Positions 1 to 64,000 of a DNA stretch of 64,000 bases are shown piece by piece. The DNA lies in contig CACOSI010000004.1 of the NCBI GenBank assembly GCA_902629855.1, positions 61,045-125,044 on the forward strand. The letters run 5' to 3'. The stretch's first letter is position 1; each line of letters opens with the position of its first letter. The notes beneath the pieces are model-generated. The model was not told where the DNA came from. It searched no databases and saw only the letters and a list, made by a program, of their open reading frames with translations. This stretch comes from an uncultured Fidelibacterota bacterium (GTDB lineage: Bacteria; Fidelibacterota; Marinisomatia; Marinisomatales; Marinisomataceae). The position numbers and the translations under genes are program-made.

Positions 1-1530
1 TGGTTTTGCTTCTTTAATTCTCTCATTTTTTTCATTCATAATTGCTCTAACTTTACCAGGAAAATTATTACATATAAACGGTGTACCTATTTTTAGTGTA
101 CCTTTTTGAATTAACACTGTTGCAACTGGACCAAGACCTTTGTCTAGCCTCGAATCAATTACAACTCCTTTACATTCTATTTCAACATTGGCTTTCAAGT
201 CTAAAACTTCAGACTCAAGAAGAATTGCTTCCATTAAATCATCTATTCCCTCTCCAGTTATTGCTGAGGTATTAACAGATTGAATTTTTCCACCCCATTC
301 TTCAACTAATACATTTTTTTCGGATAATTCTCTTTTAACGATATCTGCATTAGCACCTTGTTTATCAATTTTATTTATTGCAACGATTATTGGTACTTCA
401 GCTGCTTGAGCATGGTTTATAGCTTCAATAGTTTGAGGCATTACACTGTCATCAGCAGCAACAACAAGAATAACTATATCTGTTGACTGGGCACCTCTAG
501 CTCTCATTGCTGTAAATGCTTCATGACCAGGTGTATCTAAAAAAGTAATTTTATTATCATTATGTAAAACTTGATAAGCTCCAACTCTTTGAGTTATACC
601 TCCAGATTCACCTGCAGCAACCTTAGTTTCTCTAATATAATCTAAAATAGAAGTTTTACCGTGATCAACATGTCCCATAATTGTTACTACAGGAGCTCTT
701 TTAGATGCATTTGAAAGCTCTTCTTCTGAATGAGTAGTGACAAATAAATCATCAACAACTTCTTCATATTTTTTTAATTCAACATCGTATTCACCAGCAA
801 TTAGCTCAATAACATCCCATTCTAAACGTTGGTTTACCGTTGCTAAAATTCCTATTTGTAAACATTTACTTATTACTTCACTGGTTGTAACATCTAAAAC
901 TTTAGCTATTTCATCAATACTTGCATATTCAGCTAATTCAATTACTCTTTTTTCGTCAGCTGATATATCTTTAGAATCTTTTTTTGTTTTTTTATAAGAC
1001 TTCTTTTTTGGACCTGAATCCATTGAAGCCAATGTTTTCTTTAATCTTTTAACAGCTGAACTATCTTTTTTGAGCTCTTCTTTATCTTTACGAGCCATTT
1101 TTTTATCTTCTTGATTCTCAGGCTGTCTCAAGGAAATCTTTCTTAGTTTCTTTTTAGGTTCTGCTACAACCGGTTTCTTTTCTTTTGAAGAGGTATCTTT
1201 CTTTTCAACTTTTTCAACATTCTTTTCTGTCTTTTTGGCACCACTTTTACGTTGATCCTCTAAAGACATAATTTTGAATTTTTTGACAGATTTAGTCTTC
1301 ATGACTACTTTTGAATCATGAATTTCTTTCCTGACTTGTTCTTTTCTATCTCGTTCAGCTGACTGTCTATCTTTAGCAAACTCTGTGTATACTAATTGTT
1401 GTGTTTTTCCATCTATTGGAGACATGTGACTAGAAACAGAGATATCTTTTGATTTTAGAAAATCAAGTATATCGTTATGCGATATATTAAGTTCTTTAGC
1501 TAACTGAAATATTCTTATTGAATCAGTCAT
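1..1530 (-). CDS. infB: Translation initiation factor IF-2 (N-terminal part; truncated by window start)
   Basis: Open minus-strand frame from ATG at 1530 ([30 protein letters not shown]...), Lys-rich linker then GTPase region; directly downstream of nusA. Confidence 0.93.
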
Positions 1531-1533
1531 TTT

Positions 1534-3015
1534 TTATTCTTCCTCATCATCCTCAATATTTTCTGAGTCGTTTTTAACTGATTTTTCATCATTTTCTTCT
1601 TCTTGAGCAGTTGTCACATCCTCAACTTCTTCTTCAATTGATTCTTCAATGTTTTCTTCAGTTTCATTATCTTCAGCTTCATTTGCTTTTTCCTCAATAG
1701 CTACTTCTATGTCTGCGGTTATTGCATCAATATCTACAACCTCTTCTTCCTTTTCAGTATTGTGAGTTGTGTTTATGAAGTTGTTAACCGCATCACTTAT
1801 TGAATCAATATCTTCTTGCGATAAATCTAAATCGTTAGTTAAAACTGATTTTTGAGCACCCAAATAATCTGCAACAGATACAATATCTAGATTTTTGAGC
1901 TTCTTTGATATATTTTTCTTGATACCATCTAAAGACTCTAAAGTAGTTTTTTGATTGATTAGCAATTCATCATATTCTGATTTGGTGTAAGCATCAATAG
2001 TAAAACCTGTTAGTTTCGAAGCTAAATTTATGTTAACTCCACTTCTTCCAACTGCGTTTTCCAAACCACCCTCTTCAAATATTGCTACACAATATTTTCT
2101 ATCATCATCTATATATAAATCAATAGGTTTTGCTGGTGATAATGCTCGGGTAATAAAAACTTCAGATTTCTCAGTAAAGTTTACAATATCAATCTTTTCA
2201 TTATTTAATTCTCGAACTACAGATTGAATTCTGCTTCCTCTCATCCCTACACAAGCACCTACAGCATCAATTCTCTTATCTACAGAATGAACAATAATTT
2301 TACTTCTTTCTCCAGGTTTTCTTGCAATACCTTTAATTTCAATTATTCCATCTTCAATTTCTGGCACTTCCATTTCAAATAGCTTATATAAAAATAAATC
2401 ATCACTTCTTGAAATAAGAATGTCAGGACCTTTTGGAGTAACTTCAACGGATTTTACCAATGCTCTGATAGTATCTCCTCTGCGAAAACGCTCAGAATAA
2501 ATTTGTTCATTTCTAGGCATTCTCAATTCTGTTTGTTCTATATTTACAAAGGTATTTTCTCTGTGTACTTGATGAACTGTTCCAATTATTACCTCACCAA
2601 TTCTTTGAACATAGTCTTCATAAATATATTGCTGCTGAACTTCTCTAGTTCTTTTATTTAAAAACTGTCTAGCATTAGCTACTAGCCTTCTTCCAAACCT
2701 TGCTGGATCAATAACTTCAACAAATGTATCTCCTAATTTTAACTCACCTGCTAAATCAGGCTCTAATTCAATAGCCCTTTCTAGAGTGATATCAAAATGA
2801 TCATCATCAACCTCTTCAACAATTGTTTTTTCGACATAAATTTCAATTTCACCTTTGTCAAGATTTACAATAACACTACAATTGTCAGATTCACCAGTTT
2901 CTTTTTCAATTATAAATAAAAATAACTGTTCAATAATTGTACCAAGCTCTGAACGTTCAATATTCTTTTCACGAGCTAATTCAATAAAAATTTCAATTAA
3001 ATCTCTATTAATCAT
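1534..3015 (-). CDS. nusA: Transcription termination/antitermination factor NusA with long acidic C-terminal tail
   Basis: MINRDLIEIFIELAREKNIERSE..., S1/KH motifs (GACVGMRGSRIQSVVRELNNEKIDIV); nusA-infB order. Confidence 0.96.
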   Translation of the reverse strand: MINRDLIEIFIELAREKNIERSELGTIIEQLFLFIIEKETGESDNCSVIVNLDKGEIEIYVEKTIVEEVDDDHFDITLERAIELEPDLAGELKLGDTFVEVIDPARFGRRLVANARQFLNKRTREVQQQYIYEDYVQRIGEVIIGTVHQVHRENTFVNIEQTELRMPRNEQIYSERFRRGDTIRALVKSVEVTPKGPDILISRSDDLFLYKLFEMEVPEIEDGIIEIKGIARKPGERSKIIVHSVDKRIDAVGACVGMRGSRIQSVVRELNNEKIDIVNFTEKSEVFITRALSPAKPIDLYIDDDRKYCVAIFEEGGLENAVGRSGVNINLASKLTGFTIDAYTKSEYDELLINQKTTLESLDGIKKNISKKLKNLDIVSVADYLGAQKSVLTNDLDLSQEDIDSISDAVNNFINTTHNTEKEEEVVDIDAITADIEVAIEEKANEAEDNETEENIEESIEEEVEDVTTAQEEENDEKSVKNDSENIEDDEEE

Positions 3016-3046
3016 AATATTCCTTCAATTTTTTTATTATAACAAA

Positions 3047-3064
3047 AATGGGCCGTAGCCCATT
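3047..3064 (-). terminator. Hairpin AATGGGC-CGTA-GCCCATT followed on the minus strand by a T-rich run
   Basis: Perfect 7-bp stem between the TPR gene and nusA. Confidence 0.65.
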
Positions 3065-3110
3065 AAAATTCATCGAAATATATTATATTATATTGGTTAT
3101 TACAAGGAAC

Positions 3111-3758
3111 TTAGTTCAAACTCAATGCATACCCATAAATCTCTTCAAAGAACTCATTATATACAGCAATATCTTTATCAATTTCATCTAAGACTTGTAA
3201 AGCTCGTTCTTTTTCATTGTTTTTTATGAGTTTTTCAGCTTTTGTTATCATAATTAATTTTCTCTCAGATGAAGACAAAGCATTGTTAAATGCGTCATCA
3301 AAGTGTTTTAATGCTTTATTAACATCTTTTTCAAGCTTTCCTAGCATCATGTATGCCTCCTTCTTTAAAGGTGCATATTTGAGCTTTTTAACACTCTCAG
3401 AAATATATAATTTAGCTTTATCATTATTACCGTTTAAAAATGCAGTTCTTCCAAGATAAAATTTGGCTTGATGAGATGCGCTAGTACCTGGAAAATTTTC
3501 TACTATTTCTTCTAACTGCAAGATAGCATTATCAAAGTCCCCACGTTCAAAATAAACCATTGCATTTCCAAGTGCAGAATCTGAAGGAGTTGCTTCTTGA
3601 TCTCCAGATATAGAAAATGCCTGGAAAGTAACAAAAAAGACAATTGCAAACAAAAATAGAGGATTTAATACAACTTTATCAAAGGAATTATAGTCCTTCC
3701 TTTCTTTATAAGAAACCTTAATTGGCGTTTTCACAAATTCTATTATTTTGTCCATCAT
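3111..3758 (-). CDS. TPR-repeat membrane-anchored protein
   Basis: TM segment (FLFAIVFFVTFQAF) plus TPR-like repeats; start moved to the internal Met clear of the trhO stop. Confidence 0.6.
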   Translation of the reverse strand: MMDKIIEFVKTPIKVSYKERKDYNSFDKVVLNPLFLFAIVFFVTFQAFSISGDQEATPSDSALGNAMVYFERGDFDNAILQLEEIVENFPGTSASHQAKFYLGRTAFLNGNNDKAKLYISESVKKLKYAPLKKEAYMMLGKLEKDVNKALKHFDDAFNNALSSSERKLIMITKAEKLIKNNEKERALQVLDEIDKDIAVYNEFFEEIYGYALSLN

Positions 3759-3762
3759 AAGT

Positions 3763-4800
3763 TTATTTCCAGTAATTAAATAATTTATAAAGTTTAGGTC
3801 TAAATTTAGTAGATAATTTCGCACTTGTAACCTTTTTATTTACATCTTTTATTAAAATTTTTCTTTTTTCAAATTCTAAATTTTTAAAGCTTTTACAGTC
3901 ATAAGAGCAACAGTTTTCAAACTTTTTTGCGCATTTATCACATTGAATAAATAAAATGTGACATGAATCATTGTGACAATTTTTATGATTGTCACTTGAT
4001 TGATCACATTGGTGGCATCTTGAAATGATATCTTCAGTTACTCTTTCACCCAAACGATCATCAAATACAAAATTTTTTCCTATAAAAAGTGATTCAATTT
4101 TACTTTCTTTGATATCGTGTGCATATTGAATGATACCTCCATCAAGTTGATACACACTTTTATACCCCTTCTTAATAAGATAAGAGCTTGCTTTTTCACA
4201 TCTAATTCCACCGGTACAATAAAGATGAATTTTTTTATCTTTATGTTTTTGTAACATGTTATCTACTTTTGGTAACAATTCTTGTGAAAAATGAGCATCA
4301 GGAACAATTGCATTCCTAAATTTACCAACTTCGCTTTCATAATAATTTCTTATATCTACTACAACTGAGTTACTTTCTTGAATTGAATGATGAAAATCTA
4401 TTGGCTTTAAATGCTTTCCTACTCTATTCATATCAAATTCTTTATCTGATAATTTGTAAGCGACTATTTCATCTTTTAACAAAATTTTTAATTTGATAAA
4501 AGAATGGCCATCTTTGATAGCATATTTAAATTTGACATCTTCGAAAAAATCAAAATTTGATATGAATTTTTCAAATTCATCAATGTTATGCTCAGGTATA
4601 CTTATTTGGGCATTTATTCCTTCTTTAGCTAGGTATATTCTGCCAAAAACTTTCAATTCACTTAAATGTTTGTAAAGAATATTCCTTAATGCTTTGCGAT
4701 TTTCAATTTTAATATATTTATAAAAGGAACAGGTTTTTCTAGAAAAACATTCATTATTTAAGTCTTTTTTCAACTCAATTATTGATTTTTTATTGAACAT
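3763..4800 (-). CDS. trhO: tRNA uridine(34) hydroxylase, rhodanese family (TrhO/YceA), with Cys-rich C-terminus
   Basis: Rhodanese loop YCTGGIRCEKAS, EGINAQIS motif, C-terminal CHQCDQ...CDKC cluster. Confidence 0.9.
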   Translation of the reverse strand: MFNKKSIIELKKDLNNECFSRKTCSFYKYIKIENRKALRNILYKHLSELKVFGRIYLAKEGINAQISIPEHNIDEFEKFISNFDFFEDVKFKYAIKDGHSFIKLKILLKDEIVAYKLSDKEFDMNRVGKHLKPIDFHHSIQESNSVVVDIRNYYESEVGKFRNAIVPDAHFSQELLPKVDNMLQKHKDKKIHLYCTGGIRCEKASSYLIKKGYKSVYQLDGGIIQYAHDIKESKIESLFIGKNFVFDDRLGERVTEDIISRCHQCDQSSDNHKNCHNDSCHILFIQCDKCAKKFENCCSYDCKSFKNLEFEKRKILIKDVNKKVTSAKLSTKFRPKLYKLFNYWK

Positions 4801-4817
4801 TTAGAATGTTAATGCAA

Positions 4818-4851
4818 AAAGAGCCTATTAACAATAGATAATAGGCTCTTT
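4818..4851 (-). terminator. Hairpin AAAGAGCCTATTA...TAATAGGCTCTTT
   Basis: Long perfect inverted repeat just after the stop of 4870..5610. Confidence 0.75.
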
Positions 4852-4869
4852 GACTGTCTGTATTTTTAT

Positions 4870-5610
4870 TTAGTTGGAAGAAGTACTTAAATCACGTCTA
4901 AGTTTAAGAACTTGATTTTGTGTCCACATCCATGCACCACTAAAACTCATTTCTGGTTTATTTTCGGACATTTTGTTAACTACGTTTGCTCTTAGAGCAA
5001 AATCTGGAGCTAACATTTCAGATCTAGTTTTGTGAGGTGTTGCATACATCATAACATTCATATTTCCACCTGATGCTTTTGTCATTACCCACCATGTTCT
5101 CTCATAACCGGTTTCTTCAGAAGCAGCTTTAAAATCTTCAAAAATTTCTAAAGCCTTTGATCTGTCACCTGTTGGCATTCCATAATAGAAAACTGAAACA
5201 AAATCAAATTGCTCCTCTGGATCAAGTTTATCAAGATTTACACTTAAATCTTCTTCTAAAATCCAAAACTCCATTCCACCATAAAGATTTGTTAAATCAT
5301 TTAACTTATCTCCAGGTAAGGTTGCATGATTATTTAGAGCATCCAAAACATCCTCTACCTTTGAATGTGGGACTGGCCAGTTTGCAGGTACTCTATAAAA
5401 ATCTCCTGAACTAGGTCCAGATACTATTTGCCATGTATTAAGTGCATTTAAATCACTGGTATGTACTTTATTATGTTTTTTAAGAGCAGTTTCAAATTGT
5501 TTTCCTGTAACTCCATCTTTCGGCCCAATTAATGATTGCATATGATACAATGGTTCCTGAGCAAAAGTAAACGAAAGTACAACAGCTAATGCTATGATTA
5601 TTTTTTTCAT
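4870..5610 (-). CDS. Secreted protein, paralog of 5670..6383
   Basis: Signal peptide MKKIIIALAVVLSFTFAQ; shares IG.KDGV...F..A...HNK.H..DL.A..T.QIV.GP..GD..R.P with neighbour. Confidence 0.7.
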   Translation of the reverse strand: MKKIIIALAVVLSFTFAQEPLYHMQSLIGPKDGVTGKQFETALKKHNKVHTSDLNALNTWQIVSGPSSGDFYRVPANWPVPHSKVEDVLDALNNHATLPGDKLNDLTNLYGGMEFWILEEDLSVNLDKLDPEEQFDFVSVFYYGMPTGDRSKALEIFEDFKAASEETGYERTWWVMTKASGGNMNVMMYATPHKTRSEMLAPDFALRANVVNKMSENKPEMSFSGAWMWTQNQVLKLRRDLSTSSN

Positions 5611-5638
5611 TTAAATCCCCTTTTATATAGTTAAAAAA

Positions 5639-5661
5639 AAGAGCCTAATAAATAGGCTCTT
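5639..5661 (-). terminator. Hairpin AAGAGCCTA...TAGGCTCTT
   Basis: Perfect inverted repeat after the stop of 5670..6383; same stem core as hairpin at 4818. Confidence 0.7.
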
Positions 5662-5669
5662 GTAAAAAA

Positions 5670-6383
5670 TTAATTACTTAAATCAGGTCTATGTACTGAA
5701 ACTTGACTTAAACCATTCCATGCGCTTTGACCCCAAGTTGATTCCCAATCTGGCATTCTTTTTGAGAGCTCACCCAATAAAGCAAAAAATGCAGATTGAT
5801 CTAAAGCTTCAGAAAGAGTATCATGACCAGAAACAAAGATATATTCATTGAAAGGTCCACCAGTATTTGAAACCATGCATACAAAATGTTCAGTTGAACC
5901 TAATTCGTTCCTTATTTCATTAGCCATTTTAAAAATTGATTCAGCTTTTGATTGTCCACCTTGTCTAATATTCCACTTACTCTGTCTAAGATACTTCCAC
6001 GATTTTACCTGCGGATTATAACTTAAATCAGGTCTTAAAGTATAAAAGACAGTACCATTCCTTCCATCAACCATACTTTCATTAAACTTATCGTAAGGTA
6101 CAGGAGCGTGATTCTCCCATTCATTAAAAATAGCATCAATTTTATCAGCTGATACAAAAATAGATTTAGGCATTCTTATGTAGTCTCCTGCATCTGGACC
6201 ATTTACAATTTGGTAAGTTGTTGCGGCTCCAAGGTCGGTAGCATGTGCTTTATTATGCTGAATCATTGCCTTTTCAAAATCTTTAATTTTTACACCATCC
6301 TTAACACCTATTTGTATTTGCATGTTGTAGGTTTGTCCAAAGGCAAAAGCAGAAAAAATGAATACTAATAATATTTTTTTCAT
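5670..6383 (-). CDS. Secreted protein, paralog of 4870..5610
   Basis: Signal peptide MKKILLVFIFSAFAFGQ; shared motifs with downstream gene. Confidence 0.7.
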   Translation of the reverse strand: MKKILLVFIFSAFAFGQTYNMQIQIGVKDGVKIKDFEKAMIQHNKAHATDLGAATTYQIVNGPDAGDYIRMPKSIFVSADKIDAIFNEWENHAPVPYDKFNESMVDGRNGTVFYTLRPDLSYNPQVKSWKYLRQSKWNIRQGGQSKAESIFKMANEIRNELGSTEHFVCMVSNTGGPFNEYIFVSGHDTLSEALDQSAFFALLGELSKRMPDWESTWGQSAWNGLSQVSVHRPDLSN

Positions 6384-6450
6384 CGAAATCCCCTTCATTA
6401 ATTAATAACTAAATATTTTATGAATTATTTTATAAAGTTGTTACAAAAAG

Positions 6451-6990
6451 TTATCTTGAAGCTTTAGCAATCTCTTCAAAGTTGACTTTGTTGTAAAAAA
6501 ATTTCTTTATTTCCATGAAATTTGAACCATAATTTTCATACCAATCCTTATGAAGAGCCAGCTCTTTTAAAGTCGGGCCTGTAACATTGAACTCAACAGA
6601 ATAATCATCGCTTATCTTTCCAGGTAGAGCAATATTTCTGGCGTAATGAAAATTATCAATCAAATTAATATGTGGTAATAAATCTATAAAAGTAGATAAA
6701 CCAGTTCTTTGATTTATTATTTTGGCATTTATTGATAAATACGGCACAAAACCTCCTGCTGGCGTTCCTTCAGGAATGTTTTTTTTATCCCAATTTACCC
6801 TTGCTTCGATGTGAATATTTGATTGATTTTCCTTTAAATGCATTTCCGTTGGCATTATATGATCTTTAATTGCCCCTTCAAAAATAAAAATAATACCAGG
6901 TTCAATCCTTTCTTCTCCAATAACAAGTTCTTGTGAAAATCCGAAATTAAATAACAGTAAAAGTATAAAGTATTGAATTGTTTTTAGCAT
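6451..6990 (-). CDS. Secreted protein of unknown function
   Basis: MLKTIQYFILLLLFNFGFSQ signal peptide, preceded by GGGGAAAAA. Confidence 0.6.
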   Translation of the reverse strand: MLKTIQYFILLLLFNFGFSQELVIGEERIEPGIIFIFEGAIKDHIMPTEMHLKENQSNIHIEARVNWDKKNIPEGTPAGGFVPYLSINAKIINQRTGLSTFIDLLPHINLIDNFHYARNIALPGKISDDYSVEFNVTGPTLKELALHKDWYENYGSNFMEIKKFFYNKVNFEEIAKASR

Positions 6991-7001
6991 TTTTTCCCCA
7001 A

Positions 7002-7922
7002 TCATAAATGAAACTTCTGACCAAATTTAGTAATGTTAAAACCTTTTTTTAAAATATTTTTATGTTCTAACGAATTTTGCTTTAATGCGGGATTAGTGTG
7101 ATTTAAATGAATGAAAAATACTTTATTTTTATCCTTTTCAATAAGTTCCATAGTTTCAACAATAAAAGGATGTGGAATTTTAGACATATCTCTTCCAGGC
7201 AACTCATTTATATTATAAAAAGTTCCATCTAACAAATTATAATCATTTTTTTGAACTACATCTCTAATATCATAAGACCATTTTGACCATTTATCAATAT
7301 CAGGAATAAAAATTAGAGATTTCTTGCTTTTAATTTGATAACCTACAGTTTCAGAAAACTCATCTCTGTGAGGCACCAAAATAGGTTTAATATATAAATT
7401 TGTTGATAAAGAAATAAACTGCTCATTACTTAATTCTTTCAAAGCAATATTTTTCAATTCAACTAATTGGCTCCATGGACCATTTGATTCTATAAATTTT
7501 TTCATTTTCTTCATTACAAATACTGGTACATTTTTTGAGCCCATTACTTCCCTGCCTAGATGTAGTAGGCCTGTATAATGTCCCATATGAGCATGAGTGA
7601 TAAATATTCCGGCTAAAGAGAAACCGGTTTTCTTTTCAAGAAAATCTAATTGTTCAGGAAAATCAGGAGTCGCATCAATTATCCAAAATTTCTTATCTTT
7701 TGGATTAACTATGGCAATACTTGATACTTTTTTATGAAGAAATCTATTGTCCCATAATTCTTCACAACAATCTTTTTTACACGCTGCATGTGGAGATCCT
7801 CCGTCCTGAGCAGTACCTAAAACAATTATATAAGGATGATCATTTGCGTATAAAGAACCAAAGAAAACAAATAAAATAAATACCTTTAAAAGGAATTTAT
7901 CCAAATAGTTGACCTTCTTCAT
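7002..7922 (-). CDS. Secreted PqqB-like metallo-beta-lactamase-fold hydrolase
   Basis: IIVLGTAQDGGSPHAACKKDCC, THAHMGHYTGLLHLGREVMG, FIHLNHTNP; internal Met with signal peptide taken as start. Confidence 0.75.
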   Translation of the reverse strand: MKKVNYLDKFLLKVFILFVFFGSLYANDHPYIIVLGTAQDGGSPHAACKKDCCEELWDNRFLHKKVSSIAIVNPKDKKFWIIDATPDFPEQLDFLEKKTGFSLAGIFITHAHMGHYTGLLHLGREVMGSKNVPVFVMKKMKKFIESNGPWSQLVELKNIALKELSNEQFISLSTNLYIKPILVPHRDEFSETVGYQIKSKKSLIFIPDIDKWSKWSYDIRDVVQKNDYNLLDGTFYNINELPGRDMSKIPHPFIVETMELIEKDKNKVFFIHLNHTNPALKQNSLEHKNILKKGFNITKFGQKFHL

Positions 7923-9768
7923 TAGTTGCTTGCTTTGGAAGAGATTTACTATCATACATTGCATTAATTTCTTCCTTATGCTTATCTGCAACAACTTTTC
8001 TTTTAATTGACATTTTAGGAGTCAATTCTCCATTATCAACAGTCCATTCATCTGCAATTAGTGTAAATTTCCTTACAGATTCATATCTTGAAAAGTTAGT
8101 CATTGTATTTTTAACTATTGCATCAAAGTGTTCGTAGGTTTGGTCGTGATCACATAAAGACTTATAGTCTAAGCTTGCTAGTCCCTGCTCTTCAGCCCAA
8201 GCCATAAGATTTTCTTTATTTGGAACTATAAGTGCGCTTATAAAGTTTCTATCGTCTCCAATTACACTACATTGCTCAATATACTTGTTTGAAGTTAATG
8301 AAACTTCCATTGGTTGAGGTGCTACATTTTTTCCACCTGAAGTAACTATTAAGCTCTTTTTTCTGTCAGTTATTCGCAGCAAACCATCTTCATCAAATAC
8401 TCCAATATCACCAGAGTGAAACCATCCATCTATAATTGCTTCTTTTGTGGCTTCTTCATTTTTGTAATATCCTTGCATTACGCAATGACCCCTGCAAATA
8501 ATTTCTCCATCTTCTGCAATTTTTACCTCAACTCCTGGAATAGGTTTTCCGACTGTTCCAAATTTAAAAAAGTCTGGATCTCCTAAAGTCATTACTGGAC
8601 TAGTTTCAGTTAAACCATATCCCTCAATGATTGATATTCCTATTCCACAAAAGAATGAACCAACTTCTTTTGATAAAGCTGATCCACCTGACGAACAGGC
8701 TCTTACTTTTCCACCAAGAGCTGCTCTAAATTTATTTAAAACTAATTTATCTGCAATTTTATACTTTAAACCTAAAATAAAAGGAAGACTTTTATTTGCT
8801 TGTCTAAAAGGTACTGTTTCAAGTCCCACTGAAATTGACCATTCTGCTAGCTTCTTTTTAACACCAGTCATACTTGATACTGTATCCATAATTTTTGCGT
8901 GTATTTTTTCGAAAATTCTCGGTACAGCTGTTAAAAAGGTTGGTCTAACTTCTCTAATATTTTCAAAAAGTATCTCAGGTGTAAAATTCATTTCTGCATA
9001 GTAAATTTGTGTACCTTGACTAAAAATTGAATAATGTCCACCTACTCTTTCAAAACTATGACTTATTGGTAGAAATGAAACAAATCTTTCAATTCCGTCT
9101 TTAGGTTTCAATTCAGGATTAAAATCCATAGCTTTCTTCAATAACCCATCAATTGACAATAAATTATTACAAATATTTGAGTGATTTAGCATAACGCCTT
9201 TTGGATTACCGGTTGTACCGCTAGTATAAATTAAAGTCAATAAATCGTCTTCTTTAACAGTTTTAGATAAAGATCTAATGTCATGTTGATTTTCTTTCAT
9301 TTTAAATACATCAGCAAACTTAACAACATGTTGTTTATCTCCAGAATAACCATCATCCATAATGATTATTGTATGTAATAATGAACTAGCATCATTAATT
9401 AATGAATAAACCTTATCTAATTGGATTTCGTCTTGCACTATTGCGACTTTACTTTCTGAGTGTGCAACGACATATTGTGATTGAGTTGGAATTAATGTAG
9501 GATATACTGGTACAGATACTGCTCTAATATGTGCAATAGCATAATCGGATATTGCCCATTTTCTAGAATTTGCACCTATTATTGCTACCTTGTCTAGATC
9601 ATTAATTCCAAGATTTTTTAAACCATTTGCAAAGTCTTCAACTTGCATCTGCAAGTCTTTTAGCTCTATTCCTTCCCAACCATTCTCAGTTTTGGTAAAA
9701 AAAGTTTTAAGATTAGGTTTTTCGCTAACTAATAATTGAAACATCTCTGGTACTGTTTTAAATGACAC
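7897..9768 (-). CDS. Long-chain acyl-CoA synthetase (AMP-binding family)
   Basis: TLIYTSGTTGNPKGVMLNHSN, EGYGLTETSP, GWFHSGDIG motifs. Confidence 0.93.
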   Translation of the reverse strand: MSFKTVPEMFQLLVSEKPNLKTFFTKTENGWEGIELKDLQMQVEDFANGLKNLGINDLDKVAIIGANSRKWAISDYAIAHIRAVSVPVYPTLIPTQSQYVVAHSESKVAIVQDEIQLDKVYSLINDASSLLHTIIIMDDGYSGDKQHVVKFADVFKMKENQHDIRSLSKTVKEDDLLTLIYTSGTTGNPKGVMLNHSNICNNLLSIDGLLKKAMDFNPELKPKDGIERFVSFLPISHSFERVGGHYSIFSQGTQIYYAEMNFTPEILFENIREVRPTFLTAVPRIFEKIHAKIMDTVSSMTGVKKKLAEWSISVGLETVPFRQANKSLPFILGLKYKIADKLVLNKFRAALGGKVRACSSGGSALSKEVGSFFCGIGISIIEGYGLTETSPVMTLGDPDFFKFGTVGKPIPGVEVKIAEDGEIICRGHCVMQGYYKNEEATKEAIIDGWFHSGDIGVFDEDGLLRITDRKKSLIVTSGGKNVAPQPMEVSLTSNKYIEQCSVIGDDRNFISALIVPNKENLMAWAEEQGLASLDYKSLCDHDQTYEHFDAIVKNTMTNFSRYESVRKFTLIADEWTVDNGELTPKMSIKRKVVADKHKEEINAMYDSKSLPKQATNEEGQLFG

Positions 9769-9795
9769 TTTTATCTCCTTTGAAGTATTTGGTTA

Positions 9796-9830
9796 TTGAC
9801 AAACTACATACTTTATCTGAAATTTGTCAA
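9796..9830. promoter_or_regulatory. Inverted repeat TTGACAAA-N19-TTTGTCAA between acyl-CoA synthetase gene and tRNA-Leu
   Basis: Perfect 8-bp arms in the divergent intergenic region; each arm contains TTGACA. Confidence 0.45.
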
Positions 9831-9837
9831 CATCTTT

Positions 9838-9921
9838 GCCGGGGTGGCGGAATTGGTAGACGCGCTGGTCTCAAACACCAGTGAGAGCAATCTCATGTCG
9901 GTTCGAGCCCGACCCTCGGTA
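9838..9921 (+). tRNA. tRNA-Leu(CAA)
   Basis: Class II tRNA; acceptor GCCGGGG/CCTCGGT, anticodon loop CTCAAAC, GGTTCGAGCCC T-arm. Confidence 0.93.
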
Positions 9922-9930
9922 CAAAAAAAA

Positions 9931-9956
9931 GGGCTAAAAATTAGCCCTTTTTTTAA
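9931..9956 (+). terminator. Intrinsic terminator GGGCTAA-AAA-TTAGCCC + T-run, probably bidirectional
   Basis: Perfect hairpin with A-run before and T-run after. Confidence 0.85.
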
Positions 9957-9968
9957 ACTACAAATAAA

Positions 9969-10448
9969 TTATTCTTCTTCCTCTGGAGGAAATACTTCGG
10001 TATTAAGCTTTTTAAGTTGTTTCTTAATATCAGAAAGATCTCTTCTTGTTCTACGCTTTTCAGAATCAAAATTATCTTCTAATCCTTCTAAATCACGTTG
10101 AACATTTTTAATTCTTTTTGATAAATCTCTATCTACTCTTTTGATTTCATAAGCAAGATCATCAATTAAGCTACCTAGAGAATCTGCTTTAGCATAAATC
10201 AATTTAGTATTTGCAAGAATCATATCTTGACCTTTTTTAATCTCTTTACCTTGACCTATGTTTTCAAGTTCAACAGCTTTTACTCTTTGTTTAAACTCTT
10301 TGTTAACCATATCTACATGCTCAGCTTGTTCTGATCTTAGTTGTGACATCTCATCCATTGCAGAACCATACTGGACTAGTGAAAAACCTACAGCTAATGC
10401 TAAGGCTAAAACTACTACACTTAAAATCTTTTCTGTATTAGATAACAT
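9969..10448 (-). CDS. Membrane-anchored coiled-coil protein
   Basis: N-terminal TM (ILSVVVLALALAVGFSLV) then charged coiled coil. Confidence 0.6.
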   Translation of the reverse strand: MLSNTEKILSVVVLALALAVGFSLVQYGSAMDEMSQLRSEQAEHVDMVNKEFKQRVKAVELENIGQGKEIKKGQDMILANTKLIYAKADSLGSLIDDLAYEIKRVDRDLSKRIKNVQRDLEGLEDNFDSEKRRTRRDLSDIKKQLKKLNTEVFPPEEEE

Positions 10449-10524
10449 AATTTAAATACCTCAATTGTTTTTATTAAGTCCACCGAAACTAATCAATGAA
10501 AATTCAATATGAAAACATTTTTTT

Positions 10525-11499
10525 TTAATTTGGGACATTTCCGATTCTTTTCAATCTTGGAAGATAACTTTCTAAATCTATTGAAAACCAAGTTATGATA
10601 GGTTGACCAAGGATATGGTTTTCAGGTACAAAACCCCAATACCTAGAATCTTCACTATTATCTCTATTGTCACCCATCATCCAAAAATAATTTTGTTTTA
10701 ATTCATAACTATTAACTTCTGTGATTGGTTTATTATTGATAAATAAATATTTCAAATACTCTTTTTTCATAACCGACATCCATGGATTAATCAATTTAGC
10801 TTTAGGACTTGGTGCGTAATTATTAAAAACATTTCTATTAGCTGTTCTTCTGAATAAATCGTAAGGATCTTCATTTGTAAATGTTAGGGTTTGATCATTG
10901 AAACGTAGTTCAACAATATTTTTTTCAAAAATCAAAATTGGTAAAATAAATTCCCAATTCATTTCTTCGTTAATTTCTACAATATCTCCTTTTTTAGGAA
11001 TTCTGATTTCAGGAATATTATCTTTATTACCATTTTTTAAAAAAATATTTTGATCTTGGAATGATGTGTCAAATCCTTCAGTCGACAAAAATTGTCCTCC
11101 CTCTGGTAATAAGTATTCTTGATTATTTACATAAACTTTTCTGTTTAATATAGATAATGTATCTCCGGGTAATCCTATACATCTTTTTACGTATTTATAT
11201 ACATTATCTCTAGGATATTCAAAAACAACAACATCTCCTCTTTCAACTTTTTTAAACGCAGGTAATCTGTATTCAGGTAAAAAGGTTGGAACGCTTATTG
11301 CTGAAAATGGAATCCATATTTTTTCCGGAATTTTCATACCATATATATAACGGCTTCCAACGAGCATGTCCCCTCTTAATATATTTTTTTCCATACTGCT
11401 TGTTGGAACAATATATAGTTCTACTACTGTTTCTTTTAGAAAAAGAACAACTAGTATTAAAAAAAATAGTGACTTTATTTCTTTAATAATTTTTTTCAT
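10525..11499 (-). CDS. lepB: Signal peptidase I
   Basis: VPTSSMEKNILRGD, YVKRCIGLPGDTL, MMGDNRDNSEDSRYWGFVP. Confidence 0.93.
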   Translation of the reverse strand: MKKIIKEIKSLFFLILVVLFLKETVVELYIVPTSSMEKNILRGDMLVGSRYIYGMKIPEKIWIPFSAISVPTFLPEYRLPAFKKVERGDVVVFEYPRDNVYKYVKRCIGLPGDTLSILNRKVYVNNQEYLLPEGGQFLSTEGFDTSFQDQNIFLKNGNKDNIPEIRIPKKGDIVEINEEMNWEFILPILIFEKNIVELRFNDQTLTFTNEDPYDLFRRTANRNVFNNYAPSPKAKLINPWMSVMKKEYLKYLFINNKPITEVNSYELKQNYFWMMGDNRDNSEDSRYWGFVPENHILGQPIITWFSIDLESYLPRLKRIGNVPN

Positions 11500-12044
11500 A
11501 GCATTAACGAAATTGGTTTAAATGTCTTTCTATGTATTTCTGTAAATGAGTGTTTATTCAATGCTTGTAAATGTTTTTTAGTTCCATATCCACTATTAGA
11601 TAAAAAATCATACTCAGGATAAATATAATGAAAGGATCTCATAATTTCATCTCTTGTTACTTTGGCGATGATTGAAGCAGCCATAATATTGTCAAATTTT
11701 TGGTCGCCCTTTATAATTCCTTCATTTTTAATAGGTATATCTAGACCGAATCCATCAATAAGAATTTTATTAGGTTTTATTTCAAGACCATTTATAGCTT
11801 CTATCATAGCTTGTTCAGTTGCAACTTTAATGTTGTGATCATCAATGAAATCATTCCATTTTATACCAATTGATATAGATTCAGATGATTCCATAATAAT
11901 TGGATAAAGTTTTTCTCTAACTTTTTTGGAAATTTTTTTAGAATCATTTAACAATTCAATCTTTTCATTCAGAATTACTGCAGCCGCAACGACTGGGCCA
12001 GCTAAAGCCCCTCTACCAACCTCATCAACACCTGCAATTATCAT
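11496..12044 (-). CDS. rnhB: Ribonuclease HII
   Basis: IAGVDEVGRGALAGPVVAAAV, DSKKISKK motifs. Confidence 0.95.
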   Translation of the reverse strand: MIIAGVDEVGRGALAGPVVAAAVILNEKIELLNDSKKISKKVREKLYPIIMESSESISIGIKWNDFIDDHNIKVATEQAMIEAINGLEIKPNKILIDGFGLDIPIKNEGIIKGDQKFDNIMAASIIAKVTRDEIMRSFHYIYPEYDFLSNSGYGTKKHLQALNKHSFTEIHRKTFKPISLML

Positions 12045-12107
12045 GATTGAAAATTAAACAAAAAAAATTAATGTACATCTTTTAAAAAAATATATTAATA
12101 TGTTGTT

Positions 12108-13676
12108 ATGTCTAAACAAAAGTATGCTTTAATAGTATTTTCAATCATTGCTGTTTTATTACTGTCACCTGGTATAGGTGTTGATTTTTACGATAAAGTT
12201 TGGTCATTTCCAGGTAATTTCTTTTCCGAAGACTTTAAAAACAACTTTCCTTTAACAAGTATTCCACTAATGGTTTTTGCTTTACTTGGTACAGGCGTTT
12301 ACATGACATTTAAATTAGGTTTTCCTCAACTTAAACATGTTTTACACGGTATAAAGGTTACTAGAGGTGATTATGATGATGTTGAGGATGAAGGTGATTT
12401 AAATCACTTTAAAGCTTTATCTACAGCCTTAGCTGCAACTGTTGGAATTGGAAATATCGCTGGTGTAGCTATAGCAATCTACTATGGAGGTCCAGGAGCA
12501 TTGTTTTGGATGTGGATAACAGCATTTTTTGGTACAGCACTTAAATATTCAGAATGTACGCTAGCCCTTAAATACAGGGAAACAGACAAGTTTGGAAATA
12601 CTGCAGGTGGACCCATGTATACAATTGAAAATGGTTTAGGACCAAAATGGAGATGGTTAGCTGTAACTTTTGCATCTTTTGCAGTTATTTGTTCTTTTTT
12701 TACTGGAAATGCAATTCAAGCATTTACCTTAACAGATCAACTTTATAGTCAATTTTTGCCTCTTTTAGGTGCAGAACATTTTCTTATGACAAAATCAGTA
12801 GTAGTACCTGGAATTCTTGAACCTTCTGTAATACAAATTATTTTAGGTATTATTCTTGCTACCATAGTTGGTTCAGTAATACTTGGTGGAATTAAAAGAA
12901 TTGGTAACGTAACTGGTTATTTAGTTCCAATAATGGCAACAATCTATGTCTTTACAGCTCTTTTCATAGTTCTTTCAAATTATGATAAAGTAGGAAATGC
13001 TTTTAGTACAATCTTTTCAATGGCTTTTAATCCTCCTGCAGAAATTGCTGGAATAAGTGCTGGTGCTTTTATTGCTTTTTTAAATACAATGATGATGGGT
13101 GTAAAGCGTGGTTTATTTTCTAGTGAAGCTGGACAAGGATCTGCTGCAATAGCTCACTCTACTGCCAAAACAAAGTATTCAGTAAGGGAAGGTGTTGTTG
13201 CTTTACTTGAACCATATATTGATACGATTATTATTTGTACTTTAACCGGTTTGGTTATTATGGTAACAGATTCTTGGCATTTAACCGAATTCTACTCAAA
13301 AAGAATAGATCCTTCAATTACACAAGATATGTGGATGAATAGCAGTGTTCTTACAAGTCATGCTTTTGCTCAAGGTGTTCCATTTGGTGATAAAATAGTT
13401 ACTTTGGCAGTAGTACTTTTTGCGATATCAACTGCTATAAGTTGGTCTTTCTATGGTGACCGAGCTACAGAATATCTTTTTGGCTCTGAAGCAATAAAGT
13501 ATTATAGATATGTTTATGTTGTAATGGTTTTTGTTGGTTCTATTCTTCTTCTCGAACCTGTGTGGATCTTTGGAGACGCAGCCCTAGGATTCATGACTTT
13601 TCCAAATTTGATAGCAATTTTACTTCTTAGCACAAAATTAAAAGACTTATCAGCTAAATATTTTGAAAAATACTGA
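12108..13676 (+). CDS. Sodium:alanine/amino-acid symporter (AGCS family)
   Basis: Multi-TM; ALAATVGIGNIAGVA, GGPMYTIENGLG, KRGLFSSEAGQGSA. Confidence 0.92.
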   Translation: MSKQKYALIVFSIIAVLLLSPGIGVDFYDKVWSFPGNFFSEDFKNNFPLTSIPLMVFALLGTGVYMTFKLGFPQLKHVLHGIKVTRGDYDDVEDEGDLNHFKALSTALAATVGIGNIAGVAIAIYYGGPGALFWMWITAFFGTALKYSECTLALKYRETDKFGNTAGGPMYTIENGLGPKWRWLAVTFASFAVICSFFTGNAIQAFTLTDQLYSQFLPLLGAEHFLMTKSVVVPGILEPSVIQIILGIILATIVGSVILGGIKRIGNVTGYLVPIMATIYVFTALFIVLSNYDKVGNAFSTIFSMAFNPPAEIAGISAGAFIAFLNTMMMGVKRGLFSSEAGQGSAAIAHSTAKTKYSVREGVVALLEPYIDTIIICTLTGLVIMVTDSWHLTEFYSKRIDPSITQDMWMNSSVLTSHAFAQGVPFGDKIVTLAVVLFAISTAISWSFYGDRATEYLFGSEAIKYYRYVYVVMVFVGSILLLEPVWIFGDAALGFMTFPNLIAILLLSTKLKDLSAKYFEKY

Positions 13677-14442
13677 TAATTTATTAGAGAACGCTTTAGA
13701 AATTGCAGATTTAGCATATAATGTTATCTCAGATGCGTCATCTCAAAGAAAAAATTTTAATTCAAAAGGTGAGATTTCTAATCTAATAACTAAGACAGAT
13801 CTTGAAGTAGATAAGTTAATAACAAACTTTTTATCGGAAAAATTTCCAGAACATAATATAGTTTCAGAAGAGCAAGGAAATAATAAAAAAAATTCAGATT
13901 ATTGTTGGTATATTGATCCAATTGATGGTACAAATAATTTTGTACACAATTATCCTTCATATGCGACTTCTATAGGATTATTCTACCTTAATAAACCTTT
14001 ATTGGGAGTTGTTTATGATATTCCCAATAATGAGAAATTTTATGCTATCAAAAATGAAGGTTCATATTGTAATAATAAAAGGATTAGTGTATCACAAAAT
14101 GATTTTTCAAACGGCTTGTATGTCACTGGTTTTATTCCATACGATGAAAAATATATCGATAAAAATTTGCAAGTAATTAAAAATATAAATTTGAACTCAC
14201 ATGGAGTAAGACGATTGGGCGCTGCTTCATTAGATATGTGTCATGTTGCAAAAGGAATTGTTGAGGGTTTCTGGGAATATAATCTTCAACCGTGGGATAC
14301 AGCTGCTGGAAATATTATCATTTCTGAAGCAGGTGGAAAAATAACAGACGATGCAAACAATCCTTATAATTTTAACAAATGCATCGTTGCTTCTAATAGC
14401 TTAGTTCACAGTGATTTCGTTAATATAATTAGTAAATCTTAA
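13663..14442 (+). CDS. suhB: Inositol monophosphatase family protein
   Basis: IVSEEQG, YIDPIDGTNNFVHNYP, PWDTAAGNIIISEAGG. Confidence 0.88.
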   Translation: MKNTDNLLENALEIADLAYNVISDASSQRKNFNSKGEISNLITKTDLEVDKLITNFLSEKFPEHNIVSEEQGNNKKNSDYCWYIDPIDGTNNFVHNYPSYATSIGLFYLNKPLLGVVYDIPNNEKFYAIKNEGSYCNNKRISVSQNDFSNGLYVTGFIPYDEKYIDKNLQVIKNINLNSHGVRRLGAASLDMCHVAKGIVEGFWEYNLQPWDTAAGNIIISEAGGKITDDANNPYNFNKCIVASNSLVHSDFVNIISKS

Positions 14443-14843
14443 TTATAAATAAATTTTATATTTTTCTCTATCTGATTTGATAGACTTTTATGAACTGGAC
14501 AATTGTTTGCTGCTCTTTCAAGAATAATTTTTATTTTATCATCGTAAGAAGTAGGAAAATTAACAATTATATCAATTTGAGATATCATACGAGGCTCTGT
14601 TCCCATTGTTTTTTTAACTGATGCAGTCGTTCCTTTTAAGTCAATATTGTATTTTTGCATTGCTATACCCATAATTGTAAGCATACAGCTTGCAAGAGAT
14701 GCACAAACTAAATCCGTTGGAGAAAATTTTTCTCCTAGTCCTTGATTATCTTTTGGAGCATCTGTATCTAATGAAGAACCTGATTCGAGATGTACGGCTT
14801 TTGTTCTTAAATTACCTTCGTAAGTAATTTCAAATTTATTCAT
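14439..14843 (-). CDS. OsmC-family protein
   Basis: FSPTDLVCASLASCMLTIMG and NCPVHKSL two-Cys motif. Confidence 0.88.
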   Translation of the reverse strand: MNKFEITYEGNLRTKAVHLESGSSLDTDAPKDNQGLGEKFSPTDLVCASLASCMLTIMGIAMQKYNIDLKGTTASVKKTMGTEPRMISQIDIIVNFPTSYDDKIKIILERAANNCPVHKSLSNQIEKNIKFIYN

Positions 14844-14849
14844 ACAATT

Positions 14850-15842
14850 TTATGACAATTCTAAATAGTCTTTAACATCTGATAAAACATTTTTCATTAG
14901 TTTATCATCCGATTCCAACAACCCTTTTACCTTCTCTCTACCCTGTGCAATCTTTTCACCTTTATAAGAGAACCATGAACCCATTTTTTCAACAACTCCA
15001 CCTTGTAAGGCAAGATCTAATAAATCGCCAGAATATGAAATCCCTTTACCATACATGATATCAAATTCTGTCATTTTAAAAGGAGGAGCTACCTTATTTT
15101 TAACTACTTTAACACGAGTTCTATTTCCAGTCATATCAGTTCCTTCTTTGATAGCAGCAATTCTTCGAATATCTATTCTAACTGAAGAATAAAATTTTAG
15201 AGCTCTGCCTCCAGGAGTAGTTTCTGGACTTCCAAACATTACGCCAATTTTTTCTCTAATTTGATTAATAAAAACAACGCAAGTTCTTGATTTATTGATC
15301 GGACCAGAAAGTTTTCTGAGCGCCTGTGACATCAATCGTGCTTGCAATCCAACAGTGACATCTCCAATCTGTCCATCTAATTCCTGTTTCGGAACTAATG
15401 CAGCTACAGAATCAATAACAATCACATCAAGTGCTGCAGTTTCTAATAGTTTTTGAAGAATATCTAATGCCTGTTCTCCAGAATCTGGCTGAGAAACTAA
15501 AAGATCATCAGCATTACATCCAAGATTCTTAGCATATTCAGGATCTAAAGCATTTTCTGCGTCAATAAAAGCTGCTTTACCGCCGTTTTTTTGACATTCT
15601 GCAACAATATGAAGCGCTAAGGTTGTTTTTCCTGAAGATTCAGGACCAAAAACTTCAACTATTCTACCTTTTGGAACTCCACCAACTCCTAAAGCCATAT
15701 CTAAAGACAAACAACCAGTAGAAATTGACTCTACATCTAAATTTGCTGTTCCACCAAGCCTCATGATAGAACCTTCTCCATATTCTTTGTTAATATCTAA
15801 TTGAACTGCCTCTAAAGCTTTATCTGTATTTTTTTTTGCCAT
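14850..15842 (-). CDS. recA: Recombinase RecA
   Basis: [48 protein letters not shown]. Confidence 0.99.
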
Positions 15843-15864
15843 TATGTGATTACCCTTCTAATAA

Positions 15865-17154
15865 TTATGAACTTTTTAAAATTTTTCGTATTTCATTAAG
15901 ACACAAGATAACAGTTAATTCACGATTTGTGTTTCTGTTAGGTGTTAAATTATACCTCTTAATATATAAATTATTTTTATAAAATATTCCAACAAATACT
16001 AGTCCAACAGGTTTTTTTTCAGTTCCTCCATCTGGTCCTGCAATTCCTGTTATACCAATTCCTATATCGGTACTATTTTTTAGAGCGATTCCTTCTGCTA
16101 ATGCACCTGCTACTTCTTCGCTTACAGCACCAAACTTATCAATTAATTTTTTATCAACATTAACATCTGAAATTTTTAATTCATTACTATAACAAATTGA
16201 TCCACCCTTATAATATGACGAACTCCCAGGAAAGTCTGTAAGCTTAGCTCCAAGAAGTCCAGCTGTACAAGATTCGGCAGTACTTATCGTTAAATTATTC
16301 TTAATAAATAAGTTAGCTATTACCTCTTCAAGCTTATCAGTATCAAATCCATAAACATACTTTTTAATTCTCTTAACAATTAAGCTAATTAATTCTTCAA
16401 TTTTTTCATTATCTATTGATGTAATTCTTATATCAACTCCGAGCATTCTATGAGGTAAAAATGCAATATCACAAATTTCTTTGTAATTATCTATCAAATC
16501 GGATATTTTCTCCTGCAAAACTGATTCTGGAACACCTGTAGTTCTTATGCTTCTACATATTACTTTATGTTTATTTGTTTTTTCTATTTGAGGCAATACA
16601 TAATTATTGAACATTGATTGCATCTCTTTAGGTACACCAGGTAGAGCATAAAAATGAACTTTTCTTTGTTCACCTTTAAACATTTTAACTGCAGACTTAA
16701 AACCTGAAGAATGACTCTTGAAATAGTGTAATCCCCTGGCGCTACCAATAAGGTTTGGTATCATTATACCTTTTTTTGATTTATAAGCTTGATTTTTATT
16801 AAGATTTGGAATTTTAAAATTTAATTTTTTAAATCTTTCTTTTAATTGATTCCAATACTCTTTATCAAACTCTTCTGAATCATCAAAGTATTCAAAAAAT
16901 GCTGAAACTGTTATATCGTCAACCGTAGGACCTAAACCTCCAGTAACAATTATATGATCACACTCCCACCTAGACCATTGATATTCAAGAGTATCATAAA
17001 TTTCACCAAAATCATCCTTAATTGTGTGATGAATATCAACTTTGATTCCAGCAGCTAAAAGCTGTTGACCGATCCACGCTGCATTTCTATCGAGTGTAAA
17101 GCCATTTAAAAGCTCATTTCCAATTGTAATTAAACCAACTCTCATAGTGCCCAT
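15865..17154 (-). CDS. cinA: CinA family protein (competence/damage-inducible, nicotinamide-nucleotide amidohydrolase)
   Basis: ITIGNELLNGFTLDRNAAWI, TGGLGPTVDD, STAESCTAGLLGAKLTDFPGSS. Confidence 0.95.
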   Translation of the reverse strand: MGTMRVGLITIGNELLNGFTLDRNAAWIGQQLLAAGIKVDIHHTIKDDFGEIYDTLEYQWSRWECDHIIVTGGLGPTVDDITVSAFFEYFDDSEEFDKEYWNQLKERFKKLNFKIPNLNKNQAYKSKKGIMIPNLIGSARGLHYFKSHSSGFKSAVKMFKGEQRKVHFYALPGVPKEMQSMFNNYVLPQIEKTNKHKVICRSIRTTGVPESVLQEKISDLIDNYKEICDIAFLPHRMLGVDIRITSIDNEKIEELISLIVKRIKKYVYGFDTDKLEEVIANLFIKNNLTISTAESCTAGLLGAKLTDFPGSSSYYKGGSICYSNELKISDVNVDKKLIDKFGAVSEEVAGALAEGIALKNSTDIGIGITGIAGPDGGTEKKPVGLVFVGIFYKNNLYIKRYNLTPNRNTNRELTVILCLNEIRKILKSS

Positions 17155-17654
17155 AAGTTAAAAAAAATAATTATTATTAATGCTGATAATAAAGCTGCAG
17201 CTATATCATCTCCAATAACTCTTATATATGGAGTTTCATTTTTATTATTTTCAATCCAACCAACTGGACCCACTTTAGATATATCAAAGAATCTGAAAAT
17301 GATAAAAGTAATTATAAATATGTTATTTTTATTGAAAAATTGTGTATCAAAATTAGCATTATTTGAAAAAAAATAAATGAAAGCATTTACTAACCCTAAT
17401 GCTATACCCATGCCTATTACTTCGTCCAAAACAAATTCTTTTGGATCTTCATTTTGTAATTCATTTACAAGTTTTTTATATGCTCTTGGAGCTATAATTA
17501 AAGAGAAAAATGCTATAAATGATGCAGTTTCAGCTGAGTTTTCAGCTAGTGCAATCAGAAGAATCATTAAGGATGACCATGTACCTCCACCTGGTAATTT
17601 CCCGATACCAAATAAAGTAGCTAATTGATAATTAATACCTTTTTTAAAATCCAT
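17142..17654 (-). CDS. pgpA: Phosphatidylglycerophosphatase A
   Basis: GIGKLPGGGTWSS, VLDEVIGMGIAL; start trimmed to internal Met. Confidence 0.87.
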   Translation of the reverse strand: MDFKKGINYQLATLFGIGKLPGGGTWSSLMILLIALAENSAETASFIAFFSLIIAPRAYKKLVNELQNEDPKEFVLDEVIGMGIALGLVNAFIYFFSNNANFDTQFFNKNNIFIITFIIFRFFDISKVGPVGWIENNKNETPYIRVIGDDIAAALLSALIIIIFFNLWAL

Positions 17655-18147
17655 TTTTTTTGAAGTAATGAATACCAGTCGCAAAAGCATATATCGCATT
17701 AATACTTACAATAATGTCTATTATTGATTGTTGAGGATTGTAAAATAAAATTATCAAAACCATTCCATGTTGAAATACAGTTTTCAGTTTACCATATTTT
17801 GATGTTTCCAATGGTTTGTTCTTTGAAATTAAATAATTACGATAGAATGTAATTATAACATCTCTTCCAATAATTACAATGAATGCCCATAAAGGAATTA
17901 AACCGATATAAAGAAGAGATGATAAAGCACCTATCATTAAAATTTTATCTGCAAGTGGATCCATGTAATTACCATGCTCAGAAACTAGTTTATATTTTCT
18001 AGCTATTCTTCCATCAGCAATATCACTGATACTACCATAAGCAAAAAATAAAGCAGCTATAAAGAAGTTGTTATTTATTATCAAATAGACGATTAAAGGT
18101 GTTATAATTATTCTAGAATATGTCAGAAAATTTAGGAAATTTTTCAA
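17644..18147 (-). CDS. pgsA: CDP-diacylglycerol-glycerol-3-phosphate 3-phosphatidyltransferase
   Basis: Family motif SDIADGRIARKYKLVSEHGNYMDPLADK. Confidence 0.92.
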   Translation of the reverse strand: MKNFLNFLTYSRIIITPLIVYLIINNNFFIAALFFAYGSISDIADGRIARKYKLVSEHGNYMDPLADKILMIGALSSLLYIGLIPLWAFIVIIGRDVIITFYRNYLISKNKPLETSKYGKLKTVFQHGMVLIILFYNPQQSIIDIIVSINAIYAFATGIHYFKKNGF

Positions 18148-18743
18148 TTAATTTTTGTCCTTCCAGAAATTGCTGTAGCAATAGTTTTGTCGTCGATATA
18201 TTCTAAATTACTTCCAACAGGTAAACCAACAGCTAATCTTGAGATTTTAACCTTTTTATCTTTAAGAACTTTTTCTATATAAAGAGCTGTAGCATTTCCA
18301 GATGTACTGGGATTAGTTGCAATAATAATTTCTTTTAAATCAGGGTTGATTCTTTCTAACAACTTATCAAAAGAAAGGTCTGATGGTCCAATACCATCTA
18401 AGGGAGAAATTGCACCTCCTAATACATGATACAATCCATCAAAACTATTTGTATTCTCAATTTTAATTACATCCTCCATATTTTCAACAACGCAAAGCAA
18501 TTCTGAATTTCTATTCTTATCACTTAATGGAGAGTCTTCCCCTTTTAAGAAAACCATACCAGTTGTTGGGCAAATATCTAATTTTTCATTAACATCTGTA
18601 ATAGCATTAATTAAATTTTTACCAAACGATTTATCAGATTTTACAATGAAATATGCAATTCTCTCTGCTCCTTTTCTTCCAATACCAGGAAATTTTGTAA
18701 GCGACTCAATTAGTTCTTCAATATATTTTGGAGCATTTGTCAT
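18144..18743 (-). CDS. recR: Recombination protein RecR, Cys4 zinc motif mostly lost
   Basis: LTKFPGIGRKGAERIAYFI, LGGAISPLDGIGPSDL, IIATNPSTSGNATALYI; zinc region DICPTTGMVFLKGEDSPLSDKNRN. Confidence 0.95.
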   Translation of the reverse strand: MTNAPKYIEELIESLTKFPGIGRKGAERIAYFIVKSDKSFGKNLINAITDVNEKLDICPTTGMVFLKGEDSPLSDKNRNSELLCVVENMEDVIKIENTNSFDGLYHVLGGAISPLDGIGPSDLSFDKLLERINPDLKEIIIATNPSTSGNATALYIEKVLKDKKVKISRLAVGLPVGSNLEYIDDKTIATAISGRTKIN

Positions 18744-19057
18744 TAAAAACCTGGCAATCCATCTGTTAGGCCACCAGTGACAGCTTTAAGTTTTTTTGCT
18801 GAAGTATCTTTTGCTTGTTTTAATGCTTCATTAATTGCTGTTTTCATAGCATTCTCAATTATATAAGCTTCACTACTTAGTAAAGTTTCATCTAAAACTA
18901 CTTGTTTTGTCTCCATATCTGCTGTCATAACAACTTTACAAAGGCCATTAGCAGACGCTCCTTCACATTCAATACTTTCAAGCTCTTTTTTAATTTTTTT
19001 CATTTGAGTTCTCATATTTTGAGCTTGCTTCATCATTTCTTTCATATTTCCAAACAT
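18743..19057 (-). CDS. ybaB: YbaB/EbfC family nucleoid-associated protein
   Basis: FGNMKEMMKQAQNMRTQMKKIKKEL; dnaX-ybaB-recR order. Confidence 0.93.
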   Translation of the reverse strand: MFGNMKEMMKQAQNMRTQMKKIKKELESIECEGASANGLCKVVMTADMETKQVVLDETLLSSEAYIIENAMKTAINEALKQAKDTSAKKLKAVTGGLTDGLPGF

Positions 19058-20625
19058 TATAGCGCATCCTTCCCATCAAAAATTGATACAATATCATTTT
19101 CGTTCATATTTTCTTTTTCTTCTTCTTCAATTTTTTCAACATTTGTGTCAATTGATAATTTCATTTTAATTTTAGAATTATATTTTTCATTAATAAGATT
19201 TCCAATATCATCTAAATTTTCTTCTAAAAGCTTTTTATTAAAATCCGAACCATCATAAGATATTAATTCCAAGATATTATTTTCCAGAGAACCTAAAATG
19301 CAACCGGTTAATTGAGCTCCAACAGATCCTCTTTTTTTTGAAATGTACTTTATTGTTTCTTCCCATTCATTTTTTAATAAACTAATTGATAACTCCTGAA
19401 CTTCTTTAGGCTTTTTGTCATCGGTATTCACTTTTTTTTCGGGAATAGTCTTAATCTCCTCTTTAATTCTAACTGGCTCATTGTTTTCATTTTCTGAAAT
19501 ATCTTTTTTTAAAAAATTTTGAATCTCTATACTCGAATCAAATTGAAGTAATTTTATTAGGTGTACTTCAAAAATTAAAAATTGGTCAGGAAATAGTTTG
19601 ATTTTTGAATAAAGTTCTGAAAGATTGTTTGACAGCCTAACTAAGTCTTTTTCTGACCATGAATAACTACATTTTCTATATCTTTTAGCTAATTCTGTAT
19701 CAACACCTACTAACTCAAGGCCTTTTTTATAATTTAAAAGAGAAAGATTCCTAAAATGCATAATTAACTCTTTTAGTAAGTCTTCGATAATAAACCCTTT
19801 ATCTTGTATTTTTGATAAAACTTCTAAGAGCAAGTTACCATCTTTATTATTAAGTGCATCTGAGATTAAAAAAAGTATTTCTACCGGCACCACACCAAGA
19901 AGGTTTTCAACTTCATCAAAATTTATTTTTTTGTCACTTAAAACGAAAACTTGATCTAAATACCCTAATGCGTCCCTCATGCTACCATTTGCTTTAGATG
20001 CAATAAGCTCAAGAGATTTATCATCAATTTCACGTGATTCCTCTGATACTATATATTCTAGTCTTTCAGTAATTGTTTTATTTGAAAGCGGAGCAAAGTC
20101 AAATTTTTGACATCTCGAAATTATTGTTTGAGGAATTTTGTGGACATCAGTTGTTGCTAATATAAATTTAACATGCTTAGGAGGCTCTTCAAGCGTCTTT
20201 AATAATGCATTAAACGCTTGCGTTGTCAGCATATGGACCTCATCTATAATAATGACTTTAAAATTACCATCAGCAGGCAAAAATTGAATATTTTCTCTTA
20301 GTTCTCTTATTTCATCAATACCTCTATTAGAAGCACCGTCAATTTCAATTACATCCATTGAACTTCCTGAAATAATACTTTTAACTTTTTCAGAATCGAT
20401 ATCATATTTAGTGGTTGGCTTATCGGAACCGTTAAGAGACATTGCTAAAAGACGTGCTGTCGTAGTTTTTCCAACACCTCTTGGTCCAGAGAATAAAAAG
20501 GCCTGAGCTAATCTATCTTTTTCAAATGCTTTTTCAATAGTCTCTGTAATATGAGGTTGACCTACAACATCTTTAAAATATTTAGGTCGCCATTTTAATG
20601 CTAATACTTGGTAATTATTCGACAT
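19057..20625 (-). CDS. dnaX: DNA polymerase III subunit tau/gamma, Cys4 zinc motif absent
   Basis: ALKWRPKYFKDVVGQPHI, FLFSGPRGVGKTTTARLLA, DEVHMLTTQAFNALLKTLEEPP. Confidence 0.97.
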   Translation of the reverse strand: MSNNYQVLALKWRPKYFKDVVGQPHITETIEKAFEKDRLAQAFLFSGPRGVGKTTTARLLAMSLNGSDKPTTKYDIDSEKVKSIISGSSMDVIEIDGASNRGIDEIRELRENIQFLPADGNFKVIIIDEVHMLTTQAFNALLKTLEEPPKHVKFILATTDVHKIPQTIISRCQKFDFAPLSNKTITERLEYIVSEESREIDDKSLELIASKANGSMRDALGYLDQVFVLSDKKINFDEVENLLGVVPVEILFLISDALNNKDGNLLLEVLSKIQDKGFIIEDLLKELIMHFRNLSLLNYKKGLELVGVDTELAKRYRKCSYSWSEKDLVRLSNNLSELYSKIKLFPDQFLIFEVHLIKLLQFDSSIEIQNFLKKDISENENNEPVRIKEEIKTIPEKKVNTDDKKPKEVQELSISLLKNEWEETIKYISKKRGSVGAQLTGCILGSLENNILELISYDGSDFNKKLLEENLDDIGNLINEKYNSKIKMKLSIDTNVEKIEEEEKENMNENDIVSIFDGKDAL

Positions 20626-20655
20626 AAGGTATATAATTTATAAAATCATAATAAA

Positions 20656-20684
20656 AGAGCGTAGCACTATAAGTACTACGCTCT
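20656..20684 (-). terminator. Hairpin AGAGCGTAG...CTACGCTCT + T-rich tail
   Basis: Perfect 9-bp stem between TPR lipoprotein gene and dnaX. Confidence 0.8.
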
Positions 20685-20702
20685 ATTTTATGGGTTTTCA
20701 TA

Positions 20703-22181
20703 TTATTGTTGAAGCTCTTCAGCTTCTTTTTCAGCAATCAAGGACGTTAAACTATCAACTTTTGACTGACTATTGATTAAGCCCATTCCTGCTGATTGTT
20801 TAAAGTATTTTAATGCCATTTCATTATCTTTAACCTCTAAATAATAATCTCCAAGAGAATCATATGGATTAGCCTTTGCAGGTTGTCTTCTTACCTGCTC
20901 TTGAAATGAATTTTTGGCATTATCTAGCTCAGATTTTTGAAGATATGCATATCCCATTATATTCAATGCTGGAGTGAAATTTGGGTTCATTTCATATAAA
21001 CCCATTGCTCTTCTCAAAATTGCATCAGGTCCAATATCATTGATAGTAGCAAATACAGTTTCAAATCTTAAAAAAGAACTGTCAGGATACTTTCTAACTA
21101 ACCTTTCAATTACTCTATTAAACGTATTAGTACCATCTTTTAAATCATTTGATAGAGACATAATCATTTTCTTTTCTTCGTTTGATGAGGAAATAGACAT
21201 ACTCACTGCAATATCTAGTTCTTCTTTCATACTCTCTTCATCCTGTTGAAAATAGCTTACTCTAGCTTTCATAGCATATGCAAGTGCAAAGCTGTCATCT
21301 ATTTCAATTGCTGATGAAAATGATTTATCAGCTTCCTCCCATTCAAGGTTATAAAGCTGCCACATTCCTTGATTAAAAAGATTTTTAGCTTCCTCAGATT
21401 CTGAAGACCATTTCATGATTAATACATCTTCACTCGCCATTGCTTTTTCATGTTTTGCTATTGCGAGATTTCTTGTTGCCCATTCAAAAGTTGGATCAAT
21501 TTCAAATGCTAATTGATATGTTTCGATTGCTTTATCAAACTCTCCTTTTTTAAGATGAAATTCAGCTAATGAATCATATGCATTAGCTTCATTAGGATTT
21601 AATTCGATATATTTTTCAATAAATGGTAGTCCTTTATCATAATCTTCGTCATCATCAGCATTCCAAAAGTAAGAATACGCTAAAAGATTGTATAAATGAC
21701 CAGCTTTTAATCTCTCCCCTGCTTCTAGAAGTAATTCTCTACCTTCTTCAATTTGATCATTGAACTGAAGATATCTGTATGCACCTGAAGCTAGAAATTT
21801 ATCGCCTTTATATTTTTTATATAAATCAGGATGAGCGTCAAATCGACCGCCTTCTCCGTTAATCCAGTTGACTGCAGCTTCCATAATCTTTGTTTCTGGA
21901 TGCCCTTTTTTAGCTAAATCTAAAGCAGTTTCAAGGTATTCTCTTCTTAAAACTCTATCTTGCTCAGCATTACCTAAATTCAAATAGCATGAAGCACAAT
22001 TTGGATCTTTTTTAATTCCTTCCAGAAACATTGCTCTTGCTTCTGCAAAACGAACATGATGCATTGCTTCTAATCCGTTCATTAATTCATTTGAAGCTTG
22101 GCCAGCTTGTCTTGGCATTTCACCAGAGTTAGACTGACAACTAATTGCTAGAAATGAAAGTAATATTAATATTCTTTTCAT
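20703..22181 (-). CDS. TPR-repeat lipoprotein
   Basis: Lipobox LLSFLAISCQS; multiple TPR motifs. Confidence 0.75.
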   Translation of the reverse strand: MKRILILLSFLAISCQSNSGEMPRQAGQASNELMNGLEAMHHVRFAEARAMFLEGIKKDPNCASCYLNLGNAEQDRVLRREYLETALDLAKKGHPETKIMEAAVNWINGEGGRFDAHPDLYKKYKGDKFLASGAYRYLQFNDQIEEGRELLLEAGERLKAGHLYNLLAYSYFWNADDDEDYDKGLPFIEKYIELNPNEANAYDSLAEFHLKKGEFDKAIETYQLAFEIDPTFEWATRNLAIAKHEKAMASEDVLIMKWSSESEEAKNLFNQGMWQLYNLEWEEADKSFSSAIEIDDSFALAYAMKARVSYFQQDEESMKEELDIAVSMSISSSNEEKKMIMSLSNDLKDGTNTFNRVIERLVRKYPDSSFLRFETVFATINDIGPDAILRRAMGLYEMNPNFTPALNIMGYAYLQKSELDNAKNSFQEQVRRQPAKANPYDSLGDYYLEVKDNEMALKYFKQSAGMGLINSQSKVDSLTSLIAEKEAEELQQ

Positions 22182-22193
22182 TATTTTCTCCCT

Positions 22194-22958
22194 TTATCTC
22201 GTGAATACAAAAGTATTTTCTTCTGAAATTTTTGAATCAAATTTATAATCCTCAAGATTAAATTCTTTTACTCCCTCTTTCGAATCTATGCCATTATTTA
22301 TAACAAACTTAGCTAATAAACCCCTAGCCTTCTTTGCATTAAATGAGATAAATTTTAATTCACCATTTCTTTTTTCTTTAAAAATGGTATTTAGAACTTT
22401 TCCTTCTAAAGCATTTTTATCAATTACATTAAAATATTCATTTGAAGCACAATTCAAAATTATAGGATTTTTTTGCTCTTTTAATGTATTGTTCAAGTTT
22501 TTAGTAATATCTGAAGACCAAAATTCATAAAGATTTTTACCTTTTTCATTTCTAAGATTTATTCCCATTTCTAATCGATAGGGTTGAATTAAATCAAGAG
22601 GTTTTAAAATTCCATAAAGTCCAGATAAAATTCTTAAATGATTTTGAGCAAAATCTAGGTCATTTTCAGAAAATTCGTGAGCGCTAAGCCCAGAATAAAC
22701 ACCTCCATCGAAGGCTAAGATTGCTTGTTTAGAATTGTCTTGATTAAATGGTTGTGACCATTCATCAAATCTATCTTTATTAAGCTGAGCTAAATTGTCG
22801 CTTATTTTCATTAGATCTTTTAAATCTTCATGAGAAAGATTTTTTGCTTCATTTACTAGCTTTTGAGCACTTTCTATAAAGTCACATTGAGTAAAATAGC
22901 TTACAGCGTCTTGGTGTTTAAAATTTAATTTCTTTGATGGTGAAAGCAATGTAATCAT
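22194..22958 (-). CDS. yaaA: Peroxide stress protein YaaA (DUF328)
   Basis: MITLLSPSKKLNF, GGVYSGLSAHEFSENDL, RILSGLYGILKPLDLIQPYRLEMG. Confidence 0.92.
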   Translation of the reverse strand: MITLLSPSKKLNFKHQDAVSYFTQCDFIESAQKLVNEAKNLSHEDLKDLMKISDNLAQLNKDRFDEWSQPFNQDNSKQAILAFDGGVYSGLSAHEFSENDLDFAQNHLRILSGLYGILKPLDLIQPYRLEMGINLRNEKGKNLYEFWSSDITKNLNNTLKEQKNPIILNCASNEYFNVIDKNALEGKVLNTIFKEKRNGELKFISFNAKKARGLLAKFVINNGIDSKEGVKEFNLEDYKFDSKISEENTFVFTR

Positions 22959-23395
22959 TATATCTCCCTTAAATTGTTTTTTATTACTTCATTAACATTT
23001 ATTGATTTTTGCTCAACAAAGTTAAACATAACAAAAGTATGAATACTCTGAAATGATGGTTCATTTTCACCTTCAACAAAAATTGCTTGATGAACATCAT
23101 AGCTTTTAGTTCCAACCCTTGTAATTCTAAATCCTATATCTAAATTTGCTGGATGATGAACTTGCTTTATATAAATAACATTCATTGAAGCAAGTAATCC
23201 CGCTGATTTACTTTTTAATCCTAAAAATGTTTTTTTCTTTCCATAAATATGTTCAATAAAGTCTTTATGCTTGGTTTCAAGTAAACTTAAATAAACAGTA
23301 TGATTTAAATGTCCTAGAGTATCAACATCTCTCCATCTTGACTTTGCAGTTGTAAAAAAATCATAATCTTGTCTGTTTAATATTTTCTTATTCAT
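22958..23395 (-). CDS. Acyl-CoA thioesterase, hot-dog fold
   Basis: SRWRDVDTLGHLNHTVYLSLLE. Confidence 0.8.
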   Translation of the reverse strand: MNKKILNRQDYDFFTTAKSRWRDVDTLGHLNHTVYLSLLETKHKDFIEHIYGKKKTFLGLKSKSAGLLASMNVIYIKQVHHPANLDIGFRITRVGTKSYDVHQAIFVEGENEPSFQSIHTFVMFNFVEQKSINVNEVIKNNLREI

Positions 23396-24230
23396 TTATA
23401 CTTTTGTTATAATTATCACAAATTTCCCAAACTTTCTTCCAATCATCCTCAATATAAGATGTTTTTGATGATCTTATTTCTCTGCATTTAAAAAAATATT
23501 TACCAGAAACGCCTTTAACATCGTCTGATGTGGATAAATAGATACTTGAATCAGCTCCATTTTCTACCGTTCGAGCAAAAAGTTTAGAACCAAACTTAAC
23601 AATATATTTTATAAAATTACCTTCATTTCCTGCAATATTTGTGTCAACAAATCCAGGGTGAAGAACATTTACACTAACCTTGTCTTGTATTTTTGCAAGC
23701 TCATAAGTAAACATAATATTCATAAGCTTTGAAACACAATATGATGTCCATGGCGAAAAACTTTTTTCAGAATTAATGTTATTATAGTCTATGGTGGCTC
23801 CAATATGAGCATTTGATGCAACATTAACTACTCTTCCATCGTCTGATTCAGAAATAATATCAAGTAATTCAGTTGTTAAAACAAAATAGTTCATCTGATT
23901 GGTTGCAAAGGTTTTTTCTAATCCTTCAGAAGTAATAATTTTATTTTTATTTGCGCCACCAGCGTTATTCAACAAAACATCTATTTTACTATACTTTTCT
24001 TTTATCTGAGATGATAGTTTCTTTACATTTTTGATCAAACTTAAATCACATTCAAAAAAATCAATTTTGTCATTAGATGTGCTATTTACAATTATTTCTT
24101 TAGCCTGGTATCCTTTTTCTTTATTTCTGCCAACCAAACCTACTCTATAGCCCTTATTAGCTATGACTTTAGCTGCTTGCAATCCAATGCCGTCAGTCGC
24201 ACCTGTAATTATTATATTTTTGTCTAGCAT
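23388..24230 (-). CDS. Short-chain dehydrogenase/reductase (retinol-dehydrogenase-like)
   Basis: IITGATDGIGLQAAK, LLNNAGG, YCVSKLMNIMF. Confidence 0.87.
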   Translation of the reverse strand: MLDKNIIITGATDGIGLQAAKVIANKGYRVGLVGRNKEKGYQAKEIIVNSTSNDKIDFFECDLSLIKNVKKLSSQIKEKYSKIDVLLNNAGGANKNKIITSEGLEKTFATNQMNYFVLTTELLDIISESDDGRVVNVASNAHIGATIDYNNINSEKSFSPWTSYCVSKLMNIMFTYELAKIQDKVSVNVLHPGFVDTNIAGNEGNFIKYIVKFGSKLFARTVENGADSSIYLSTSDDVKGVSGKYFFKCREIRSSKTSYIEDDWKKVWEICDNYNKSINE

Positions 24231-24276
24231 AAACCAATTATTTGAAAGAATGGAAATTACAGATTAATTTATATCG

Positions 24277-25023
24277 ATGACACTTAATTTTGAACAAATA
24301 ATATCTTTTTGGCTTATTCTGGGTTTAATAACTTTTTTAACTCTTTTAAAAATTCCTGCTCCTTATGGAAAATTCTCTAAAAATAGTTGGGGACCAATGA
24401 TTTCTAGTAGGCTTGGCTGGTTTGTAATGGAAATTATTTCACCCATTGCACTTATTTATTTCTTCTGTTTGAATGCTCAAAAAATAAATGAACCAGTACT
24501 CATTTTTTTATCATTATGGACAATTCATTACATAAATCGAAGCATAATTTATCCTCTAAGACAGAATAATCCCGCTAAGATGCCTTTATTAATAGCTGTT
24601 TTAGCTTTTTTGTTTAATATAATGAATGGATTTATCAATGGGACTTATCTTGGTCTTAGTGATATTTATGATTCAAATTATCTATTTGAATGGAATTTTA
24701 TCGGAGGAATAATTCTTTTTTTAATCGGTGCAATAATTAATATTAAATCTGACAACATTCTTCTCAAGCTCAGAACAAAAACTGGTGAGTATAAGATACC
24801 CCAAGGATTTATGTATAAATATGTTTCATTTCCAAATTATCTTGGAGAAATAATTGAATGGACAGCTTTTGCTATTATGACTTGGTCTCTAGCAGGGTTT
24901 TCGTTTATGATTTGGACAATGGCAAATTTAGTACCACGTGCTATTGCTGGTCATAAATGGTATATAAAGAAATTCCAAAATTATCCTAAGGATAGAAAAG
25001 CAATTTTTCCATTTATTATTTAG
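24277..25023 (+). CDS. Steroid 5-alpha-reductase (SRD5A) family membrane protein
   Basis: APYGKFS, HYINRSIIYPLR, YKIPQGFMYKYVSFPNYLGEIIEW, HKWYIKKFQNYPKDRKAIFPFI. Confidence 0.87.
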   Translation: MTLNFEQIISFWLILGLITFLTLLKIPAPYGKFSKNSWGPMISSRLGWFVMEIISPIALIYFFCLNAQKINEPVLIFLSLWTIHYINRSIIYPLRQNNPAKMPLLIAVLAFLFNIMNGFINGTYLGLSDIYDSNYLFEWNFIGGIILFLIGAIINIKSDNILLKLRTKTGEYKIPQGFMYKYVSFPNYLGEIIEWTAFAIMTWSLAGFSFMIWTMANLVPRAIAGHKWYIKKFQNYPKDRKAIFPFII

Positions 25024-25504
25024 TATCTTTACTTCTTTTTTTAAAAAAATATTCTTTTAATAAAGCTAAAGAATTCCCTGATAATAAATTTCCCCTTACA
25101 ACTGATGGTGTGTTAACGGAAACATTTCCACAAATATCAAATTTTGATCCGCAGGCACCAAATTCTTCATCATAGCATCCAAAATATAAAAATTCTATTC
25201 TACTATTAATGATAGCTCCAGCGCACATTGGGCAAGGTTCTTTAGTAACGTACATTGTACAATCATTTAATCTCCAGTCACCAATTGTATTGGATGCAGA
25301 AGTTATTGCAAGCATTTCAGCGTGAGCAGTTGAATCGTTTAAGGAATTGCATTGATTATAGCCTTGACCAATAATTTTACCTTGAAAAGTAATTATTGCA
25401 CCCACAGGTACTTCATCAGCTCTCATTGCTGTTTCAGCTAATTTTAAAGCTTTTTGCATCCAATCTTCATGAGAAGGTTGATTTAATGTATGTTCGAAAG
25501 ACAC
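25016..25504 (-). CDS. tadA: tRNA-specific adenosine deaminase
   Basis: EVPVGAIITF, HAEMLAI, PCPMCAGAIINSRI; ORF-track start (25534) reads into tRNA-Arg, so GTG at 25504 (or ATG at 25459) preferred. Confidence 0.9.
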   Translation of the reverse strand: MSFEHTLNQPSHEDWMQKALKLAETAMRADEVPVGAIITFQGKIIGQGYNQCNSLNDSTAHAEMLAITSASNTIGDWRLNDCTMYVTKEPCPMCAGAIINSRIEFLYFGCYDEEFGACGSKFDICGNVSVNTPSVVRGNLLSGNSLALLKEYFFKKRSKDTK

Positions 25505-25509
25505 TTTAG

Positions 25510-25583
25510 TACGCCCGGAAGGACTTGAACCCACAACCTTCTGGTCCGTAGCCAGACGCTCTATCCAATTGAGCTACGGGCGC
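25510..25583 (-). tRNA. tRNA-Arg(ACG)
   Basis: GCGCCCG/CGGGCGT acceptor, anticodon loop CTACGGA; one apparent T-T mismatch in T stem. Confidence 0.9.
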
Positions 25584-25612
25584 ATATGAAAACTTAAAGA
25601 AAACTTTACTTA

Positions 25613-27025
25613 TTACTTATAAAAATTAATAGCGCTTGTAATTCTATGAATTGTTAAATCCTTTCCCAACAATACCATCATATCGAAAATACCTGGACCA
25701 TAAGATAACCCGCTAATAGCTATCCTTAATGGCTTCATTACTTTACCCAAACCAACTTCATGCTGATTCATAATCTGATCAAAAACTTTTTCAATCATTT
25801 TTTTATCCCACTTATCTTCAATCTTTACTGCATTGATGAAATCTTCAAGCATTTGAATATTATTTTGTTCAGCCATCATTGGTTTATGTTCGTTAAAAAA
25901 ATCAATTTCTTTATGTAAAAAAACCCTAGAAATTTCTGTTATATCATTAAGATTTTTTGATCTTTCTTTTATCAAGGAAACAACTTCTTCTAAAAATTTA
26001 TTTTTATGTTCTTTCCCCCACTCGTTATTAATTAGTTGGATTTCTTTTATTATTTCTTTGCTAGTCATTTCTTTCATTTTTTGACCAGAAATCCATAACA
26101 ACTTTTTTTCATCAAATACAGCAGATTTTTTTTGAACTTGTTTAAAATCAAATAACTTTATTAAATCTTCTGTGCTAAAAATTTCTTCATTAGAGTCTGG
26201 ATTCCATCCTAATAAAGACAAATAGTTTAAAATTGAGTCTGAGGTAAAACCTTTATCTTTATATTCTTGAACATTTGTTGCCGCGTGCCTTTTACTTAAT
26301 CTTTTTTTGTCAGAACCTAAAATCATCGGAAGATGAGCAAAAATAGGTACATTTTTATTTAAAGAATTGTAAACGAGAATTTGTTTTGGGGTGTTAGCAA
26401 TATGATCATCTCCTCTTATTACGTGAGAAATTTTCATTTCAATATCATCAACTGCTACAACAAAATTATAAGTTGGAGAGCCATCGGATCTTGCTATAAT
26501 AAAATCATCTAAATCTTTATTGTTGACTTTTATCTGTCCATAAACTAAATCATCAAATATTGTAACGCCATCAGGAACTTTGAGTCTAACAGTAAAGGAT
26601 TTTCCTTGTGATATCAATTCTTTTTGTTGCTCTTCCGTAAAGTCTCTATATGTTCTTGGCACTCTAAAAATTTTTTTATTTTTTTCAGCTTTATCTCTGA
26701 GTGAATCAAGCTCAGTTTTAGTTAAAAAACACTTATATGCATTTCCGGATTTAATCAGTTGTTCAATAACACTTTGATGCTTCAAATTATTTTGAGATTG
26801 ATAAACTATTTCATCATTCCAATCTAAACCTAGCCAATCTAATGCATTCTTAATTTGATCGACGTATTCATCTTTAGAACGTTCTATATCTGTATCTTCA
26901 ATTCTTAGTAAAAATTTACCATTATTTTGACGGGCAAAAAGCCAATTAAAAAGAGCTGTTCTAGCACCTCCAATATGAAGATATCCAGTAGGACTTGGAG
27001 CAAATCTAACAACAGGATTTTTCAT
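25613..27025 (-). CDS. gltX: Glutamate-tRNA ligase
   Basis: RFAPSPTGYLHIGGARTALFNWLFA, KKRLSKRHAATNVQEYKDKGF. Confidence 0.97.
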   Translation of the reverse strand: MKNPVVRFAPSPTGYLHIGGARTALFNWLFARQNNGKFLLRIEDTDIERSKDEYVDQIKNALDWLGLDWNDEIVYQSQNNLKHQSVIEQLIKSGNAYKCFLTKTELDSLRDKAEKNKKIFRVPRTYRDFTEEQQKELISQGKSFTVRLKVPDGVTIFDDLVYGQIKVNNKDLDDFIIARSDGSPTYNFVVAVDDIEMKISHVIRGDDHIANTPKQILVYNSLNKNVPIFAHLPMILGSDKKRLSKRHAATNVQEYKDKGFTSDSILNYLSLLGWNPDSNEEIFSTEDLIKLFDFKQVQKKSAVFDEKKLLWISGQKMKEMTSKEIIKEIQLINNEWGKEHKNKFLEEVVSLIKERSKNLNDITEISRVFLHKEIDFFNEHKPMMAEQNNIQMLEDFINAVKIEDKWDKKMIEKVFDQIMNQHEVGLGKVMKPLRIAISGLSYGPGIFDMMVLLGKDLTIHRITSAINFYK

Positions 27026-27027
27026 TG

Positions 27028-27114
27028 CGGAGGCAAGAGGATTCGAACCTCTGAAGGGCTTGCACCCTTGCTGGTTTTCAAGACCAGTGCATTCAACCGC
27101 TCTGCCATGCCTCC
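27028..27114 (-). tRNA. tRNA-Ser(TGA)
   Basis: Class II, GGAGGCA/TGCCTCC acceptor, anticodon loop CTTGAAA. Confidence 0.93.
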
Positions 27115-27248
27115 AAAATCAATGTAAATTTATAAATTATCTAGAAAAATAAAAGAAATAACTATCACTGTTTTAAGCAGACTTGTTGTTAAAAAGAAAT
27201 TATATTAATTTTTCATGCATTTAAATGAAATTTAAAAAGGAAAACATA

Positions 27249-27980
27249 ATGAAAAAAATATTATTTACTTTTCTATTTAGTTCGATAGCTCTTTCTCAAG
27301 TTATGGAAAGCGAGGAACCTCTTTTAAAGCCATTAAAAGTTAAAAAAATTATGAGTAATGAAAGTATTACTTCAGATGATAGTGGAACAATTATATTTGA
27401 CATCGAAAAAAGTAAAATTACATGGATTGGTGGACTTAAATACGGCTTATCTAACCATGATGGGAATATGAAAATGATGTCAGGAAATTTAATGATTTCT
27501 AAAGATATTAAGCTTTCAGGTAGCGTAGTTATTAACATGCAATCGATGACAAATAATGACTTACCAACTGGCGCTAAAGATAGACTTATTGGACATTTAA
27601 AAAGTGCTGATTTTTTTAATGTAAATGAATTTCCTACAGCATCTTTTTCTATAACTAATTCAGATATTATCCAAAGAATTTCTAATAATAAATATAAAAT
27701 AAAAATCACTGGTGATTTATCCATAAAAGGTAAAACAAACAAGATTAGTTTTGACACCATTATTGACCTTGAAAATGACGTAAAAAAAGCTAATGGAAAA
27801 TTAGTGTTCAATAGAACGGATTATGGAGTGCAATATAGAGCTGAGATGCATCTTGATGATCCTAATAGTTTCTGGAATCAATTACAAACATCTAGAGATG
27901 CAGTCAAAGATAAAGTTATCAGAGATGAAATAGAAATTGGCTTTGCTATAGAGTCATTACCAGGATTACTGGTAAAATAG
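27249..27980 (+). CDS. YceI-family secreted protein
   Basis: Signal peptide MKKILFTFLFSSIALSQ; SKITWIGGLKYGLSNHDG, GDLSIKGKTNKISF. Confidence 0.78.
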   Translation: MKKILFTFLFSSIALSQVMESEEPLLKPLKVKKIMSNESITSDDSGTIIFDIEKSKITWIGGLKYGLSNHDGNMKMMSGNLMISKDIKLSGSVVINMQSMTNNDLPTGAKDRLIGHLKSADFFNVNEFPTASFSITNSDIIQRISNNKYKIKITGDLSIKGKTNKISFDTIIDLENDVKKANGKLVFNRTDYGVQYRAEMHLDDPNSFWNQLQTSRDAVKDKVIRDEIEIGFAIESLPGLLVK

Positions 27981-28166
27981 TTAAGATAAAAAGCCTTTAT
28001 ACAATAAATATGGGATAATGATATACAAGGTCACATCCCTTATTAAATAGTAAATAAAAATAGCAAGACCAAGTTTCCAACCATATTTTTTAAACATATT
28101 CTTTATGGCTATTTTTACGCCTGACTTTTTGGCATCTGATCTTAGTTCATCTAAAGCTTTAAGCAT
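27981..28166 (-). CDS. Small single-TM protein
   Basis: 61-aa ORF with TM helix; tail-to-tail with YceI gene. Confidence 0.5.
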   Translation of the reverse strand: MLKALDELRSDAKKSGVKIAIKNMFKKYGWKLGLAIFIYYLIRDVTLYIIIPYLLYKGFLS

Positions 28167-28174
28167 GATTTAAT

Positions 28175-28702
28175 TTAATTATTTTTATAAAGAATTGAAT
28201 TTTTAAATGGTATTAATGATAAAATAATTGCGTGTACATAATAATCAGTTCTATTTATTAAATCATTAGTAAAAATACCAACTGCACCATTCTTTTGTTT
28301 TGAGTTATTTCTCTTGAAAATTTTATCATCAGCATCACCAAGCTCTAAACCTTGATCGAGAAGCTCTCCAATAGCATTTGGTAATTCAAAAGTAGCTGTT
28401 TTTGCCTTTCCTTCAATACTATTATTTTGAATTACAATCCATGCAAAAACTTCATAGGCCTTATCTCTTTTTTCAACTCCACCTTCGATTGATACAAAAT
28501 AATCAGCCTCAATCTCATTAAGACTACTTAATCTATTTCTTGCTCCAGTTAAAGTTTCCAAATCGCTCTTTGGTTGAGCTGAAACATTAGAATCTGAAGA
28601 AACACCTTCAAAATTAAATTCATCTTCAAAAACTAAACTAAATGCTTTTTTTGTAGCATTAATCTTAACAGGATTTGTTGACGCTATAATTACCTTTTTC
28701 AT
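28175..28702 (-). CDS. yjjX: Inosine/xanthosine triphosphatase (YjjX family)
   Basis: IASTNPVKINATKKAF, GARNRL, FVSIEGGVE. Confidence 0.85.
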   Translation of the reverse strand: MKKVIIASTNPVKINATKKAFSLVFEDEFNFEGVSSDSNVSAQPKSDLETLTGARNRLSSLNEIEADYFVSIEGGVEKRDKAYEVFAWIVIQNNSIEGKAKTATFELPNAIGELLDQGLELGDADDKIFKRNNSKQKNGAVGIFTNDLINRTDYYVHAIILSLIPFKNSILYKNN

Positions 28703-28713
28703 CTGAAAAAATG

Positions 28714-29169
28714 TTAAAATATGCTATTAAATAACATTTTAGGAGTTCTAAATAATACCAAGTACCATTTAATAAAGGGAATTGAGCCTAAAGTTGAATT
28801 CAAAACTACTCTGCTCTTTTTTAATTCCTTTAAACTTTCTGGTTCATTGCTTTGCTTTATTTTTTGATTTTCAAGAATAGGCACTAAAACATGACCAGCT
28901 ATAAAAGGTATCATATTTACAGGATTGTTTGTTTCGTTTGACTCCATGATCATAGTACCAACAATTCCTAGAAATGAATAAGATGCTTGCTTTAAAAGAA
29001 CATCATTTCCTAAGTCTTCAAGCATTCTATTAATTTGCTTGGTTTGTTCTTTCATTTGTTCAGATAAAATTCCTTCAACAGCTTTATCATGATCTTCCAT
29101 GATATTACCTGTTGATTCTTGAGAAAAAACTATATTAATAATTAAAATTGTTATTATGAATTTCTTCAT
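28714..29169 (-). CDS. Secreted/membrane protein of unknown function
   Basis: MKKFIITILIINIVFSQ signal peptide at internal Met. Confidence 0.5.
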   Translation of the reverse strand: MKKFIITILIINIVFSQESTGNIMEDHDKAVEGILSEQMKEQTKQINRMLEDLGNDVLLKQASYSFLGIVGTMIMESNETNNPVNMIPFIAGHVLVPILENQKIKQSNEPESLKELKKSRVVLNSTLGSIPFIKWYLVLFRTPKMLFNSIF

Positions 29170-29193
29170 ATCATATATTTTAGTTGCTTTCAA

Positions 29194-30471
29194 TTAAATC
29201 TTCAATGTTAAAAATTCATTCCAATTTGTTGTATAGCTTGGAGAAAGTTTTTCTCTTTTTATTGACCAAGATTCATTTTGTCCTTGCACAGCATATCTAA
29301 TGGTATCAGATCCAAAAATCTGATTAATTTGATCAATTGACTTACTGATTTTTTCATCTTTTTCTCTTCTGCTATAAAATAACGATTGCTGAACTTCATT
29401 AGCCTGAATCAAATCAGTTAAGATAACTCCACATTTTTTGTATTCATATCCACTTCTATAGATTTTATAAAGACCTTCTAACGCTGCATTTATGATACCA
29501 CTGGTATCATTAAGAGCAATAGGTAACTGAACATTGATATACCTACGATATTGGGGCAAATCAGCACGAAAACGATTGGTGCACAGGTATACTCCTATTG
29601 AGTTTACAAAACTGTTCTGTGAGCGTAATTTTTCAGCAGACCTTGAAGCATGTGATGATATGGCATTCCTTAATGTATTTAAATCCGAAATCATCCTTGA
29701 AAATGATCGGGAAGTTGAAATACTTTTTTTAGTAGCATTTTCGTATTCTAGTTCAATCTTTTTAATTCCATTTAATTCATCAACGGTATGTCTACTGATT
29801 ACTGTCATGTGCTTTTGAATCCATTCAGGATTCGCTCTTTTCAAGTCATAGGCGTTATAAATACCATTAATCTTAAGAAATCGCTGTTTCCTTCTTCCTA
29901 TACCCCAAATATCCCCTACCTTAATTCTTGTAAGAAGTTTTTGAATATTATCATTATCAATCAAACAGACGTTGTCTTTGCCAACATTTCGTTTGGATAA
30001 ATGGTTAGCTACCTTAGCTAAAGTTTTGGTTTTTCCAATTCCTACAGAAACTGGAATGCCAGTCCATTGGTAAATCTTATTTTTAAGATCAGTAGCATAC
30101 TTAATAGGATCTTTATATCGAGGATTTACGTTAACAAATGCTTCATCAATAGAATAAACCTCCATATCCGCATTTCCTGAGCGAATAATGCTCATAATTC
30201 GATTTGATATATCACCATATAAAGCAAAATTAGATGAAAAAATCTGTATATCATGTATTTCTACTAGATGTCTAATTTTGAAGACAGGAATACCCATTGG
30301 TATGCCTAAATCTTTAACTTCTTGTGAACGTGCAATTACACATCCATCGTTATTAGATAAGACTACAACAGGTTTGTTATTAAGCTTTGGGTTAAAAACT
30401 CTTTCGCAAGAAGCATAAAAATTATTACAATCAACTATTGCAACATAATTATCTTGTTTTGTGGATAACAT
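29194..30471 (-). CDS. umuC: DNA polymerase V catalytic subunit (Y-family)
   Basis: AIVDCNNFYASCERVFNP, VYSIDEAFVNV, GIPVSVGIGKTKTLAKVANHLSK. Confidence 0.95.
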   Translation of the reverse strand: MLSTKQDNYVAIVDCNNFYASCERVFNPKLNNKPVVVLSNNDGCVIARSQEVKDLGIPMGIPVFKIRHLVEIHDIQIFSSNFALYGDISNRIMSIIRSGNADMEVYSIDEAFVNVNPRYKDPIKYATDLKNKIYQWTGIPVSVGIGKTKTLAKVANHLSKRNVGKDNVCLIDNDNIQKLLTRIKVGDIWGIGRRKQRFLKINGIYNAYDLKRANPEWIQKHMTVISRHTVDELNGIKKIELEYENATKKSISTSRSFSRMISDLNTLRNAISSHASRSAEKLRSQNSFVNSIGVYLCTNRFRADLPQYRRYINVQLPIALNDTSGIINAALEGLYKIYRSGYEYKKCGVILTDLIQANEVQQSLFYSRREKDEKISKSIDQINQIFGSDTIRYAVQGQNESWSIKREKLSPSYTTNWNEFLTLKI

Positions 30472-30904
30472 ATGTCACAACTCCCCAAACAGAGAAATCC
30501 ATCTCTTCAGTTATTTCTATTTTCTTATAATTTTTGTTTGCAGCTACCATAAATAGCTTAGTCTTTGTTTTCTGAATTGTCTTAACAGTAAACTCACCAT
30601 TTAATACTCCAATAATGATGTCATTATTTTTAGGAGTCTTTGATCTATCCACTACCAATAAATCTCCATCATCAATTCCTTCATCTTGCATAGAATTACC
30701 TGTAACTCTTATGTAAAAAGTAGCAGCGCTATTATCTACTAAATACTCATTTAAATCTATTGGTAAATCTAAATAATCATCTGCGGGTGAAGGAAAACCT
30801 GCAGAAACCATAGTATCAATAAAAGGGACTTCTTTTTTTGATTCTTTCGAAACGGTAAAAAATTCAAGATTATCTGTTGTTTTAATTTTTTTGATGGAAT
30901 TCAT
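30449..30904 (-). CDS. umuD: UmuD-like S24 peptidase
   Basis: VSAGFPSPADDYLDLPIDLNEYLV, VTGNSMQDEGIDDGDLLVVDRS, EFTVKTI. Confidence 0.94.
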   Translation of the reverse strand: MNSIKKIKTTDNLEFFTVSKESKKEVPFIDTMVSAGFPSPADDYLDLPIDLNEYLVDNSAATFYIRVTGNSMQDEGIDDGDLLVVDRSKTPKNNDIIIGVLNGEFTVKTIQKTKTKLFMVAANKNYKKIEITEEMDFSVWGVVTYVIHKTR

Positions 30905-30948
30905 TATAAAATATTACAACAAACAATCAATATAGTCAGTACCAAAAG

Positions 30949-31455
30949 TCAAGAAAACCAACTTAATTTTCCAAAATGATTTTTTGGAGTTATTTGGTTG
31001 TTTTCAACGTGCCATTTTAAACCGCTTAAAACAGAATTAAGGTAGGATTTAAGTTGAGGCTTAACAAATAACTGAAAAGGTAAAAATTGAAATAATTTAT
31101 TTCCTTGATTTATCATCCAAGGATGAACTTCAATAGATAATGCAGACTTATTTTCAGATACATTTTCAATTACCCAGGAAACATGAGATTGTCTGCCATT
31201 TTTTCTTCCAATATTTAATTCATAGCCTTTTTTTTCATTCCAAGATGTGAATTTTCTTTCTAATACAACACCATTTAAATACTCTAACCTATCATGATGG
31301 CTATTTTCTTCCCAGGATAAAACTTCATTTTTTTTACAAAATGGGTGGTACAAATCAAGATTAGATTCTTTTGAGATAATATTCCAAATTATACTAGAAG
31401 AAACATTGAACTCTTGTCTACATTTTATAGAAAAGTTATAATTTTTCATTCTCAA
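30949..31455 (-). CDS. SRPBCC-family protein
   Basis: CRQEFNVSSSIIWNIISKESNLDLYHPFCK. Confidence 0.6.
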   Translation of the reverse strand: MRMKNYNFSIKCRQEFNVSSSIIWNIISKESNLDLYHPFCKKNEVLSWEENSHHDRLEYLNGVVLERKFTSWNEKKGYELNIGRKNGRQSHVSWVIENVSENKSALSIEVHPWMINQGNKLFQFLPFQLFVKPQLKSYLNSVLSGLKWHVENNQITPKNHFGKLSWFS

Positions 31456-31457
31456 AA

Positions 31458-32369
31458 TTAGAATTTTAATTGTAATAATTCATTTGAAATAATATCATGA
31501 ACGCTAAATTCTTGTAATTCAAGCCCTTCTTTTCTTAACCATTTTAAAAATCTTTCAACAACATCAGTATCCATGATGCCCCAATCTAATTCTGTTCCAA
31601 AATATTTTGCTGATATTTCTAATGACTTTTTTAAATCTATAACTTCATTTTCAGGCAAAAATTCCTCAAAGATATCAATTGCTTCTTTTTGGTTATTTTT
31701 AGCATAAATGAAGCCTTTTTTGGTTGCTTTTAAAAATTTTGAATACTCTTTTTTTTGTAATTCAAATTTTGATCTGGGCATAGCAATAATTGGTGAGTAA
31801 GAATATGGAATTTTATAGTCAGACATTTTAAATAAGTTCAAATTAATTCCTGCATCTGCAGCTTGAATTCCTTCCCAGTTTATAAAAATCCAAGTGGAAT
31901 CATATTTATTAGAAACAATTGTATTCCAAATTCCTAACTTGCTTGGATAAGCAACTTTAATTTCTCCTTTTCCACCATCATTAATTATCATTTTTTGTAT
32001 AATTTTATCTTCATACTTTGCATTATATGATGCGTATGACATATTATCTAATAGTTTTGGAGAATCAATTTTTAAATCTCTTTTTACTGCAATAGCACTA
32101 AGATCTTCCTTGTAAATAGCTGCAATTCCAATCATGTCAAACTTCTCTCTTTTTGTTTTGTAACTCAGAATACTTTCTGTTGGACATAATGCTAAGTCAG
32201 CTTTACCCAATTCAATTTTTTTTGCGGGAGTCAATGTATAATTATCATCTCTTGGATCAATAATATTGACGTCTAAATCATATTCATTAAAATATCCGAG
32301 TTCTTTTGCAATAAAGAACCCAATATGATTTGTATTTGGAGTCCAATCTAGTGCTAATTTAATTTTCAT
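31458..32369 (-). CDS. NMT1/THI5-like (ThiY-type) protein without signal peptide
   Basis: KLALDWTPNTNHIGFFIAKELGYFNEYDLDVNIIDP; start overlaps upstream GNAT stop. Confidence 0.8.
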   Translation of the reverse strand: MKIKLALDWTPNTNHIGFFIAKELGYFNEYDLDVNIIDPRDDNYTLTPAKKIELGKADLALCPTESILSYKTKREKFDMIGIAAIYKEDLSAIAVKRDLKIDSPKLLDNMSYASYNAKYEDKIIQKMIINDGGKGEIKVAYPSKLGIWNTIVSNKYDSTWIFINWEGIQAADAGINLNLFKMSDYKIPYSYSPIIAMPRSKFELQKKEYSKFLKATKKGFIYAKNNQKEAIDIFEEFLPENEVIDLKKSLEISAKYFGTELDWGIMDTDVVERFLKWLRKEGLELQEFSVHDIISNELLQLKF

Positions 32370-32809
32370 ATTTTCATCTCAAAACATTCTACATCAATGT
32401 CAGCTATTGGAATTGTTCCTTTTTTTGATTGTACTATTGAGAAACCTTCACTCTTGTAAAGTTTTATAGCTTTTAGATTTCTATTTAAAACAAGTACTGA
32501 CGTAGGTTTTTCAGCTTTATTCATTACAAATTTTAATAACTTTCTTCCATAACCTTTTTTTTGATAATTGGGATGAACATATAGCCATGTAATTTTTGAA
32601 TGGTTGAATGCTACAAAACCAACTACTTTTTCACTGACAATTCCCACATAAATTTTATCATTTAACAATGATTCAGATTTATAACATTTTTCAAGAGGAA
32701 CAAAAGCCTTCTTTGGCGCGGATCCATCTAATTCTCCTGGCCTTGATGCATCGTGAACTTCACAAATTGAGTGCCAATGCTTGTCTATTGAAAAATTCTT
32801 AATGTTCAT
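32366..32809 (-). CDS. GNAT-family N-acetyltransferase
   Basis: ITWLYVHPNYQKKGYGRKLLKFVM, LNRNLKAIKLYKSEGF. Confidence 0.85.
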   Translation of the reverse strand: MNIKNFSIDKHWHSICEVHDASRPGELDGSAPKKAFVPLEKCYKSESLLNDKIYVGIVSEKVVGFVAFNHSKITWLYVHPNYQKKGYGRKLLKFVMNKAEKPTSVLVLNRNLKAIKLYKSEGFSIVQSKKGTIPIADIDVECFEMKI

Positions 32810-32824
32810 TATTTTTTAATTTTG

Positions 32825-32909
32825 CGGAGAGGACAGGATTCGAACCTGCGTGAACTTGCGTTCTACACGCTTTCCAAGCGTGCGCCTTAAGCCACTCGGC
32901 CACCTCTCC
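32825..32909 (-). tRNA. tRNA-Ser(GGA)
   Basis: Class II, GGAGAGG/CCTCTCC acceptor, anticodon loop TTGGAAA. Confidence 0.93.
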
Positions 32910-32914
32910 AAAAA

Positions 32915-33415
32915 TTACTTGTCGGAGGAATCATCAGCTTTTTCAGCTGATTCTTCTTCAGTTGCCGGCTCAGCTTCTTCTTTTGCTTCTTCAGCAGGAG
33001 CTTCTTCTTTTACTTCTTCGGCAGGAGCTTCCTCCACCGGTACTTCTTCAGCTTGTGCTTCTTCTTTTACTTCTTTAGCAGGAGCTTCTTCTTTTACTTC
33101 TTCGGCAGGAGCTTCCTCCACAGGTACTTCTTCAGCTTGAGCTTCTTCTTTTACTTCTTTAGCAGGAGCTTCTTCTTTTACTTCTTCGGCAGGAGCTTCC
33201 CCCGCTGGTTTGCCAAAAGATAAACCCTGCATAGATTCTTCTTCCATACGTTTTAATGCTTGATCAAGATTTTCATTTTCTTCAAGCCTTACCATATTAT
33301 GAAGAAATTTTATATGACCGGTGTCTTCAGAAACAACTGACTTAATATGCTTGACATATTTAAAGTCTTTGCCACCTTTGTTAAGTTTTGATGTAAAAGT
33401 TTGTTTTTTAGCCAT
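32915..33415 (-). CDS. Small basic DUF4295-like domain fused to acidic EA-rich repeat tail
   Basis: MAKKQTFTSKLNKGGKDFKYVKHIKSVVSEDTGHIKFLHNMV then EEAPAEEVKEEAPAKEVKEEAQAEEVPV repeats. Confidence 0.65.
   Translation of the reverse strand: MAKKQTFTSKLNKGGKDFKYVKHIKSVVSEDTGHIKFLHNMVRLEENENLDQALKRMEEESMQGLSFGKPAGEAPAEEVKEEAPAKEVKEEAQAEEVPVEEAPAEEVKEEAPAKEVKEEAQAEEVPVEEAPAEEVKEEAPAEEAKEEAEPATEEESAEKADDSSDK
33001..33200 (-). repeat. 84-bp in-frame tandem repeat (28 aa), 2 full units plus a partial third
   Basis: 33001-33084 and 33085-33168 differ at about 2 positions by eye; unit restarts at 33169. Confidence 0.9.
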
Positions 33416-33468
33416 AACTGGTCATGAAGTTAATGCAAGATTTAAAAAACTCAAATATTTATTATTTA

Positions 33469-34476
33469 TTATTTATTCTCTTGAGATTCAGCTAAATCTC
33501 TCATGTCGACAACAGAATCATGCTCGTCAACAATTTCTTGACCTAAGATAGTTTCAATTGCATCCTCTAGGGTTATTAATCCTGTTAAGGAATTATCGTT
33601 ATTTACAACAAGTGCCATGTGATCTCTATTTTTAATAAAGAGTTCTAACACTTTGTCTATGGGGTCATTTTCATTAACATGGGGAACATCTTGAGAAATT
33701 TCATGCATTCTAGTGCTAAATTGATCATCAGCCTTTCGATTAATTATTTCGTATCGATTAACCATACCCTGAATAGAGTCCAAATTTGTATCAAAAATTG
33801 GAATTCTTGTAAAATCTAACGTATCGTGCTCTTCAAGCACTTGTCCTACGGTTAAATCCCTATTTAATGCGAAAATAACAGATCTAGGCGTCATAATATC
33901 ACTTACTTTAACATCTTTGAGCTTTAAGGTGTTTTCAATGATATCTGTTTCTTGCTCTTCAAGCACTCCTTCGTCTTCACCCATTTCAGCCATTGCTATA
34001 ACTTCTTCTCTAGTTACAGTCGTTTCATCGTTACCAAAGTTTGAAATGTACTCAGCCAATAAAACAAGTGGATATGTGAAAAATATTAAAATCTCTACAA
34101 CAACTGTTGTATTTCCGATTAAACTCCTCCAATAAACACTACCAAGTGTTTTTGGTATAATTTCTGAAAAAATTAGAATGAGGAGTGTTAAAATCCCAGA
34201 GGCTATGGCTACTGAATTTTCCCCATACAATTCTAAAGTCTGAGCACCAACTCCTGCTGCCCCAAGTGTATGAGCAAAAGTATTTAATGTTAAAATAGCT
34301 GCAAGAGGTCTATTTATATTTTCTTTAAACCTTTCAAGTCGCATACCATGATTACGATTTTGTTTCATTAAAATGGAGGAATATGAACTCGGTGTTGATA
34401 GTATTACTGCCTCAAGCAGTGAACATAAAAAAGATAAGACTAAAGCTAAAAAGAAATATGCTAGTAAAAGTGTCAT
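33469..34476 (-). CDS. CNNM/CorC-type transporter (DUF21 + CBS domains)
   Basis: IFSEIIPKTLGSVYWRSLIG, VSDIMTPRSVIFALNRD, LVVNNDNSLTGLITLEDAIETILGQEIVDEHD. Confidence 0.9.
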   Translation of the reverse strand: MTLLLAYFFLALVLSFLCSLLEAVILSTPSSYSSILMKQNRNHGMRLERFKENINRPLAAILTLNTFAHTLGAAGVGAQTLELYGENSVAIASGILTLLILIFSEIIPKTLGSVYWRSLIGNTTVVVEILIFFTYPLVLLAEYISNFGNDETTVTREEVIAMAEMGEDEGVLEEQETDIIENTLKLKDVKVSDIMTPRSVIFALNRDLTVGQVLEEHDTLDFTRIPIFDTNLDSIQGMVNRYEIINRKADDQFSTRMHEISQDVPHVNENDPIDKVLELFIKNRDHMALVVNNDNSLTGLITLEDAIETILGQEIVDEHDSVVDMRDLAESQENK

Positions 34477-35175
34477 TTATTTAAATATCCGCCTCGCAAT
34501 TAAATCTAAGATGTAAAAATGTAATAAAGCAAAGATTTCAAAACCTATTATATGATAAGGATCTTGCAAGATAAGAGGATTATTAGCTATGGGAGCTTTT
34601 GCTAAATACATATAATTGGCTCCGTTTCCAATAATAGTATTTATTTGCATAACTATAACAACAATTAGCTGTAGATATACAAAGCTTGTCCACCAAGAGT
34701 TTGGTCTTAATCTAAAGTCATAATATTTCATTAACCAGACGGGAATAATAATCAACATCGCATGACCAACATAGTAATCAAAAATTTTCCAACTGGAAGT
34801 ACCTCCCGTAAATTCAGGGGTTAAAACTGAATGAATAAAACCTACTAATCCAAAAAAATAAAGAAATTCAAAAAGCATTTGCTTTCGATAAAAGACAACT
34901 ATACCTGCTAAAATTCCTGATAAACCACATAAATGTAGAGGTAAATGTGATGCCAAAATATAGTTTTCTGACATAATATAGCCAACTTGAGAAAGTATTT
35001 TGTTACCAAGTTGATAAATACCCATACCATAAATGACCATATCTCGTTGTTTAGAAGATATTTTACTGCCTATAAAAATCATGAAGGGCACAAAAATTAA
35101 TACAAATATGACACCTGTCCACCAAAACTGTCCTCCGACGACTGGAGACCAATGCTCAATTGCAGTTTTATCCAT
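34477..35175 (-). CDS. YwaF/TIGR02206-like integral membrane protein
   Basis: LPLHLCGLSGILAGIVV, FFGLVGFIHSVLTPEF. Confidence 0.65.
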   Translation of the reverse strand: MDKTAIEHWSPVVGGQFWWTGVIFVLIFVPFMIFIGSKISSKQRDMVIYGMGIYQLGNKILSQVGYIMSENYILASHLPLHLCGLSGILAGIVVFYRKQMLFEFLYFFGLVGFIHSVLTPEFTGGTSSWKIFDYYVGHAMLIIIPVWLMKYYDFRLRPNSWWTSFVYLQLIVVIVMQINTIIGNGANYMYLAKAPIANNPLILQDPYHIIGFEIFALLHFYILDLIARRIFK

Positions 35176-35186
35176 AAAAATATTCC

Positions 35187-35597
35187 TTATTTTGCAAAAA
35201 TACTTGAATCATCTTTGAAAGCTTTAAATTCTAAAGCATTTCCTGAAGGGTCAAGGAAAAACATTGTAGCTTGCTCGCCCGCTTCTCCTTTAAATCTAAT
35301 CTTGGGCTCAATAATAAAATCAATATTATGAGAAATTAACCTATCTTTTAGCAAATGCCACTGATCCATTGTTAAAATTACACCAAAATGAGATGCAGGC
35401 ACATCATCTCCGTCCACTGAGTTTGTTGAAGGATGATCTGCTTGATCTACTAAATGAGCAACAACTTGATGTCCAAACATATCAAAGTCAATCCAATGTT
35501 CGGAAGATCTACCAACTTGGCAATTTAGCACGTCAATGTAGAAAGATTTTGTTGAAACTAAATCTGTTACAGGAAAGGCTAAATGGAAAGGTCTCAT
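35187..35597 (-). CDS. VOC/glyoxalase-family protein
   Basis: HLAFPVTDLVSTKSFYIDVLNCQVGR, FFLDPSGNALEFKAF. Confidence 0.88.
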   Translation of the reverse strand: MRPFHLAFPVTDLVSTKSFYIDVLNCQVGRSSEHWIDFDMFGHQVVAHLVDQADHPSTNSVDGDDVPASHFGVILTMDQWHLLKDRLISHNIDFIIEPKIRFKGEAGEQATMFFLDPSGNALEFKAFKDDSSIFAK

Positions 35598-35699
35598 TAT
35601 TATAATATTAGCAAATTGCTTATATCAATCCAAGAATTATATCATTATTATAATGTTTAAATTAATTATTAAAGTAATACTTTAAGTTATTTTCTTATA

Positions 35700-36452
35700 T
35701 CAAATATTATTAGCAAATAAAATTATATCTTTAACAAAATCATCGTTATATTTATCAGCTGTAATTATATCATTATGTCCACTTCCATAATAAATTTTAT
35801 GCGATGCATTCAGTTTATTAGCAAGATACAAAAAAGCTCTTTTTGGAGTTGTTTTATCTTTACTGCCAAATACTGAAAGAACATTATCGGGTCCGCTAAA
35901 GTGTATACGTTCTAAATGAGAATTCCATATTTTTTTGGAATTAAAATGCTCCATTAAAAATGAACGATTTTCCCTTACTTTATATTTGGATAGCTGTAAC
36001 TGAACATGCTCTGGAGTATCATTTGTAAAAAAAAGAGATCTTGTTAGCCATTTTGGCAATTTTCCACTAAAAAGCATTCTCATACCCATTTTTTTAAAGA
36101 ACTTCGATAAACGATTGATTTGCATTTGCTGCATGGCTTTCATAGCTACCCTTCTAGGGGCAAGGCCTGTATTAACAATAATTAATTTATGAATAGCATC
36201 TCCGAGCTGTTGTGCAACAAAAATAGCAAATAAACCTCCAAGGCTGTGTCCAACCAAGATAATGTTTCTTTCTGGATATTCATTCATGACACTTCTAACT
36301 GATTTTACTGAGGATTCAAATGCATTATCTAATGATGAAAAATCCAAATCAATGAGTGAATAATTAACTGATTTATCTTTTAACTTTGGTGTAATAGTAT
36401 CCCAAAAATGAGAACGAATACCTACTCCATGAAAGAAAATAAAATGATTCAT
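35700..36452 (-). CDS. Alpha/beta hydrolase
   Basis: FFHGVGIRSHFWD, ILVGHSLGGLFAIFVA. Confidence 0.85.
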   Translation of the reverse strand: MNHFIFFHGVGIRSHFWDTITPKLKDKSVNYSLIDLDFSSLDNAFESSVKSVRSVMNEYPERNIILVGHSLGGLFAIFVAQQLGDAIHKLIIVNTGLAPRRVAMKAMQQMQINRLSKFFKKMGMRMLFSGKLPKWLTRSLFFTNDTPEHVQLQLSKYKVRENRSFLMEHFNSKKIWNSHLERIHFSGPDNVLSVFGSKDKTTPKRAFLYLANKLNASHKIYYGSGHNDIITADKYNDDFVKDIILFANNI

Positions 36453-36460
36453 AAGATTTG

Positions 36461-36546
36461 TGCCCGGGGCCGGACTCGAACCGGCACGGAGTGTTATCTC
36501 CGAGGGATTTTAAGTCCCTTGTGTCTACCAATTTCACCACCCGGGC
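36461..36546 (-). tRNA. tRNA-Leu(TAA)
   Basis: Class II, GCCCGGG/CCCGGGC acceptor, anticodon loop CTTAAAA. Confidence 0.93.
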
Positions 36547-36558
36547 AACACAATGTTG

Positions 36559-36632
36559 AGGCGTCGGTCGGATTCGAACCGACGAATAGCGGTTTTGCAA
36601 ACCGATCCCTTAAACCACTTGGGTACGACGCC
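36559..36632 (-). tRNA. tRNA-Cys(GCA)
   Basis: GGCGTCG/CGACGCC acceptor, anticodon loop TTGCAAA. Confidence 0.9.
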
Positions 36633-36661
36633 AAAAGTTTATAGCGTCGAAATATAGAGAT

Positions 36662-38002
36662 TTAGAGAGTTAATTCAAAATCATTAACCAAGATACCTGG
36701 ACATACAGTTTCACCAGGATTTCTTCCATCATAAGTTTCAATGACAGGTCTTGCTAAAGTCTCTTTTCCAACACCAATTAAATTCTTTCCAAAAAAATTA
36801 TAGAATGAGTCGTCAAATCGCATTGTCTTGATTGGAGCAACCATTTTTCCATCTTCTACCCAATAACAAGCATATCTTGTTAAGCCTGTAATTCTTCCAC
36901 CAAGAACATCACTCCAATTTAGATAGTGTATATTTGATATATAAATACCAGTTCCTAGCTTTGTCAAACAATCATCTTCTGCTATATCACCAGCTTCCAT
37001 AACAGGCGATCTCATATATTCACCCATTCCCCATGAATTAGCTTCTTCTGCAAAATTAGATGTTACGTTATATTCTAAAGCAGTTTTTGAGTTTACTAAG
37101 GTATTATTCAACTCACCTTCATCAATTATATTTACATCTTGTGAAACTTCCCCTCTTGAATTAAAAGGAGCTGTAGCTTTTGAGGAAAATGATTCATTCA
37201 GAGAAAACAATGGGGATAATTTTTGATTAGAATTTCTCATTTTAAGTAAACAACTTGAACCATTTCTAAATGCTGACTCGCTAACACCATTCCAATTGAA
37301 CATACCAATAAAATCAGCTACAGCATTTGGCTCGAACCAAACTCGGTATTTTCCTGGTTTCAGCTCCATTTTTTCTTTATTTAATAGCTTAAGTTTGTCC
37401 GAAGCATCTTCAAAAGCCTTATCAAATTTATCTTTGTTCCAAAAACTACCTGGAAATAACACCTTTACCATATTTTCTTTTTCATCGATTAATGAAAAAT
37501 CAAAAATAAAAGAATCTTTTTCAAACCAATGATTTGTGCCATCCGAAGTAGAACATGCTCTAAAAATTTTTCCAGAGGTCCAAACTCCAGTTAGATAATC
37601 TTTAGTAATAATACCCATTAAAGCTTCTAAAATTTCATTTCTATCAGGCAGTTTTCCTGATGATACTATCTCAAAAGAATCAAATTTTTCCGGAAAACTT
37701 GTTAAATCATTTTCAGGAATTAATGATAATGGATTTCTTAAAGCGTCAATTTCACTTTTTAAATTATCAACAGAGCTTCCAATATCAGATGATACTGTAG
37801 TAGCTGATTGTAAAGATTTTTTACCAGCATAAAGTGATATTGTTACAGCATAGTCTTCAATAATTCCACTTTGACGTAACTTTGAATCATTAAAACGAAA
37901 ATATTGTGAGTTTTCTCCCTCAAGATAGATTGTTAATTGTTCATTATCTTTTAAAGAGCTGAAAACTTGAGAGCAAATGTTTTGGAATATTTCTTTTTTC
38001 AT
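36662..38002 (-). CDS. pmbA: TldE/PmbA-family protein
   Basis: Pair with adjacent TldD; TGLTRYACYWVEDGKMVAPIKTMRFDDSFYNFFG. Confidence 0.85.
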   Translation of the reverse strand: MKKEIFQNICSQVFSSLKDNEQLTIYLEGENSQYFRFNDSKLRQSGIIEDYAVTISLYAGKKSLQSATTVSSDIGSSVDNLKSEIDALRNPLSLIPENDLTSFPEKFDSFEIVSSGKLPDRNEILEALMGIITKDYLTGVWTSGKIFRACSTSDGTNHWFEKDSFIFDFSLIDEKENMVKVLFPGSFWNKDKFDKAFEDASDKLKLLNKEKMELKPGKYRVWFEPNAVADFIGMFNWNGVSESAFRNGSSCLLKMRNSNQKLSPLFSLNESFSSKATAPFNSRGEVSQDVNIIDEGELNNTLVNSKTALEYNVTSNFAEEANSWGMGEYMRSPVMEAGDIAEDDCLTKLGTGIYISNIHYLNWSDVLGGRITGLTRYACYWVEDGKMVAPIKTMRFDDSFYNFFGKNLIGVGKETLARPVIETYDGRNPGETVCPGILVNDFELTL

Positions 38003-39438
38003 TATGCTCCTCCAAATACCTGCACTTTATCAAATTTACATAATGGAGATGCGTGGCCTACTCTTTCAACTTGATTTGGCTCTCCTTTACCACAATTTGG
38101 AGTACCAAAAACTTCATAAGTATCCTCATTTCCTGTCATCGACAGACTTCTCCAAAAAGGATTGGTAATCCCTCTGTAATTAGGATTTTTAACAACTTTA
38201 GTTAATTCTCCATTTTCAATGAGTTTTGCATATTCACACCCAAATTGAAATTTATTTCTATAGTCATCTATTGACCACGAACGATTACTTTCCATATATA
38301 CTCCGCGCTCGATACTTCCAATAATTTCATCTTTAGTAGAATTTCCTGGCTCTAAATTAATATTTGCCATTCGGTCAATTGGTATTCTATTCCAAGATGA
38401 AGCTCTAAGATTTGATACGCCATCAATACCAGAACGTATTTGACTTTCAATACCTCCAAGACCTCTTAGAAGAACTCCATCTTTAATAAGATACTCTTTT
38501 GATGCTGGCATTCCCCCATCGTCATAATTATAGGAAGCTAATTGATTGTCAACAGTTGGATCAAAAACGATATTCATCAATTCAGAACCATACCTTAATG
38601 AACCAAAATCTTCAAGATTAACGAAGCTTGATCCAGCAAAATTTCTTTCATCTCCTAAAATTCTATCAAGCTCAAGAGGATGACCGACACTCTCGTGAAT
38701 TTGCAGCATCATCTGATCCGGAGCAAGCACCAAGTCGCATACTTCTGTTGGACATTGATCTGCTTCTAAAAGTTCAATTGCTTGAGAAGAAATTTGCTTA
38801 GCTTCAGTTTCAATATCATAGGCTTCAATAAATTCAGCACCAGCCTGAAAACAATGCCCTCGCATACCATGGTTACTTCTTGTCTGAGAGTCATTATTAT
38901 CTTGAGCTGTTGAAGATAGTTCTACTAAAACTATATCCATTTTTTGGTCTATATCTGCACCATTAGTACTGATAATTCTAGTGTTACGTTCTATTAACTC
39001 TACTGTAGCAGCTGCATGAATAATTCGTTTATCAAATTCCATCATATTTTTTGAACCTAAAAATACAAGATCTTTTATATCACTTACTGTCAAGTTGCTT
39101 AAAGGCGACTTAAGCTTGGTTTTGTACGAACCTTCATATCCTTTCCTTACTTGATCATGATCAAACTTAAAAATTGAAAATTTTGAGGCTAACTCAGCAT
39201 TCTTTACTGCTTCATCAATACAACTAAGAATATGATTTTCATCTAAAAATGGTGTAGCATAATATGAAAATTGACCATTGACCATTACATCAATCATTAC
39301 ACCTCTAGTTGTATTACGCTGAACGTTATCTAGAGAAAATTTTTTAGTGGAAAGAATGTTTTGTTTTTCTTCAACATATCGAAGGCCAACCCACTCTGCT
39401 TTACTGTTTACTTTTGATAATATTTTCTTAAAATTCAT
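38002..39438 (-). CDS. tldD: Metalloprotease TldD
   Basis: MLQIHESVGHPLELDRILGDERNFAGSSFV (HExxxH). Confidence 0.93.
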   Translation of the reverse strand: MNFKKILSKVNSKAEWVGLRYVEEKQNILSTKKFSLDNVQRNTTRGVMIDVMVNGQFSYYATPFLDENHILSCIDEAVKNAELASKFSIFKFDHDQVRKGYEGSYKTKLKSPLSNLTVSDIKDLVFLGSKNMMEFDKRIIHAAATVELIERNTRIISTNGADIDQKMDIVLVELSSTAQDNNDSQTRSNHGMRGHCFQAGAEFIEAYDIETEAKQISSQAIELLEADQCPTEVCDLVLAPDQMMLQIHESVGHPLELDRILGDERNFAGSSFVNLEDFGSLRYGSELMNIVFDPTVDNQLASYNYDDGGMPASKEYLIKDGVLLRGLGGIESQIRSGIDGVSNLRASSWNRIPIDRMANINLEPGNSTKDEIIGSIERGVYMESNRSWSIDDYRNKFQFGCEYAKLIENGELTKVVKNPNYRGITNPFWRSLSMTGNEDTYEVFGTPNCGKGEPNQVERVGHASPLCKFDKVQVFGGA

Positions 39439-39532
39439 TTTTTATGTCAAAAATTCATACAATTTTAGCACAATTTGAAAAAATGGCAATGCTTTAAATT
39501 AATTTATGCCAAACTTGCATATCATTTCAAAC

Positions 39533-39548
39533 TGGCACTCCATTTGCA
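39533..39548 (+). promoter_or_regulatory. Sigma54-like -24/-12 element TGGCAC-N5-TTGCA upstream of hsp20
   Basis: CTGGCACTCCATTTGCAAG; GG and GC exactly 12 nt apart. Confidence 0.55.
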
Positions 39549-39590
39549 AGTATAATAGTGTAAATATTAACCTATTGAACGGAGAATAAA

Positions 39591-40001
39591 ATGAGTTTAA
39601 TAAAATGGAAACCATTAAACAATGAAATTGATACATTTGATAATATTATTGACCAATTTTTCAATGATTTATCAATAGATCCTCGATTCTCATTAATGAA
39701 TACGAATTCTGTTTCAAATTATTACAATGAAAATGAAAAAGAATATTATTTGACTATGGATGTTCCTGGAATGTCCAAAAACGATATTGAAGTAACATTC
39801 GATAACAATCGTTTAAAAATTTCAGGACAAAGAAAGTCTGATAAATATGATTCGTATGAATATGGTAGAATGGAAAGAACTTTTAATGTACCAAGCAATG
39901 TAGAAACAGCTAAAATATCTGCAAAGATTGATAATGGAGTATTAAAAGTTCTACTTCCAAAGGCTAAATCATCACTCGGTAGAAAAATTTCTATAAAATA
40001 A
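39591..40001 (+). CDS. Small heat-shock protein Hsp20
   Basis: YYLTMDVPGMSKNDIEVTFDNNRLKISGQRK, IDNGVLKVLLPK; RBS GGAG. Confidence 0.95.
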   Translation: MSLIKWKPLNNEIDTFDNIIDQFFNDLSIDPRFSLMNTNSVSNYYNENEKEYYLTMDVPGMSKNDIEVTFDNNRLKISGQRKSDKYDSYEYGRMERTFNVPSNVETAKISAKIDNGVLKVLLPKAKSSLGRKISIK

Positions 40002-40014
40002 TTCTTTCCGATTG

Positions 40015-40048
40015 AAAAAAAAGAGGGGCTTTTCGCCCCTTTTTTTTT
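40015..40048 (+). terminator. Intrinsic terminator AGGGGC-TTTTC-GCCCCT + T-run
   Basis: A-run, GC-rich hairpin, T-run after hsp20. Confidence 0.93.
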
Positions 40049-40059
40049 AATATCTATGC

Positions 40060-41016
40060 ATGATTTATAATGACATTCTTGAAACAATCGGATCTACTCC
40101 TGTTGTAAAATTAAATTCTATTGGTAAGGAACTTGACTGTAATCTCTATGCAAAAATAGAAATGGTTAATCCTGGAGGATCTGTAAAAGACAGAACTGCA
40201 TTCAGAATGATAGATCATGCCGAAAAAGAAGGTCGTATAAAGCCAGGAGATACTCTTATTGAAGCAACATCCGGTAATACTGGGATTGGACTTGCCCTCG
40301 CCTCTGCTGTGAGAGGATATAAACTAATTATTTGTATGCCTGAAAAGATGAGTATGGAAAAAGAATTAACTATAAATGCTTTAGGTGCAAAAATAATTCG
40401 TACACCAACTGAGGCATCGCACGATGATCCAAAAAGTAATTTTGGAGTTGCTAAAAAATTAAATAAAGAGATTCCTAATAGTCATATTTTAGATCAATGG
40501 ACTAATTGTTGTAATCCTGATGCTCATTACTTTGATACTGCTCAAGAAATCTTAAATGACTTTGGAACTAATTTACATATGGTGGTTATGGGCGTTGGCA
40601 CAGGTGGAACTGCTACTGGAGTTGGAAAAAGATTGAAAGAAGAAATTGAAGGTATAAAAATTATTGGTGCAGATCCTTATGGATCAATTCTTGGCGGTGA
40701 AGACGAATATAATGGGCAGCCATATAAAGTTGAAGGAATCGGTTATGATTTTATACCCAAAACCTGTGAACATGAATATATCGATGATTTTGTCAAAGTT
40801 AATGATAAAGAGGCATTTAATACTGCAAGGGCTCTTATACGTGAAGAAGGACTATTGATTGGGGGTTCATGTGGCTCAGCCATGTTTGCGGCCTTAAAAG
40901 CAGCAAAATCGCTCAAAAAAGGACAAAATTGTTTAGTAATACTACCCGATAGTATAAGAAATTATATGAGAAAGTTTCTTTCAGACGATTGGATGAAAGA
41001 AAATGAACTTTTTTAA
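40060..41016 (+). CDS. Cystathionine beta-synthase-type PLP enzyme (catalytic core only)
   Basis: [56 protein letters not shown]. Confidence 0.93.
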
Positions 41017-42791
41017 ACTATTTTTTTTATAGCTTGGGCTATTTTAATACTTACACCTAGCTTATATGCCAATGCCTTATCTGATAACTCTTTCATTTCT
41101 GATGTTTTATTAAATCTTTTGTAGATTTTCTCAACAGTCTTTTTACCAACTCTTGGAATATCTTCAAACTTAGATTTTGCAATACCTTTAGTACGCTTTT
41201 GTCTTTGGAAAGTTATTGCAAATCTATGCGCTTCATCTCGTAATTGTTTCAAAATATTAAGTGCAGGCGAGTTTTTAGCAATTCTTAAAGATTCTTTTTG
41301 TCCAGGTAAAAATAATTCTTCTAGTCTTTTAGCTAGAGCTACAATTGGCAGCTTTAATCTTAAATTTTTTAATGAATCTAATGCTGATGATAACTGCCCT
41401 TTTCCTCCATCAATTAATATTAAATCAGGTAATTGATTACCTTCATTTAACTGTCTTTTATATCTTCGAAAAACCACTTCTCTCATTGATTCAAAATCAT
41501 CAATTTGACCAACTTTAATATTAAATTTTCTATAAGCGCTTTTTAGTGGTCTTCCGTCCTTGAATACAACCATTGAAGCAACTGTATTAGTTCCTCCTAA
41601 ATGAGATATATCAAATGCTTCAATTAATCTTGGTGGATTTTTTAGGTTTAAGATATCTTTTAATTCATTAAGAAGTTTTGGTATGTAATCTTTTCTTTTC
41701 TCAATATTTAATAACCATTCATTGAGTAAAAGTTTAGCATTTCTATTAGCAAGTTTTAACTCTTGATGCTTTACTGCTCTTTGAGGAACAGAAAATTTAA
41801 CTTTCCTTCCTGCTTTTTCGCTCAACCAAAGCTCAAGCTCTTCTTTTTCTTCAGGTATTTCAGGAAAATAAATATTATTAGGGATATAGGCAGCATTCAT
41901 ATAGAAGTTGATAACAATTGTTCTCAGAATCTTATCCAAACTCTCATCTGAGTCTAAAGAAATTTTTTCTCTGCTAATTATTCTTCCTTCTCTTATTCTT
42001 AAAATGACAACAACAAAATGTTTATCTTTGTTTTGATAACCAATAACATCTCTATTAGTGAAATCAGCTTCCAGCTTTCTTTGGCCAGTTTTAAATGAGC
42101 TAATAGCCTTTATTTGATCTCTTACTCTAGCTGAATCCTCATACATCATTTTTGAAGTATAATAATCCATTTGTTTAGAAAGTTTTTTTTCAACAGAAGC
42201 TGTGTCACCCTTTAAAAAAGAAACCATATCTCCTATCATATCATGATATTCATTCTCTGTTATTGTACGTATACCTAATCCATTTTTTAATACCAATGGT
42301 CTATTTGTTTTTTCATCAATTTCATTTAATTCGATATAACAATTTCTTATTGGAAAGGCTCTGTATAAAACGTCAACTAATCTTCTCATTGACTTAACAT
42401 CAGTATATGGACCAAAATATTTTGATTTATCGTTAAATATTTTCCTTGTTATAAATACCTTAGGGAACTTTTCATTGGTAATTTTTAAGTATGGAAAAGA
42501 CTTATCATCTTTAAGCTGAACATTATACTTGGGCTTGAATTTTTTTATCAATGTTGCTTCAGTGATAAAAGCATCTGCCTCATCCTGACAAACAATCCAC
42601 TCAAAATCATTTATTCTTTTTAAAAGCGATTGATCTTTTGGCGATCTGTAGGTTTTTTTTTGAAAATATGATTTTACACGATTTCTGAGGTCTTTTGCTT
42701 TACCAATATAAATAATTTTACCTTTTTCATCTTTAAACTGATAAATACCAGGTTGTTTTGGTAAACCAATAATTTTGGACTGTAAGCTGAT
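41013..42791 (-). CDS. uvrC: Excinuclease ABC subunit C; start extended upstream of the ORF-track TTG (42551) to a probable non-canonical ATC
   Basis: Upstream in-frame translation [42 protein letters not shown] (GIY-YIG) precedes [17 protein letters not shown] 7 nt before ATC. Confidence 0.88.
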
Positions 42792-42792
42792 G

Positions 42793-44217
42793 CTATGACC
42801 TCCAGAATGTTTTAGTAAATAACACTAAAACTGCAAAGATTTCGAGTCTTCCTAATATCATTCCAAACATCATAATGTATTTTGCTAATACCGGTAAGCT
42901 TGAATAATTATCCATTGCTCCAAAGTCTCCTATTGAAGGACCAATATTTCCCATTGCAGATGCTGCTGCACCTAATGAAGATTCAAGATTTATTCCCATC
43001 ATAACAAAGATAACAGATGCAACGAAAAAGAATAGAACATAAAAAAGGAAAAATGCTAAAGTTTTTCTAATAAGCTCATCTGACAAAACTTTTTCTCCTA
43101 TTCTTACAGGTATAATAGCTTTTTCATGTAATGCTCTTTTTAATTCTACTCTAACATATTTAAAAAGTACTACAATTCGTATCAGCTTTATTCCACCGCT
43201 GGTAGAACCTCCCATTGCACCAGTAAACATTAAAATATAAAGAATGTATTGAGCTATAAATGGGTTCCATTCACTATAATTTGTAGAAGTATATCCAGTG
43301 GTAGTTATTATGGAAACAGTTTGAAATACAGTATCTAATATTGGAAAGCTTTCATTATTTATTAACCCGAAAAATAAAATTAATGCACTGAAAAAAATAC
43401 AAACAAAAATATAGTACTGGAACTCTCTATCTCTTCTGTAAGAATCCAAACCTAAGTTTAATGATCTAAAATGTAATGCAAAATTTGTTCCAGTTAAAAT
43501 CATGAACAATAAGATAACTGACTTAACATAATCGGATTGTCCATTTATGCTATCGTTAAAAGTTGAAAATCCACCAGATGGCATAGTTGTCATTGAATGA
43601 CATATAGCATTAAATAAAGACATATCATATGAAAGAAGTAGAAATTGCACTCCAGTAAAACCAACATAGAATTTTATTAAAAGTCTTGCTGTATCTTTTA
43701 TCCTAGGTGTTATTTTTTCGGATGAAGGACCAGGATATTCTAAGTTAAAAATCTTTTCACCAGAAACTCCCAATAATGGTAATAATGCAATTGTAAAAAT
43801 AACAATACCAAGACCACCAAACCATTGTAAAAAAGATCTCCAAAATAACAAACTTCTAGGCATACTTTCAACATCAGTAAGAATTGTTGCTCCGGTTGTG
43901 GTAACTCCAGAAACAGCTTCAAATAATGCATTTGAAAATCCATTAAATAAGCCTGATAAATAGAATGGTAATGAACCAAAAATTGCAGCCGAAACCCAGC
44001 TCATAACAATTACAACAAAAACATCTTTGTTTGAAAAAGATTTGGCTTTTCGAGATAAAAACCATACAGGTAAACAGAAAGCTATTGAAATTATAGAAAT
44101 AGAAAATAAATATGTTTTGCCTGAATCAAAATATTCAATTAAAGCTGGTATAATTAATACTAGTGATAAAAAAAATATTAAAATGGATAAAAGACGAAAT
44201 GTTGGTCTAAGACTCAT
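42793..44217 (-). CDS. trkH: Trk potassium uptake protein TrkH
   Basis: SGVTTTGATILTDVESMPRSLLFWRSFLQWFGGLGIV, STSGGIKLIR. Confidence 0.95.
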   Translation of the reverse strand: MSLRPTFRLLSILIFFLSLVLIIPALIEYFDSGKTYLFSISIISIAFCLPVWFLSRKAKSFSNKDVFVVIVMSWVSAAIFGSLPFYLSGLFNGFSNALFEAVSGVTTTGATILTDVESMPRSLLFWRSFLQWFGGLGIVIFTIALLPLLGVSGEKIFNLEYPGPSSEKITPRIKDTARLLIKFYVGFTGVQFLLLSYDMSLFNAICHSMTTMPSGGFSTFNDSINGQSDYVKSVILLFMILTGTNFALHFRSLNLGLDSYRRDREFQYYIFVCIFFSALILFFGLINNESFPILDTVFQTVSIITTTGYTSTNYSEWNPFIAQYILYILMFTGAMGGSTSGGIKLIRIVVLFKYVRVELKRALHEKAIIPVRIGEKVLSDELIRKTLAFFLFYVLFFFVASVIFVMMGINLESSLGAAASAMGNIGPSIGDFGAMDNYSSLPVLAKYIMMFGMILGRLEIFAVLVLFTKTFWRS

Positions 44218-45566
44218 TATTCAGACTGAAATATCTTTGTAACTTCTCTTATTTTTGAATTTATGCAAAATATTAAAATTGTATCATTTTCAGAAATTTG
44301 AAAATCTCCTGAAGGTATTTTTATATGTCCATTATGATTTACAAGCCCAATTATGCTACCATGTGGTAAATTAAGATTAGAAACAGGAACTCGCGCAGCT
44401 TTTGAGTCTTTTTCTGCAACTAGTTCAATAGCCTCCATATCCAAAGAACTAAAAAGCTGTATTACATGTTCTTTTTGATCTAATCTAATAGATTTTATTA
44501 CAGCATTAACACTTACTGTGTTTTTACTAACAATTGAGCCAATACCCAAGTCAGACATGCTCTTGACATAGTCTGGATTAGTTACATGAATGATTGAATG
44601 TTTGACTTTTAATTGTTTTGCAAGGATACCCGCTAATAAATTTAATTGCTGATCTTCAGTAACTGCAACAAAAGAGTCTACCTCAGATATATTTTCACCT
44701 TTCAAAAATTCAACATCTGTAGCATCAGAATTCAGAACAATTGTTTTATCAAGATCATTAGCTATTTGCGATGCTTTATCTTTTGATTTTTCAATTAGTC
44801 TTATAGACATTTCATTTTCTAAAAGTGTAGCAATTCTTCTTCCAATTTTACTTGCACCAGCTATCATTACTCTTTTTGAATTTGAAGTTAATGTACCAAG
44901 CGATGAAAGTAACTGTTCTAAATTTTTAGTTCTTACGAAAAAGAAAACGTAATCTTCAGGCTCAAATTTAAAAGTAGATGCAGGAATTGTCATTTTTTCA
45001 CCTCGAATTACCGCAACAATTAAACTTTTAAATTCTGTATTTTTTTTATGAAACTCATCAACTGTTATTCCTGAAATTTTTGATCTGTGATTTATTTTTT
45101 TTGAAAAAAGAACTGCTTTACCACCCTCAAACTCATAGAACTTATCTGCATAAGGATGTTTAACTAATCTAATTATCTCTTTTGCAACTTCATTTTCAGG
45201 ATGAATTACAATGTCAATACCAAATTTTTCTGGAATAAGTGCATTACCATTTTTAGAATAATCTAGATCTCTTAATCGAGCTATTATTTTTTTTGCACCC
45301 AAATTATGGCACTGTAATGATGTTATTAAATTAGTTTCGTCTGAATTTGTTAAACAAAAAACATAATCAGCTTCTGAAACACTAATATTTTTTAATATTC
45401 TTTCATCTGCTCCATTGCCTTTTGTAACTATTACATCTAAGTGTTCATTAGCTCTTGCACATTTATTATGATCAATATCTACGACAGATATGTCGTAGTC
45501 TAATTCACTCAAAGACTTTGCAACGTGAAATCCTACTTCTCCAGCGCCTATAATAACAATTTTCAT
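44217..45566 (-). CDS. trkA: Trk system potassium transporter TrkA
   Basis: Two RCK repeats: MKIVIIGAGEVGFHVAKSL, RVMIAGASKIGRRIATLLE. Confidence 0.95.
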   Translation of the reverse strand: MKIVIIGAGEVGFHVAKSLSELDYDISVVDIDHNKCARANEHLDVIVTKGNGADERILKNISVSEADYVFCLTNSDETNLITSLQCHNLGAKKIIARLRDLDYSKNGNALIPEKFGIDIVIHPENEVAKEIIRLVKHPYADKFYEFEGGKAVLFSKKINHRSKISGITVDEFHKKNTEFKSLIVAVIRGEKMTIPASTFKFEPEDYVFFFVRTKNLEQLLSSLGTLTSNSKRVMIAGASKIGRRIATLLENEMSIRLIEKSKDKASQIANDLDKTIVLNSDATDVEFLKGENISEVDSFVAVTEDQQLNLLAGILAKQLKVKHSIIHVTNPDYVKSMSDLGIGSIVSKNTVSVNAVIKSIRLDQKEHVIQLFSSLDMEAIELVAEKDSKAARVPVSNLNLPHGSIIGLVNHNGHIKIPSGDFQISENDTILIFCINSKIREVTKIFQSE

Positions 45567-45616
45567 GTCTGGCAGTTAATCTATAAATAATTAGATGAAA
45601 AACAATATGTTTTCGA

Positions 45617-46876
45617 CTATTTTTTTCTAATTATTTGAGCACCCAACTTTGTTAATTTTTCCTCAATTTTATCATACCCTCTATCAATATGATATACTCT
45701 GCTAATAGTAGTTTTTCCTTCTGCACATAATGCTGCAATAATTAATGCAGCTGAAGCCCTAATGTCTGTTGACATAACATCTGCTCCAATAAGTTTTCTA
45801 TTACCTTTAATTCTTGCTAATGAACCATCTAGTTTAATTTTACAACCTAATCTATTTAATTCAAGGATATGAGTAAATCTATCGAAATATATATTCTCTT
45901 TAAGTGTTGAATCACCGTTTGCAAGACACATTAAAATCATCCATTGAGCTTGAAGATCTGTTGGAAAACCTGGATACTCATTTGTTTCCATTATGGATGG
46001 TTTTATGTCAATATTGATTGCATGAATTTCCAAAGAATTACCTTTCTCAATAATATTTACTCCAACTTGAGTCAACTGTTTAATTACATCCTTAAGATGC
46101 ATTGAATTTATATTTTCTAAAACAACCTTTCCACCTGTAGCAGCTACAGCAATCATAAAAGTTCCAGCCTCAATTCGGTCAGGAATTATGCTTATTTCAT
46201 CTAAATTTTTTAGAGAATCCACTCCTTTGATGGTTAAAGTATTTGAACCTATGCCAGATATTTCTGCACCCATTTCATTTAGCATATTACAGAGTTGTTG
46301 AATTTCAGGCTCTGCAGCCGCGTTTTTAATTACAGTAGTTCCTTTGGCTAGAACAGCAAGCATAAGAACATTCCCTGTTGCTCCAACTGAAATTTTTGGA
46401 AAATGAATTTTTGCACCTCTTATATTGCTTGCATTTGCTAATACATAACCATTTTCTAGCTTAATTTTTACGCCAAGCTTCTCAAAAGCTTTAATATGAA
46501 AATCAACAGGCCTTGGTCCCCACGCACACCCTCCAGGAAGAGATACTTTAGCTTTTTTAAATCGTGCTAAAAGTGGTCCTAAAACATAAAAAGAAGCTCT
46601 CATAGTTCTAACTAAATCATATGAAGCGAAAGGGTTATCCAGGCCTGAATTATCAATATTTATAGAATTATTATCAATAAAAACTATTTTTGAACCCATA
46701 CTTTCCAAAATAGAAGCCATTGTCCTTGAGTCCGAAAGAGTTGGTACATTATTTAATTTAAGAGGTGAATCATTTAAAATTGAAGCAGCCATGACTGGTA
46801 ATACAGCATTTTTTGATCCACTTATCTTAACTATACCATTTAGTTGTTTTTTTCCAATAATTTCAAAATAATCCAT
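45617..46876 (-). CDS. murA: UDP-N-acetylglucosamine 1-carboxyvinyltransferase
   Basis: ISGSKNAVLPVMAASIL, LPGGCAWGPRPVDFHIKAFEKLG, DIRASAALIIAAL; start at internal Met. Confidence 0.97.
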   Translation of the reverse strand: MDYFEIIGKKQLNGIVKISGSKNAVLPVMAASILNDSPLKLNNVPTLSDSRTMASILESMGSKIVFIDNNSINIDNSGLDNPFASYDLVRTMRASFYVLGPLLARFKKAKVSLPGGCAWGPRPVDFHIKAFEKLGVKIKLENGYVLANASNIRGAKIHFPKISVGATGNVLMLAVLAKGTTVIKNAAAEPEIQQLCNMLNEMGAEISGIGSNTLTIKGVDSLKNLDEISIIPDRIEAGTFMIAVAATGGKVVLENINSMHLKDVIKQLTQVGVNIIEKGNSLEIHAINIDIKPSIMETNEYPGFPTDLQAQWMILMCLANGDSTLKENIYFDRFTHILELNRLGCKIKLDGSLARIKGNRKLIGADVMSTDIRASAALIIAALCAEGKTTISRVYHIDRGYDKIEEKLTKLGAQIIRKK

Positions 46877-46878
46877 TC

Positions 46879-47238
46879 TTAAAACACTACGCATACAGCA
46901 GTTGCATAGTTCCCATCATGAGATATTGATATTATTATATTTTTTTTAAAATTTTTTATATCAACAAATGGTTTACCATTATTTTGACTTGGAATATTAA
47001 TAGATTTAAAACCTTTGATTTTTAAAGCATTTTTTGAGCTCATTGCTTTCCTGATAGCTTCTTTTGCAGCAAATCTTCCAGCAAAAAATTCAAATTCACA
47101 TCTTTTTTTCTTTGATAATGAAATTTCTTCTTTTGAAAAAATTTTATTTAAAAATCTTTGTCTTTTATCTGATTTTAGGATCTTTTCAATTCTTGATATA
47201 CGGATTATATCAGTTCCTAAACCTAAACTTTTAATCAT
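46879..47238 (-). CDS. acpS: Holo-[acyl-carrier-protein] synthase
   Basis: GLGTDIIRISRIEKIL, FAGRFAAKEAIRKA, ISISHDGNYATAVCVV. Confidence 0.95.
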   Translation of the reverse strand: MIKSLGLGTDIIRISRIEKILKSDKRQRFLNKIFSKEEISLSKKKRCEFEFFAGRFAAKEAIRKAMSSKNALKIKGFKSINIPSQNNGKPFVDIKNFKKNIIISISHDGNYATAVCVVF

Positions 47239-47911
47239 TTTCTTCCTTTATGATATCAATTACTTGCGACACGTCATCAATATCCCAGTTTGCTCCTGAA
47301 TTTTTAACTCCGAAAGTATCTCCATACCTAGCAAAAATAGTTTTAATACCAAGGCTATTTGCTCCAACAACATCTCTTTCTGGCCAATCACCTATCATAA
47401 CAACTTCATCTTTTTTAAGCTTAAGCTTATCTAAAACTAGATTGAAAGGCTTTGGAGAGGGTTTTCTTTCATTTGAATCATCAAATGTTACAACTACATC
47501 AAACATATGATGAAGATTTAAATAATAAATTCTCATCCATGCTTCTCTACTAGGGGCATCAGATACAATTGCAAGCCTTATTCCTATTTTCATTAAATGA
47601 TTTAAAGTTCTATGAACATTAGGATATGGCTTTAAATTGGCTTCTTTAGCTCGTCTATAAGCAACAATACCAGCAGCAAGAAATTTGTTATCGACATAAC
47701 CAATTGTATCTTTTAGAAATTTATCAAAAACAAGTTGATGTTCCCATCCCTCATCTTCATAAATTTTCATTATTTTTTGGTACGAGACATCAATATCAAT
47801 GTTTAGGCCAGCCTCTTTCATTGAAAGAATAGCATTTTTAATCGCCTCATCTTTCATTTTTATAAAATCTAATAAGGTATTATCTAAATCAAAAATTACA
47901 GCTTTGATCAT
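47231..47911 (-). CDS. HAD-superfamily hydrolase
   Basis: VIFDLDNTLLDF, AIVSDAPSREAW, RKPSPKPFN, VMIGDWPERDVVGANSLG. Confidence 0.92.
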   Translation of the reverse strand: MIKAVIFDLDNTLLDFIKMKDEAIKNAILSMKEAGLNIDIDVSYQKIMKIYEDEGWEHQLVFDKFLKDTIGYVDNKFLAAGIVAYRRAKEANLKPYPNVHRTLNHLMKIGIRLAIVSDAPSREAWMRIYYLNLHHMFDVVVTFDDSNERKPSPKPFNLVLDKLKLKKDEVVMIGDWPERDVVGANSLGIKTIFARYGDTFGVKNSGANWDIDDVSQVIDIIKEEND

Positions 47912-49113
47912 TGCTCATATTTTTCAGGATTCCTGACCCTGTCGATTTCATATTCAGCCATCTTTCTCCATTCTCTATCATTTCTAGCTTTTTCAAAATG
48001 GTTGATGGTTGTATTTTTATTTCCTTTACCACCACAATACTCAGCTATTCCAAGCTCGAACCATCCTCCACCGAAGTTCTTTTTAAGATCAATTGATTCT
48101 AAGGCAGCTTTTTTAGCTGATTCGCAATCATTTAATTTATTATGTGCCTCTGCTAGGTGGAACCATGATAAAAATTCTTTAGGAGATATTTCAACTGCTT
48201 TACTCAATGATTCAGCAGATTTCTCGTAATTACCTATTTTCGCGTATGTAATTCCTAGAGCGTGATAAGCAGCAGAATAGTTTGGTCTAATATCAATAGC
48301 TGTTTTAAAGCTATTTATGGCATTTTCAAATTCTTCCTTATCAATAAAAATTTCTCCAAGGCTTTTATGAGCTTTATAATATTTTTTATTTAATCTAACC
48401 GTTTCTTCAAAGGATTTTTTTGCGTTTTCTATGTCACCATTTTCTCTGTAAGCCAAACCTAAGTTATACCATCCTTTATCAAACGTTTTTTTGATATCAA
48501 GAGCTTTTAAATAACTTTCTATTGAAAGACTTAAATTGCCCATTTTTTTCTGAAGAACACCCATTTGAAAATATGCTTGATACAGTCGGGAATTGATAGA
48601 TAAAACCTGATTATATTTTGTTAATGCTTGTTCAAGATTACCATTTTTATAATCCTGGTTTGCACTATTATATAACTTCTTTGCAACATTAGAAATGGAT
48701 TTTTTTGATTTAGTATAGTTTGAGTCAATTCTTAAAGATCTGCGATAAAAATCAACAGCAGTCATGAAATCTTTTTTACCTTCGTGCGCTTTACCTGTTC
48801 CATATAATGCTTCTGTGCTATTTGGAACACTTTGTAAAACTTCACTAAAAGCTTGAAGAGCATCATCAAAACGACCATCTTTTACTGACCTATTACCATT
48901 AATCATCTTATTTCTAAGTCCATTTAATCGATCAAATTCTTTTCTAAAATTATCGTTAGATTTATCAGCATTAATCGCCGCTCTAATTTTTTCTCCTGCT
49001 AATTCAATATTACCTTCTGCAATAGCTTTTTGTGATTGCTCATAAAGATCTAAAGCAGATGATTGTGCGTAGATAGCAGATAGTGCAATAAATATTAAAA
49101 TAATTTTTTTCAT
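47908..49113 (-). CDS. Secreted TPR-repeat protein
   Basis: Signal peptide MKKIILIFIALSAIYAQ; many TPR units. Confidence 0.8.
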   Translation of the reverse strand: MKKIILIFIALSAIYAQSSALDLYEQSQKAIAEGNIELAGEKIRAAINADKSNDNFRKEFDRLNGLRNKMINGNRSVKDGRFDDALQAFSEVLQSVPNSTEALYGTGKAHEGKKDFMTAVDFYRRSLRIDSNYTKSKKSISNVAKKLYNSANQDYKNGNLEQALTKYNQVLSINSRLYQAYFQMGVLQKKMGNLSLSIESYLKALDIKKTFDKGWYNLGLAYRENGDIENAKKSFEETVRLNKKYYKAHKSLGEIFIDKEEFENAINSFKTAIDIRPNYSAAYHALGITYAKIGNYEKSAESLSKAVEISPKEFLSWFHLAEAHNKLNDCESAKKAALESIDLKKNFGGGWFELGIAEYCGGKGNKNTTINHFEKARNDREWRKMAEYEIDRVRNPEKYEQ

Positions 49114-49188
49114 TTTTAATCCTAATGTTATTTAATTGAGTTCAATGTAATCTAAAAATCTTTTAAAAATAATGTAATTATAATTTTG

Positions 49189-49272
49189 TGCCGAAGGCGG
49201 GACTTGAACCCACACAGAGTTTCCTCCACTAGCCCCTCAAGCTAGCGTGTCTACCAATTCCACCACTTCGGC
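49189..49272 (-). tRNA. tRNA-Leu(GAG)
   Basis: Class II, GCCGAAG/CTTCGGC acceptor, anticodon loop TTGAGGG. Confidence 0.93.
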
Positions 49273-49277
49273 AAAAT

Positions 49278-49628
49278 TTAATTTGAAGAAGATTCTTCAG
49301 GAATTAAATCGTCAGAAGATGGTAAAACAAACTCTTCCGGAACAAATTCATCAACTTGTCTTGATTCTGCTTCTTTTTGTAAAATTGATTCTGATGAGCT
49401 ATTGCTTTCCCCGCTCAATGCTCCGATCAGCATTGCTAGACCAATAAATGCTATGCCCAATCCAGTTGTCAATTTTGTAATAAAGTCATTGGCTCCAGTG
49501 GCGCCAAGCATAGTATTGGCTGTTCCACCCATCATTGAGTTTAATCCACCTTGACCTGATTGCATTAGTACCACAATAATAAGCAAAACACTAACTATTG
49601 TATGAATTGTAATTAAAAATTGAATCAT
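49278..49628 (-). CDS. secG: Preprotein translocase subunit SecG
   Basis: VLLIIVVLMQSGQGGLNSMMGGTANTMLGATGANDFITKLT. Confidence 0.95.
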   Translation of the reverse strand: MIQFLITIHTIVSVLLIIVVLMQSGQGGLNSMMGGTANTMLGATGANDFITKLTTGLGIAFIGLAMLIGALSGESNSSSESILQKEAESRQVDEFVPEEFVLPSSDDLIPEESSSN

Positions 49629-49640
49629 ATTTCCTCTAAA

Positions 49641-50369
49641 TTATATTGCATTAATCATTTTTTTAAATTTTTCAAACTTGCAACTAGCACTTCCAACCAA
49701 AAAGCCATTTACATTACCTATTTTAGATAGTTCTTTAATGTTATTCTCATCAACAGATCCACCATAAAATAAAAGTATTTTGTCACAAATTTCATCAGAA
49801 TATAATTCATTTAAATATCTTTTTATATATGAAAGAACTTCTGATATATATTCATTTGATGGAACTAAACCAGTTCCAATAGACCAGACTGGTTCATAAG
49901 CAATTATAAGCTGCGATTTATGTAATTCTTTTGGAAGAATAGATAACTGATTTTCTAAAGTATTGAAAGTCTCATTTTTGTCTTTTTCTTCTTTTGTTTC
50001 TCCAATGCAAAGAATAGTACTGGCTACGTTATTAAGTGCATTGTCTAATTTTCTTTTAATTATTTCATTTGACTCATTGAAAATTTTTCTTCTTTCAGAA
50101 TGCCCTACAATACACGCATCTACTTCGATAGCATTTATTGAATTATCTCCAGTCAAAGCGCCTGTTATTTCATGGCTACAATCTTGCATACCAATAACTA
50201 TTTTAGGCAAGAAAAGTGTATTATCTTTTACACTTCTTATAGAAGAAAAAGATGGAAAAATCATGATATCCTTATCAACAAAATTTTCTTTTTCTAGATG
50301 CATTTGTTTGACGAATTCGTTTGAATCACTTTCATTTAAATACATTTTCCAATTTGCTGCAAAAATCAT
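49641..50369 (-). CDS. tpiA: Triosephosphate isomerase
   Basis: FAANWKMYLN, VGHSERR, AYEPVWSIGTG, YGGSVDENN. Confidence 0.97.
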   Translation of the reverse strand: MIFAANWKMYLNESDSNEFVKQMHLEKENFVDKDIMIFPSFSSIRSVKDNTLFLPKIVIGMQDCSHEITGALTGDNSINAIEVDACIVGHSERRKIFNESNEIIKRKLDNALNNVASTILCIGETKEEKDKNETFNTLENQLSILPKELHKSQLIIAYEPVWSIGTGLVPSNEYISEVLSYIKRYLNELYSDEICDKILLFYGGSVDENNIKELSKIGNVNGFLVGSASCKFEKFKKMINAI

Positions 50370-50373
50370 TTAT

Positions 50374-51573
50374 TTACCTTAAAATTTCTATTGCAGGTAA
50401 TTTATTACCAGACAAAAGTTCTAAACATGAACCTCCACCAGTAGAAACATGTGAAAATTCATTAATACAATCTTCATTATAATTTCTGATGGCAGCCACT
50501 GTATCGCCGCCACCAACAATAGAAGTTAATTCATTTGAAGCTATAAAGTCGATAATACTATTTGTTCCTTCAGCAAATATTTTATTTTCAGCAACTCCCA
50601 AAGTTCCATTCCAAACAATTGTAGATGATTCGTTTAGAACACTATGGAATAATTTAAATGATTCTTCTCCAATATCTTGACAAACCATATTTTCATCAAT
50701 GCTTTCCTTTTTGGCATGACAATATTTTTTTGAGCCTAAATGACTCATTTCTCCCTTAAAATCAGTGGGTAAAATAATATTTGTACCTTTTTTTGTCGCT
50801 TCTATGAGAATATTTTTTGCTAAATCTATCTTATCCTTTTCAACTAAAGATTTACCAACGCTATAACCTTCAGATAATAGAAATGTGTTGGCCATTGCTC
50901 CACCAATAATTATGTGATCAGCAATATCCATAAAGTTTTGAATTAGGGCTATTTTAGTATCAATCTTAGATCCTCCAACAATTAAAGTAAGAGGCTTTAT
51001 GGCGTTAGAAATTTTATCAGATAAAAATTTAAGCTCTTTTTCTACTAGATAACCAATACCTTTTGTGGAAAAAAAGTCTGTTACTCCATAATTTGAAGCG
51101 TGTTTTCTATGAGCAGTACCAAAGGCATCGTTTATATAAATTGAACCATGTTTAGCCAACATTGAAGAGAAATAAGAATCGTTTTTTGTCTCCCCTTCAT
51201 GAAATCTTAGGTTTTCTAATAAATGAATTTCTCCGTCTTTTAAGTTTCTTGAAACATCTATTGCATCGTCTGATATACAATCTTCAGAAAATTTGATTGG
51301 CATTTCTAAAAGTTCAGCTAATTTTTCTCCGACCGGAATCAATGATAGATTATTATCTCTTTTCCCATTAGGTCTTCCCATATGGGACATTAAAACAACT
51401 TTTGAACCTTTTTCTAGACAATATTTGATAGTAGGAATGGATTTAACTATTCTATAGTCGTCAACTACAACTTCATTTTGGACAGGTACATTATAATCTA
51501 CTCTAATGAGAACTGTTTTGCCTGAAGTTGTGTTTGAAGATTTAAAATCAATGCTGGAAATTTTACGTAACAT
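50374..51573 (-). CDS. pgk: Phosphoglycerate kinase
   Basis: VLIRVDYNVP, LMSHMGRPNG, NDAFGTAHRKHAS, VGGGDTVAAI. Confidence 0.98.
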   Translation of the reverse strand: MLRKISSIDFKSSNTTSGKTVLIRVDYNVPVQNEVVVDDYRIVKSIPTIKYCLEKGSKVVLMSHMGRPNGKRDNNLSLIPVGEKLAELLEMPIKFSEDCISDDAIDVSRNLKDGEIHLLENLRFHEGETKNDSYFSSMLAKHGSIYINDAFGTAHRKHASNYGVTDFFSTKGIGYLVEKELKFLSDKISNAIKPLTLIVGGSKIDTKIALIQNFMDIADHIIIGGAMANTFLLSEGYSVGKSLVEKDKIDLAKNILIEATKKGTNIILPTDFKGEMSHLGSKKYCHAKKESIDENMVCQDIGEESFKLFHSVLNESSTIVWNGTLGVAENKIFAEGTNSIIDFIASNELTSIVGGGDTVAAIRNYNEDCINEFSHVSTGGGSCLELLSGNKLPAIEILR

Positions 51574-51593
51574 GATTTATATAAATCAGAAAA

Positions 51594-52949
<1,356 letters not shown>

Positions 52950-53080
52950 CTATTAAGTTCGTCAATCAATGAAATTACAAAACATTAAAAAAAAGGAAAG
53001 TGTTTTTTAAAAAAAATATATTTTAAATATTAAAATCATTTAGACATTTTATTTTATGTGATATAACTTTAGCCATCATA

Positions 53081-53154
53081 GGCGGAGTAGCTCAGTTGGT
53101 TAGAGCAGCGGAATCATAATCCGAAGGTCGGGAGTTCAAATCTCTCCTCCGCTA
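53081..53154 (+). tRNA. tRNA-Met(CAT), probably elongator
   Basis: GGCGGAG/CTCCGCT acceptor, anticodon loop ATCATAA; Ile2(CAT) cannot be excluded by eye. Confidence 0.85.
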
Positions 53155-54074
53155 CGAATTATCTCTTCAGATACTTTAATAAATCTAATTTCATCTTTGC
53201 TTAATAATGACTCATAATATTTATTGGCATATTTTTTATTATAATTTTTATCATGCTGTATTCCTTGCTTGGGTTTTGAATTTTTTGAAAATGAGCTTGA
53301 GATTTTATTTTTTGTAATAAAAATATCTTGTTCTGAAAAATCAATTTTTAACCAGCTTAATAATGATGTTATGGACTGGGATGGATCTGTAGAAAGTTTA
53401 TCTTGTTTAAAAAAATAAATATTATTTTTTTGTTTCAAATATTTCTTAAAAATAGAATAAATGGAAAAGAATTTTACTGCACCAATTACGCTTTGAGAAA
53501 TATTTTTAGTTATTATCTTTTCTATCTCAAAATCATTTTCTAAGAATTTTGAATCTAAATAGCTTAATTCATTTAATAATCTATTATTTTCATGAAAAAT
53601 CCATGACATTCTTTTAAAACTACCTGCTAAAGGAAGTAATGGTCTTTCGCAAATTATGATATTATAATTTTTTGATAAATATTCAGCTGCAAATAATAAA
53701 AAAGGGTCCTTTATCAAAATTCCTTTTTTCTTAAAGTATTTTGCCTTTTTAAATGAAATTGATGATTCATTACCAATAATTTTTTTAAATATCTTTTTCA
53801 AGAAAGTATCATTATCATTTAAACCTTGTTTAAAATCACCTTTTAGATCTAGCAAGTTTTCAAAAATTAAATCAAAATCTTTAATTGAAATATTTGAACC
53901 AGGCAATAAATAGTTCAAGTTAACTGAAGTTAGTCCTTGATTACTGTTAAAAGGCTCGTAAATAGTGCTATATGATGCTAATTCTGATATTATTTTTCCA
54001 ACAATTGTAGTAGCAGTTCTGGGAATTCCAGAAACTATTATTGCATTTTTATAAAAATTGTTATTTTTTGCCAT
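53136..54074 (-). CDS. Sulfotransferase-family protein
   Basis: P-loop-like IIVSGIPRTATTIVGKIISE near N-terminus; YNIIICERPLLPLAGSFKRM. Confidence 0.65.
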   Translation of the reverse strand: MAKNNNFYKNAIIVSGIPRTATTIVGKIISELASYSTIYEPFNSNQGLTSVNLNYLLPGSNISIKDFDLIFENLLDLKGDFKQGLNDNDTFLKKIFKKIIGNESSISFKKAKYFKKKGILIKDPFLLFAAEYLSKNYNIIICERPLLPLAGSFKRMSWIFHENNRLLNELSYLDSKFLENDFEIEKIITKNISQSVIGAVKFFSIYSIFKKYLKQKNNIYFFKQDKLSTDPSQSITSLLSWLKIDFSEQDIFITKNKISSSFSKNSKPKQGIQHDKNYNKKYANKYYESLLSKDEIRFIKVSEEIIRSGGEI

Positions 54075-54678
54075 GTTTAAGTTAAAATCTGATATTAAAG
54101 AAAGACTTTATCAAGAATCTATTTTTGAAATTAAAAATAAGATAAATGAAATTAATAAATTTTCTAAAAGCAAAATAAATGGTGAGAATCCAACGTTTGA
54201 CTTTAAATGCTTAACTGCTATATCGACAATATTGTTTGATAAATTTGATAATTGGAATTTTTGCGGCTTTTACACAGATCTTTCTTTAGATCATCCAATT
54301 TATGGAAATCTTATTCTTCCATGTGATAAGTTCCAATTGGACTTTTCAACATTTAAATCTGATAAAATGCCATGCTCTTCAATTGAAATGTATGGCGTTT
54401 GTGGGAAATCATTAAAGTCAAGAAAGACTATAATTGTTCCAGATGTTGAAAAGTTTGATGGTCATATAGTTTGTGATTCGCAAAGTAAATCTGAAATAGC
54501 AATTACTTTTATCATGCCTATACTTCCTTATGTTGGTTCTGAAATATTAGAATCACATTTTGTTTTAGATATTGATTCTAAAGTCTACGATGACTTTGAT
54601 TTAATTGATGAAAAATATTTAAAAAAAATTATAAATCTTTTAGAACTAGATGATTCAGAAAGTTTAATTATTTTCTGA
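54073..54678 (+). CDS. GAF-domain free methionine-(R)-sulfoxide reductase-like protein
   Basis: NWNFCGFY, MPCSSIEMYGVCGKS, IVPDVEKFDGHIVCDSQSKSEIAI, HFVLDIDS; three expected Cys present. Confidence 0.85.
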   Translation: MFKLKSDIKERLYQESIFEIKNKINEINKFSKSKINGENPTFDFKCLTAISTILFDKFDNWNFCGFYTDLSLDHPIYGNLILPCDKFQLDFSTFKSDKMPCSSIEMYGVCGKSLKSRKTIIVPDVEKFDGHIVCDSQSKSEIAITFIMPILPYVGSEILESHFVLDIDSKVYDDFDLIDEKYLKKIINLLELDDSESLIIF

Positions 54679-55092
54679 CTGAACTTGTTCTGAAGAATCT
54701 TCTGTTAAGTCAGCTGTTTCTGAAGATTCAAAGTTAAATTTGTCAACAAATTCAATTAAAGAAACTTTAGCAGAATCATTAACTCTTGAACCCAGTTTAA
54801 TTATTCTTGTATACCCACCAGGCCTATCTGCATAGCTAGGTGCAATTACGTCAAATAAAGTTTTAACGGCAACGTCATTATGAATTTTCTTAAGAATTTC
54901 ACGTCTGTTGTGTACAGTATGATCCTTTGCTTTAGTAACCATTGGCTCAATGAATTTTCTTAATTCTAGTGCTTTTTCATGAGTAGTCTTAATTCTTTTA
55001 TGTTCAATAAGTGAACTTGCAAGATTAGACATCAAAGCTTTTCTATGAGAGGATGACTTTCCAAATTTTCTAGCTGAAATTCTTTTTCTCAT
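54664..55092 (-). CDS. rplQ: 50S ribosomal protein L17
   Basis: MRKRISARKFGKSSSHRKALMSNLASSLIEHKRIKTT. Confidence 0.97.
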   Translation of the reverse strand: MRKRISARKFGKSSSHRKALMSNLASSLIEHKRIKTTHEKALELRKFIEPMVTKAKDHTVHNRREILKKIHNDVAVKTLFDVIAPSYADRPGGYTRIIKLGSRVNDSAKVSLIEFVDKFNFESSETADLTEDSSEQVQSENN

Positions 55093-56057
55093 TATGCTTC
55101 ATCTTCTGTGTAAGGACTAGTATCCATTCCAAATTTAAGACCCATGGTTTCTAGTTTTTCAATTAACTCGTTAAGAGACTTTCTTCCAAAATTCTTGTAT
55201 TCTAGCATTTCAGCCTCATCTTTATCTACTAATTCTCCAATAAGAGTTATTCCAGCTGCCTCAAGACAATTGTGACTTCTTACTGAAAGCTCCATTTCGT
55301 CAATTGATGATTCAAGAAGCTTCCTGATTTGTAAAATTTCCTCACTTACAGGTTTATCAATCTCTAAAATAGATGGATTACTAATAGAATTTATAATATT
55401 GTAATGCTCTGATAAAACGGATGAACAATAACTAACTGCGTCAATCGGAGAAATTGATCCGTCTGTAGTAACATTTAAAGATAACATCTCTGTATCTTCT
55501 TTTGCACCTGGTAATGGTGAAACATTGAAAGAAACCTTTGTTACCGGATTAAAAATACTATCAATAGGAATCATTCCAACAGGAGAGTTATTTAGTTTAT
55601 TTTCTTCTCCAGATTTGTAACCTTTTCCAATTCCTAATCTAATTTCAAGTTCAAGGGTTGTTCCTTTGGAAATATCGGTAATGTAGTGATCAGGATTTAA
55701 AATTGTAAAATTATCGGAAACTGCTTGAATATCTGCAGCTGTAAAAGTCTTTGGACCCTTAACTTTAAGAAAAATTGGTTCAACAGAACTTTCAAAAAGA
55801 TGAAATCTTACTCCTTTTAAGTTCATGATAACGTCAGCGATATCTTCTGTCACGCCGTCAAGAGTAGAAAATTCGTGGTGAGCTCCTTCAATTTTAACAT
55901 TTGTAATTGCTGCCCCAGGAACTGCTGTTAAAAGCGCTCTTCTTAAAGAATTACCAATTGTAATACCGTACCCTCTGTCAAGAGGTTTAATTACAAAATT
56001 ACTGGAATTATCATCTGTTACTTTATGTGAAATTTTAAATTTTAAATCATTGCTCAT
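55092..56057 (-). CDS. rpoA: RNA polymerase subunit alpha
   Basis: FVIKPLDRGYGITIGNSLRRALL, LEYKNFGRKSLNELIEKLE. Confidence 0.98.
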   Translation of the reverse strand: MSNDLKFKISHKVTDDNSSNFVIKPLDRGYGITIGNSLRRALLTAVPGAAITNVKIEGAHHEFSTLDGVTEDIADVIMNLKGVRFHLFESSVEPIFLKVKGPKTFTAADIQAVSDNFTILNPDHYITDISKGTTLELEIRLGIGKGYKSGEENKLNNSPVGMIPIDSIFNPVTKVSFNVSPLPGAKEDTEMLSLNVTTDGSISPIDAVSYCSSVLSEHYNIINSISNPSILEIDKPVSEEILQIRKLLESSIDEMELSVRSHNCLEAAGITLIGELVDKDEAEMLEYKNFGRKSLNELIEKLETMGLKFGMDTSPYTEDEA

Positions 56058-56068
56058 TTTTTTTTCCT

Positions 56069-56683
56069 TTATCTTGAATAATATTCAACAACTAATTGTT
56101 CATTCATAGTTAAATCAATTTCATCTCTTTCAGGAAAGTTAACAAATGTACCTTCCATTTTTGCTTTATCAACTGCAAGCCAAGAAATATTTAGATCTCC
56201 TTTAACCATTTTAATCGAATTAAGTATGACGTCTAATTTTTTACTTTTGTCTCTCACTTTAATAATATCACCAGGTTTTAGTCTGTAAGAGGCTATATTG
56301 ACCTTTTTATTATTGACTAAAAAGTGTGCATGACTAACTAACTGTCTAGCCGCTGGACGAGTAGGGGCAAAACCTAATTTATATACTACGTTATCTAATC
56401 TAGATTCTAGCATAACAAGTAAATTAAGACCTGTCTCACCTTTCATTTGTGAGGCCTTTTTAAAATAGTTTCTAAACTGTTTCTCAAGCATTCCATAAGT
56501 AAACTTTATTTTTTGTTTTTCTTTTAACTGTACAGAATAAGTTGAAAATCTCTTTCCAGATTTACCATGTTGCCCAGGACCGTAACCTTTTTTTGATAAA
56601 AGCCTATCAAATTTTGGATTGCCAAAAATATTGACTCCTAGCTTTCTTACTAATTTCCCTTTTGGTGTACTTAATTTAGCCAT
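56069..56683 (-). CDS. rpsD: 30S ribosomal protein S4 (cysteine-free N-terminus)
   Basis: KGYGPGQHGKSGKRFSTYSVQLKEKQKIKFTYGMLEKQFRNYF. Confidence 0.97.
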   Translation of the reverse strand: MAKLSTPKGKLVRKLGVNIFGNPKFDRLLSKKGYGPGQHGKSGKRFSTYSVQLKEKQKIKFTYGMLEKQFRNYFKKASQMKGETGLNLLVMLESRLDNVVYKLGFAPTRPAARQLVSHAHFLVNNKKVNIASYRLKPGDIIKVRDKSKKLDVILNSIKMVKGDLNISWLAVDKAKMEGTFVNFPERDEIDLTMNEQLVVEYYSR

Positions 56684-56686
56684 CTG

Positions 56687-57070
56687 TTATACTCTTCTCT
56701 GTTTTTTTGGTCTGCAACCGTTATGAGGCAGTGGAGTAACATCTGAAATTGATGTTACTTGTAATCCAGCCGCAGATAAAGCCCTAATTGCAGACTCTCT
56801 ACCTGCACCAGGACCCTTAACTCTAACAGATACAGTTGTCATACCCATACTCACAACTTCACTTGCTACTTTTTCAGATGCAACTGTTGCAGCATAAGCT
56901 GTATTCTTTCTAGATCCTTTGAACCCAGCTTTACCCGCAGTAGCCCAAGCAACAACATTACCGAATTCATCAGAAACAGTAATGTTAGTGTTGTTGAAAG
57001 TGGCTTTTATATGCACAATGCCGTTTGCATTAATCTTTTTTTTCTTTTTATTTATTCTAGGTTGAGCCAT
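56687..57070 (-). CDS. rpsK: 30S ribosomal protein S11
   Basis: [36 protein letters not shown]. Confidence 0.98.
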
Positions 57071-57451
57071 CTAAACTGCCTTTTTTCCTAATGATATTGT
57101 TTGTCTTTTTTTACTTCTTCTAGTTCTTGAGTTTGTTTTTGTTCTTTGACCTCTAGCTGGAAGTGACTTACGATGTCTAACACCTCTGTAACTTCCTATA
57201 TCCTGAAGTCTTTTAACATTTTTTAAATTTTCGCTTCTTAATTCACCTTCGATTAGAAGTTTCATATCAACAATAACTTTTCTGATGGCATCTTCTTCTT
57301 TAGAAGATAAGTCTGTAACTCTTACATTAGGATCGACTTTAGCCATATCACAAATATCTATGGCAGTCTTAAGGCCAATCCCATGGACATATCTTAGTGA
57401 ATATGCAACTTTTTTATCTTTTGGTATATCTACACCAGCTATTCTAGCCAT
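57071..57451 (-). CDS. rpsM: 30S ribosomal protein S13
   Basis: [45 protein letters not shown]. Confidence 0.98.
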   Translation of the reverse strand: MARIAGVDIPKDKKVAYSLRYVHGIGLKTAIDICDMAKVDPNVRVTDLSSKEEDAIRKVIVDMKLLIEGELRSENLKNVKRLQDIGSYRGVRHRKSLPARGQRTKTNSRTRRSKKRQTISLGKKAV

Positions 57452-57567
57452 TATCCTTGCCTCTGCTTAAACCTTGGGTTTTTCTTATTAATAACATATA
57501 CACGTCCTTTTCTTTTAACGATTATACAATCTCTACTTCTTTTTTTAACTGACGCTTTTACCTTCAT
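57451..57567 (-). CDS. rpmJ: 50S ribosomal protein L36, zinc-free (C-minus) form; absent from ORF track
   Basis: My translation [43 protein letters not shown] overlap with rpsM start. Confidence 0.97.
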
Positions 57568-57568
57568 A

Positions 57569-57793
57569 TTATTGCCTAAATGTTATTCTTCCTCTAGTCA
57601 AATCATAAGGAGACAATTGTAGATCTACTTTGTCTCCAGGTAACATTTTAATAAAATGCATACGCATTTTACCGCTGACATGAGCTAATACTTCATGCTC
57701 TTTACCTCCAAGATTTATTGTGACCCTAAATCTTGCACCTGGTAATGCTTCTTTAATTGTACCTTCTACTTCTATTGACTCTTGTTTTGCCAT
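57569..57793 (-). CDS. infA: Translation initiation factor IF-1
   Basis: [56 protein letters not shown]. Confidence 0.98.
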
Positions 57794-57801
57794 AATTATT
57801 T

Positions 57802-58551
57802 TTAAGTTAAAATTCTGGGTTGCAAGTTAGTTATAAGAATTGAATGTTCAAAGTGTGCACTTGGTTGACCATCTTGCGTCCTAATAGTCCATCCATCCTT
57901 ATCAGTTTTAATATGTCTAGAACCTAAATTTATCATTGGCTCTATTGCTAGACACATTCCTTCTTTTAATTCTACATCTAAATCTAAATGTTTTGGTTCT
58001 GAAAAATTAGGAACTTGAGGATCTAAGTGAAGGCTCCTTCCAATTCCATGTCCAACAAGCTCTCTAACTATAGAAAAGCCAGTTGGTTCAATAAATTTTT
58101 GAATAGCATCACTTATATCAAAAACTTTATTACCGGGCATTGCTTGCTTTATACCAATATTTAATGCTTCTTTAGTAACATCTAAAAGCATTTGCTTTTC
58201 TTTGGAAATACTTCCAACAGCAATAGTTCTTGCTGAGTCACTATAAAAATCATTTTTTAAGACTCCACAATCTATGCTAATAATTTGGCCCTCCTCCAAA
58301 CAAATATCTTTTGGAATTCCATGTACAATTTCGTCATCAATAGATACACACAAAGTTGAAGGGAATCCATCATAACCTTTAAATGCTGGCTTTGCATTGC
58401 AAGATAATATGTAATTTTCAGCCATGGCATCTAGCTCAAGAACAGATTGCCCAGGATGAATATTATTTTCAACAATATTTAAAGTGTCTGAAAGAATTTG
58501 ACAGCTTTCTGACATGTTTGAGACTTCAATATGATTATTTAAATTCACCAT
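57802..58551 (-). CDS. map: Methionine aminopeptidase type I
   Basis: [56 protein letters not shown]. Confidence 0.96.
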
Positions 58552-59855
58552 TATCTTCTACTTCTTACTTTACCTTTTGTTAAAAAACCATCATAATGTC
58601 TTGATAATAAATGTGATTCAATCTGACTAAGAGTATCTAAACCTACACCCACAACAATTAAAAGACTAGTTCCTCCAAAAAAAGATGCATATGCATAATC
58701 TAAACCAGCAAATTTCTGTAAAAAGAAAGGCATCAAGGCTACAAAACCAAGAAAACATGCACCTGGAAGGGTAACTCTAGTTAAAATATTTTCGATAAAT
58801 TCAGCAGTCTTTCTACCTGGTTTTACACCTGGTATAAATCCACCCTGTTGTTTTAGTGTAGTTGAAACTTGATTTGGATCAAATTGTAGTGCAGTATAAA
58901 AATAGGTAAAAAATATAATTAGTAGTGCGAATAACATGTTTGAAAACCAATGATCCATTGCAAACCATGACATGAAATTGGATTGAGTTGCATTCTGTCC
59001 AAAAAAAGTAGCTATCGTACCTGGAATAAGTAATATTGATTGAGCAAAAATAATTGGTATTACTCCGGCTGTGTTAATTTTTAAAGGTAAAAATGTATTT
59101 TGACCACCATAAACTTTTCTTCCAATTATTCTTCGCGCATACTGAACTGGAACCTTTCTGACCCCTTGTTGAACTAAGATAATCATCATTACCAAAAAGA
59201 AAAAGAGAAGCATTAAAAATAGTTCGGTTAAAATACCTCTAACTCCTTGTTGAAAATAAGAAATTTCGGAAATAACAACATTAGGGAATGCAGCTATAAT
59301 ACCAACCATAATTATAAGTGAAATACCATTACCAATACCGTGTTCAGTAATTTTTTCCCCAAGCCACAATAACAGCATAGTTCCAGTTGTTATACATACA
59401 ACTGCTGTGAATCTAAATAAGAAACCAGGATTCAAAACAATACCATAACTCTCAAGTAGTAATGATATAAATATAGCCTGTACAAATGCTAAAACTACTG
59501 TACCATATCTTGTTATTTGATTGATTTTAGCTCTACCACTTTCGCCTTCCATTGCTAATCTTTGGAAATATGGTAGTGTTGTTTGCAAAATTTGAATGAC
59601 AATTGAAACAGATATATAAGGCATTATTCCTAAACCAAAAATAGCAGCTTGACCAAAAGCCCCACCTGTAAATAAGTTATATAAACCAAAAAATGTGTCA
59701 TTTAAAGACTCCATAGTCTGTCTAAGAGCATCGGGATTAATTCCAGGTATTGGTACTTGAGAACCTAATCTAACAATCACTAAAATACATAAAGTGAAGA
59801 TTATCTTTCTTCTTAACTCAGGAATAGCAAAAATATTTCTTATCTTTTCAATCAC
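58551..59855 (-). CDS. secY: Preprotein translocase subunit SecY
   Basis: GSQVPIPGINPDAL, FGLGIMPYISVSIVIQ, GVIPIIFAQSILL. Confidence 0.98.
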   Translation of the reverse strand: MIEKIRNIFAIPELRRKIIFTLCILVIVRLGSQVPIPGINPDALRQTMESLNDTFFGLYNLFTGGAFGQAAIFGLGIMPYISVSIVIQILQTTLPYFQRLAMEGESGRAKINQITRYGTVVLAFVQAIFISLLLESYGIVLNPGFLFRFTAVVCITTGTMLLLWLGEKITEHGIGNGISLIIMVGIIAAFPNVVISEISYFQQGVRGILTELFLMLLFFFLVMMIILVQQGVRKVPVQYARRIIGRKVYGGQNTFLPLKINTAGVIPIIFAQSILLIPGTIATFFGQNATQSNFMSWFAMDHWFSNMLFALLIIFFTYFYTALQFDPNQVSTTLKQQGGFIPGVKPGRKTAEFIENILTRVTLPGACFLGFVALMPFFLQKFAGLDYAYASFFGGTSLLIVVGVGLDTLSQIESHLLSRHYDGFLTKGKVRSRR

Positions 59856-60283
59856 TGAATAATTACCTTTCCACCTGCATCTTCTATTTTTTTAACAGCT
59901 GAATCGCTAAAAGCTGAAGCTGTAACATTAATTGCCTTTTCAACTGAACCATTACCTAAAATTTTGACAGGAGAAAAAGCTGAAGAAATTAAACCATTTT
60001 TTGACAATACTTCAGAGTCAATATTCTTGCCCTTTAACTTAGATAATTGTGATAGATTCACTATCTCATATGACTTTGCAAAATTATGATTATTAAAACC
60101 TCTCATAGGGACTCTTCTATGAAGTGGCATCTGACCACCTTCAAACCAAAAGCGGTGCTTAAAACCGCTTCTTTGACCGGCACCTTTATGACCTCTACCA
60201 GAAGTAGCGCCAAGCCCGGAACCTGGTCCTCTTCCAACTCTCTTAGTCTTCTTAACTGATTTAAGCGGCTTATTTAACTTCAT
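59852..60283 (-). CDS. rplO: 50S ribosomal protein L15
   Basis: [44 protein letters not shown]. Confidence 0.98.
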
Positions 60284-60465
60284 ACTTCCTCAACTTTTAA
60301 TAAATAATCAATTTTTTTAATCATACCAACAATAGCCTCATTTGCTTCAAGCTCAACAGATTTGTTCATCTTTTTTAAACCTAAGGCATCAAGAGTAGCT
60401 TTTGCTTTCCTTGAATATCCAATTCTACTTTTAATTTGTGTGATTTTTAATTTTTTCTTTGCCAT
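60280..60465 (-). CDS. rpmD: 50S ribosomal protein L30
   Basis: [35 protein letters not shown]. Confidence 0.95.
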
Positions 60466-60467
60466 GA

Positions 60468-60974
60468 TTAAATTTCAAATAGTGTTTTTGGTGTTTTACC
60501 TCTTTTTTTAGCTACAGTTCTAACATCTTGAAGACTGGTTAAAGCATTCATTACTGCTTTAGCTACATTCATTGCATTATTTGATCCTAAAACTTTTGAG
60601 TATATATTATTAATTCCAACTTGCTCCATAATAAGTCTTACTGCAGATCCTGCAATAATTCCAGTACCGTATGGAGCTGGCTTTAATAAAACTTTGCTTG
60701 CTCCATGCTTTCCAATAATCTCATGAGGTATAGTAAAGTTTTGTACAGGTATTTTGACCAAATTTTGTTTTGCATTTTCTTTTGCTTTAGTAATGGAAAC
60801 AATAACCTCGTTGGCTTTTCCTGCACCTATACCTACATACTGTTTTCCATCACCAATTACAACTAAAGAAGAGAAACTGAATCTTTTTCCTCGAGAATTA
60901 ACTTTTGCTACCCTATTAATTCTTATTACTGATTCTTCCTTTAGATCAAGTTCTGAATAATTTATCATACTCAT
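60468..60974 (-). CDS. rpsE: 30S ribosomal protein S5
   Basis: [40 protein letters not shown]. Confidence 0.98.
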
Positions 60975-60990
60975 TTATATTTGCTCCATA

Positions 60991-61350
60991 TTAAAATTTT
61001 ATGCCACCTTTTCTGGCCGCCTCAACTAATGATTTCACTCTACCATGATATTTAAAACCATTTCTATCAAAATAAATTTTTTTAATTTTTTTACCTTTTA
61101 CTCTTTCTGATAAGGACTTTCCTACAAGCGAAGCTAATTCAGTTTTATTAAGCTTCTTTTTACTTAAGTCTATTTCTTTTGATGAAGCAGATGCAATGGT
61201 CTTATGATTAAAATCATCGATAATTTGCGCCTCAATGTGTTTTGTACTTTTAAAAACGCACATTCTCATCTCATCTTTAACAGGAAAAGCTTTTTTTGAT
61301 CTTTTTCTTCTTCTAAGATATTGATCTCTTTTAACTTTTAAAGATTTCAT
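60991..61350 (-). CDS. rplR: 50S ribosomal protein L18
   Basis: RMCVFKSTKHIEAQIIDDF, FDRNGFKYHGRVKSLVEAARKGG. Confidence 0.96.
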   Translation of the reverse strand: MKSLKVKRDQYLRRRKRSKKAFPVKDEMRMCVFKSTKHIEAQIIDDFNHKTIASASSKEIDLSKKKLNKTELASLVGKSLSERVKGKKIKKIYFDRNGFKYHGRVKSLVEAARKGGIKF

Positions 61351-61892
61351 TATTCCCCGCCTCCTACAGTTTTACCTTGCTTAGAACGGACATATTCATC
61401 TTTATATCTAATTCCTTTTCCTTTGTAAGGTTCAGGCTTTCTTAATGACCTTATTTTTGCAGACACTTGTCCTACTAATTGCTTGTCAGCACCTTTGATT
61501 TCTAAAGAATTTTTTTGAGCGACAGCTTCAATTCCATCAGGTAAATCGAAAATAATATCATGAGAAAAACCTAATTGAAAAACCAACCTCTTTCCTTGAG
61601 GTTTTACGTTGTAACCGACACCAATGATTTCTAAATGCTTTGAAAAACCTTCTGTTACACCTTCGATTGCATTTGATATTAATTGTCTTGTCGTTCCATG
61701 CATAGATTTTGCAACATTATCATCACTATTTCTTGTAAGGGTCATTAATTTATCTTCAATATTCAGTGAAACCTCATCACAAATATTCACTTCAAGTTTT
61801 CCATTTGGACCATTTACAAGGAGCATATTATCCTTATTATCAAGGGTAACTCCTTCTGGTATATTGATAATTCTATTTCCTACTCTTGACAT
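61350..61892 (-). CDS. rplF: 50S ribosomal protein L6
   Basis: MSRVGNRIINIPEGV, IRSLRKPEPYKGKGIRYKDEYVRSKQGKTVG. Confidence 0.98.
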   Translation of the reverse strand: MSRVGNRIINIPEGVTLDNKDNMLLVNGPNGKLEVNICDEVSLNIEDKLMTLTRNSDDNVAKSMHGTTRQLISNAIEGVTEGFSKHLEIIGVGYNVKPQGKRLVFQLGFSHDIIFDLPDGIEAVAQKNSLEIKGADKQLVGQVSAKIRSLRKPEPYKGKGIRYKDEYVRSKQGKTVGGGE

Positions 61893-61893
61893 A

Positions 61894-62292
61894 CTAATAT
61901 ATGTTGCAAAGCAACTCTCCTCCTACCTTTAACTCTCTCGCTACTTTGTTACTTATAACCCCTTTAGGTGTTGAAATTACACTTATACCTAAACCATTTA
62001 AGACCCTAGGTATATCTCCACAAGAAACATATACTCTTTTTCCAGGTTTGCTAATTTTTTCAATAGAAGTAATAGCTGGAGAATTATCATTGTATCTCAA
62101 ATAAACTCTAATATCTTCCTTGTTATCATCCTTATCAACAAAAACAAAGTTGTCGATAAAACCTTCTTCTTTTAAAACTAAAGATAATCTTTTCTTGAGC
62201 ATTGATGAAGGGATATCAACCCATCTTTTATTGGCAGCATAGCCATTTCTTATTCTAGTACAAAAGTCTGCTATTGGATCAGTCATTGACAT
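61894..62292 (-). CDS. rpsH: 30S ribosomal protein S8
   Basis: MSMTDPIADFCTRIRNGY..., ISVISTPKGVISNKVARELKVGGELLCNIY; start trimmed to MSMTDP. Confidence 0.96.
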   Translation of the reverse strand: MSMTDPIADFCTRIRNGYAANKRWVDIPSSMLKKRLSLVLKEEGFIDNFVFVDKDDNKEDIRVYLRYNDNSPAITSIEKISKPGKRVYVSCGDIPRVLNGLGISVISTPKGVISNKVARELKVGGELLCNIY

Positions 62293-62302
62293 AGTTTTTC
62301 TC

Positions 62303-62608
62303 CTACCAACTTGCCTTTGTAACACCAGGTAATTCACCCTTAAGTGCTAGCTCTCTAAATGTAATTCTAGATAAACCAAACTTTCTCATGTAACCTTTTG
62401 GTCTTCCAGAAACAGCACATCTATTTGTTAATCTAATTCTACTTGAACTTCTAGGTAACTTTTGAAGTTTAGCAATCGCTTTGTTCTTTTCATCATCTCC
62501 CACATTAGGATCTTTAATAATTGCTCTTAATTCTTTTCTTAGTTCAAAGTGTTTTTCTACCTTTTTCTGTAGATGAAACTCTCTGACAATTTTTGACTTT
62601 TTAGCCAT
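62303..62608 (-). CDS. rpsN: 30S ribosomal protein S14 (long, zinc-free form)
   Basis: [51 protein letters not shown]. Confidence 0.98.
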
Positions 62609-63182
62609 CCTGTTCCTCGTCGTTATTTTTTTTAATTACTTCTCTTATTGGTAATCCCATTGCTCTTAATAATTCATATGAAATGTCATCATTAAGAGCT
62701 GAAGTAGTGATAATTACATCCATACCTCGAACAGAATCAACCTTATCATAATCAATCTCTGCAAAAACAATTTGCTCTTTAATACCAAAACTATAATTTC
62801 CCTTTCCGTCAAATGACTTATGGGACAGACCCTTAAAGTCTCTTGTTCTAGGTAAAGCAACAGCGCATAATCTTTCTAAAAATTCATACATAAAATCTTT
62901 TCTAAGAGTAACCTTACAGCCAACAGGAAAACCTTTTCTAACCTTAAAATTTGATACATCTTTTTTTGCTTTAGTTACTATGGGTTTTTGTCCAGTAATA
63001 AGCATTAATTCTTCCAATGCAGCTTGTAATGCCTTCTTATTATTTTTAGCATCACCAATACCAATATTTAAAGTAATCTTCTCAATTTTAGGAACCTGCA
63101 TAATGCTTGATAGATTAAACTTCTTCATTATGTGCGGTCTTACTTCTTCTAAATACTTTTTCTTGTAGTTTGGTGTATTCAT
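62601..63182 (-). CDS. rplE: 50S ribosomal protein L5
   Basis: [51 protein letters not shown]. Confidence 0.97.
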
Positions 63183-63184
63183 AA

Positions 63185-63490
63185 TTACCCTAATTCTTTA
63201 CCAGTTTTTTTTGATACTCTTACTTTTGATTTATCATCAAGTATCTTATAACCAATTCTTGAAGCATTATCACCCTCTAAAATCATAAGATTTGAAATAT
63301 GTAATGATCTTTCCCTCTCACTAAATCCTCCCTGAGGATTTTCTTGCGTAGGGCGTACTGCTCTTTTTGTCAAAGCAACTCCTTCAACAATGGCTCTGTT
63401 AGTTGAAGGTATTACTTTCAAAACTTTACCAGACATACCTTTAAAGTTTCCAGAGACTACTTTTACAACCATATCTTTTTTAATTTTCAT
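63185..63490 (-). CDS. rplX: 50S ribosomal protein L24
   Basis: [40 protein letters not shown]. Confidence 0.97.
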
Positions 63491-63858
63491 TATATTACCT
63501 CTGGAGCCATTGAAATTATTTTCATATAACCACCTTCTCTTAACTCTCTTGCGACAGGTCCGAAAATTCTTGTTCCTTTAGGTTCATTTTGAGCATTGAG
63601 AATGACTGCCGCATTATCATCAAATCTTATGTAGGATCCATCTTTTCTTCTAACTTCTTTTTTGACCCTAACAACAACTGCCCTTGCTACTTCACCCTTT
63701 TTTACCATACCACCTGGAGTTGATGACTTAACAGATACAACAACAATATCCCCAATTGAAGCATATTTTTTCTTAGATCCACCCAATACTTTGAAGCATT
63801 GTACAACTTTAGCTCCAGAATTGTCAGCAACTTTTAGTTTTGTTTCTTGTTGTATCAT
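63490..63858 (-). CDS. rplN: 50S ribosomal protein L14
   Basis: [44 protein letters not shown]. Confidence 0.98.
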
Positions 63859-64000
63859 TATTTTTTAGCAGCACCAGTTATTTTTGAGGCTCTCCATCTC
63901 TTTGTTTTACTAATAGGACGGGTAGAAATTAATTGAACAACATCTCCAACTTTAAATGCATTACCTTCGTCATGAGCATAATATTTTTTGGAACGCTTAA
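63858..64000 (-). CDS. rpsQ: 30S ribosomal protein S17 (partial, cut by window end)
   Basis: Minus-strand reading [47 protein letters not shown]. Confidence 0.93.

Follow-up and report, generated by a model that had tools for sequence, protein, structure and literature searches.

A tRNA-Arg(ACG)-tadA junction conserved in a marine bacterial genus most likely reflects genome streamlining

When the gene for a tRNA stands directly against the gene for the enzyme that modifies that tRNA, does the arrangement mark a control circuit, or is it what extreme compaction leaves behind? The question is raised by a locus within a 64,000-nucleotide stretch of DNA from an uncultured Fidelibacterota bacterium (hereafter the window; 31% GC and about 92% coding, counted as long ORFs), which comes from an assembly of 0.93 Mb in 19 contigs with 88% completeness. 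The named records closest to it are single-cell and metagenome genomes of uncultured Marinimicrobia (SAR406), a group of ocean bacteria. Here the gene for tRNA-Arg(ACG) immediately precedes tadA on the minus strand. The original prediction held that one transcript may carry both substrate and enzyme, and that maturation of the tRNA could thereby be tied to expression of tadA. The features that bear on this idea are listed below, beginning with the four genes that follow one another on the minus strand in the order tRNA-Ser(TGA), gltX, tRNA-Arg(ACG), tadA.

27028..27114, minus strand: tRNA-Ser(TGA), 2 nt ahead of the gltX ATG; an independent second case of a tRNA abutting an ORF
25613..27025, minus strand: gltX, glutamate--tRNA ligase (TIGR00464, 528.5 bits), the upstream neighbour in the window species
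25584..25612, minus strand: gap of 29 nt between the gltX stop and the 5′ end of tRNA-Arg
25510..25583, minus strand: tRNA-Arg(ACG), supported by ARAGORN, an RF00005 covariance match and stem pairing; A73 at 25510; no CCA encoded
25505..25509, minus strand: spacer CTAAA, 5 nt, from A73 to the tadA start codon
25016..25504, minus strand: tadA, predicted tRNA adenosine-34 deaminase, 162 aa, GTG start (NF008113, Pfam deaminase families, 1z3a, conserved start)
24277-25023, plus strand: convergent gene with a steroid-dehydrogenase domain, overlapping the end of tadA by 8 nt
36461-36546, minus strand: tRNA-Leu(TAA), a comparison junction
35700-36452, minus strand: hydrolase-like ORF of 250 aa, 8 nt behind tRNA-Leu(TAA)

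Results

Identity and start of tadA

The end of the tRNA at 25510, as originally proposed, is confirmed by a covariance match that stops there (C4:86554-86627) and by stem pairing that agrees on A73; the ARAGORN call, 25509-25583 on the minus strand, is one base too long at its end. The frame behind it matches NF008113 at 2.8e-41 (141.1 bits, just below the curated cut-off of 150) and E. coli TadA (1z3a) at 4.1e-33, and Pfam deaminase families match as well. The HAE and PCxxC zinc/catalytic motifs are present, with TAHAE and EPCPMCAGA aligning with the E. coli protein. Judged by these matches, 25016..25504 encodes TadA, for which conversion of A34 to inosine in tRNA-Arg(ACG) is the predicted activity; the pairing of the enzyme with its known substrate is thus supported.

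Two start codons, GTG 25504 and ATG 25459, lie in the tadA frame, both as first noted, and the mechanical ORF start at 25534 falls inside tRNA-Arg and is indeed an artefact of reading through it. In each of 20 distinct sequences from the genus, the codon that opens the frame behind the tRNA is ATG or GTG, with a Ser codon next; 17 of them have 3 nt between A73 and this start, two have 5 nt and one has 7 nt. The letters of the spacer differ within the genus (CTA, CAA, CAC, CTT, CTC), while its length is mostly constant. Because a start codon plus Ser directly behind the tRNA has been kept throughout the genus, GTG 25504 is supported as the true start of tadA. ATG 25459 is rejected on the same conservation and on the alignment with E. 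coli TadA, whose first aligned residue, number 11, lies upstream of this ATG.

It is also worth considering what the cell would need the pair for. No CGN tRNA other than tRNA-Arg(ACG) was found in the window species' own genome or in two other genomes of the genus (G034 and G032); tRNA-Arg(CCG), present in the 2.1-Mb relative G086, was not found in these three. Counted over the window ORFs and loci L148-L166, CGG is nearly absent from the genus: it occurs once among 17,592 codons of the window ORFs and twice among 10,110 in loci of the genus, against 112 times among 36,779 in loci of the order outgroup. For CGC and CGA to be read, TadA is probably indispensable; this would explain why both genes are kept, although it does not require that they be placed side by side.

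Conservation of the junction

Within the genus, tadA was detected in 19 of 24 genomes, and tRNA-Arg(ACG) directly precedes it in every one of the 19, which excludes chance or misassembly as the cause of the adjacency. Among the five genomes where tadA was not detected, a contig stops exactly at this point in G014 and G018, and G025 has no gltX either; these explanations cover only those three, the remaining two being G027 and G033. A lineage-specific loss of both genes is unsupported, given that two of the five candidates are contig ends and one is without gltX as well. Outside the genus the picture changes: direct adjacency is absent from all loci read of other genera of the order and phylum. 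In the rest of the order the two genes, where they share a contig, lie approximately 3-17 kb apart, and in class relatives they are separated by 2-12 kb or show no linkage in the stretch read. The proposed comparison of gene order in relatives therefore upholds retention of the adjacency among genus members with tadA and fails to extend it to the other genera. Likewise, the notion of gltX as a constant partner does not hold, since several members of the genus have approximately 3 kb between gltX and tRNA-Arg.

One genome of the genus carries a second tRNA-Ser(TGA)-gltX-tRNA-Arg(ACG)-tadA region (L162, G019:C5:22000-28866) in which many stops interrupt gltX and tadA; it could be degenerate, a contaminant or poorly sequenced. 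In more distant bacteria, tRNA-Arg(ACG) lies just upstream of tadA in one KSB1 locus and one Omnitrophota locus, and in several Ignavibacteriota tRNA-Arg(TCG) occupies that place; loci with either tRNA-Arg within approximately 200 nt upstream of tadA are L032, L045, L030, L034, L035 and L042. This hints that a loose proximity of tRNA-Arg and tadA may recur across phyla. A viral copy of tadA was looked for and none was found, and searches of open-licence papers turned up no account of the adjacency, nor of bacterial leaderless mRNAs that derive from tRNA excision.

Origin of the junction

Comparison with the other genera of the order suggests how the two genes came together. There, the usual string is tRNA-Gln(CTG), often tRNA-Glu(CTC), then tRNA-Arg(ACG), c2, c1, c4 and tadA, often followed by tRNA-Ser(CGA), with G010 and G038 departing from it in detail. 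Typically, then, a block of three genes stands between tRNA-Arg(ACG) and tadA: c2, a protein of approximately 260-300 aa; c1, a giant protein of up to 4,306 aa with FlgD_ig and a Por secretion tail in L148; and c4, of approximately 215-260 aa, which has no Pfam match in L148 and looks TPR-like by eye. Two members of the genus, G032 and G029, retain the genes c9 and c6 before tRNA-Arg and have lost c2, c1 and c4; the window species lacks c9 and c6 too, and there gltX precedes the tRNA.

Profile searches place c4 directly before tadA in members of the order and also, elsewhere in the class, in L283 and L288, which represent two other families; outside the order they find c2 in L288. The c2 profile, which recovers c2 in loci of the order and in L288, found none in the genus, in a run that held no positive control of its own; the c4 profile gave marginal matches only, which we take to be unrelated TPR proteins. 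Relocation of the block to another place in these genomes is rejected on these grounds. In a tree of TadA, the genus forms a single clade (100/98) within that of the order/class, nested among relatives that bear the block, with the branching within the order resting on one short protein; acquisition of tadA by transfer is accordingly rejected. Because part of the block precedes tadA in two other families and the tadA of the genus nests among them, the adjacency is most simply read as a deletion scar, in which a block of approximately 10 kb would have been lost in the ancestor of the genus.

Other tRNA-gene junctions in the genome

Spacing was also measured at other tRNAs, as the distance to the first start codon on the same strand that opens a long ORF; the sample comprised 28 tRNAs of the own genome, 34 of G034, 33 of G032 and 35 drawn from G086. 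An ORF of 100 aa or more begins within 12 nt of the tRNA at 8/28, 8/34, 5/33 and 1/35 of them, respectively; as the genomes are related, these counts are not independent of one another. None of the eight abutting tRNAs of the own genome is more than 9 nt away from its long ORF. These eight are listed here with their spacers; partner names besides gltX and tadA were assigned by eye from sequence rather than by scanning.

Ser(TGA)-gltX: 2 nt
Leu(TAG)-permease-like: 3 nt
Arg(ACG)-tadA: 5 nt
Gln(TTG)-prs-like: 6 nt
Phe(GAA)-178-aa protein: 6 nt
Leu(TAA)-hydrolase-like: 8 nt
Asp(GTC)-saccharopine-dehydrogenase-like: 9 nt
Lys(CTT)-SDR-like: 9 nt

Only Arg(ACG)-tadA is a cognate pair of enzyme and substrate; the other seven partners are unrelated to their tRNAs, and with one in eight cognate the tight junctions of the own genome are not enriched for functional pairs. 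At the Ser(TGA)-gltX junction the ATG stands 2 nt downstream of G73, and among 22 distinct sequences of the genus 19 have this 2-nt spacer and two have 1 nt, the exception being a broken gltX frame; in G086, an ORF of gltX-like size starts 113 nt behind tRNA-Ser(TGA). Streamlining and short intergenic regions have been documented for the phylum Marinimicrobia (PMC6143742). Codirectional protein genes have a median spacing of 0.5 nt in the window versus 7 nt in the outgroup loci, and because protein-protein spacing is equally tight, tight spacing alone is no proof of tRNA punctuation. The Arg(ACG)-tadA junction thus looks like extreme compaction rather than a dedicated control circuit, and the special standing that the original prediction gave to the pairing is not supported: the same geometry occurs at seven junctions with unrelated genes, and a deletion is its simplest origin.

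Transcription, processing and translation start

No promoter- or terminator-like site was found on the minus strand in the 29-nt gap or between tRNA-Arg and tadA, and no terminator-like site on that strand in the region. Because a spacer of 5 nt has no space for a separate tadA promoter and a terminator-like site is absent, it is most economical to suppose, as was done originally, that tRNA-Arg(ACG) and tadA are transcribed together, and most likely they are. A weak promoter-like match in the 3′ end of gltX (25669-25641), of a kind no commoner than chance, could allow the two to be transcribed without gltX. Genes in the window make modest use of Shine-Dalgarno (SD) sequences (19/69 versus 8/69 at a control position), and a tRNA ending 5 nt upstream leaves no place for such a sequence; for these reasons initiation at tadA would be near-leaderless and SD-independent.

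The nuclease that would trim the tRNA is less obvious. No canonical RNase Z scored above the cut-off in the genus or order (G000, G034, G032, G026 and G086, and 150 phylum genomes, were searched); across those 150, one exceeds the cut-off and approximately a dozen more come near it, and full-length matches at, near or over the cut-off are confined to family f23 and G213. In Propionibacterium acnes, where no tRNase Z is obvious, mapping has placed the cut in encoded CCA ends between the two Cs (PMC3848588). Nearly all tRNA genes in G000, G034, G032, G086 and other loci of the phylum and of FCB encode C74 only, with no CA following, whereas Paenibacillus loci encode the whole CCA. It is a speculation that an encoded C74 alone would suit a 3′ cut after C74.

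Discussion

From the adjacency itself, its conservation in the genus, the block in relatives and the junctions across the genome, all of which are established, we infer a deletion, co-transcription, excision of the tRNA and leaderless translation. Specifically, in the ancestor of the genus the c2, giant c1 and c4 genes between tRNA-Arg(ACG) and tadA would have been deleted, leaving the start codon 3-7 nt behind the tRNA. One transcript would carry both, in the window species probably tRNA-Ser-gltX-tRNA-Arg-tadA. RNase P and a 3′-processing nuclease would then cut out tRNA-Arg, freeing a near-leaderless tadA message (leader of at most 5 nt) that is initiated independently of an SD sequence, so that the tRNA would act as a removable leader, comparable to mitochondrial tRNA punctuation. 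Any link between maturation of the tRNA and supply of TadA would be a by-product of this layout, common to the other tRNA-ORF junctions of the genome. We regard this combined account as probable. In particular, it is most likely that the adjacency, real and conserved in the genus, is explained mainly by streamlining; the coupling that was first envisaged is plausible as a consequence of geometry.

One competitor grants the compaction but no processing-dependent translation: tadA could be read from the unprocessed precursor or through coupling to upstream translation, and the junction would have no regulatory or processing meaning. The equally tight protein genes, the modest use of SD sequences and the canonical RNase Z that was not found in genus or order all fit such a view. 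However, a folded tRNA 3-5 nt before a start codon should hinder initiation, and a functional tRNA must be excised, which parts tadA from anything upstream, and so we consider it unlikely. It is quite unlikely, in turn, that the pair is a selected circuit in which ribosome access to tadA needs excision of tRNA-Arg(ACG) and the output of TadA tracks its only substrate. Such selection would fit the kept adjacency with its 3-nt spacer in 17 of 20 sequences despite varying letters, the status of this tRNA as the sole CGN tRNA found in three genus genomes, and the loose proximity that recurs in KSB1, Omnitrophota and Ignavibacteriota loci. Yet seven other abutments join tRNAs to unrelated genes, tRNA-Ser-gltX is at least as tight, the adjacency is missing from the loci read of other genera of the phylum, and deletion plus compaction account for the present state without selection for coupling; selected feedback is possible but unsupported. 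The adjacency might instead be original, the block having been inserted later in other lineages, and the KSB1 locus L032, which reads tRNA-Glu(CTC)-tRNA-Arg(ACG)-tadA-tRNA-Ser, would fit such an order. However, c4 (and c2 in L288) lies by tadA outside the order, and the genus sits inside the order with its tadA nested there; because the block would have to be inserted repeatedly at one site, we hold this to be very improbable.

A probable deletion scar with a removable tRNA leader invites comparison with known systems. In mitochondria, tRNAs are excised from polycistronic RNA and thereby release leaderless or near-leaderless mRNAs. The present genome resembles that arrangement in having tRNAs directly against ORFs, spacers of a few nucleotides, no room for an SD leader and a small, compact genome. 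It differs in that the bacterium is free-living, most of its genes are not flanked by tRNAs, no canonical RNase Z was found, and tRNA excision and leaderless translation are predictions here. The Marinimicrobia streamlining study likewise describes small, AT-rich genomes with short intergenic regions, although its main text has no occurrence of the term tRNA and does not describe tRNA junctions (PMC6143742).

The locus offers an example, one that can be followed through relatives, of a probable deletion that brought an enzyme gene up against its substrate RNA. It also exposes a genome-wide pattern in a free-living bacterium, in which protein genes start 1-10 nt downstream of tRNAs. These tRNA-abutting gene starts, 8/28 in the own genome and 1/35 in G086, are a more interesting lead than the pairing of enzyme and substrate. 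Excision of the tRNAs would make genes distal in operons leaderless too and, if this is true, tRNA processing would in part organise how translation starts in an abundant group of marine bacteria, much as in mitochondria. The fullest form of the idea, that excision is a genome-wide route to leaderless housekeeping mRNAs in operons (gltX, tadA, prs-like) of streamlined SAR406 and in addition ties TadA production to maturation of its only substrate, strikes us as distinctly improbable.

Mixed operons of tRNA and mRNA are known in bacteria, the tRNA-tufB operon of E. coli being an example. The tadA locus is like it in that a tRNA and a protein gene stand in tandem on one strand and are probably co-transcribed, and unlike it in that the tadA and gltX spacers of 1-7 nt leave no place for a leader. 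In the own genome, tRNA-Thr(GGT) lies 40 nt ahead of a 397-aa ORF that is probably tuf.
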